Source of the DNA: Desulfobacterales bacterium RIFOXYA12_FULL_46_15 | GTDB lineage: Bacteria; Desulfobacterota; Desulfobacteria; Desulfobacterales; Desulfobacteraceae | Length of the DNA: 36,207 nucleotides | Assembly: GCA_001799395.1 (NCBI GenBank) | Contig: MGTJ01000096.1 | Coordinates: 1-36,207, forward strand | Direction: 5' to 3' | Part shown: positions 1 to 36,207 of the stretch, one piece after another | How positions within the stretch are numbered: position 1 is the stretch's first letter | Layout: the number at the start of each line of letters is the position of its first letter | Notes under the pieces: model-generated | The model's database searches: none | Seen by the model: the letters and a program-made list of their open reading frames with translations, nothing else | Told to the model about the DNA's origin: nothing | Made by a program: the position numbers and the translations under genes

Positions 1-1
1 A

Positions 2-766
2 AAAGACTATAACCAGGGCGGAGCAAGATATAATACCTCTTATATCCAGGGGGTCGGCATCGGAACCCTTACGGATTGCTTTTCATCATTGAAATATTGT
101 GTTTATGATCAAAACCAAATTTCCATGAAAAAGCTTTTAGATATTCTTGAAAATGATTTTTCAGGTGAAGATATCCTGCATAACCAGTTGAAAAAAGCGC
201 CAAAATATGGGAACGATGATGATTATGCAGATGATATGACAAAGCATATATTCCGGATATTTCACGACGCTGTAACAAAAAGGCCCAATGCCAAGGGAGG
301 ATACTACCGGATCAATCTTCTGCCCACCACCTGTCATGTCTATTTTGGTGAAGTCACAGGAGCCCTGCCTGATGGAAGAAAAGCAGGGATTCCCTTTTCC
401 GAAGGGATATCACCGGTTCAGGGTGCGGATACATGCGGCCCGACCGCTGTTTTAAAATCTGCTTCAAAAATCGATCATTTGAAAACCGGCGGAACACTTT
501 TAAACCAGAAATTTCTACCGGAACTTATGAAAGACGAAAAAGGAAACCAGGGTATTGTTCATTTGATCCGATCATATTTTAAAATGGACGGACATCATAT
601 CCAGTTCAATGTGGTGGATGAAAAAACTTTGAGGGATGCTCAAAAAAATCCCCAGGATCACCGTGATCTGATTGTGAGGGTGGCAGGATATTCAGATTAT
701 TTTGTGGATCTTACTGCACCACTCCAGGAAGAAATTATACAAAGGACGGCCCATGCAAATTATTAA
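2..766 (+). CDS. Glycyl radical enzyme, C-terminal part (HypD / PFL2-like), truncated by window start
   Basis: The frame is open from base 2, so this is the last 254 residues of a protein usually about 800 long; an internal ATG at 89 is not a real start. The glycyl radical loop RVAGYSDYF is visible, with the radical glycine encoded at 686-688, and the tail follows the family pattern (LQEEIIQRT). Blocks such as YNTSYIQGVGIGT, KAPKYGNDDDYADD, LPTTCHVYFG and GGTLLNQKF resemble the trans-4-hydroxyproline dehydratase/glycerol-dehydratase branch rather than pyruvate formate-lyase itself. The catalytic cysteine and substrate-pocket residues lie outside the window, so the substrate cannot be decided. 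Such enzymes are cytoplasmic and oxygen-sensitive and need a radical-SAM activase, which is not in the window. A dipeptide importer follows after 172 bp, which would suit an enzyme acting on a peptide-derived amino acid; that link is inference. Confidence 0.9.
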   Translation, partial: KDYNQGGARYNTSYIQGVGIGTLTDCFSSLKYCVYDQNQISMKKLLDILENDFSGEDILHNQLKKAPKYGNDDDYADDMTKHIFRIFHDAVTKRPNAKGGYYRINLLPTTCHVYFGEVTGALPDGRKAGIPFSEGISPVQGADTCGPTAVLKSASKIDHLKTGGTLLNQKFLPELMKDEKGNQGIVHLIRSYFKMDGHHIQFNVVDEKTLRDAQKNPQDHRDLIVRVAGYSDYFVDLTAPLQEEIIQRTAHANY

Positions 767-836
767 AAAAAAGTATCTGTTCGGGTTTTTTCTTGACTTG
801 CAGGCCAAGTCTTAATAAAAATAAATAATTTGGTAA

Positions 837-884
837 TTTGTAAATCCTGCAAATTATATCTTTTTAATTAAATGGATTTACAAA
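837..884. promoter_or_regulatory. Perfect 11-bp inverted repeat in the dppA leader
   Basis: TTTGTAAATCC (837-847) and GGATTTACAAA (874-884) are exact reverse complements separated by 26 AT-rich bases. They lie 55-102 bases before the dppA start. The arms could be half-sites of an operator or form a leader hairpin. There is no T-run straight after the second arm, so it does not look like a standard terminator. No promoter boxes could be assigned with confidence. Confidence 0.5.
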
Positions 885-938
885 ATGTTTCATGGTTTTT
901 TTGTATTATTAACTAATTAATTAAAGGGGAGAAAAAAG

Positions 939-2537
939 ATGAAAAGGCGTAAATTAGTATCTGTTGCAAGCATTGCAGTTCTTTTCTGTATGCTTGCAGT
1001 ATCTGCTCAGGCAAAAACCCTTGTTTTCTGTTCCGAAGGCAGTCCGGAAGGGTTTACTCCTGCACTTTATACGGCTGGGACAACATTTGATGCCTCATCC
1101 AGACAGATTTTCGACAAACTGTCCATGTTTGAACGCGGTACAACAAAAATCGTTCCGGGTCTTGCAACATCCTGGGATATATCGCCGGACGGAACTGTTT
1201 ATACCTTCCATTTGAGAAAAGGTGTTAAATTTCATACAACGTCTTATTTCAAACCCACCCGGGATTTCAATGCCGATGATGTAATTTTCTCTTTCTGGCG
1301 CCAGCATGATAAGAACCATCCTTATCACAAAGTTTCCGGCGGTACCTATGAATATTATGCCGGAATGAGCATGCCGTCTCTGATAAAATCCATTGAAAAA
1401 AAAGACGATTATACAGTCGTTTTCACGTTGACCAAACCCAATGCACCGTTTATTGCCAATATGGCCATGGATTTTGCTTCCATTCATTCTGCAGAATATG
1501 CAAACAAAATGCTGGTAGCCAAAACACCTGAAGAATTTGATCAGAAACCCATTGGAACAGGCCCTTTTGTTTTCGTTTCCTATCAGAAAGACTCTACGAT
1601 CCGGTTCCAGGCCTTTGATAAATACTGGGCAGGAAAAGCAAAGATAGACAAACTCGTTTTCTCCATTACACCTGATGCCTCTGTCCGTTATGCAAAACTG
1701 AAAGCCGGTGAAGCCCATCTCATGCCGTATCCAAACCCGGCCGATCTTGCCGCAATGAAGAAGGATCCCAATATCAACCTGATGGAGCAGGAAGGGTTGA
1801 ATGTTGGTTATCTTGCATTTAACACAAAGAAAGAACCGTTTACCAATGTCAAGGTCCGTCAGGCATTGAGCATAGCCATTAATAAAAATGCCATTCTGGA
1901 AGCTGTATTCCAGGGTGCCGGTAAGGTAGCCAAGAATCCCATCCCTCCGACTATCTGGTCTTACAATGACGCAGTAAAAGATTATGAATACAACGTGGCG
2001 GCAGCTAAAAAACTTCTTGCTGAAGCCGGTTTTGCCAATGGTTTTGAAACCGATATCTGGGCCATGCCGGTACAGCGCCCTTACAACCCCAATGCAAAAA
2101 GAATGGCTGAAATGATCCAGGAAGACTGGTCAAAAATAGGTGTTAAGGCAAAAATTATCTCCTATGAATGGGGTGAATACCTGAAACGTTCCATGGCCGG
2201 AGAACACACAAGCCTCCTTTTAGGGTGGACGGGAGACAATGGTGATCCGGATAATTTCCTTGCCGTTCTTCTGGGATGTGATGCTGTTGGCGGTTCCAAC
2301 AGGGCTCAGTGGTGCTATAAACCTTTTGATGACCTGATCATGAAAGCAACACAGGTATCAGACCAGGCAGAAAGAACAAAATTATATCAACAGGCCCAGG
2401 TTGCTTTTAAAGAGCAGGCTCCCTGGGTAACCATCGCACATTCAGTTGTATTTAAACCCATGAGTAAAAAAGTAGTTGATTTTAAAATTGATCCTTTCGG
2501 CGGACATGTTTTCTATGGCGTAGACCTGAAAGAATAA
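939..2537 (+). CDS. dppA: Periplasmic dipeptide-binding protein DppA
   Basis: A 532-residue extracellular solute-binding protein of family 5. It has an N-terminal signal peptide (basic MKRRK, hydrophobic core, AQA cleavage region near residue 25) and no lipobox, so the mature protein should be free in the periplasm. Long stretches match what I remember of E. coli DppA, for example LVFSITPDASVRYAKL, MPYPNPADLAAMKKD, AMPVQRPYNPNA and GWTGDNGDPDNF. It captures peptides and delivers them to DppBC. The start is set by GGGGAG (926-931) seven bases before the ATG. It is the first gene of dppABCDF and is followed by an intercistronic hairpin. The family also includes haem- and nickel-linked binding proteins, but the similarity is clearly to the dipeptide type. 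Confidence 0.95.
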   Translation: MKRRKLVSVASIAVLFCMLAVSAQAKTLVFCSEGSPEGFTPALYTAGTTFDASSRQIFDKLSMFERGTTKIVPGLATSWDISPDGTVYTFHLRKGVKFHTTSYFKPTRDFNADDVIFSFWRQHDKNHPYHKVSGGTYEYYAGMSMPSLIKSIEKKDDYTVVFTLTKPNAPFIANMAMDFASIHSAEYANKMLVAKTPEEFDQKPIGTGPFVFVSYQKDSTIRFQAFDKYWAGKAKIDKLVFSITPDASVRYAKLKAGEAHLMPYPNPADLAAMKKDPNINLMEQEGLNVGYLAFNTKKEPFTNVKVRQALSIAINKNAILEAVFQGAGKVAKNPIPPTIWSYNDAVKDYEYNVAAAKKLLAEAGFANGFETDIWAMPVQRPYNPNAKRMAEMIQEDWSKIGVKAKIISYEWGEYLKRSMAGEHTSLLLGWTGDNGDPDNFLAVLLGCDAVGGSNRAQWCYKPFDDLIMKATQVSDQAERTKLYQQAQVAFKEQAPWVTIAHSVVFKPMSKKVVDFKIDPFGGHVFYGVDLKE

Positions 2538-2558
2538 GGGTCTTATGTAATTAATACC

Positions 2559-2592
2559 GGCGGTACAATAGAGTCGAATTTATTGTACCGCC
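2559..2592 (+). terminator. Intercistronic hairpin between dppA and dppB
   Basis: GGCGGTACAATA (2559-2570) and TATTGTACCGCC (2581-2592) are perfect complements around a 10-base loop, followed only by ATTTT. Such hairpins after the binding-protein gene of ABC operons commonly stabilise its mRNA or partly terminate transcription, giving excess binding protein over permease. A TTG at 2583 that would lengthen dppB lies inside the hairpin and is therefore rejected as a start. Confidence 0.75.
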
Positions 2593-2621
2593 ATTTTAAT
2601 AGAAAGAATTGTGGTGCCATT

Positions 2622-3632
2622 ATGGTTCAATTTTTTTTTAGACGATTTTTTCATGTTTTTCCAGCCTTTATCGGTGTAACCCTTCTGACATTTTCGCTTA
2701 TCCATCTGATTCCCGGGGATCCTGTCGAACTTCGTGCCGGGGAGCGGGGCATCGACCCGGCACGACATGCTGAGATAAAGGCAGAGATGGGTCTTGATAA
2801 ACCCCTCTATATTCAGTATTTCAGATATATCAGTAATGTTTTCAAAGGGGATCTGGGTAAGTCGTATGTTACTAAAAAACCAATCATTGAAGAGTTTTTC
2901 ACCCTTTTTCCAGCCACGCTTGAGCTTTCATTCTGTGCCATGATTTTTGCAGCCCTGTTTGGACTCCCGGCCGGTATTATCGCAGGGGTCAAAAGGGGAA
3001 CCCCTTTTGATCATACCATCATGGCCGTTTCTCTAACCGGGTATTCCATGCCGATTTTCTGGTGGGGGTTGTTAATGATTCTGTTCTTTTCCGTTTTTCT
3101 CGGTTGGACACCTGTTTCCGGAAGGCTTTCCGCACTGTATTGGATTGAACCTGATACCGGGTTCATGCTTATTGATACATTGATGTCGGACGAGCCCGGA
3201 GCCTTTAAATCAGCCTTGAGTCATTTAATCCTTCCGTCCATCGTCCTTGGCACCATTCCGCTTGCTGTAATAGCCCGAATGACAAGATCTTCCATGCTTG
3301 AAGTCTTGAAAGAAGATTATGTCCGGACCGCAAAAGCCAAAGGATTGTCCGACCGGCGGGTAATCCTGGTCCATGCATTAAGAAATGCAATGATTCCGGT
3401 TATTACCGTTATCGGTCTTCAAACCGGTGTTCTTCTGGCCGGCGCTATTCTGACCGAAACCATATTTGCCTGGCCGGGGGTAGGAAAATGGATACTTGAA
3501 TCCATCAGCAGACGGGATTATCCGGCCATACAGGGCGGGATTCTGATTATTGCCACATTAATTATATTTGTGAATCTCGGTGTGGATGTTCTTTATGGCA
3601 TTATAAATCCACGGATTCGATATACCAGTTAG
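2622..3632 (+). CDS. dppB: Dipeptide ABC transporter permease DppB
   Basis: A 336-residue inner-membrane permease. The start is the ATG beginning MVQFFFRRFF, which places the first membrane segment where DppB/OppB proteins have it; the longer TTG reading starts inside a hairpin. The protein has the family N-terminus (LLTFSLIHLIPGDP), several hydrophobic segments, and the cytoplasmic EAA-type loop around DYVRTAKAKGLSDRRVILVHAL that contacts the ATPases. It ends in IINPRIRY, typical of the family. It should form a heterodimer with DppC and receive peptides from DppA. The ribosome site is weak, in keeping with translation following the upstream hairpin. Confidence 0.93.
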   Translation: MVQFFFRRFFHVFPAFIGVTLLTFSLIHLIPGDPVELRAGERGIDPARHAEIKAEMGLDKPLYIQYFRYISNVFKGDLGKSYVTKKPIIEEFFTLFPATLELSFCAMIFAALFGLPAGIIAGVKRGTPFDHTIMAVSLTGYSMPIFWWGLLMILFFSVFLGWTPVSGRLSALYWIEPDTGFMLIDTLMSDEPGAFKSALSHLILPSIVLGTIPLAVIARMTRSSMLEVLKEDYVRTAKAKGLSDRRVILVHALRNAMIPVITVIGLQTGVLLAGAILTETIFAWPGVGKWILESISRRDYPAIQGGILIIATLIIFVNLGVDVLYGIINPRIRYTS

Positions 3633-3646
3633 AACAGGAATTCATT

Positions 3647-4546
3647 ATGAGCGAAATTACAGCCGTCACACAGGAGAATTCAGCACCGCCTCACCCGTTG
3701 AAAGAGTTCTGGAAATATTTCAGTGAGAACAAGGGTGCGGTCGTCGGATTATACGTTATTCTCATTGCCGTTTTTCTTGCCGTTTTTGCAGATTATATTG
3801 CTCCTCATAATCCCTTTGACCAGTACCGGGATGCACTTTTACAGCCACCTTCCTGGATGGCCGGCGGGAGCAGCAAATTTTTTCTGGGTACTGATGATGT
3901 GGGCCGGGATATTTTATCCAGGTTGATTTATGGGGCAAGATTGAGCCTTTTTGTCGGTGTTATAGTTGTTACGCTGTCCCTTGCTGCCGGGATTGTTTTT
4001 GGTGTGACAGCCGGGTATTTCGGGGGAATCTATGAAATTTTGATCATGCGGTTCATGGATATTATCCTGGCCCTGCCGAGCCTTTTGATGGCCCTGGCCA
4101 TTGTGGCCATATTGGGGCCAAGCCTGCAGAATGCCATTTTATCCATTGCCGTCGTTGTATTGCCGCATTATGTACGGCTGACCCGGGCCTCTATTCTATC
4201 TGAAAAAAACAAGGATTATGTTACAGCTTCCAGGGTCTGCGGATCAGGTCCGTTTAGAATGATGTTTGCAGTACTTCTTCCCAATTGCATGGCCCCTTTG
4301 ATTGTGCAGGCGACCCTGGGGTTTTCGACAGCTATTCTGGATGCAGCCGCCCTGGGTTTTCTCGGCATGGGAGCTCAGCCGCCCACACCGGAATGGGGTG
4401 CAATGCTTGCCAACGCACTGCAGTTTGTTCAAAGGGCCTGGTGGGTGGTGACCTTTCCCGGGCTTGCCATTCTGATTACGGTACTTGCTTTTAACCTTGC
4501 AGGAGACGGCCTTCGGGATGCACTTGATCCAAAAATGAAGCGGTAA
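3647..4546 (+). CDS. dppC: Dipeptide ABC transporter permease DppC
   Basis: A 299-residue inner-membrane permease, partner of DppB. It has the N-terminal cytoplasmic stretch and first helix of DppC/OppC proteins, then the marker LGTDDVGRDILSRLIYGARLS, followed by five hydrophobic segments. The EAA-like ATPase-coupling loop is around DYVTASRVCGSGPFRMM, and the ending GDGLRDALDPK is diagnostic. The AGGA ribosome site lies 8 bases before the ATG. It is 14 bp downstream of dppB and 22 bp upstream of dppD, so it is within one operon. Confidence 0.94.
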   Translation: MSEITAVTQENSAPPHPLKEFWKYFSENKGAVVGLYVILIAVFLAVFADYIAPHNPFDQYRDALLQPPSWMAGGSSKFFLGTDDVGRDILSRLIYGARLSLFVGVIVVTLSLAAGIVFGVTAGYFGGIYEILIMRFMDIILALPSLLMALAIVAILGPSLQNAILSIAVVVLPHYVRLTRASILSEKNKDYVTASRVCGSGPFRMMFAVLLPNCMAPLIVQATLGFSTAILDAAALGFLGMGAQPPTPEWGAMLANALQFVQRAWWVVTFPGLAILITVLAFNLAGDGLRDALDPKMKR

Positions 4547-4568
4547 ATTATATCAGTTGAGAAAAAAT

Positions 4569-5540
4569 ATGAATCAAATATTAAATATAAAGAATCTTTC
4601 AGTAGATTTTGACGGTTTCAAAGCTGTACTGGACGTGGATTTGTCTCTGGACAAGGGAAAGGTCCTGGGGGTCGTTGGTGAATCCGGATCAGGGAAAAGC
4701 GTTACCCAGCTTGCATTGATGGGCCTGATCCCGTATCCCGGCATTATTGAGGCAGATGCGCTTATTTTCAATGATTACGATCTCTTGAAAATGTCAAAAA
4801 AGAAAAAACGCAAAATCACGGGTAAAGAGATCGCCATGATTTTCCAGGAACCCATGTCAAGCCTCAATCCGTGCTTTACAGTGGAGTTTCAGCTTACCGA
4901 AACCCTTAAAATCCACGAAGGCGGATCAAAAAAACAGAGGCGTGACCGGGCCATTGAATTATTGACGCAAGTTGGAATACCGGCACCTGAATCCAGGATG
5001 AAAAGTTTTCCCCACCAGTTGTCAGGCGGAATCAGCCAACGGGTTATGATTGCCATGGCCGTTGCCTGCAACCCGAAACTTTTGATCGCAGATGAACCCA
5101 CAACCGCCCTTGACGTGACTATCCAGGCCCAGATCCTAGACCTTCTGATAAATCTTCAGAAGGAAAAAAACATGGCTATGATCCTGATCACCCACGATAT
5201 GGCAGTTATTGCAGAGACAGTGGAGGATGTAATGGTGATGTATGCCGGCCAGGTAGTGGAAAAAAACTCGGCCAATAATATTTTTACAGCCCCGAGACAC
5301 CCGTATACGGATGCTCTGCTCGGGTCCCTGCCGGAACGTAACGTCAATTCAAAAAGATTGCCGACAATACCCGGTGTTGTGCCGGGTAAATATGATAAAC
5401 CTTCAGGATGTCTTTTCCACCCCAGGTGCCGGTTTGCAAGGGAAAAATGTTCAACCCTGCGTCCGGCTTTAACCAAGGAAGGCGATAGTGTTTACAGATG
5501 CCATTTCCCATTGACAAACGGAGTCCCTCAATATGAATGA
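4569..5540 (+). CDS. dppD: Dipeptide ABC transporter ATPase DppD
   Basis: A 323-residue ATP-binding subunit. Walker A is GESGSGKS (residues 37-44), the signature is LSGGISQR, Walker B is LLIADEPT, and the switch histidine is in ITHDMAV. The C-terminal oligopeptide-transporter extension carries four cysteines in the [15 protein letters not shown] arrangement plus a later one; in characterised relatives this motif binds an Fe-S cluster. The ATG at 4569 is preferred over an in-frame TTG four codons earlier because it begins the usual N-terminus (ILNIKNLSV). It acts as a heterodimer with DppF. The gene overlaps dppF by 8 bases, which suggests translational coupling. Confidence 0.93.
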
Positions 5541-6510
5541 GAAGACAATTATCAAGGCCCGGAATCTGAAAAAATATTATACCATCAAAGACGGGATGAT
5601 TTTTAAAACTTCTTCAACCCTGAAGGCACTGGACGGTGCTTCTTTTTCCATAAAACCTGGGGAAACATTTTCAGTGGTGGGTGAATCAGGCTGTGGAAAA
5701 TCCACCCTTGCACGGCTGATCACCATGATTGAAAGACCGACGTTCGGGGATTTTGAAGTTGATGGGATTAATGCCGTCACCAGCGATCCTGAGGCTATGA
5801 AAGCCTTGAGAGAAAGGGTTCAGATAGTTTTTCAGGATCCTTACGGATCTTTGAATCCCAGGAAAAAAGTAGGTGCAATCCTGGAAGAACCGCTTTTGAT
5901 CAACACGCAGCTCAATGCGGCTGAACGACGGGAAAAAGCACTGGCTATCATGGAAAAGGTCGGGCTTAGAAAGGAGCAGTATTCACGGTATCCCCATATG
6001 TTTTCAGGGGGGCAGAGACAGCGTATTGCCGTAGCAAGAGCCTTGATGCTGAATCCCAGCCTTGTGGTGGCGGATGAGCCGGTGTCAGCCCTGGATGTTT
6101 CCGTTCAGGCCCAGGTTCTGAATCTTCTCATGGATCTCCAGGATGAGATGAATCTTGCCTATTTATTCATCTCCCATGATTTGAGTGTTGTCCAGTTGAT
6201 TTCAAACCACGTCATGGTCATGTATCTTGGCAGGCCGGTGGAACAGGGCGAAAAGGATATTATTTTTGGAAACCCGATCCATCCTTATACAAGAGCTCTT
6301 CTTGCGGCAACTCCGCATGTGGACGGAAAAGACCGAACCAAGAGAATCATTTTAACCGGGGAAATCCCTTCTCCACTCAACCCGCCTTCAGGATGCACGT
6401 TTCATAAGCGCTGTGTCCATATGACCGATATCTGCAAGGAGACTGCCCCGGAATTCCGGTCAGTGGCGGAAAGAATGGTCTCTTGCCACCATGCTGAAAA
6501 ATTTAGCTGA
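5533..6510 (+). CDS. dppF: Dipeptide ABC transporter ATPase DppF
   Basis: A 325-residue second ATP-binding subunit of the Dpp importer. It has Walker A GESGCGKST, Q-loop VFQDPYGSLNPR, signature FSGGQRQR, Walker B LVVADEPVSALD and switch region ISHDLSVV. The C-terminal extension again has the cysteine pattern (GCTFHKRC, later C residues) of the oligopeptide family. The start overlaps the end of dppD (ATGAATGA). It is the last gene of the operon; strong hairpins follow from 6692. A degenerate copy of its Walker B region is found at 11380-11467. Confidence 0.93.
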   Translation: MNEKTIIKARNLKKYYTIKDGMIFKTSSTLKALDGASFSIKPGETFSVVGESGCGKSTLARLITMIERPTFGDFEVDGINAVTSDPEAMKALRERVQIVFQDPYGSLNPRKKVGAILEEPLLINTQLNAAERREKALAIMEKVGLRKEQYSRYPHMFSGGQRQRIAVARALMLNPSLVVADEPVSALDVSVQAQVLNLLMDLQDEMNLAYLFISHDLSVVQLISNHVMVMYLGRPVEQGEKDIIFGNPIHPYTRALLAATPHVDGKDRTKRIILTGEIPSPLNPPSGCTFHKRCVHMTDICKETAPEFRSVAERMVSCHHAEKFS

Positions 6511-6691
6511 AAGAATCGGATTCCAAAAACAGCTTATCATATTAACCATAAGAATATCTGTTGTTAAATAGTAAAATTGTCCATTTATTGACCTCCACCG
6601 TCGATTTATGTTTCTGAAGATGGCCAAAATTATTCAGAACTATGATTTTTGTAACCATGGCAAGGCCAGAAAAACCCTCAGAGGTTTTCAG

Positions 6692-6720
6692 AGTGGCGGT
6701 GCACCGCCACTATTTTTTTT
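6692..6720 (+). terminator. Rho-independent terminator downstream of dppF
   Basis: AGTGGCGGTGCACCGCCACT (6692-6711) is a perfect 20-base palindrome, folding to an 8-bp GC-rich stem with a TGCA tetraloop, and is followed by A and eight T residues. It is the most convincing terminator in the window. It lies 182 bases after the dppF stop with no gene between, so it most likely ends the dpp transcript. Confidence 0.88.
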
Positions 6721-6811
6721 GAGGAGTGTGGTTCTCAAATAATCACCTGTTCCCTCAAAAATCGGGCTGGCCTCATTCAAAGCTGTGTAGCCTGAAGAAC
6801 ACTACCCGTCA

Positions 6812-6841
6812 AAAAATCCGGTAAAGAATATTCGGATTTTT
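6812..6841. terminator. Symmetric A/T-tract hairpin
   Basis: AAAAATCCG (6812-6820) and CGGATTTTT (6833-6841) are perfect 9-bp complements with a 12-base loop. The A-run and T-run belong to the arms, so the structure would look alike from both strands. No gene reads into it directly; it may be a weak bidirectional terminator or an end remnant of a mobile element. Confidence 0.4.
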
Positions 6842-7046
6842 CAGCCAGAGTGAGACCATGGTTTTAAAAATGATATAGACTCAGGGACAAATCGACAATA
6901 CCCGGTTTTGAATAGTATTGGCATGCCTTATCCTTTATAAATTTTATGTATCGGATTGTAGCTTATCTCTTTTTGAACGTATTTCATCGATGTCTACGCT
7001 TTCACTAATTCGAATGTCTGTTAATAACGATAGGTAATTTTCCCTT

Positions 7047-7320
7047 ATGTTCCATAAACAAACAGTCAGATATTACGGTTGGTATTCGAACAAATCCCGG
7101 GGATGAGAAAAAAGGTTGGAACAGATGATGCCATTCCTGCGGTTATGCCAAATGACAGGTCTTCCAAAGAATCACGGCAGAACTGGGCACGCCTGATCCA
7201 AAAAATTTATGAGGTTGATCCACTGGTGTGTCCGAAGTGCCAGGGAACCATGAGAATTATCAGCTTTATCGAAGAACTTGACATTATCGAAAAGATATTG
7301 CGCCATTTGGATCTTTGGGA
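7047..7320 (+). pseudogene. IS91-type transposase, C-terminal remnant with a frameshift
   Basis: Reading from 7047 gives MFHKQTVRYYGWYSNKSRG, the conserved RYYGWYSN-SRG stretch of IS91-family (Y2) transposases, then a stop. One base out of frame, within the GGGG run near 7100, the protein continues with RQNWARLIQKIYEVDPLVCP and KCQGTMRIISFIEE, the typical zinc-ribbon-like end of these transposases. The catalytic N-terminal part (HUH and paired tyrosines) is absent. Similarity stops after LDLWD near 7320, where the sequence turns into a metallo-hydrolase remnant. This is a dead mobile-element scar. Confidence 0.75.
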
Positions 7321-7629
7321 CATCCGCAGCCATATCATTTCTCAAATCAATCGGGTCATAAAGCCTTTCATGCCGTGATCGGCGGAACCCATCTTGGTTT
7401 TTTGAATTCAGACGACCAGCTTGAAAAAACCATGGATGCTTTTGATCAGTATCAACTCAAACTGATAGCCGTCTCCCACTGCACCGGCAAGGAAGCAGCT
7501 GCCGCCTGTTACAACCGCTTTAGGGAAAGATTTGCCTTTGCCATGCCGGCTCTGGCGGATTCAGCTTTAATCAGAAATTCTACAGCACCTAAAACATTCA
7601 TCTTGATTGTAAATTATAGTGAGGTCTAG
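7321..7629 (+). pseudogene. MBL-fold metallo-hydrolase, C-terminal remnant
   Basis: From 7366 the frame reads HAVIGGTHLGFLNSDDQLEK and then LKLIAVSHCTGKEAAAACYN and RFRERFAFAM. This is the characteristic end of small MBL-fold hydrolases related to the dihydropterin-aminobenzene synthase group. One base out of frame just upstream, RSHIISQINRVIKPF resembles the preceding GHxGI-type segment, so a single-base deletion near 7365 probably broke the gene. The N-terminal HxHxDH half is missing. The reading continues without recognisable similarity to a stop at 7629, overlapping the end of the convergent kinase gene by four bases. Confidence 0.7.
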
Positions 7630-8813
7630 GCCAGAGGTATTGTTATCCTGAAAGCTGCTCCTTCTTTCCGATTTGACTTAACTTGTATATTGCCCTTCAT
7701 ATTTTCTACAATTTTTTTAATAATATCAAGCCCAAGGCCAGTCCCTCGATTTATCCCTTTAGTTGTAAAAAAAGGCTCGAAAATATGATCAATCTTCTCA
7801 GGGGGAATACCGCAGCCATTGTCCTCAACTATAAGAACAGCCATATCTTCTTCTACATCGGTCCCTACTGTAATGATTTTCTCTTTTTCTTCGATCTCCT
7901 CAAGAGCATCCTTGGCGTTTGAAAGAAGATTCATGATGACCTGCTGAAGACTTCCGGGGTTCCCCATAATCTCAATTTTCCGGGATGTAAAAGACGTATT
8001 CAGCGTAATTTTATTTTTTCTATACAAATAGGAAACTATGTCCAGGGTTGACTGTATTGTGTTATTTAAATTGATTTTTATTATTTCATCAGGATTCATA
8101 CGGACATAATTCTTAATATCCCGGACAATTCTCTCAATCGCGCCTGCGGCCTTATCAATATATCTAATACCCTTTTGAAACAATGGATTGCCGGTCAATT
8201 CCAGATCGGGATCTTTCAATAGCAGATCCGTGTATCCCAAAATAATGGTTAATGGATTGTTGATCTCGTGAGCAATGCCTGCCGTCAATGTGCCTATGGA
8301 CGCAAGTTTTTCTGTTTTCAAAAGCTGCCGATTTGTCTCTCCAAGCGCCAAATAGTTTTTTTGAAGGCTTAAATATTGATCTACGACCTTTTCATTATGC
8401 TTTTTCAACCGGGTATTGTAAGTCAGTATTAAGTCATAAAGCGGAGATCTTTCTCCTACAAAATAATTTTTAATAAACCCCAGATCGATTTTAAATAGAA
8501 CCAAATCGTCAAGCGCATGTGCAGTAGCGGATCGGGTTTGCTCATCCTCGATAACGACAGACATCTCGCCGAAATAGTCACCAGCCTCTAAAATCGCAAT
8601 CGGAACCCCTCTTTTTGATATTTCCACCTTACCGGATTCTATGAAATATATACCTGATGATTCATCTCCTTCCAAGAAAACCGTCTCACCGACCGATATG
8701 CTGCAAACCACGCAATTCTTTCTGAATTCTTCTAATATGTGTTCGTCAAGCCTGGAAAAAAAATTCAAAGCCCTCAATCTGTGAACATTATCAAGATACG
8801 TTTTTTCTTTCAT
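7626..8813 (-). CDS. Sensor histidine kinase with N-terminal cyclic-nucleotide-binding domain
   Basis: 395 residues from the ATG at 8813, chosen because AGGAG lies 7 bases upstream; the longer reading to 8873 has no such site. Residues 18-120 form a cNMP-binding (CAP-like) domain with an intact phosphate-cassette signature (FGEMSV and the TRSA arginine near residue 94). A helical linker follows, then HisKA with the phospho-acceptor His182 in AGIAHEINNPL, an N-box NLLSNAKDAL, and G-boxes VEDNGCGIP and GTGLGL. No membrane segment is visible, so it is a soluble kinase, probably sensing a cyclic nucleotide. No cognate response regulator is next to it. Two further genes in the same orientation, an MBL hydrolase and a cNMP-binding protein, lie directly upstream. 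Confidence 0.9.
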   Translation of the reverse strand: MKEKTYLDNVHRLRALNFFSRLDEHILEEFRKNCVVCSISVGETVFLEGDESSGIYFIESGKVEISKRGVPIAILEAGDYFGEMSVVIEDEQTRSATAHALDDLVLFKIDLGFIKNYFVGERSPLYDLILTYNTRLKKHNEKVVDQYLSLQKNYLALGETNRQLLKTEKLASIGTLTAGIAHEINNPLTIILGYTDLLLKDPDLELTGNPLFQKGIRYIDKAAGAIERIVRDIKNYVRMNPDEIIKINLNNTIQSTLDIVSYLYRKNKITLNTSFTSRKIEIMGNPGSLQQVIMNLLSNAKDALEEIEEKEKIITVGTDVEEDMAVLIVEDNGCGIPPEKIDHIFEPFFTTKGINRGTGLGLDIIKKIVENMKGNIQVKSNRKEGAAFRITIPLA

Positions 8814-9094
8814 GGTCACTCCTTCCCTGCTTCTTCGTTTTACAATGAGCCCAATCAAATCGGATATCAGCACTTTAAATTCAAGGGGTTATAATCTCTA
8901 TTAGAATTAAATAAAATGAATAGTCAAATTAAATATTCAAAATCAAGAGGATATTCCTTTGGCAAACTTGCTCCCAATGGCACCGGAATTACTATCACGA
9001 GGGGATCGACCCTTAAAAATGGCTTTTGAAGATCAGCTAAACGCTCCTGTTTCAGGAGCCCGACGCGCTGATAAAAACAACATCGCTTTTTTCT

Positions 9095-10081
9095 TCAATA
9101 AACTTCAGGCGGATAATCAGTATTGGGTGTAAGATTAATATTCAAACCATCATAAGCCAGATCTATATGTAAGGTACTGTCTTGATCATAAAACGATAAA
9201 TACCGCCGTGTGTCACCCAGGAATTTTTCCAGTTGATGGTCATCCACGGTATGTTCATTGTGGAACAGACAGAGACGCTTGGCCTTCGCACGTACTGCAA
9301 GCTCTACTGCAACAATATTACAAGAATGCCCCCATGAACGCTTGGCGGAAAAATGGTCCACCAAATTGTATTGAGCGTCAAAAATCAAGACATCTGCATT
9401 TTTAGCAAATTCAAGAAAATAATAATCATCCTTTTCCGATTCTTCCTGATGTTCCGAATCCGTGGAATACACCACTTTTTTGCCATCTTTACAAAAAGCA
9501 TAGCCGTAAGAATTGCCGGGATGAGATTGTCGAGCGGCAGTGACCTTAAAATTGGCAACTTCATATATTTTTTCAGGTTCCAGTAGATGAAAACGAATAT
9601 CCGCCCCCATTGACGTTAAGGGCAATGGGAAATGGGGTGGTTCCTGCTGCTGCACAAATGCATTTTCCAATTGCGCATGACAACCGTAAATATTCACTGT
9701 ATTTCCGGGAATGAAAGCCGGCACAAAAAATGGAAAACCATGGATATGATCCCAATGCAGATGAGATATGAAAATATTAAAGATCTGCGGTGGCTTGGCA
9801 GTCTTTTGCATCACATGATTACCAAAATCCCGCAAGCCGCTGCCTGCATCACAAATCACAAATTCACTGCCGCCCGATATTTCAACGCAGGAGGTATTAC
9901 AGCCATAACTTGCTTTAATATCAAAAGGCAGATGGGTGTCAATAAAAGTATCAATCTCCGCCTCTTCTTGCAGTTTATGCTGAACGGCAAGCCGTAATGC
10001 AGTTTTTATTTTTTTGCGAATCGCTTCAGGACGGTTACTGTAAGGCAGGGAACCTCGGGTTCCCCAGAAATAAAGTTGCAT
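9095..10081 (-). CDS. MBL-fold metal-dependent hydrolase
   Basis: 328 residues from the ATG at 10081 (AGGTG upstream; MQLYFWGTRGSLP is the family N-terminus, so the longer reading to 10222 is rejected). The metal motif HLHWDH is at 107-112, preceded by CDAGSGLRDFG and followed by the GFPFFVPAF stretch; further ligand candidates are in STDSEHQ and the later HNEHTVDDH. It belongs to the beta-lactamase-fold phosphodiesterase/RNase Z-like group, often found near signalling genes. It has no signal peptide and should be cytoplasmic. Its position between a cNMP-domain kinase and a cNMP-binding protein makes cyclic-nucleotide hydrolysis a reasonable guess, but no residue proves the substrate. Confidence 0.85.
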   Translation of the reverse strand: MQLYFWGTRGSLPYSNRPEAIRKKIKTALRLAVQHKLQEEAEIDTFIDTHLPFDIKASYGCNTSCVEISGGSEFVICDAGSGLRDFGNHVMQKTAKPPQIFNIFISHLHWDHIHGFPFFVPAFIPGNTVNIYGCHAQLENAFVQQQEPPHFPLPLTSMGADIRFHLLEPEKIYEVANFKVTAARQSHPGNSYGYAFCKDGKKVVYSTDSEHQEESEKDDYYFLEFAKNADVLIFDAQYNLVDHFSAKRSWGHSCNIVAVELAVRAKAKRLCLFHNEHTVDDHQLEKFLGDTRRYLSFYDQDSTLHIDLAYDGLNINLTPNTDYPPEVY

Positions 10082-10313
10082 ATTAATTTCACCTTTCCAT
10101 TTTCCATTATTGCATATCACCCGCTTGGTGGCGATGAGATTTGCCGCAAGCGAGCTGACATAAACTCGTTTCAATAATTTTACTCTGGTGAAAATATAGT
10201 TTATCCGGCAAGGATCTGTCAAAATGGTTTTTATATTGGAGTTTGCCTGCTTTTGAAAAATTTTAAATTTATGAGATTGCTTGAAAAATTACAATCAAAC
10301 CAGATAGTAATTT

Positions 10314-10889
10314 TTATGTTTTCTTTTTTGCCTTGTACTTTATTGAATTCTCAAATTCAAGCAGTCTTGCAAATTTCAATTCAAGCTCTTTTTTGTCGGC
10401 ATAAATTTTTTCTTTTGAAGCGGCCAACCGGTTTAAAATAACTGAATAAAAACCTTCTTTTATAAGGGATTCAATTTTCTCGTCACCCAGGTTTTCAATA
10501 ATCGACATATCCATGCCAAGACAGATGCCGGTTGTTTTGGCAACAACGGAGGCGGTTCTCGGGATGCCTTCAAAAACGCTCATTTCTCCAAAGATTTCAC
10601 CGGGAGTAGAGAAGGTAGCAATGGTAACGCCCTTTTGTATAACATTAAAAACACCTTTCACCACCCAAAATGACCAACTGTCAAACTCACCTTCATGAAT
10701 AACGGTTTCACCTTCATCATACTGGCAAATCTTGGCAATCCGTTTATGGTATTCGTCGTTATCGGATTCAGGGTTGGTATTCAGGATGGTTTTCAATTGC
10801 CCGCAGTCAATGCTTTCAAAAACCATGAATTTTTTTATGATACTAATGATTTTTTCAGACATTAAATTGGTGTTCAAATCTTTTGGCAT
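10314..10889 (-). CDS. Stand-alone cyclic-nucleotide-binding domain protein
   Basis: 191 residues. A CAP-type cNMP domain occupies about residues 50-150, with the phosphate-cassette signature PGEIFGEMSVFEGIPRTASV intact. There is no helix-turn-helix after it, unlike CRP/FNR regulators; the remaining 40 residues are a charged helix rich in Lys and Glu. It is therefore more likely a regulatory or adaptor subunit than a DNA-binding protein. The start has AGGAT 9 bases upstream. The phosphate cassette resembles that of the kinase at 7626-8813 (FGEMSV in both), which suggests that the two respond to the same ligand. Confidence 0.85.
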   Translation of the reverse strand: MPKDLNTNLMSEKIISIIKKFMVFESIDCGQLKTILNTNPESDNDEYHKRIAKICQYDEGETVIHEGEFDSWSFWVVKGVFNVIQKGVTIATFSTPGEIFGEMSVFEGIPRTASVVAKTTGICLGMDMSIIENLGDEKIESLIKEGFYSVILNRLAASKEKIYADKKELELKFARLLEFENSIKYKAKKKT

Positions 10890-11139
10890 GAAATAAATCC
10901 TATATCTATCATGAACCTGAACTCAGGAACTATGGGACATCGAGGTCCCGACGATAAATCCCTGATCATCCAACGGACTGATTTTAATATTTTGAAGGAA
11001 TTTCTGCCCCTGTTATTATTTCAATTCCTCTTAGGCAACCAAGGCCAAATTTATTTAGTAGCGGGTTGCCAGTGTTATTTTGTGAAAATATAATTGATTG
11101 TATGAAAATATGCAAAAATAATCTTTAATTGCAGATAAA

Positions 11140-11164
11140 AATCCCTCCGGGGTTATTTTTTTTT
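11140..11164. terminator. Terminator hairpin with T9 tract
   Basis: AATCCC (11140-11145) pairs with GGGGTT (11149-11154, one G-T pair) around TCC, followed by A and nine T residues. On the minus strand the same stem is followed by TTTTT as well, so it would also end transcription leaving the superoxide dismutase remnant. Confidence 0.65.
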
Positions 11165-11223
11165 GCAGAAAGATGGTTTTTGAATTCTTGATAACCCCGG
11201 AAAAAGGCACGACCTGGAATTTA

Positions 11224-11379
11224 TCAGCCGATATTCTGAAGGGCAAATTCCCAGTTGATGAGCTTGTCGAGCACAGCATTCACATAGTCGGCCCGGAGAT
11301 TCCGAACTGTGAAAGGGCTGCAGCCCCAAATTCCTTTTTACAGGTTTCCACGCTGCCGAATGAGGTTTCAATTTTCTGT
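11224..11379 (-). pseudogene. Iron/manganese superoxide dismutase remnant with internal deletion
   Basis: On the minus strand, about 11379-11303 reads [20 protein letters not shown] ending ALSQFG, the central helix region of Fe/Mn superoxide dismutase. In a shifted frame it joins directly to [18 protein letters not shown] then NIG and a stop at 11224, which is the family C-terminus. The segment between, which normally holds GSGWAWL, the DVWEHAYY metal ligands and about 50 residues, is missing. The N-terminal half is also missing. The gene is therefore dead: two deletions and a frameshift. The 3' end faces the bidirectional terminator at 11140-11164, its likely former terminator. Confidence 0.75.
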
Positions 11380-11485
11380 TTCAGGGCGGCGGCCGGCGGC
11401 AACCGTTGCAAGGGCCTTGATGCTGAACCCCAGCCTGGTGGTGGCGGATGAGCCTGTATCTGCCCTGCTCATCAACCCGGTATAA
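11380..11485 (+). pseudogene. Fragment of a dppF-like ABC ATPase gene (signature to Walker B)
   Basis: Reading to a stop at 11483-11485 gives VARALMLNPSLVVADEPVSA followed by LLINPV. This is identical in protein sequence to residues of the DppF encoded at about 6030-6091, with DNA differing mainly at third positions. Upstream, TCAGGGCGGCGGCCGG corresponds to the FSGGQRQR signature with one codon lost. Nothing of the rest of the ATPase gene is present. It is either a relic of a second dpp/opp operon or a product of short-patch recombination. Confidence 0.8.
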
Positions 11486-11503
11486 TATTTGGGGTTGATT
11501 TTT
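11471..11503 (+). terminator. Hairpin with T-tract upstream of azlC
   Basis: ATCAACCC (11471-11478) and GGGTTGAT (11492-11499) are perfect 8-bp complements with a 13-base loop, followed by TTTT. It overlaps the end of the ABC ATPase fragment and may be the former operon's terminator; it also insulates azlC from upstream transcription. Confidence 0.6.
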
Positions 11504-11518
11504 AAAAAGCAATATAGT

Positions 11519-11537
11519 AGTTACTGCAATAGTCACT
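11519..11537. promoter_or_regulatory. Two AGTNACT motifs, possible operator for azlC
   Basis: AGTTACT (11519-11525) and AGTCACT (11531-11537) are short palindromic heptamers repeated with a 12-bp period, 56-74 bases before the azlC start. The regulator gene at 12604-13446 lies in the same operon, so an autoregulatory operator is possible. This rests only on pattern and position. Confidence 0.3.
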
Positions 11538-11592
11538 AAAAATATGGTGCTTTTTTACGATTGTAATCAGCCTGAAGCAGAGGAAAAAATAG

Positions 11593-12291
11593 ATGACAAG
11601 AGATGCACAGGATGCAATAAAGGCCGGGATACCTATTTTTATCGGGTATGTTCCGGCAGCCATTGCATTTGGAATATTATCAAAAGGATGCGGCATCACT
11701 CTTTTAGAGTGTTTTTTATTTTCAGCCGTTGTATTTGCCGGTGCCAGCCAGTTTATTGCACTGAACCTGCTAATGACGGGAATGGGGCCTGGGGGTATCA
11801 TATTAACCACATTGCTGGTGAATTTCAGGCATTTTCTCATGAGTGCCTATCTATCCACGAGGATCGAAAAAATGGCAAAGAAAAATATTTTTTTGATGGC
11901 CTTTGGTGTAACAGATGAGGTGTTTTCAGTTCTCTCCTTTAAGAAAGGGATAATTTCGCCAAAATTTATCTATATCCTGCAATGGTCGGCTTATAGCGGC
12001 TGGGTTTCAGGAACGGTTGCAGGGTATGTCCTGGGAGGATTTTTGCCTGAAATTCTGACAAAAAGTATGGGGGTCGCACTTTATGCACTTCTTTTGGCTA
12101 TTCTTCTTCCGGAAATCAAACAATCCGTCAAGGCCCTGATCCTGACCATTACATCAGGGGTTTTAAATACCATTCTGATCAAACTGGATATTCTTCCCAA
12201 TGGCTGGAATATTATTGTGTGCATTATTGTCATCGCTTTTTTCGGGTCGTTTTTTATCTCAGGGGAAATCAAGGAGGCGGCGTATGAATAG
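11593..12291 (+). CDS. azlC: Branched-chain amino acid exporter large subunit, AzlC family
   Basis: 232 residues, strongly hydrophobic with about six or seven membrane segments. The stretch GYVPAAIAFGILSKGCGIT near the N-terminus, FAGASQFIALNL, and the NFRHFLMSAYLS loop are characteristic of AzlC (YgaZ) proteins. With the small AzlD partner it exports branched-chain amino acids or related compounds across the inner membrane. AGAGGA lies upstream of the ATG. It overlaps azlD by 8 bases. A stem with T-tract and two AGTNACT motifs are in its leader. Confidence 0.92.
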   Translation: MTRDAQDAIKAGIPIFIGYVPAAIAFGILSKGCGITLLECFLFSAVVFAGASQFIALNLLMTGMGPGGIILTTLLVNFRHFLMSAYLSTRIEKMAKKNIFLMAFGVTDEVFSVLSFKKGIISPKFIYILQWSAYSGWVSGTVAGYVLGGFLPEILTKSMGVALYALLLAILLPEIKQSVKALILTITSGVLNTILIKLDILPNGWNIIVCIIVIAFFGSFFISGEIKEAAYE

Positions 12292-12592
12292 TCTGATTCC
12301 GGTTATTCTGGGGATGGCAGCCGTCACCTATGGTCCAAGACTGATTCCCTTCCTGCTGATGACCCATAAGCAGGTTCCAAGAAGGCTGGATGCTTTTTTA
12401 AAATGCATACCCGTAGCCGCCATCGGAGCCTTGATCATCCCCGGTGTATTCAGTGCAACCCCTGACATGCCCCTGGCAGCAGGCTCAGGCATGGTGTTCA
12501 CTATGATTATCGGGTTATGGCGTGGCGGCATTATCATACCCGTACTGGGATCAGTGGCCGTAACCTGTTTAATCTTATTTTTCGCCGGATAA
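12284..12592 (+). CDS. azlD: Branched-chain amino acid exporter small subunit, AzlD family
   Basis: 102 residues with three or four hydrophobic segments, typical of AzlD (YgaH). The start is fixed by the strong AAGGAGG at 12271-12277, inside the end of azlC, giving an 8-base overlap and translational coupling. The family features TYGPRLIPFLLM and FLKCIPVAAIGALIIPG are present. It works only with AzlC. Confidence 0.92.
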   Translation: MNSLIPVILGMAAVTYGPRLIPFLLMTHKQVPRRLDAFLKCIPVAAIGALIIPGVFSATPDMPLAAGSGMVFTMIIGLWRGGIIIPVLGSVAVTCLILFFAG

Positions 12593-12603
12593 AAGGGAAT
12601 GCC

Positions 12604-13446
12604 GTGGATCAAAAATTATTAATCATGAATAATATGAAACGCCTCGGATTTTCAGAATATGAATGCAAAGCTTATTTAAAGCTTTTGGAAGACTTCCCGT
12701 TAAACGGATATACACTCAGTAAAAATTCCGGAATACCCAGATCCAGGATTTACGAAGTCTTGAAAAACCTCATCGATAAACAGATGGTATTTGAACAGGC
12801 TGAAGAGAAGAACAAACTGTACTATCCAGTGGAACCAGATGTTTTTATTAAAAAGCTTAAGGCCCATTATGAAGATGTTTTTTCCAATATATCTGAATAT
12901 GCCGGTAAGCTTTACAGGGAAAAAAAGCAGGATGACAGGCTGGTTGTTATCAAGGGCCGGCAGAATATTATCAGCTTTTTGAACCTTTTAATAAAAGGCG
13001 CTGAAAAGAGGATTGCCATGTCTGTCTGGGAAGAGGAAATCCAGGAAATAACGACGGAATTGGAAAAAGCATTGAACCGCGGGGTGGGTCTCAGGGGTAT
13101 TTATTTTGGAGAAAATAAACCCTATGAAACCCTGACCATCCATCGGCGGATCAAACGATATATGGAAGAGAAAAAAGAAAGATATATGTCCATCATCATT
13201 GACCGGACCCATATGCTATCCGGTATTGTTTCCAGGGGGGAAGACAGCCAGGTCACCTGGACCCGGGATGAAGGGCTTATCGAAATCAGCGAAGATTATA
13301 TTGCCCATGATCTTATTGTAAATCTGTACTCTGCCTCGCTGGATGAAAAAGAATACATGGCGTTTGAGGAATTTGCCGATACGGTTCACAACCATTATTT
13401 CCACTATTCTGATGAAGAGTTTGCCGCTTATAAAAAATTAATCTGA
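12604..13446 (+). CDS. TrmB-family transcriptional regulator
   Basis: 280 residues from a GTG at 12604, preceded by AAGGGA and 11 bases after azlD; an ATG seven codons later is an alternative. Residues about 10-75 form a winged helix (FSEYECKAYLKLLEDFPLNG, then GIPRSRIYEVLKNLIDKQMV). The rest matches the effector-binding region of TrmB regulators, with the phospholipase-D-like core (RIAMSVWEEE, then GVGLRGIYFGE and HDLIVNLYSA). In Archaea these proteins sense sugars; in bacteria, ligands vary. Placement after azlCD suggests that it controls amino acid export. It ends 29 bp before the convergent pspC. Confidence 0.87.
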   Translation: MDQKLLIMNNMKRLGFSEYECKAYLKLLEDFPLNGYTLSKNSGIPRSRIYEVLKNLIDKQMVFEQAEEKNKLYYPVEPDVFIKKLKAHYEDVFSNISEYAGKLYREKKQDDRLVVIKGRQNIISFLNLLIKGAEKRIAMSVWEEEIQEITTELEKALNRGVGLRGIYFGENKPYETLTIHRRIKRYMEEKKERYMSIIIDRTHMLSGIVSRGEDSQVTWTRDEGLIEISEDYIAHDLIVNLYSASLDEKEYMAFEEFADTVHNHYFHYSDEEFAAYKKLI

Positions 13447-13475
13447 AATATTCTTTTCTGCGAGTGGCCAAAGGG

Positions 13476-13916
13476 CTATTCCCAGTCAAATTCCCTTGAT
13501 GTTACCGTGTCCTCCATTCTCTGGATGCGGCGTTCAATGTTTTCAAATTTTTTTTTGATTCTCCGGATGGCCGATTGTCTTGAATGGGAATAGGTATCAT
13601 AAAATTCAGCATCATCTTCATCCCTCAGCGGGGAAACCGGCTCCATTTTCAGGAAAAGACCTGCCATTATATACATGACACCCACAGGCCAGAACCCGGT
13701 AAAAAGAAATAATAACAGGGTGATGATTCTCAGCCAGAAAACACTGAAATCAAAATAGTCAGCCAGGCCGCGGCAGACTCCCATGAAGATGCCCCTGCGG
13801 GACCGGTAGATGCCGCGGCTGGAGGCCAGGGTTTCAAACCGGTCCTTGAGTCCGTTGTAATGTTTCCTGCATGTTTCAAACTGGAAATTGTGTTTATATC
13901 CATGATATCGTCTCAT
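13476..13916 (-). CDS. pspC: PspC-domain protein of the phage-shock operon
   Basis: 146 residues. The PspC domain is in the middle: RSRRGIFMGVCRGLADYFDF followed by the hydrophobic segment LRIITLLLFLFTGFWPVGVM and a second one to about residue 90. A charged C-terminal helix (RRIKKKFENIERRIQRMEDT) resembles the PspC coiled-coil tail. It has an unusually long basic N-terminal stretch of about 35 residues before the domain. In the Psp response, PspC with PspB senses envelope stress and draws PspA to the membrane. The start overlaps the pspB stop by four bases (ATGA), and GGAAGG lies upstream. Confidence 0.9.
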   Translation of the reverse strand: MRRYHGYKHNFQFETCRKHYNGLKDRFETLASSRGIYRSRRGIFMGVCRGLADYFDFSVFWLRIITLLLFLFTGFWPVGVMYIMAGLFLKMEPVSPLRDEDDAEFYDTYSHSRQSAIRRIKKKFENIERRIQRMEDTVTSREFDWE

Positions 13917-14164
13917 TTGCTGAATTCCTTCCTTTTACGCTCAATCAATATGGTTTCAAGCGCTTCAACCCGTTCTTCCATTTTTGATAGCCCGTGATAG
14001 ATGTCCTGGATCATCCGGGTTTCTTCTGTCTGGGCCTGTTTATTTTTCCCGGCCAGACCTCCGGACTTGGAAGCCTTGATGATACCGATGATAACCAATC
14101 CGATGGTGGCGATGATGAGGATTGCCCCGCCAATGGAGATGCCTATGACAAGTGCGTGAAACAT
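13913..14164 (-). CDS. pspB: PspB-like small membrane protein
   Basis: 83 residues: one N-terminal membrane helix (about residues 5-30), then a linker and a heptad-like helix ETRMIQDIYHGLSKMEERVE followed by ALETIL. This is the standard PspB layout and length. PspB partners PspC as the membrane sensor. It is placed between pspA (36 bp upstream) and pspC (4-base overlap). GGAG is upstream at a rather long spacing. Confidence 0.88.
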   Translation of the reverse strand: MFHALVIGISIGGAILIIATIGLVIIGIIKASKSGGLAGKNKQAQTEETRMIQDIYHGLSKMEERVEALETILIERKRKEFSK

Positions 14165-14200
14165 AATCTTGTTACTCCGGTTGAGTTAGTGCCTGATAAT

Positions 14201-14884
14201 CTATGCATCAATTTTATCATCATTTTTCAAAGATTGGGAAGATTTTAATTGATTGAGTTCGGCTTCGATTTCATCATCTGCTTCTAGGGCATCAAACTGG
14301 TTTTCAAGAGATGATGGCCTGCCGAAGTCTACAAGGTCGGCTTCCGCTTCCATCCGCTCGATCTGCTGTTCAAGCTCTTCAAATTTCTGCATGACTTCGG
14401 AGCTGTCAGCCCTGCGGATTTCCTCTCTTGCTTTTTTTTTGTGTGTAGCCCGAAGATGTCTTTGAACCAGCATCCTCTGTTTTTCCCGGGCAGATTTCAG
14501 CTTGTTTTCAAGTTCCTGTATATCATCCCTGTATTGTTCAATCATTACACTAAGTTCTGTGATTTCAGCCTGGATGACTTCAGCCTTCAGGGTATACCGT
14601 CTTTTCTCCTGAAGCGCCTGGCGTGCCAGGTTGTCTTTGCCTTTTTGAACAGCGAGTTCCGCTTTCCGGTTCCAGAAATTTTCTTTTTCGTCAACCTCAT
14701 CCTGAAATCTCTGGGCTTTTTTCTGACCGGCAATGGCATTGGCACATGAGGTTTTTATTTCAATCAAGGTGTCTTCCATCTCCCTGATCATCAGCCTGAT
14801 CAGTTTTTCCGGATCTTCTGCATTATCCAGCATGGAATTGATGTTTGATGCAACAATATCTTTAAACCGTGTAAAAATTCCCAT
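14201..14884 (-). CDS. pspA: Phage shock protein A (PspA/Vipp1/ESCRT-III family)
   Basis: 227 residues from the ATG at 14884, which gives the family N-terminus MGIFTRFKDIVASNINSMLD and has GGAG upstream; the longer reading to 14917 is rejected. The protein is almost wholly coiled coil, with the conserved DPEKLIRLMIREMEDTL segment. It binds PspF in unstressed cells and coats damaged inner membrane under stress. It is the first gene of pspABC, expressed from the sigma-54 promoter at 14946-14961. Confidence 0.94.
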   Translation of the reverse strand: MGIFTRFKDIVASNINSMLDNAEDPEKLIRLMIREMEDTLIEIKTSCANAIAGQKKAQRFQDEVDEKENFWNRKAELAVQKGKDNLARQALQEKRRYTLKAEVIQAEITELSVMIEQYRDDIQELENKLKSAREKQRMLVQRHLRATHKKKAREEIRRADSSEVMQKFEELEQQIERMEAEADLVDFGRPSSLENQFDALEADDEIEAELNQLKSSQSLKNDDKIDA

Positions 14885-14945
14885 TTTGTTTCTCCTTGTG
14901 TTTTGTTTTTCAGCCAACCTATTGTTTCAGTTTGTTGATAGGGTT

Positions 14946-14961
14946 AGCATTTTGTGTGCCA
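14946..14961 (-). promoter_or_regulatory. Sigma-54 (-24/-12) promoter of pspABC
   Basis: On the minus strand the sequence is TGGCACACAAAATGCT: a perfect -24 element TGGCAC, then the -12 GC exactly 10 bases after the GG. The predicted start would be near 14935, giving a leader of about 50 bases before pspA. The divergent neighbour encodes PspF, the activator that acts on this kind of promoter. Confidence 0.85.
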
Positions 14962-15009
14962 GGCAGGCCTTGTTATGAAATGCCTTTTAATATCATGCAG
15001 TTATAAATA

Positions 15010-15039
15010 TTGACAGCTAAATTGATATCGTGGTACTAT
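15010..15039 (+). promoter_or_regulatory. Likely sigma-70 promoter of pspF
   Basis: TTGACA (15010-15015) and TACTAT (15034-15039) are separated by 18 bases. The predicted start near 15046 gives a leader of about 60 bases before pspF. It lies 50-60 bases upstream of the sigma-54 promoter on the other strand, where PspF-binding enhancer sites are expected, so autoregulation is likely. Confidence 0.6.
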
Positions 15040-15106
15040 CCGCCATATATTGAGTATTTCAGCCAAATATTGATAAAAATTACAGTTATGATTTTTGGAG
15101 ACAATA

Positions 15107-16192
15107 ATGATTTTGCCGGATCAGGATCAATATCAGGACAGGGGAAAATCTTTTTCAGGGCCTGAGGCCATAGGTCAGTCAGAAACATTTATTGAATTCC
15201 AGGAGCAGATATCAAAAGTGGCACCCATCGACCGGCCGGTTCTCATCATTGGAGAGAGAGGGACAGGAAAAGAGCTTGCTGCATCAAGAATTCATTTTTT
15301 ATCAAAGCGATGGTCAAAGCCCTTGGTGACTTTGAACTGTTCGGCTCTGACCCCCGGGCTTATCGGGTCTGAGTTATTCGGATATGAAAAAGGTGCCTTT
15401 ACCGGTGCCACCTCCCGGAAAGCCGGCCGGTTTGAGAAAGCCTCGGATGGTACACTTTTCCTGGATGAAATCGGGGCAATTCCCATGGAAGTCCAGGAAA
15501 AAATTTTGCGTGTGGTAGAGTATGGGAGTTTTGAGCGGGTGGGGTCTTCCGATTCCGTCGATGTGGATGTCAGGATTGTGGCCGCCACCAATGCCGATCT
15601 GGAACAAATGGCACAGTCCGGGAAGTTTAAACAGGATCTTCTGGACAGGCTTTCCTTTGAGGTGGTCTATGTGCCGCCGCTGCGTAACAGGAAAGAAGAT
15701 ATTATCATCCTGGCGCAATATTTTGCCGGAAGAATGGCTTATGAACTCGGATGGGACGACATCCCGAAAATCTCCGGAAGTGCAGTGAAGGCACTTGAAT
15801 CCTATTCCTGGCCGGGTAATATACGGGAATTGAAAAATGTAATTGAGCGGGCCGTATATAAATCTTCATCGCATAAAATTGAAGAAATCACCTTTAATCC
15901 GTTCACCTCTCCCTTCCGGGTATGCCTTGGAAACAGCGATAAAGGGATAATGAAAAAAAAGAGTGAGAATCAGGCAACGGATTCTCCTGAACTAGGGGAA
16001 GCGGATTTTATCGATCCTGTCAATCAGATTTTCAAAAAACCTTTCAAAGAGGCCATGAGGAGCCTTGAAAAGGTCATTTTATCCAGAACCCTTAAGGAAT
16101 GCCGCTATAATCAACGAACGGCAGCCAAAAAACTTGGATTATCCTATGATCAGCTCAGGGGGCTTGTGAAAAAGCATGGCAGCAAAATTTAA
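15107..16192 (+). CDS. pspF: PspF, sigma-54-dependent activator of the psp operon
   Basis: 361 residues from the ATG at 15107 (GGAG six bases upstream; a TTG four codons earlier is rejected). There is no N-terminal receiver or sensor domain, as usual for PspF. The AAA+ domain has Walker A GERGTGKE, the sigma-54-contact loop GAFTGAT, Walker B GTLFLDEIG and the R-finger region ending DRLSFEVVYVPPLRNRKEDI. The C-terminal Fis-type helix-turn-helix is NQRTAAKKLGLSYDQLRGLV. An additional 60-residue linker (about 270-330) is longer than in E. coli. It should activate pspABC when released from PspA. A perfect palindrome (16207-16222) follows the stop. Confidence 0.93.
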   Translation: MILPDQDQYQDRGKSFSGPEAIGQSETFIEFQEQISKVAPIDRPVLIIGERGTGKELAASRIHFLSKRWSKPLVTLNCSALTPGLIGSELFGYEKGAFTGATSRKAGRFEKASDGTLFLDEIGAIPMEVQEKILRVVEYGSFERVGSSDSVDVDVRIVAATNADLEQMAQSGKFKQDLLDRLSFEVVYVPPLRNRKEDIIILAQYFAGRMAYELGWDDIPKISGSAVKALESYSWPGNIRELKNVIERAVYKSSSHKIEEITFNPFTSPFRVCLGNSDKGIMKKKSENQATDSPELGEADFIDPVNQIFKKPFKEAMRSLEKVILSRTLKECRYNQRTAAKKLGLSYDQLRGLVKKHGSKI

Positions 16193-16206
16193 CTAAATTA
16201 GCTACG

Positions 16207-16222
16207 GTTCATTATAATGAAC
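16207..16222. promoter_or_regulatory. Perfect 16-bp palindrome
   Basis: GTTCATTATAATGAAC is a perfect dyad 14 bases after the pspF stop and upstream of the decayed ferredoxin genes. It has no loop and no T-tract, so an operator of a dimeric regulator is more likely than a terminator. The regulator is unknown. Confidence 0.4.
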
Positions 16223-16294
16223 AAATCCGGTGGTGGCTGGCCAATAAAGCCCATTGGAGTCAATGCTGTAAGGATGGTAAAGAATAATAATTAC

Positions 16295-16754
16295 ATGTCC
16301 ATTAATAATATATTGACCGGTCCTGGATGTATCATACCCGGCAATGTGTTCATGACGATGAACAAAATTGCCGGAATAATTCCAACCCTTGGAAAATGCA
16401 AAGATGATAAGAATGGAGGTCTTTTTCCCCATTGCCTGCAAGCAATGCGAGAACCCGCCCTGTCTTGCAACCTGTCCCAAAGAAGCGATCTACAGGGATG
16501 ACAACCTGAACCGGGTGCTGATCGACCGCAAAAAATGTGGGGGGTGCAGCATGTGCGTGTCTGCCTGCCCTTTTGGGGCAATGAAGCTGGATAAGCTTAA
16601 GGCTAAATCCTATAAATGCGATCTGTGCAGCGGTGAGCCTGAATGTGTAAAAGTCTGTAAGCCGGCTGCCATAGAATATAAAGATGTTGAAATGCTGAAG
16701 ATGCCCAATATGTTCCATGCAGCCCGGAATCTGTCACGGCTGATAAAATCTTAG
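16295..16754 (+). pseudogene. Four-cluster ferredoxin (AOR/HycB-like), 5' part broken by frameshifts
   Basis: The open part (16389-16754) carries three cysteine groups: CKQCENPPCLATCP, CGGCSMCVSACP and CDLCSGEPECVKVC. It ends like AOR-associated ferredoxins. Proteins of this family begin with MSIxNILTID and a first CxxCxxC group; here MSINNILT (from 16295) is in one frame, RQCVHDD...NSNPWKMQR in a second, and MIRMEVFFPI in a third. At least two frameshifts have therefore struck the 5' third. The first CxxC pair cannot be seen in any frame. A shortened three-group protein starting at the ATG 16404 or 16413 could still be made, but there is no clear ribosome site. It probably once passed electrons to a partner oxidoreductase. 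Confidence 0.65.
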
Positions 16755-16787
16755 GCTAAGTCAGGAGAAATCACAGGAGATACGGAT

Positions 16788-17177
16788 ATGTCCTTTTTTA
16801 AAGTAAATGAAAACTGCAATGGGTGCCTGGCCTGTGTACAGAACTACCCGGCAAGTGCCTTGAATTTTTATGATGAAGCAGACAACCGCAAGATTCTGCA
16901 TAATATGGCGCTTTGTGCAAGATGCGGGCACTGTTGGAGAATCTGTCCCCAGGATGCCATTGAATTTAAATATCTGATCACCGGCAGATTCGATCTGGTA
17001 AAAACTCTGGAGCTGCTTCACTGCAAAGTATGTGGTGTGCCTGTTTACACAACCGGCCTGGGCGATACAGTTTCAAAAAAGACCCGGAAGGATATTGAAG
17101 CCCTTTGTCCGGATCATAAGGGTTCTGAGCCTGTAAATGTATGGAAAAAGCTTACCTCCAAGAGAGTTTCAAAATAG
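16788..17177 (+). CDS. Small ferredoxin-like protein with zinc-ribbon-like tail
   Basis: 129 residues. The first cluster motif is CNGCLACVQNYP, where the expected fourth cysteine before proline is Tyr; the second, CARCGHCWRICP, is complete. The C-terminal half has CKVCG and a later LCPDHKG, which could bind zinc. A good ribosome site (GGAG) precedes the ATG, and the metV-like gene starts 10 bases after the stop with its own GGAG, so the two were co-transcribed. Small ferredoxins beside metV are plausible electron carriers to methylene-tetrahydrofolate reductase in anaerobes. With one ligand lost and the neighbours decayed, it may be decaying too, but the frame is intact. Confidence 0.7.
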   Translation: MSFFKVNENCNGCLACVQNYPASALNFYDEADNRKILHNMALCARCGHCWRICPQDAIEFKYLITGRFDLVKTLELLHCKVCGVPVYTTGLGDTVSKKTRKDIEALCPDHKGSEPVNVWKKLTSKRVSK

Positions 17178-17186
17178 GAGAGGATT

Positions 17187-17375
17187 ATGATAGTCGGCGA
17201 ACATAAGCCAATTGAAGAAATCATTGAATCGGTAAAAGAATATTCAAATGTGCTTGTGGTCGGATGCCAGACCTGTGTGGCAGTCAGCCTGACAGGAGGG
17301 GACAGGCCTGTTGTTTTCTATCTCCGCTTCAAGCGTTTTCATGCTTTTTTTATTTTTCCTTTAGTTTGCCGATAA
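17187..17375 (+). pseudogene. MetV-like (MTHFR C-terminal domain) gene, truncated
   Basis: The first 41 residues (MIVGEHKPIEEIIESVKEYS, then NVLVVGCQTCVAVSLTGGD) resemble the N-terminus of MetV-type zinc proteins that partner methylene-tetrahydrofolate reductase in the Wood-Ljungdahl pathway; the usual second cysteine in the CVxVCLAGG stretch is Ser here. After about 17308 the similarity ends abruptly and the frame runs into sequence complementary to the end of the convergent LysM gene. About 160 residues are missing, so this is a 5' fragment. The ribosome site (GGAG) is still good. Confidence 0.65.
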
Positions 17376-19425
17376 CCGGGTATTTGATTTTCTGTTTAAG
17401 CTGAAGTGAATTAAAATTGATGTCAGGGTTATATTTTTTTAACAGCCAGAACGGGACTTCGAGTTCATTTTCACAAAGACGCCAGATATTATCCCCGTTT
17501 TTAATTTCATAGGTTTCAACTCCGGTGATGGAAAAAGACCCGAAAAAGTCTTCTTCAATTTCTTTATGAAATTCAAAGCGCTGTTCTTCAAATTGCTGGG
17601 ATGTTGTTTTTTTCAGTGGAATTTTAATTGTCCGGTCAATGGGAATGGTATCTTTCACCTTGAATGCATTCAGCTTGCGGATTTCCTGGGATGAGACTTT
17701 CAGCCATCCGGCATAATGGCCCAGGGTTTCCTCTGCTTCAACCTTGATGACACCGATAGGGAGACCCCCTTTTTTTTCAATCTGAAGTATTTTGATATCG
17801 CTCATATCAATCCTGGGATTGATGGCGACCACATCTGTCAAAGGTTCGGCAATGGAATCAAAAATCGGATCGGCCGGTGGTTCATACCCAGGGGTTGCAG
17901 CAGCTCCAATCATGGGGTCAAGTCCGGTAGCCGGTTTGATCAGATCAGGCGCGGGTAATCCTTTTGATTCCTGTTCCGGATTTGATAAGACCACAGGCTC
18001 GGAAGACGGGACCGGTATTTTTGTTTTATCCGGTTCTTTTTTTGCTGTAATAATTTCATCCCTGACCGGGATTCTTAAATTCTGTCCGATAAAGAGAGCG
18101 GCCTTGCGGCTCAAATCGTTTGACCTTATCAGGTCATTCAGCTTGATGGAATAGAGCCTTGCAATGGAACTGGCCGTATCTCCCTTCCGGACCTTGTGGA
18201 ATCTGCTGGGTTTCTGGCCGGATTTATAAAGGCCGGCCATCCGGTTGTCTATTTCATGGATGGAAAAAATTTTCGGAAGTTTGAGATTGAATCCTTTGGG
18301 TATGTATTTCTTCTCCGTGAAAACAGGGGGTCTTAGGGATGGGTTAAGGGTCTGGATGTCTTCAATGCTGAGGTTGAATTTATCCATCAGGTCTTTTACT
18401 GTCAGAAACCCCTTTGTTTTGACTGTCTGAAAAGCGGCAGGGTTTTGAAACCTGAGATTTCCGAAATGTTTTTCATGGTTTTTTGCAACAATCCGGGCTG
18501 CCAGAAATTCAGAATAAAAATTTCTTGAAGCAAATTTAAACGAGGGACCCTGGTATGTTTTAAAAATGTTTTCATAATTTCCAGCCGCATTTTTGGCCCT
18601 CAGCATACCTGTTAGCCCATGGTTATAAGCAGTAATGGCAAGGGGCCATTCTCCCAGTACCTGATAGTTTTTTTTCAGGAGCCGCGCGGCCGCATCTGTT
18701 GAAATATAGGGGTCGCGTCTTTCATCCACTACATAATCGATATTCATATATATTTTTCCGGTTTCATGGGTGAACTGCCAGATGCCGGCAGCGCCCAGCT
18801 TAGAATAGGCTTTGAAATTATAGGAAGATTCAACACAGGGAAGATAGACAAGATCTGCCGGCAGTCCATGGGATTTAAAAATTCTTTTGAATTCATCCAG
18901 AACGGCTCCGGCTCGAATGAGTCCTTCCTTGAATTCTTTGCTGAGCCCGGTCTGGCACCGGATGTTTGAAGCGGCAAGTTCAAAATGCGCAGGTGTTGCA
19001 TGCTGTCCGAACAAGGAAGCCACCCTGGTTTCTTCGTCTGAAGAGGGGGGGGGCTCTTTTGAAAGTTTTAGCAGAATTTCTCTATATTTTTGAATAGCCG
19101 CTGTTTTGATTTTCTGGTTGCAGGAGTTAGCAGACACGGTTTCCGATGAGCCCAACTGGACGACTTCATAGATGATGGAAGGATTATTGATATCATGGAT
19201 AACCCCATGGGATTTGGAATATTTGGTAAAAATGGAGATCCAGAAATCCACATTGGGTTTAATGGCCGGATAAAGAGGAAATTCATTGTCGCTTGTTTCA
19301 GTGATGGCTGCCTGGGCCGGTGAATGCTGAAAAAAACAAACACCGAAAACCATTAAAAAAATGATTAAAATGGTTTTTATAAAACGTTTTTTGGCGTTTA
19401 TTTCACACCAACAAGAGTCCGTCAT
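17350..19425 (-). CDS. MltD-like membrane-bound/periplasmic lytic transglycosylase with LysM domains
   Basis: 691 residues. A signal peptide or anchor lies at about 12-40 (FIKTILIIFLMVFGVCFF, with cleavage possible after AQA). The SLT domain follows, with the catalytic glutamate in PCVESSYNFKAYS, then GAAGIWQF and the AITAYNHG motif. A LysM-like segment comes next (VKDLMDKFNLSIEDIQTLNP), then a clear LysM (VRKGDTASSIARLYSIKLND), a Pro-rich linker of about 90 residues, and two more divergent LysM repeats, the last YEIKNGDNIWRLCENELEVP. It cleaves peptidoglycan glycan strands with 1,6-anhydro product formation and binds them through LysM. GGGAG precedes the start. It is long for MltD (about 450) because of the linker and extra repeats. 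Confidence 0.9.
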   Translation of the reverse strand: MTDSCWCEINAKKRFIKTILIIFLMVFGVCFFQHSPAQAAITETSDNEFPLYPAIKPNVDFWISIFTKYSKSHGVIHDINNPSIIYEVVQLGSSETVSANSCNQKIKTAAIQKYREILLKLSKEPPPSSDEETRVASLFGQHATPAHFELAASNIRCQTGLSKEFKEGLIRAGAVLDEFKRIFKSHGLPADLVYLPCVESSYNFKAYSKLGAAGIWQFTHETGKIYMNIDYVVDERRDPYISTDAAARLLKKNYQVLGEWPLAITAYNHGLTGMLRAKNAAGNYENIFKTYQGPSFKFASRNFYSEFLAARIVAKNHEKHFGNLRFQNPAAFQTVKTKGFLTVKDLMDKFNLSIEDIQTLNPSLRPPVFTEKKYIPKGFNLKLPKIFSIHEIDNRMAGLYKSGQKPSRFHKVRKGDTASSIARLYSIKLNDLIRSNDLSRKAALFIGQNLRIPVRDEIITAKKEPDKTKIPVPSSEPVVLSNPEQESKGLPAPDLIKPATGLDPMIGAAATPGYEPPADPIFDSIAEPLTDVVAINPRIDMSDIKILQIEKKGGLPIGVIKVEAEETLGHYAGWLKVSSQEIRKLNAFKVKDTIPIDRTIKIPLKKTTSQQFEEQRFEFHKEIEEDFFGSFSITGVETYEIKNGDNIWRLCENELEVPFWLLKKYNPDINFNSLQLKQKIKYPVIGKLKEK

Positions 19426-19519
19426 AACATCTCCCTGTTCAGATGGTTGCCGAGCATGAATTTGTGAAAAGGAACGCTAACACAATCCTCAGGGTTTTGA
19501 AAGTACGGGCATTAAATAT

Positions 19520-20701
19520 TTAAAGGGCCAAAATGGTATCTGCGAGTTTGCCTATGGCTGTTTGAATGGTTTTTTCATCAGCCATGGTGTAATTCAGACG
19601 CATAGTTTCGATTCCTTCGGTTTCATCCGTGAAAAAGAATTTCCCTGGTACAAAGGCAACCCCGTTTTCAATGGCCTTATGATATAACCGGATCATATCA
19701 AATCCTTCAGGGCCTTTTACCCATAAAAACATACCGCCGTCTGAGGGAGAACAGACAAACTCTTTGGGCAGGTGTTCATTTATGGCAGACATCATGGCTG
19801 CTTGTTTGGGTTTGTAAAGGCTGATGATTTTGGGCAGATGGGTTGAAAGATAATTACCTTCCAGATATTCTGCAGCCAGGGCCTGGTTAAAAGTGCTGGT
19901 ATGAAGATCTATCCCCTGTTTTACCAGGACCAGCCATTTTCTCAAAAATTCCGGGGCCGCATAAAATCCGATTCTCAATCCTGGCGCAAAAATTTTGGAG
20001 AGGGTGCTGACATAGATGACATGATCCTCTGCCATGGTTTTGATCGCAGGCAGATTTTCCCCTTTATACCGGAGGGCGCTGTAGGGATCATCTTCCACCA
20101 GAAGGGCATTGTATTTTTTAATGATGTCCGCAATCTTTATCCGCCGATCCAGGGTAATGGTTCTGCCGGTTGGATTCTGAAAGGTCGGCACCAGGTAAAT
20201 AAATTTAATTTTATGGGTTTTCAGGGTTGCTTCAAGGGATTCCGGTATAAGGCCGTCATCATCCATGTCCATGCGGACATAGGTGGGTTCATAGGGATTG
20301 AAGGCGGAAAGGGCTCCCAGATAAGTAGGGGCCTCCAGGGCGATTTTGTCCCCTTTGGAGATGAGAAGCTTGGCTATGGCATCCAGGACCCCCTGAGATC
20401 CGGAGGTGATATTGACAGCGTCGGGAGGGGTTTTTATCCCACGGGATTCAAGCAGAACAGACACCTGTTCTCTTAAAGGGAGAAAGCCTTCGGTAAGATC
20501 ATATTGAAATGCACCGGATGAATATTTGGTTAAGACTTTGTCAGTCAGTTCTCTGAAAATTTCCATGGGAAAGCTTTCAGGAGACGGAATGCCGCCTGCA
20601 AGGGAAACCACGCCGGGTCTGGCTACAACTTTTAAAATTTCCCTGATGGCATTGGCTTTCATCAATTCTGTCCTGTCTGCAAGAAGGGCTTGATAATCCA
20701 T
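19520..20701 (-). CDS. PLP-dependent class I/II aminotransferase (2-aminoadipate/aromatic type)
   Basis: 393 residues from the ATG at 20701 (AGGAG upstream; the reading to 20803 is an over-extension). It is a fold-type I aminotransferase: GVVSLAGGIPSPESFP at the N-terminus, NITSGSQGVLDAIAKLL, the VPTFQNPTGRT loop, EDDPYSALRY, the PLP lysine in STLSKIFAPGLRIGF and the substrate-carboxylate arginine near MRLNYT. It most resembles the LysN/AroJ-like group that has 2-aminoadipate, aromatic or branched-chain amino acids as substrates; the exact substrate cannot be read from sequence. It lacks the winged-helix part of MocR regulators. The selenoprotein gene lies 162 bases upstream in the same direction. 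Confidence 0.88.
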   Translation of the reverse strand: MDYQALLADRTELMKANAIREILKVVARPGVVSLAGGIPSPESFPMEIFRELTDKVLTKYSSGAFQYDLTEGFLPLREQVSVLLESRGIKTPPDAVNITSGSQGVLDAIAKLLISKGDKIALEAPTYLGALSAFNPYEPTYVRMDMDDDGLIPESLEATLKTHKIKFIYLVPTFQNPTGRTITLDRRIKIADIIKKYNALLVEDDPYSALRYKGENLPAIKTMAEDHVIYVSTLSKIFAPGLRIGFYAAPEFLRKWLVLVKQGIDLHTSTFNQALAAEYLEGNYLSTHLPKIISLYKPKQAAMMSAINEHLPKEFVCSPSDGGMFLWVKGPEGFDMIRLYHKAIENGVAFVPGKFFFTDETEGIETMRLNYTMADEKTIQTAIGKLADTILAL

Positions 20702-20863
20702 ACTATTTCTCCTGAAAGGCGGAGATCTTAAATTAGGATCTCCGGCCGGATCAAAGGGGTTCATCCTTAATAATTTTAAACGATCATGACCACAAATTAG
20801 CATACTGGAACGGAATTAACAGATACAGATTTATGAAAAAACCGCCATAACACATTGCCTGTA

Positions 20864-21046
20864 TTAGAGCCGGTCGATGGGAATATTGGCGAGCTGTTCC
20901 TCAAGATAATCATCCATAAGGTCTTTATATTTGTCTTCGGGGTATTTTTTTGCGCAGGACCTGCAGCAGAAATAAATTTTTGTTCAGGTTCTTTTAATAT
21001 AGAGCTTCCCGCCGCAGGAGAGGCATTTTTCTTTTATATCATGCAA
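20864..21046 (-). CDS. Dual-CXXC small selenoprotein (UGA = Sec at codon 21)
   Basis: A frame with a single internal TGA (20984-20986) runs from 21046 to a TAA at 20864-20866 and gives 60 residues. It reads HDIKEKCLSCGGKLYIKRT, then UGA, TKIYFCCRSCAKKYPEDKY, KDLMDDYLEEQLANIPIDRL. Two CxxC pairs (residues 8/11 and 28/31) flank the UGA, and the tail IPIDRL resembles that of a small Desulfobacterota family that occurs in Cys and Sec versions. A GGTC-apex hairpin begins 15 bases after the UGA, as in bacterial SECIS elements. The start is TTG, with AGGA 8 bases upstream; no in-frame ATG exists between the upstream stop and the first CxxC. It is probably a redox or metal-binding protein; its function is unknown. 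It is co-directional with the downstream aminotransferase gene. Confidence 0.8.
20951..20968 (-). promoter_or_regulatory. Candidate bacterial SECIS element
   Basis: On the minus strand TGCTGCAGGTCCTGCGCA folds as TGC-(T)-GCAG/CTGC-GCA, a 7-bp stem with a single bulged T and a GTC loop closed by a G-C pair, displaying GGUC at the tip. The loop begins 22 bases after the UGA. The E. coli fdhF SECIS has a similar GGUC apex about 18 bases after its UGA. SelB bound here would direct selenocysteine insertion. Confidence 0.7.
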
Positions 21047-21150
21047 AAGGTTTATCCTTTATCTTTTAATGTCTTGAAGCTAAAATAAGGCCAAACCGGA
21101 TAAAAGTCAAAAATTATAAAAATCAGGCATAAAAGGAGTATTCATCATCC

Positions 21151-21633
21151 ATGGAAAAGAATGAGGACAGATACAGGCGCAATTATCCCATTTCCTGGGA
21201 GCAGCTTCACAGGGATTCGAAAGCCCTTTCATGGCGGCTCCATGATATGAACCAGGTCTGGAGAGGCATTGTCGCCGTCACGCGGGGAGGACTTGTTCCG
21301 GCAGCGGTCATTGCCCGGGAACTTGGTATCCACCATATTGATACGGTCTGTATTACCAGCTACAACTGGCAGAATCAGGGTGAAACAAAAATTTTAAAGG
21401 CGGTTGAAGGGTCGGGCAGGGATCTGTTGATTATTGATGATCTGGTGGATACAGGGTCCACTGCAAAAATTGTGAGGAAAATCTTACCCGAGGCATATTT
21501 TGCAACCGTTTATGCCAAACCTGCGGGAAAACCCCTGGTGGATGCCTATGTGACGGAGGTGAGCCAGGACACCTGGATTCTTTTCCCCTGGGATTCGGAA
21601 TCCCAATTTGTGGAACCTATTGCCGGGAAATAA
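21151..21633 (+). CDS. gpt: Xanthine(-guanine) phosphoribosyltransferase
   Basis: 160 residues, almost the size of E. coli Gpt (152) and similar throughout: GIVAVTRGGLVPAAVIAREL, then IDTVCITSYNWQNQGE, the PRPP motif LLIIDDLVDTGSTA, and PAGKPLVDAYVTEVSQDTWI. It makes XMP/GMP from xanthine or guanine and PRPP, a salvage reaction in the cytoplasm. AAGGAG lies 12 bases before the ATG, a somewhat long spacing. It is divergent from the selenoprotein gene and convergent with argG, with a hairpin between the two. Confidence 0.93.
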   Translation: MEKNEDRYRRNYPISWEQLHRDSKALSWRLHDMNQVWRGIVAVTRGGLVPAAVIARELGIHHIDTVCITSYNWQNQGETKILKAVEGSGRDLLIIDDLVDTGSTAKIVRKILPEAYFATVYAKPAGKPLVDAYVTEVSQDTWILFPWDSESQFVEPIAGK

Positions 21634-21641
21634 AAACAGGC

Positions 21642-21676
21642 CCTGCCCGAAAAACCGGATTGCTTTTCCAGGCAGG
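21642..21676 (-). terminator. Hairpin between convergent gpt and argG
   Basis: CCTGCC (21642-21647) pairs with GGCAGG (21671-21676), and just inside GAAAA pairs with TTTTC, giving an 11-bp stem with a small internal loop. On the minus strand it is followed within a few bases by TTTTTATTT, so it should end the argG transcript; on the plus strand the T-run is about 15 bases away, so termination of gpt is less certain. Confidence 0.6.
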
Positions 21677-21687
21677 ACAGAAGGGAA

Positions 21688-22917
21688 CTATTTTTTCTTA
21701 TCCATAATGTTTTTATGGGCCATGAGGCGGATGGCGTTGATCTTGATAAAACCTTCCGCATCTTCCTGATTATAGCCGCCGGCAATATCCATGGAGGACA
21801 TATCCTGATTATAAAGTGAAGACGGGCTGGTTCTGGCAATGGGGTAAGCCGTGCCTTTGAACAGTTTCAGGGTTACTTCTCCGTCAATGACTTCCTGGCT
21901 CTTGTTGATGGCCACCATGAGAAACTCCATTTCAGGGCTGAACCAGAATCCGTAATATACCAGCTCTGCGAATTTGGCAGACAGCATGTCCCGGAGCCGC
22001 ATGACTTCCCGGTCCATGGCAATGCCTTCAATATCTTTATGGGCGACATGGAGGATGGTTCCGCCGGGAGTTTCATAGACTCCCCTTGATTTAATCCCCA
22101 CAAACCGGTTTTCAACCATATCCAGCCGGCCGATCCCGTTTTCCCGGCCCATCTGGTTGAGGTATTCAAACAGCGCCAGGGGATCGGTCTTGATTGTGTT
22201 GTCATTCAGATTGGTCACTTTAACCGGGATACCGTCCTTGAATTCGAGTTTGATCTTTGTCGGGGTATCCGGTGCTTTTTCCGGGGCAACGGTATGCGAA
22301 TAAATGCTTTCTTCACATTCATGGCCCGGATCTTCAAGGATTCCGGCTTCATGGGAGATATGCAGAAGATTGTCGTCTTCACTATAGGGTTTGGACGCCG
22401 ACTGTTTGGTCGGGATGCCGTGTTTTTCCGCATAGGCCAGAAGATCGGTCCTGCCTTTGAAAGTATTTAAAAATGCCGTATTCTTCCAGGGAGCAATGAC
22501 TTTGATTTTCGGGTTCAGGGCATAATAGGACAATTCAAACCGGACCTGGTCGTTTCCTTTTCCTGTTGCGCCATGGGCCACAAACTCGGCCCCCACTTCC
22601 TTTGCAATTTCGATCTGTTTTTTGGCAATCAGGGGTCTAGCAACCGCGGTTCCGAGAAGATAGCGGCCTTCATAGATGGTATTGGCCTTAAACACAGGAA
22701 AGATATAATCCGTGACAAATTCTTTTTTCATGTCCACGATGAACACTTTTTTTGCGCCGATTTTCAATGCTTTTTGTTCGGCAGCCGCAAAATCTTCTTT
22801 CTGTCCGATATCGGCCATATAGGCATATACGTCATACCCTTGTTCCAAGAGCCATTTCAGTATGACCGAGGTATCAAGTCCGCCTGAATAGGCCAGAACA
22901 ACTTTTCCTTTTAACAT
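21688..22917 (-). CDS. argG: Argininosuccinate synthase
   Basis: 409 residues, the full family length. The ATP-pyrophosphatase P-loop is at the N-terminus ([18 protein letters not shown]). Further family motifs are [23 protein letters not shown], the [18 protein letters not shown] block, and [19 protein letters not shown] with YETPGGTIL. It joins citrulline and aspartate to argininosuccinate with ATP, the penultimate step of arginine synthesis. GGAG precedes the ATG. No other arg genes are in the window. Confidence 0.96.
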
Positions 22918-23012
22918 GGGGTCTCCTTTATTTTTTTAAATTCCAATCAGGGTCAAATAGTATGGCCTATTAATGAAGAAAAATACTCAATTAGTCAAGG
23001 GGATGGGGTTTT

Positions 23013-23225
23013 TTATGGGACTCTGGAAGAGGAAGCAGGACCATCACTTAAAGCGCCGCCGGGGCAAAGACTCACGCATTCGGGTTGTCCGCTGCACAGG
23101 TCACATTTGTACGGAAGGGTTTTCCTTTCGGATTGGAAAATCGATTCATGGGGGCAGGCCGAAACACATGATCCGTACCCGGTACAAAATTCGGAAGTCC
23201 ATTCTATAAAATATTGGGAAGACAA
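23013..23225 (-). pseudogene. Ferredoxin C-terminal fragment with lost cluster cysteine
   Basis: The 70-residue reading contains FCTGYGSCVSACPHESI and KCDLCSGQPECVSLCPGGAL, which correspond to the last two cysteine groups of the four-cluster ferredoxin family also seen at 16295-16754. The second cysteine of the first group is Tyr (TAC for TGC). The N-terminal half is absent. An AGGAGG lies six bases before a TTG that starts this reading, so a short product could be made, but a damaged and truncated protein is unlikely to hold its normal clusters. Confidence 0.6.
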
Positions 23226-23298
23226 AAAAACCTCCTGAATGGAGTGTTTGAGGGTTAAAATAGTAAGAACCGGACCGCCGGATAATTATCCATCCCGC

Positions 23299-23940
23299 CT
23301 ATGCCTGTTTAACCAGGCCCCTGTTAAGATTCAGGTTGATCATGAGTCCAAGCGTCCTGATGGTCTCATCCGTGTCAAAGACCTCGGCCCTTAAGGAGAA
23401 TGACAACACGGACAGATAGCTGGAAAAAAGACACAGGGAGAGAAGACTGCTGTCTATCTCTTTTCTGATTTCATCGCGATTTTTTGCAGTTTGTATCATC
23501 TCTTCCAGCTTGAATAAGAATTGCTCTATCTGAGAATCCATGATTTTTTTCCAGGTCACCTCAACCACAAGAATATTTCCAATATAGGTTTTTGACAGGT
23601 TGGGGCGTTCGGCATAATGCCAAATCAGCTGCCCGGCAATATGGAGAAATTGGTTTTCAAAAGAGATGTCCTCCGGCAGGGTATTAAAGGCATTCGTCAG
23701 GGCTTTTTCAATCCCTTCATACAGGCAGGCAGCCAGAAGATCCGATTTGTTTGTAAAATGTTTGAATATGGTGCCGTATCCCATTTCCGCTTCTCCGGCA
23801 ACGGCTCTCATCGTTGTTCCGCTAAAGCCCAGTTTTTCGAACAGATTGCCGGCTGATAGTAAAATCAGATCTCTGGTTTCGATTTTTTGTTTTTCTCTAT
23901 GCTTAGATGGTCCTTTTTCCAGTTTATTTTTATTGCTCAT
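23299..23940 (-). CDS. TetR-family transcriptional regulator
   Basis: 213 residues. The N-terminal helix-turn-helix covers about residues 24-70 (ETRDLILLSAGNLFEKLGFS, then TTMRAVAGEAEMGYGTIFKH). The remaining 140 residues are a helical ligand-binding domain without recognisable specificity. A basic tail of about 20 residues precedes the HTH. The start has AGGAG upstream. A perfect 14-bp palindrome lies 15 bases before the start, a likely autoregulatory operator. The ferredoxin fragment lies downstream on the same strand. Confidence 0.88.
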   Translation of the reverse strand: MSNKNKLEKGPSKHREKQKIETRDLILLSAGNLFEKLGFSGTTMRAVAGEAEMGYGTIFKHFTNKSDLLAACLYEGIEKALTNAFNTLPEDISFENQFLHIAGQLIWHYAERPNLSKTYIGNILVVEVTWKKIMDSQIEQFLFKLEEMIQTAKNRDEIRKEIDSSLLSLCLFSSYLSVLSFSLRAEVFDTDETIRTLGLMINLNLNRGLVKQA

Positions 23941-23954
23941 GAAATCTCCTTTTG

Positions 23955-23968
23955 GTGATCATGATCAC
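23955..23968. promoter_or_regulatory. Perfect palindrome upstream of the TetR gene
   Basis: GTGATCATGATCAC is a perfect 14-bp dyad, 15 bases upstream of the tetR start codon. TetR proteins usually bind such dyads over their own promoter, so this is the best operator candidate for the regulator at 23299-23940. Confidence 0.55.
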
Positions 23969-24039
23969 ATGAAATGAAATTCACAGGCAAATCAAGGAAA
24001 ATTCTTTAAAAGAATGTCGGTTCTCAGAGTTTTATCCTA

Positions 24040-24573
24040 TTATGAAACAACAAATGAGTTTAGTTTGGCCGCCAGGTCTTTATGCCCTGAAGTTTCAAAA
24101 CCTGCATGGATGGATTTTAAAATTTCCCGGATAATGCCGGTTTTGGGCCTTGGGGAAAGCATCTGAACCTCAATGGTTTTGATGTCCATGAGGAATTCTT
24201 CGATCTGGGAGTAGGGCATCCGGCTGTCGGTCATATGTTTCTTTATTTCCGGCAGGATGATGTCAAGGGCAGCACGGCCCTGATCATCTATCACCGGGCT
24301 GTTGCCTAGGGATAAGGAGGCATCGGGGCCGGCATCGATTTTGATCTCCAGAACGGCCATCCCTTCACGGGTGATCCCGATGCCGCCGGAAAGGGTTTTT
24401 AGTTCTGCAAACCCTTGTATATAAAGGCTTTCCGCCATTGACCCGGCATCGTTTTTTTCCAATCCGAGGGATTGCCCCACCTCATACATGGAGACCTGGG
24501 CATCAGGATCTCCGCCTGTCCGGTTATACAGCTCATATAAAAAGGCTTTTGCTTCAGGGCTGACCGTTACCAT
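24040..24573 (-). CDS. Conserved protein of unknown function, winged-helix-like N-terminus
   Basis: 177 residues from the ATG at 24573, which has AGGA eight bases upstream; the reading to 24630 lacks this. I do not recognise the family. Residues 1-80 look like a winged helix (AQVSMYEVGQSLGLEKNDAG, SMAESLYIQGFAELKT, then GIGITREGMAVLE as the wing). The C-terminal half is helical and acidic, with no cysteines and no membrane segment. It precedes the TetR gene on the same strand with a 99-base gap holding the palindrome, so it may share regulation. Confidence 0.75.
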   Translation of the reverse strand: MVTVSPEAKAFLYELYNRTGGDPDAQVSMYEVGQSLGLEKNDAGSMAESLYIQGFAELKTLSGGIGITREGMAVLEIKIDAGPDASLSLGNSPVIDDQGRAALDIILPEIKKHMTDSRMPYSQIEEFLMDIKTIEVQMLSPRPKTGIIREILKSIHAGFETSGHKDLAAKLNSFVVS

Positions 24574-24769
24574 GTCGTTCTTCCTTTGTTTATGTAATTT
24601 TTCAGATTTTTTGATCATACCATGGATCATGGGTCAATGACATATAAAACAGGCATGATGAAAACATGAATTAAATTTGCCTGATGCCTGCCCTATAATA
24701 ATTAATATCCATTTTTTAAATGCCATGTAGTTTAATTGACGGGTTCAACAGATTTCAGGAGGGATACAA

Positions 24770-25106
24770 ATGACATTGATACTTAAATCCGATGCATTTG
24801 GCAGCGGGCAGGAAATTCCTGTTCAATATACCTGTGAAGGAGAGGATATCTCTCCTGATTTAAGATGGGAAAAAAGTCTCTGAAAATACAAAAAGCCTTG
24901 CGCTGATCGTTCATGACCCCGATGTACCAAGCCCTGACAACCCGAAACGGATCTGGGTTCCCTGAGCCCTGTACAATCTTGCCCCGGACACCACAGGCCT
25001 TGCCCGGGATATTTCCGTGGATGAACTTCCACCAAAAACCCTGGAAGTGACTAAAATCTTCCAGGGTGGTCTGTTTAATCCTCCCCATCTCTATTTTTTT
25101 AATTGA
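24770..25106 (+). pseudogene. YbhB/YbcL (PEBP) family gene, frameshifted and with internal stop
   Basis: It starts well (AGGAGG six bases before the ATG) with TLILKSDAFGSGQEIPVQYT and CEGEDISPDLRW. A run of six A residues near 24868 shifts the frame; the family sequence resumes as SLALIVHDPDVPSPDNP and RIWVP. There a TGA stands where the family has Trp (WVHWxLYN). The text then continues ALYNLAPDTTGLARDISV and ends in PPHLYFFN, lacking the central GxGGPCPP region. At least one frameshift, one stop and one deletion make it non-functional. The family binds phospholipid-like ligands and has no settled role in bacteria. Confidence 0.85.
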
Positions 25107-25108
25107 TG

Positions 25109-25444
25109 TCACATGCGCCGGATCGAATCCACAATAAACGGGGTACACCGGATGGCAATACTTTGTTTTTTGACCCAGATCCGGACCATTGATACGGATT
25201 CTCCGGCAAGCGTGGTTATATTGGGGAGATCTTCGGCAAAAACAATATCCTTAGCCCTGAATTCATAATAAAACGTATTGTCGGAAAACGGATCAGCGAT
25301 CAGTATCACCCGGGTCGCATCATGAGGATGCTTGCGAGGTGACCCGGAAAACGGGGTATACTTTGTTTTATCAAACCCCTGAGGTCGTACAGCGGTTTGA
25401 ATCTCAAATTTCTCCTTTAGTTCAAGAAAATTTACAATGGCCAT
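25109..25444 (-). CDS. Small conserved protein of unknown function
   Basis: 111 residues starting MAIVNFLELKEKFEIQ; GGAG precedes the ATG. It is intact, in contrast to its neighbours. Sequence landmarks are PFSGSPRKHPHDATRVILIA, DPFSDNTFYYEF and SVSMVRIWVKKQSIAIRCTP, suggesting a compact mainly beta protein with no signal peptide and one cysteine. It resembles a small family found in Desulfobacterota, some members of which I believe carry a pyrophosphatase label; I cannot support that activity from the sequence. Its 3' end almost touches the PEBP pseudogene. Confidence 0.75.
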   Translation of the reverse strand: MAIVNFLELKEKFEIQTAVRPQGFDKTKYTPFSGSPRKHPHDATRVILIADPFSDNTFYYEFRAKDIVFAEDLPNITTLAGESVSMVRIWVKKQSIAIRCTPFIVDSIRRM

Positions 25445-25623
25445 AATCAGTCTCCTTTATTGAAAATTCGAAATTTCATGAGTTTGATACAGTATTATAA
25501 ATCGGAAAGAACAAAAAAAAATATGAAAAAAAATAATTCCCTTAATTTAATTACAATAAAAATAGTTTTCAATATGTGTCCTTGTTCAGGATGGATTATC
25601 TTATTTTTTTTCGGAAGCTGAAC

Positions 25624-25725
25624 CGTATCCAGGGTGCTTGTTTTGCCACCTCCGGGCCGGGCGCTACCAATGTTTCAACAGGGGTTGGCGCAGCCTTTAT
25701 CCGGCTTTTCCCGGAAAGATTTTAA
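25624..25725 (+). pseudogene. Fragment of a ThDP-dependent enzyme gene (acetolactate synthase-like)
   Basis: The reading RIQGACFATSGPGATNVSTG followed by VGAAF and a stop at 25723-25725 contains the SGPGATN motif typical of the N-terminal pyrimidine-binding domain of acetolactate synthase-like enzymes. Nothing upstream or downstream continues the homology, so only about 30 codons remain of a gene normally of about 550. Confidence 0.65.
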
Positions 25726-25766
25726 AGGTATTGTTCAATTCGACAAATCAAAATAAGGAGAAAACA

Positions 25767-26093
25767 ATGGAAGCATTATTGATAATTGATATGCAGACGG
25801 GATTATTTTTAAATACCCCGCGGTTTGATGCCAAAACCATCATCAGCCGGATATCCAGTTATTTTAGGGATACGGATAAGCCTGTGGTGTTTATCCAACA
25901 TGACGGAACCAGGGAAGATTATCTTTTTCATGGTTCCCCTGACTGGGAGGTACTCCCGGATCTCATAAAAAGTGAAACCGATATGTTTATTGAAAAGACT
26001 GCCAATGATGCATTCTACAGAACCGGATTGAACAGCTATCTTCAGCAGAAAGGGATTGAAAACAAATGGAATCTTGATAAAGACAGTATATGA
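25767..26093 (+). pseudogene. Isochorismatase-family hydrolase, C-terminally truncated
   Basis: 108 residues from an ATG with AGGAG upstream. The first part is typical (EALLIIDMQTGLFLNTPRFD with the catalytic Asp, then PVVFIQHDG and EKTANDAFYRTGLNSYLQQK). Family members run to about 180 residues and have the nucleophilic cysteine in a GxxTxxCV motif just where this one ends with an unrelated tail NKWNLDKDSI. The catalytic lysine (EKT) is present and the cysteine is not. The gene looks cut by a deletion, with the AAA-Lon gene following convergently 21 bases away. Confidence 0.7.
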
Positions 26094-26114
26094 AGCATCG
26101 GTTCGGGGTTCAAC

Positions 26115-29100
26115 TTATTCCATATAGTGTTTAAATATCTGTTCATGTGAAATATAGAGTTCCCGTTCAGGGTCCATCAGGTATTTCCGGATGGCATTGA
26201 CCCGTCGGATAATTTCTTGTTCCGCCCTTTTTCTCATTTCTTTTTTTGTCTCAATAATGGTTTCCTTGAGCATGGGTGTTCTTTCAGCCGCAGAATATTT
26301 TTCACTTTTCAGTCTGATCCGCATATCAATCAATATCTCGAGCTGCCGGGTATGGTTTTCGTCAAGAAACAGGACTTCGGGGATGAGATCGGCAAAATGG
26401 GTAACGGCAATAATATCTTTTTTCCGCTGCCAGTATCCCATGAGAAATTCCGGTTCAAGGTCTTTATAATTCTGCAGGGGCATGTACATCCGCCGAAGGT
26501 ACAGGAGGACCTTTTCGGTTTTTTTCCTGTGCCCGCCAATGATAACGGAACCGCCCACTTCATCTTTTCTGACACCCTTGGTCCATGGCGCTCCTGTGAT
26601 CCCGAAATCAATACACAGGGGAATCCTTAAAAGGGCAGAGAGGGTATTTAAGGCCAAGGCGTAACCGGCCGAGGGTCCACCCACATTGTAAGAGGCGGAT
26701 AGGAGCTGATGATGAAGGGAATATCGCTGCAGAAAATCGCCGAAAATCCATGGAATGCTGAAATCCGGAGCCAGTTCCTGTATATAATTTTTGACCATGG
26801 TCAGGGCTTCCTGGGCAGACTGTTTTGTCATCTGGACGGCCATGTCCATTTGAGCCATATTGGATGCAGACGAGGAAACAGCACCGGTCACGATAATGGG
26901 TGATCCTTCCACCCGACCAGTGAGACTCGTGGCAATGGGCAGAAGCATTCCTGAAACATCGTTGGCACCCGCACCAATGATAAACCCGACCTGGGGCTCC
27001 TTGCTCAGTTCCGTTTCCAGGAATTCATTGAGTTGAACAGATCCTTTTCTCACCGGGCTCTGGGATATTTCCCGCCGGGCAGATTCAAGATGAGCTTCCA
27101 CAATGGGGTAATCTTCTTCAGAAGCAATGTGGTCCACATTGGAAAGGATCAGATCATAGTGCTCAACAAAATTTTTAATATCATGTTTTATCTTTGATTT
27201 GATCAAAGGAGGTGCTTTGACGGCATCCAGTATACCGATGATGGTTTTAAAATTCAATTTGATAAAATCGCATTTTTCCAGGGAGGTGGAGGTTTTAAGC
27301 TGCCTGAGTTTTAAAAGCACTTTGTATTCCGTGCTGCAAAGTGCGATGGCCTTTTCGGTAAAGGAGGTATAATCGGCCGGTGTATTGCAGATCCCCTGAG
27401 CGGTTTCAATGATTTTCTCAATTTCAAATTCCCGTTTATGGGGAAGGGCTTCAAATTGTTTTCTGATAATGTCAAAGATGTCCTTTTGACTCATATATCC
27501 CGATATTTCAAGGGTTTTCAGCCTTTTTGAACGGATCAGGGCAGGGTCGAGAATATCCAGCCGGTTGGTGGTCAGGACCGTAAATACCTTGTTGATCGGG
27601 ATCTCCCCGTCAATGATATTTAAGAATTTATTGGTCAGGGCATCGGAGGGCTGGCCGCCGGTGGCGCTTCTTCTCGGTGCCAGGGCATCCCCTTCATCAA
27701 AGAAGATGATGGTGGGTGCGATCATCTTGGCAATATCATATACTTTTTCAAGATTTGAGACCGCACCATGGACCGGGCTGGAAGGGTCCTGAAGGGCCGT
27801 GGGGCTGGTTGCAATATCATGAACCCTTAAATTGGAAGAAAGCCAGGTCCTGACCAGAAAGGTCTTGCCGCTGCCGGGCGGGCCGGTGAGCACAACACCC
27901 TTGTCCTCACTGATACCGTAACTGAAGCAGTTGTTGGCCATTTCTGAAAATTTATCCTTGATATCTCCCACATACTCGTCCCATTGAACCGTCCGGTCCA
28001 TGCGGTCGACAACCTTGCTGTAAAGTTCACCATAGACATTTTTGGCAACCAGTTCAAATGCACTCCGGATCAGGATACCGTTGTCCAGGAAATTAAGGAG
28101 AAAATCCCCCCGGATATGGATAATGGATTCAATGAGTTTTCTGACATAGGCCGGGCTGATTTTAAGGCTTCGTTCTTTAAATACGGAATAGATTTTTTCA
28201 GCAGCATGATCAAGCTTGGTGCAATCCTCTGTGTATTGTGTCGGAATCTGGTGCCGTTTGATTTCAAGAAAGATGATTTTTTTAAGATTCCCGGCATTCA
28301 TCCAGTATTTTGACATATCAATGATACAGCCTTTTTCCACAAACCGCCGATATATGGCGGAATCAAACCTGTGGGTCTGATCTGAGGTGGCAATGACAAA
28401 ACAGTCTCTTCTCCCATCAATGATTTCATCCAGAACAATATTGGAGGTGTCAATCAAGGTCCGCTGCTGTTTCTCAGCACCTCCGCTCCCATAGCTGCTT
28501 TCCGATTTCCCAAAGGCGGAATGGGCTTCTTCGATATGCCGGATGGAGGTGATTTTGGGGTGGCCCATGGCCCGTTTAAAATAATTTCCAGGTTCTCCTG
28601 ACAGGGCCGTCTGGTAATCATTGGGTGTGATAATGGAGGAATCAACCGGGATGCCCCGTTCTTCAAAATATGTCAGGTTGCTCATGATACGTTTTTTAAA
28701 AATGAATCGCAATACCGGAATCCCGGCAAGACGGCTGTAAAAGATCTGTTTTCTTTTTCTGGCGATTTTCATGGCAAATTCAGGGTCAACATCGGCAAGG
28801 CTGGTAAAAAGGCTGTGTTTTGCAAGAATTTCTTTTTTCTTCTTTTTCCAGTCAATGGTTGGGATCACTTCATTTCTGAACACCACTTTTTCAAGCGCTT
28901 CCCTTACCGTTGCACTCTTGCCGCTGCCTGAGGAGCCTTCAATCAGAACAATGGGTGCTTTGGGGACACCGGGATCTTCAATATGCTCTTTTCTGATATG
29001 GGCACGGTATATTTTATCAAATGTTTCTTCCAGCTCAAACGGGACATGAAGATCTGTCAGATCCTTATCCAGAACGGCAATCAGATAGTGATATTCAACC

Positions 29101-29426
29101 TTGGCCAGTTCTTTTTCAATGATCATATCCCAGGATGCACCCGGGTTGGTTTCTCCTGAATATAAAAACCTTTTTTTCCAGTCCCTTAAAATTTCAGGAT
29201 TGTTCAGGACATTCATTTTTCTTGTTCTTCTTTTCATGAAAAATAAAAAGAAAAAAGATTCTTTCAGAAAAGAAATAAAGGGATGGGGCGGTTTATACTG
29301 ATTCAGGCGGGATCGGACAAAGGCCTTGGTGTCATAACTCCATGTCGCAACAAGTGCTTCAATCTTTTTTATGGAGTCTTCCGAAAGCCGGATAAATATC
29401 TTTTCTTTGGTGGTTCTTTTTGCCAT
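26115..29426 (-). CDS. AAA-AAA-Lon (S16) protease fusion, 1103 residues
   Basis: Order: a 45-residue N-terminal segment resembling a ribbon-helix-helix; a short hydrophobic patch (50-63, FISFLKESFFFLFF); AAA+ module 1 with Walker A GSSGSGKS (164-171) and a weak Walker B (IRHIEEAH, 295-302); AAA+ module 2 of FtsH/CDC48 type with Walker A GPPGSGKT (515-522), Walker B IIFFDEGDA (573-581) and sensor TTNRLDILDPALIRSKR; and a C-terminal Lon S16 domain (about 800-1020). In S16 the nucleophile is Ser919 in GGPSAG, and Lys969 in GGHRKK aligns with the Lon catalytic lysine (GGLKEK). GMLLPIATSLT and IIVTG match Lon. It should be an ATP-driven protease. It is 30 bases downstream of an SPFH gene. I know no described protein with this layout, although the parts are familiar. 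Confidence 0.85.
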   Translation of the reverse strand: MAKRTTKEKIFIRLSEDSIKKIEALVATWSYDTKAFVRSRLNQYKPPHPFISFLKESFFFLFFMKRRTRKMNVLNNPEILRDWKKRFLYSGETNPGASWDMIIEKELAKVEYHYLIAVLDKDLTDLHVPFELEETFDKIYRAHIRKEHIEDPGVPKAPIVLIEGSSGSGKSATVREALEKVVFRNEVIPTIDWKKKKKEILAKHSLFTSLADVDPEFAMKIARKRKQIFYSRLAGIPVLRFIFKKRIMSNLTYFEERGIPVDSSIITPNDYQTALSGEPGNYFKRAMGHPKITSIRHIEEAHSAFGKSESSYGSGGAEKQQRTLIDTSNIVLDEIIDGRRDCFVIATSDQTHRFDSAIYRRFVEKGCIIDMSKYWMNAGNLKKIIFLEIKRHQIPTQYTEDCTKLDHAAEKIYSVFKERSLKISPAYVRKLIESIIHIRGDFLLNFLDNGILIRSAFELVAKNVYGELYSKVVDRMDRTVQWDEYVGDIKDKFSEMANNCFSYGISEDKGVVLTGPPGSGKTFLVRTWLSSNLRVHDIATSPTALQDPSSPVHGAVSNLEKVYDIAKMIAPTIIFFDEGDALAPRRSATGGQPSDALTNKFLNIIDGEIPINKVFTVLTTNRLDILDPALIRSKRLKTLEISGYMSQKDIFDIIRKQFEALPHKREFEIEKIIETAQGICNTPADYTSFTEKAIALCSTEYKVLLKLRQLKTSTSLEKCDFIKLNFKTIIGILDAVKAPPLIKSKIKHDIKNFVEHYDLILSNVDHIASEEDYPIVEAHLESARREISQSPVRKGSVQLNEFLETELSKEPQVGFIIGAGANDVSGMLLPIATSLTGRVEGSPIIVTGAVSSSASNMAQMDMAVQMTKQSAQEALTMVKNYIQELAPDFSIPWIFGDFLQRYSLHHQLLSASYNVGGPSAGYALALNTLSALLRIPLCIDFGITGAPWTKGVRKDEVGGSVIIGGHRKKTEKVLLYLRRMYMPLQNYKDLEPEFLMGYWQRKKDIIAVTHFADLIPEVLFLDENHTRQLEILIDMRIRLKSEKYSAAERTPMLKETIIETKKEMRKRAEQEIIRRVNAIRKYLMDPERELYISHEQIFKHYME

Positions 29427-29456
29427 CGTCGTCTCCCCAGGCCGATTCTTTTGCTG

Positions 29457-30467
29457 CTAAGGTTTGTCCGACCCGGCTGCCGCAGGGTCTTCTTTTTTTG
29501 CGCCGGCTTCTTCAGGCATTATTTTTTCTTTCATGAGGTCTTCGGGCAAGGTTATGGCAGGTGCCGAGCCAAGGCCGTGAAGGACAAAGGTTTTCTGGCC
29601 GGATTCATTTTTTTCATAGGCAGAGGCCCATTTCTGCTGGGAAAGAAAGTCAAATAAGGCCGGGTTTACACCCTTGGTGTCTGTTCTGCCAAGTGCCCTG
29701 TGAAGGGATTGGATGCCATCTAGATAAGCCTGGTAAAGTTTTCTTATCCGTTCAGCTTCCTGGTCGGCGGCATAATTTTCAGCCTCGGCAATCAACTGGC
29801 GCCGTTTTTTTTCTTCCGTGGCTTCCACGAGTTTGTCTCCGAATCGCGTTTCATTGAGGACAAAACTTACCACTTCTATGCCGTATTTCCTTTCGATGGT
29901 GGGGCCGTCCTTGTTGATGGGGCGATTTTTCAAAGCTTCGAAAATTATTTCTTTTATTTTTTCTCTTTCACTGATCAGCTTATTGACTTCCTGTGCCTGG
30001 AGGGTATCCTTGGCAATACCGTCGTAATCTCCCTGGAGAAGAAGCTCAGGGGACAGGTTCTCGATTCCCCAGATATTCAAATCCTTTATTCTAAAGGTCA
30101 TTGACGCAGAGGTCCAGAGCGCGACATTTTCCTTTGAAATGATTTTTATGGGATCAGCGCTCCCTCCCAGATACAGGTTCTGGTTCATCAGGGGAACAAC
30201 TTTTTCAAGGCTGGTAAAAAACGGGAGCCTGAAATGCCAGCCCACTTCTGTTACAGACCTTCTCTTGCCGCCGAGCTGTTCAAGGATGACGGCATAATTG
30301 AGTTTGACCTTGTATATGACCTTTGTTGAATAGACAACGGCTACAAAAGAGTAAAAAAATGCAATGATAAAACAGACAAGAACCATGATTCGAATGAAAT
30401 TCATCACCCTTGCACGCTGCAGAAATACCTCTGAGGGTACTTCCTTCAAGGCTGTTCCTTTTGTCAT
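29457..30467 (-). CDS. SPFH/band-7 (prohibitin-like) membrane protein
   Basis: 336 residues. One membrane segment at about 24-46 (FIRIMVLVCFIIAFFYSFVA), then an SPFH domain (about 50-230: KLNYAVILEQLGGKRRSVTE, GWHFRLPFF, ENVALWTSASMTFRIKD). A coiled coil rich in Glu and Ala follows (VEATEEKKRRQLIAEAENYA, about 225-265), as in HflK/HflC. A short Glu/Pro/Ala-rich tail ends it. SPFH proteins build large ring or dome assemblies in the inner membrane, and HflKC encloses the FtsH protease. GGAGG precedes the ATG. The next gene, on the same strand, encodes an AAA-AAA-Lon protease, so this is probably its membrane cage or regulator. Confidence 0.9.
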   Translation of the reverse strand: MTKGTALKEVPSEVFLQRARVMNFIRIMVLVCFIIAFFYSFVAVVYSTKVIYKVKLNYAVILEQLGGKRRSVTEVGWHFRLPFFTSLEKVVPLMNQNLYLGGSADPIKIISKENVALWTSASMTFRIKDLNIWGIENLSPELLLQGDYDGIAKDTLQAQEVNKLISEREKIKEIIFEALKNRPINKDGPTIERKYGIEVVSFVLNETRFGDKLVEATEEKKRRQLIAEAENYAADQEAERIRKLYQAYLDGIQSLHRALGRTDTKGVNPALFDFLSQQKWASAYEKNESGQKTFVLHGLGSAPAITLPEDLMKEKIMPEEAGAKKEDPAAAGSDKP

Positions 30468-30620
30468 GAAAACCTCCGGGACATGAAATGTATTCTGAAA
30501 TCTAAAAAATGTTTAACCGCTAATTAAAGAAACGTATTACTGAATCCGCAGTCAGATGAGAAAATATCCGTATGAATATCATAAATTTAAGTCAACTATA
30601 CATCAAGACCCAAACTGAGT

Positions 30621-30655
30621 CAAAAATTATTTACAGGAATCAAAGACCCTGTAAA
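30621..30655 (-). terminator. Terminator of the Ada-decarboxylase operon
   Basis: TTTACAGG (30630-30637) and CCTGTAAA (30648-30655) form a perfect 8-bp stem with a 10-base loop. On the minus strand it is followed by TAATTTTTG. It lies just after the decarboxylase stop and separates that operon from the SPFH gene. Confidence 0.7.
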
Positions 30656-30661
30656 GGGGAA

Positions 30662-32077
30662 TCATATCACCGGTATCTCCCGGATAGAGGAGATAAGGTC
30701 CTTGATATGATGCAGTTTTGTTTCCGGGTTCATGAAAACCATGCGAAGATACCGGGCCCCCTTCAATTCCGTAGAGGAAAGATAAAAAGAACCCTCCTCA
30801 ATCAGCCGGTCTCTTACCCGGATCTGGACGTCATCGGGCGCCTTCAGGCGAAAACAGAGGATATTGCTTTCCGGTTTTACAGGAACTTCAAAATCAGGCT
30901 GGGCACTGATATAGTCAAAGGCCTCACGGGCAAGGTCATAGGTGGCATCAATATAGGCTTCAATGTTTTTTTCACCCAGGGCTGCCAGTGTCATGAAAAA
31001 TTTCAATCCCAGGCCGGCTTTTGTACATTCCATGCCCTGCCCCAGGAAATCAAACCCGGGATTTTTTTTGTCATGGAAAAGATAACCGGCTTTGGATTGA
31101 AATGTCTGATCCAGGTCAAGGGCGTCTTTCACAAGCAATGCTGCGCAAACCGTAGGAGTTCTAAGCATCTTGTGGGCGTCGATGATGACGGAGTCTGCCT
31201 TTTCAATACCTTTTACAAGTGTTTTACAGGTCTTGGAAAAAAGGGCGGCCCCGCCATGAGCGCCATCCACATGGAACCATATGCCTTTTTCGTTGCAGAA
31301 ATCGCCGATCTCGCTGATGGGATCATAAAGTCCTGTGCCGGTGGCGCAGGCATTGGCAACCAGAGCGACAATCCGGCGGCCTTGGCCCACGGCTGCCTGA
31401 AAAGAGGTTTCAAGTTTTGATACAATGACACGGCCATGGCTGTCCGTTGCAAGGGGCCGGACGTTTTTTTCTCCAATGCCGGTGATTCCGGCTGCTTTTG
31501 CAATGGAATAATGGGATGCCTCGGGTGCAAGGATAGTGATATCAGATGAGGTACCGTTTTCCCGGATAGTTGAATCCAGATGGTTTCGGGCCGCTAAAAG
31601 CGCCGTCATATTGGCCAGGGACCCGCCATGGGTTAATATACCTGCACTGTGCGGATAAGTCAGCCGGTTTTCGATGTCCGGCGGCATGGGCTCCCAGCCG
31701 ATTTTCAAAAGGAGGTAATTGACCATGAAAAATTCAATGGCAGCGGCTGCCGGGCCCATTTCATAAATGGACATGGCATTGTTTGTAAATCCGTCGATAA
31801 AGGAGCCCAGGGCCCCGGTGGGATGAGGGATGCCTACCTGATGGGCCAGATAGCCCGGATGATGGAGTCGTGTGGTATTGTCGAGATAGGTTTTTAAAAA
31901 TTCATCCAAAGATTCCCCTGTCAGATCCCCGTTTTTGATATGGGAGGCAAGATCCAATTCCTTATGAAGGGTTTTGATGCTTTGCTGGCGGATTACTTTT
32001 TTTTCTTTTCCGATGCTCTCGTTGTAATAGGTCTCAAGGTTGTTTAAAACCTGTCTGCCGTTATCATAAAAACTCAT
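30662..32077 (-). CDS. Group II PLP-dependent amino acid decarboxylase
   Basis: 471 residues. It belongs to the PF00282 group (aromatic amino acid, glutamate and 2,4-diaminobutyrate decarboxylases): HHPGYLAHQVG near residue 75, the GILTHGGSLANMTALLAARN cofactor region, WFHVDGAHGG with the PLP-contacting Asp, and the PLP lysine in SVIIDAHKMLRTP. The protein is full length. Substrate cannot be fixed; the pattern is nearer to the diaminobutyrate/tyrosine type than to GadB. GGAGT precedes the start, and the gene begins 3 bases after the Ada-like gene, so both form one transcript. A terminator follows. Confidence 0.9.
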   Translation of the reverse strand: MSFYDNGRQVLNNLETYYNESIGKEKKVIRQQSIKTLHKELDLASHIKNGDLTGESLDEFLKTYLDNTTRLHHPGYLAHQVGIPHPTGALGSFIDGFTNNAMSIYEMGPAAAAIEFFMVNYLLLKIGWEPMPPDIENRLTYPHSAGILTHGGSLANMTALLAARNHLDSTIRENGTSSDITILAPEASHYSIAKAAGITGIGEKNVRPLATDSHGRVIVSKLETSFQAAVGQGRRIVALVANACATGTGLYDPISEIGDFCNEKGIWFHVDGAHGGAALFSKTCKTLVKGIEKADSVIIDAHKMLRTPTVCAALLVKDALDLDQTFQSKAGYLFHDKKNPGFDFLGQGMECTKAGLGLKFFMTLAALGEKNIEAYIDATYDLAREAFDYISAQPDFEVPVKPESNILCFRLKAPDDVQIRVRDRLIEEGSFYLSSTELKGARYLRMVFMNPETKLHHIKDLISSIREIPVI

Positions 32078-32080
32078 GGT

Positions 32081-32965
32081 TTACTCCTGATTTTTTATTA
32101 ACTGATTCTTTTTGGCTGCTTCCCAGCCGATCAATGCTTTTTTCCTGTCCCGGCCTTCCCCGTAATTGCCCAATTCCCCTATTTTCCGGATCACCCGGTG
32201 ACAGGGAATGAGAAAGGGGATGGGATTTTTCCCAATGGCGGTGCCGACCGCCCGTGTTGCTTTGGGAAGGCCTATATGCCTTGCAATGTCCTCGTAGGTG
32301 ACCGTGCTTCCCAATGGTATTTTCGTGAGTGCTTCCCATACTTTGATCTGGAAATTGGTGCCCCTGACATAGAGGTGAAGCGGTGCACCGGCCGATTGGT
32401 CATTAAAGGGAAAAACAAGACCAGCCAGATTTTTTATTGCTTTATGATCCATTTTCAGGGAAGCTCTGGGCCATTGTGACAAGAGATGATCTTCAAGATC
32501 CCTTATCGTATTGCCCCTGACAAATTTCAGGGCACAGATTCCCCGTGGGGTATAGGCAATCATGCAGTCTCCAAAGGGTGATGGGGAAATGCCATAGACA
32601 ATTTCAAGCCCCATTCCCCTGGATTTATATTCACCCGGCGTCACTGCCTCACATTGGATAAAAAGGTCATGAAGCCTGCCCGGGCTTGACAGCCCGGCAT
32701 CATAGGTCACATCCAGAAGGTTTTTGGATTCATCCAGGAGTTTTTTGGCATATTCTTTTGTCAGATACTGGAGGAATCGTTTGGGGCTGATTCCCACCCA
32801 TCTTGAAAAAAGTTTCTGGAAATGAAATTCACTTAGGTTCACTGATGCTGCGACAACCGCAAGGGAGGGTCGGGCGTTATAATTCTCTTCAATGAAATGA
32901 ATGGCCTTTTCAACTATTTCATAATCCAAAGACCACTGTGGGTTTATGTCTTCTTTGTCTTGCAT
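32081..32965 (-). CDS. Ada-like AraC regulator fused to O6-methylguanine-DNA methyltransferase
   Basis: 294 residues. Residues about 15-115 are an AraC-type double helix-turn-helix (IVEKAIHFIEENYNARPSLA, then VNLSEFHFQKLFSRWVGISP). Residues about 120-285 are the methyltransferase, with RGTNFQIKVWEALTKIPLGS, AVGTAIGKNPIPFLIPCHRV and the acceptor Cys in PCHRV. The N-terminal zinc-binding, phosphotriester-repair domain of E. coli Ada is absent, so methyl-triester sensing cannot occur in the usual way. The protein repairs alkylated guanine and may regulate its operon. AAGGAT is upstream of the ATG; the decarboxylase gene follows by 3 bases. Confidence 0.92.
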   Translation of the reverse strand: MQDKEDINPQWSLDYEIVEKAIHFIEENYNARPSLAVVAASVNLSEFHFQKLFSRWVGISPKRFLQYLTKEYAKKLLDESKNLLDVTYDAGLSSPGRLHDLFIQCEAVTPGEYKSRGMGLEIVYGISPSPFGDCMIAYTPRGICALKFVRGNTIRDLEDHLLSQWPRASLKMDHKAIKNLAGLVFPFNDQSAGAPLHLYVRGTNFQIKVWEALTKIPLGSTVTYEDIARHIGLPKATRAVGTAIGKNPIPFLIPCHRVIRKIGELGNYGEGRDRKKALIGWEAAKKNQLIKNQE

Positions 32966-33158
32966 CTGTTTTATCCTTAATTTTTATTACAGAGGTAATA
33001 TAAACAAACTAGAGCGGTTTTTCCACCCGATTCTTGCGATTTTATTCATACCGCCTTATCCCAAACCTTTCTGCTGCCAAAAAAGTATTTTAGCTTGATA
33101 ATTTCAGGGGAAACAGCCATACTTTGACATTAAATTTTTAACTATCTCCTTTTTAATT

Positions 33159-36100
33159 ATGACATCAGAAAAAACTGCCGCGGCAATTAAAAATTTTACC
33201 GAAACCACCTGCCCTTTTACATCGGTCAAGATTAAAAAAAGTCCGGAATGGGCTGATATTCCCCTGACAAAAGACTATCAGGTAACATTTGAGCTGGTCA
33301 ATGACAATATCCTTTCCGCTTTTCCTAAAGGCAGGGTCAGCCTGAAAGGAACCATCGCCCTTTTTCAAAATTATGACCGGTTTCTTGAAAGCGTAAACCT
33401 TAAGAGCAAACCATATATTGAAATCTCCGATTACAGTAAGCTCACTAATATCCCGTCCAAAAGGACCCGGCTCAAAGTCCTGAGCCTGTTGATGGAAAAA
33501 GCTGAAGCAAACCTATTAATCGGTCATTTTGTATACAATGTTCCCAAGCATATCCGGTGGCTGTATAATATCGGCACAAAGCTCAAATCACCCGGTATCC
33601 CTATGGTGGCTCTGGATACCTATGAAGAGGCGGTCAAGGCATCCCTGGATGTGTTGAATAAGACGCGTATCAAAATCCGGCCGCTTTCTTTCATGCAGCG
33701 GTTATTCAGCCGGTTCAGACCCGGAGCCCGCCTATTGCGGTATTCTGATGAAATTTTAAGGTATATGGGATCCATCAACTGGGACCAGGAAGGAACCCAG
33801 TTTGAAAATATCCCGGATTCCCATCCGTTTAAATCGGTTTTTGATGCCCTGACCGTGCTTAAAACAGATATGGAACAAACTTTTCATGAGCGCCAGAAAA
33901 TACAGAAGATTTATAAGGCTCTTTTTAACCATATTGCCGACCCGGTGATCGTATTTGAAAAAGAAAGACATTTCATTCTTGATTGCAACAATGCGTTTTT
34001 AAATGTGTACGGCTATACCCGGGAAGAAATTTTAAACATGACACCATATCAGCTTCACCCAAAAGAGGAGTTTGAAAAGGTTAACCGGAACATTGATTCA
34101 AAAACCGTAGATACGCCGACCCAGTATACCCATATCACAAAATCCGGGCAGAAAATGGATGTGGAAATCAGGACCGATGAAACCGAGTACCAGGGCCGCC
34201 CTGCCTGGATCAGCAATATCAGGGACATTTCCGCCCGAAAGCAGATGGAAAACGAACTTCGTAAACACCAGGATGAGCTTGAGAAACGGGTTGAAGAAAG
34301 AACCCATGCGCTTGAAGAGGAGATTGCCGAACGAAAACAGACCGAGACCAAGTTCAAAACCCTGTTTGAGTCCAGTTCGGATGCCATTGTCCTCATTGAT
34401 CAGAACAAATTCTATGATTGCAACCCGGCAGCCCTCCATATTTTTGAGTGTGATAAAAAAGAAGAGTTCTGCTCTCTTTGTCCACAGGATCTCTCTCCGG
34501 AATTTCAATCCGATGGACAACCCTCCCTTGACCTTGCCTCACAAAAAATCGAGGATGCGTTTACAAAAGGCAGCAGCCATTTTGAATGGGTACACCTGAA
34601 AATTAAAAGCCGGGAGGTATTTGCCGCTGATGTTTTGTTAACCCCAATGGTACTCAATGGGAAAAAGGTATTGCAGGGTGTGATAAGGGATATCACCCAG
34701 CGAAAACTGGCTGAGGAAAAATTAAGGAACAGTGAAGAAAAATACCGGGGAATCATTGAAAACATGCAGGATGTTTTTTTTAGGACCGATATTGACCAGA
34801 ACCTTACCATGATCAGCCCGTCCGGTTTGAGGCTTTTAGGATATGATTCGGATGACGGGCTTCTTGGAAACAAGATATCAGACATCTTCTACAAAGAAAG
34901 CGAGCCGTATCAAAAATTTCTGGATATCCTCCGGGGAAATGGGAAAGTTGCCAATTTTGAACTTGAAATTTTCCGAAAGGACGGCTCTGTCATTCCCATC
35001 ATATCCAGCAGCAATTATTATTGTGACCGGAACGGCAACCCCCTGGGAATTGAAGGAATTATCACCAATATTTCAAAACAGAAACGCGCTGAAGACCAGC
35101 TCAAAAAAGCGAAGAATGAAGCTGAAGAAGCCACCCGGGCCAAAAGCGAATTTTTAGCCAATATGAGCCATGAAATCCGTACCCCCATGAACGGCATCAT
35201 GGGCATGGTGGAACTTCTGCTTGATACCCGGCTTACGGAAAACCAGAAAAACCTTGCAAAAACCATTGATACAGAAGCTGAATCCCTCCTGGCCATCATT
35301 AACAGCATCCTTGATTTTTCAAAAATTGAAGCCGGCAAACTGGAGCTTGATAATATTCCTTTTAATCTAAGGCTTCTTTTTGAAGACCTCTCATCAACCT
35401 TTGCCATCACAGCCCAGAAAAAAGGTCTGGAATTCATCTCTTTTCTTCCGGCTGAAGCCCCTGAAAGACTTATCGGCGATCCTGGAAGGTTAAGACAGAT
35501 CCTGATCAATCTGGTCGGCAATTCCTTAAAATTTACCCACAAGGGGGAAATATTCATCTGGGCGGATTCTTTTGAAGATTTTGGCAAAGAGGTAAAATTA
35601 AGATTCTGCGTGAAAGATACCGGTATCGGTATTCCAAAAGAAAAACAGGACAAGATCTTTGAAAGTTTTTCACAGGTCGATGGGTCTACCACGCGAAAAT
35701 ACGGCGGTACAGGACTTGGCACCACCATTTCCAGGCAAATCGTGACCCTGATGGGTGGAGAAATCGGTGTGGACAGCCAGCCGCTTCTCGGCTCAACTTT
35801 CTTTTTTACCGTCATCTTCAAAAAAGACCGGTCGGTTCCGGATGAGAAACTGGTCGCTAAAGGCGGGAATAAATTTGATCAATTAACGGTCCTGGTTGTG
35901 GATGACAATAAAAACAACCGGTTTGTATTTTCAGAATATTTAAAATCCTGGGGATGTGTTTCCGTTGAGGCGGAAAACGGCCCGGAAGCATTATCCATCC
36001 TTGAAAACAGGGTATCCTCCCATAAAAAAATCAATATGATCCTGTCTGATTTTCAGATGCCTGATATGGACGGATTCCGGTTTGCCGGGGAAATAAAAAA

Positions 36101-36207
36101 AAAAGACGCTCTGAAACATATCCCCATTATTCTTCTTACCTCCATGGGCATGATCGGAGACAGCAAAATCTGCAAAGAGATCGGAATAAACGGATATCTT
36201 ACAAAGC
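33159..36207 (+). CDS. Multi-PAS hybrid sensor histidine kinase, 3' end beyond the window
   Basis: 1016 residues are visible. The first 210 form an unrecognised alpha/beta domain, perhaps SpoIIAA/STAS-like. PAS domains follow near 250-370 (HIADPVIVFEKERHFILDCN), 395-520 and 525-645, the first two joined by a coiled coil. HisKA has His671 in NMSHEIRTPMNGIMG; the HATPase has the N-box LINLVGNSLKF and G-boxes KDTGIGIP and GGTGLGTT. A receiver domain follows, with the acidic pair Asp915/916, phospho-acceptor Asp964 (SDFQMPDMDG) and Lys1016 at the edge. No membrane segment is seen, so it is cytoplasmic. The frame is open from a stop at 33099; the ATG at 33159 has no good ribosome site. More domains may lie beyond the edge. 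Confidence 0.93.
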   Translation, partial: MTSEKTAAAIKNFTETTCPFTSVKIKKSPEWADIPLTKDYQVTFELVNDNILSAFPKGRVSLKGTIALFQNYDRFLESVNLKSKPYIEISDYSKLTNIPSKRTRLKVLSLLMEKAEANLLIGHFVYNVPKHIRWLYNIGTKLKSPGIPMVALDTYEEAVKASLDVLNKTRIKIRPLSFMQRLFSRFRPGARLLRYSDEILRYMGSINWDQEGTQFENIPDSHPFKSVFDALTVLKTDMEQTFHERQKIQKIYKALFNHIADPVIVFEKERHFILDCNNAFLNVYGYTREEILNMTPYQLHPKEEFEKVNRNIDSKTVDTPTQYTHITKSGQKMDVEIRTDETEYQGRPAWISNIRDISARKQMENELRKHQDELEKRVEERTHALEEEIAERKQTETKFKTLFESSSDAIVLIDQNKFYDCNPAALHIFECDKKEEFCSLCPQDLSPEFQSDGQPSLDLASQKIEDAFTKGSSHFEWVHLKIKSREVFAADVLLTPMVLNGKKVLQGVIRDITQRKLAEEKLRNSEEKYRGIIENMQDVFFRTDIDQNLTMISPSGLRLLGYDSDDGLLGNKISDIFYKESEPYQKFLDILRGNGKVANFELEIFRKDGSVIPIISSSNYYCDRNGNPLGIEGIITNISKQKRAEDQLKKAKNEAEEATRAKSEFLANMSHEIRTPMNGIMGMVELLLDTRLTENQKNLAKTIDTEAESLLAIINSILDFSKIEAGKLELDNIPFNLRLLFEDLSSTFAITAQKKGLEFISFLPAEAPERLIGDPGRLRQILINLVGNSLKFTHKGEIFIWADSFEDFGKEVKLRFCVKDTGIGIPKEKQDKIFESFSQVDGSTTRKYGGTGLGTTISRQIVTLMGGEIGVDSQPLLGSTFFFTVIFKKDRSVPDEKLVAKGGNKFDQLTVLVVDDNKNNRFVFSEYLKSWGCVSVEAENGPEALSILENRVSSHKKINMILSDFQMPDMDGFRFAGEIKKKDALKHIPIILLTSMGMIGDSKICKEIGINGYLTK

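Follow-up and report, generated by a model that had tools for sequence, protein, structure and literature searches.

The question raised by this locus is whether a short minus-strand frame broken by a TGA is a gene and, if so, what the TGA encodes and what the product does. The frame lies in the window (by which we mean the whole stretch of 36,207 nucleotides that was analysed) and has the 61 codons, stop included, that the earlier note had given it: 60 codons, one of which is TGA, followed by TAA. Its two CxxC pairs are at codons 8-11 and 28-31 and the TGA between them is codon 21; an additional Cys, at codon 27, adjoins the second pair. The TTG start with AGGA upstream, also proposed in that note, was found at 21046-21044, with AAGGA at 21059-21055. 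No other start codon occurs in the interval from the upstream stop to the first Cys; among 15 loci of the same genus, the equivalent start position is TTG in 14 and GTG in one, and AAGGATAAA or a close variant lies upstream of the start in most genus relatives. Directly past the TGA comes TGCAGGTCCTGC, in which the GGTC apex of the GGUC-tipped hairpin begins 22 bases downstream, as had been described. The protein ends in IDRL and its tail is acidic. The gene and its surroundings are laid out as follows.

20864-21046, minus strand: very probable selenoprotein gene, 60 residues, NF041197 CxxC_Se_CxxC; TTG start, codon 21 TGA = Sec, stop TAA at 20864-20866.
20984-20986, minus strand: in-frame TGA, codon 21, very probably read as selenocysteine; a Cys codon in Cys-form relatives.
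20953-20965, minus strand: SECIS-like apical stem-loop of 5 pairs, GTC/GGTC apex, inside codons 28-32.
21055-21059, minus strand: AAGGA, likely ribosome-binding site, 8 bases before the TTG.
21014-21025, minus strand: first CxxC, codons 8-11, likely the first knuckle of a putative metal site.
20954-20965, minus strand: second CxxC, codons 28-31, likely the second knuckle of that putative site; these codons also hold the SECIS apex.
19520-20803, minus strand: neighbouring PLP-dependent aminotransferase-like gene (family matches below cut-offs).
21151-21633, plus strand: xanthine phosphoribosyltransferase, divergent neighbour.
21688-22917, minus strand: argG, beyond the xanthine phosphoribosyltransferase gene.

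The identity of the product is given by the NCBIfam model NF041197 (CxxC_Se_CxxC), which matches residues 8-60 over model positions 1-53 of 53 with 75 bits against a curated cut-off of 40 (the same gene scores 65.7 bits in the genome-wide search with this model). The R-x-U motif and the two CXXC flanking the Sec are present in the window protein, and the small dual-CXXC proteins that the earlier note had in mind, occurring with either Cys or Sec, are this family. A further match, to the RDAC family, has an E-value of 0.034. Judging from its sequence, the window gene almost certainly encodes a real selenoprotein, one that belongs to a known family, NF041197 (OS_HP3, RxU clade, here clade I). 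It is an ordinary, well-supported member of a small family already catalogued from sulfate reducers and related bacteria: with NF041197/OS_HP3 it shares, by the model and by the available portions of the review tables, the full-model match, the dual CXXC, Sec at R-x-U and the small size, and it differs in nothing essential, being a Desulfobacula-like member with a TTG start.

In the available text of a 2026 review (PMC13188914), OS_HP3, with the motif RxU, stands under NF041197, citing Zhang and Gladyshev 2007, and NF041197 is listed a second time as ‘hypothetical protein DW’, with the motif GxU. The DW protein is reported in the deep-Sep paper (PMC12013277, in the part of it available), which we infer to be the citation of the 2026 review for DW. 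Within the same limits, the accession SMF39960.1 is assigned to OS_HP3 in a 2022 review (PMC9312934) and to DW in PMC13188914, so the names OS_HP3 and DW may be partly confused. DW comes under the same NCBIfam model as the window gene, and the sister clade II has G-x-U and the same layout; the window gene differs from DW in belonging to clade I, with R-x-U and an NRL/DRL tail. By its authors' own account, in the available part of PMC12013277, the 2025 predictor deep-Sep missed an OS_HP3 gene in Desulfosarcina widdelii, so the genes of this family remain easy to lose; the window gene was found from raw sequence although standard ORF calling truncates it at the internal stop. No cellular function for the NF041197/OS_HP3/DW family was found in the open-licence papers searched.

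Evidence that the TGA is translated comes from the pattern of codon changes among 14 genus sequences, compared pairwise, so that the counts are not independent. Over the 39 codons past the TGA, codon positions 1, 2 and 3 show 566, 266 and 1232 changes (915 synonymous codon differences vs 704 others); before the TGA, the figures are 366, 305 and 733 (492 synonymous vs 469 others). Coding constraint, as read from this third-position bias, continues beyond the TGA. Moreover, the frame is beyond chance: alignments of 54-60 residues link it to dozens of relatives in which this very codon is still TGA or else encodes Cys. The reading of UGA as selenocysteine, first put forward in the earlier note, is supported by these relatives, which do not end before codon 21, the outcome that the note had set against its own proposal. 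Of the 86 genomes in the GTDB family to which the window's genome belongs, 64 have an NF041197-type match and 22 have none; the match contains TGA in 53 of the 64 (in one of these, G034, it is weak and to a fragment only) and reads through without a stop in 11. A plain stop, where the TGA would end a 20-residue peptide and the remainder decay, fits the presence of TGA in the frame and the lack of any ORF of 80 residues there in table 11 ORF finding, but is very improbable given the third-position bias past the TGA, the keeping of the TGA across families and the Cys at the same place. Hardly credible is an altered code in which TGA is read as Trp or another residue: the frame is indeed open when the TGA is read through, but 5 of the 14 genus relatives (L010, L011, L012, L017 and L035) close this gene with a TGA, which therefore serves as a stop codon as well, and the exchange partner at codon 21 is Cys.

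The Cys at codon 21 is found in one genus of the GTDB family, in 11 of 11 cases. Matches above the family cut-off occur in 173 of the 291 genomes of the order and in 88 of 395 of the phylum; the family is widespread in its order. Relatives were listed down to a score of 15. Among the 170 matches of at least 28 bits, 163 have the pattern C..C - [UC] - C..C, and the seven that depart from it are four rows of the frameshifted G048 gene and three relatives with CxC; all these matches except the frameshifted G048 copy have Cys or Sec at codon 21, as the note had anticipated. In 63 chosen clade I sequences, a set that omits L117, L120, L123 (CxC) and L124, the residues C8, C11, C/U21, C28 and C31 are invariant.

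Some relatives are of interest in their own right. L117, L120 and L123 are divergent and TGA-bearing, and their first pair is CxC rather than CxxC. The G048 copy (L071/L075, on G048:C137) is a genus relative split by a frameshift just past the TGA, for which decay or an assembly error is possible. Finally, L124:2447 (+), on G421:C63, is a 15-bit relative with a Cys immediately before the Sec (a C-U pair).

How the UGA is decoded can be proposed from the machinery and from the hairpin: SelB with Sec-tRNA would read the UGA of codon 21 as Sec, the hairpin immediately downstream serving as guide. The machinery, for which the earlier note had suggested a search, is all present in the window's genome: tRNA-Sec (76 bits), SelB (341 bits), SelA (609 bits) and SelD (373 bits, its gene having an in-frame TGA). 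tRNA-Sec was found in 66 of the 86 genomes of the GTDB family and, across the phylum, in 77 of 78 chosen TGA-form genomes, the miss being G317 and four of the 77 (G233, G191, G431 and G290) having weak matches of about 49-53 bits. As a discriminating test, tRNA-Sec fails, since it was also found in all 44 of the other genomes (in one of them scoring 49 bits), a set made up of 26 genomes whose clade I gene is of the Cys form and 18 genomes lacking a match. Four of the 26 Cys-form genomes also hold a TGA-bearing copy below the cut-off. Read-through frames of the window were inspected by eye, and no second hidden Sec gene was evident.

A SECIS of the E. coli fdhF type is a GGUC-tipped hairpin that follows immediately on the 3' side of the UGA. 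The window hairpin shares this position and this apex, and differs in the weakness of its lower stem; some clade II stems, moreover, are shifted towards the UGA. Folded alone, the hairpin has an energy of -7.0 kcal/mol (z -0.63), which 50 of 200 shuffles equalled; by itself it is not unusually stable, and the case for a SECIS rests on comparison between sequences, not on folding energy.

The comparison of Sec and Cys forms was made on distinct sequences with scores of at least 28, without the G048 copy (L071/L075). In the GTDB family, all five apical pairs are present in 37 of 44 Sec vs 0 of 11 Cys sequences, and pair 26-30 in 38 of 44 vs 0 of 11; the four lower pairs are still formed in all 11 Cys forms, and pairs 23-33 and 24-32 occur in every sequence compared because the two Cys codons supply them. 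Since the 11 Cys forms belong to one genus, this contrast may reflect one event. Among clade I sequences outside the GTDB family, all five apical pairs are found in 24 of 46 Sec vs 0 of 24 Cys forms; of these Cys forms, 6 do make pair 26-30 taken alone and 16 have GG in the loop. In clade II, the corresponding figures for all five pairs are 17 of 35 vs 0 of 2. The motif CRSC is kept in 41 of the 44 Sec forms of the GTDB family, and its Cys forms (n=11) have CDAC (7), CDTC, CNAC, CAAC or CDGC. This suggests that the RNA element may dictate the CRSC residues of the Sec forms, and makes the Sec/Cys comparison a clear case where an RNA element seems to constrain protein residues.

Covariation was assessed on 95 sequences drawn from 126 distinct Sec sequences, with close relatives thinned by hand. 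The proportion of paired cells is 86.7% vs 83.1% in shuffled alignments and the covariation score 0.285 vs 0.230, and neither value was reached in 500 shuffles, although related sequences may exceed such shuffles without any structure. Two of the five whole-structure measures, namely pairs with both-side changes and further pair types, are not above shuffles in these 95 sequences. Pair 26-30 occurs as G-C (30), A-U (14), C-G (10), G-U (5) and U-A (1), and is unpaired in 35; across the phylum, 25 of its cells are altered on both sides. A shift of the partner by -2 raises the both-side changes from 25 to 31, but with 60.2% paired. With the two measures named above not exceeding shuffles and this shift giving more both-side changes, only the percentage paired and the covariation score single out the structure. 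Within the GTDB family, no both-side change was seen at any pair. In 11 clade II sequences, chosen because the stem looked shifted, it lies 4-7 bases nearer the TGA and is fully paired, and four of them are altered on both sides of one pair.

Profile comparison shows clade II itself to be a homologue of clade I (hhalign probability 98, E 1.6e-13). Two family matches are found in 32 of the 112 matching phylum genomes, the second usually being a lower-scoring G-x-U copy with TGA; the window's own genome has a single match only. Judging by the motif, clade II (GxU) is probably the published DW protein. It first looked new, its genome matches being below the cut-off, and was rejected as a new family: when Sec is read as Cys, three of five TGA-bearing proteins pass the cut-off of 40 (46.1, 46.2 and 42.0 bits; the other two score 35.6 and 35.0), and the available text of PMC13188914 places the GxU protein DW under the same model.

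Two arrangements of clade II genes may be mentioned. At L144 (G313:C5), a clade I and a clade II gene lie about 4 kb apart on one contig, at 5984 and 10061. At L114, L178, L179, L182, L183, L184 and L189, the clade II gene is tail-to-tail with a DsrP-type gene (sulfate-reduction complex), at 35-71 bases, and such a gene is also near the clade II gene in L111, further off.

As for structure, the clade I model (pLDDT 69, pTM 0.41) places residue 21 in the turn that joins two strands, 14-19 and 24-28, and has helices at 37-43 and 46-52; the clade II model (pLDDT 80, pTM 0.53) has strands at 12-16 and 23-26 around the Sec and one long helix at 35-51. Foldseek gave no match at E <= 0.001 for either clade, and the top match for clade I is a methyltransferase (E 0.25). 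Among its weak matches, zinc ribbons are frequent, including those of RNA polymerase subunits, topoisomerase I and ribosomal proteins, and when solved chains were searched by profile, 2jrp, HypA, YfgJ and LysW were among the weak matches. With zinc ribbons such as those of an RNA polymerase subunit, LysW and the HypA zinc domain, to which the matches are weak, the protein would share CxxC knuckles around a beta hairpin; an invariant Sec or Cys in the hairpin turn is not known from these ribbons.

In the reading favoured here, a single metal ion, probably zinc, would be bound by the two CxxC pairs within a ribbon-like fold, and such a metal-ribbon scaffold is reasonably likely. The Sec would then be exposed in the hairpin turn between the pairs, and the conserved [N/D]R[L/I] end could dock on a partner; clade I relatives have NRL/DRL/DRI/IIYD-like C-termini. 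A single reactive selenol or thiol might serve in redox exchange or in carrying a sulfur or selenium group; it is favoured over a dithiol-type CxxU site because no Cys stands at CxxU spacing from the Sec. This reactive-selenol role is proposed tentatively, and the redox or metal-handling role that the earlier note had suggested is likewise a conjecture.

Another possibility, rather unlikely on present evidence, is that the Sec of such a metal-ribbon protein acts as a metal ligand or transfer residue, as in a metallochaperone or metal sensor, and not as a redox nucleophile. The two CxxC pairs with their four invariant Cys, together with the Cys/Sec that makes a fifth invariant position (in the 63 chosen sequences), would suit such a role, as would the weak profile match to HypA, a nickel-incorporation protein (3a43, E 1.7e-4), but that match spans positions 21-54 only, the model puts the Sec in a turn about 10 residues from the first knuckle and 7 from the second, and no metal transporter or regulator was noticed among those recurring neighbours that were given names.

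The neighbours were clustered over 167 loci of unequal length, some genomes being counted twice. TruA, ArgJ, FabD and DsrP were named by family search with one member each, and the MltD-like and PyrE-like names are the author's reading. No phylum-wide partner gene emerged from this clustering, and the co-directional neighbours are lineage-specific: the PLP aminotransferase-like gene is downstream in 13 loci, the window included, an MltD-like gene is present in 15, FabD is upstream in 6, and a PyrE-like gene is upstream of Cys forms in 7. Genome context was accordingly set aside as a guide to function, since the neighbours change between lineages and share no common partner.

In 14 loci, each from a different genome (L036, L051, L059, L060, L061, L062, L067, L070, L073, L132, L134, L139, L141 and L164), the clade I gene is followed on its own strand by TruA, a tRNA pseudouridine synthase, which overlaps it or lies at most 100 bases away in 12 of them. 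These genomes belong to the GTDB family of the window's genome and to five other families of the order, and an operon of the clade I gene with TruA is possible outside the window's genus. Such adjacency hints at translation or tRNA modification and gives weight to the idea, on balance still unlikely, of a ribbon that binds nucleic acid, or tRNA or RNA polymerase, possibly linked to tRNA modification, in which the Sec/Cys is a redox switch. The weak fold matches to the ribbons of RNA polymerase, topoisomerase I and ribosomal proteins point the same way, but matches of this kind are common for small zinc ribbons and none reaches E <= 0.001; TruA, moreover, is not a neighbour in the window's own genome, and the window protein's tail is acidic.

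LysW carries its substrate on a C-terminal Glu. A carrier of the LysW type, a ribbon that would present a persulfide or selenide covalently bound on the Sec/Cys to enzymes, finds some encouragement in weak LysW matches (3wwl, E 0.07, for clade I; 5eio, E 0.77, for clade II) and in the presence of argG or ArgJ nearby in some lineages, but is doubtful: the C-terminal Glu is absent from the window protein and from its clade I relatives, ArgJ is divergent, and an opposite-strand gene separates argG in most loci.

The reactive-selenol proposal can be carried further, into what is frankly a speculation: a metal-ribbon scaffold whose exposed selenol, at the hairpin tip, would pass sulfane sulfur or selenium from one enzyme to another, perhaps in the direction of tRNA modification, in a family with two Sec-using clades and a SECIS that dictates part of the protein.

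Elsewhere in the window, a fragment at 7079-7378 (+) resembles the C-terminal part of an ISCR-type transposase (a weak match, with no Pfam match). The gene at 25764-26093 (+), apparently truncated, encodes an isochorismatase-domain protein (PF00857) of about 109 residues that reaches only model position 114 of 175. The 1103-residue protein of 26115-29426 (-) appears to be an unusual fusion, a CDC48/FtsH-type AAA stretch being followed by a Lon-protease-like C-terminal part, with every family match below cut-off. Finally, 13476-16192 holds a phage-shock cluster of PspC, a PspB-like protein (below cut-off), PspA and a divergent PspF activator.
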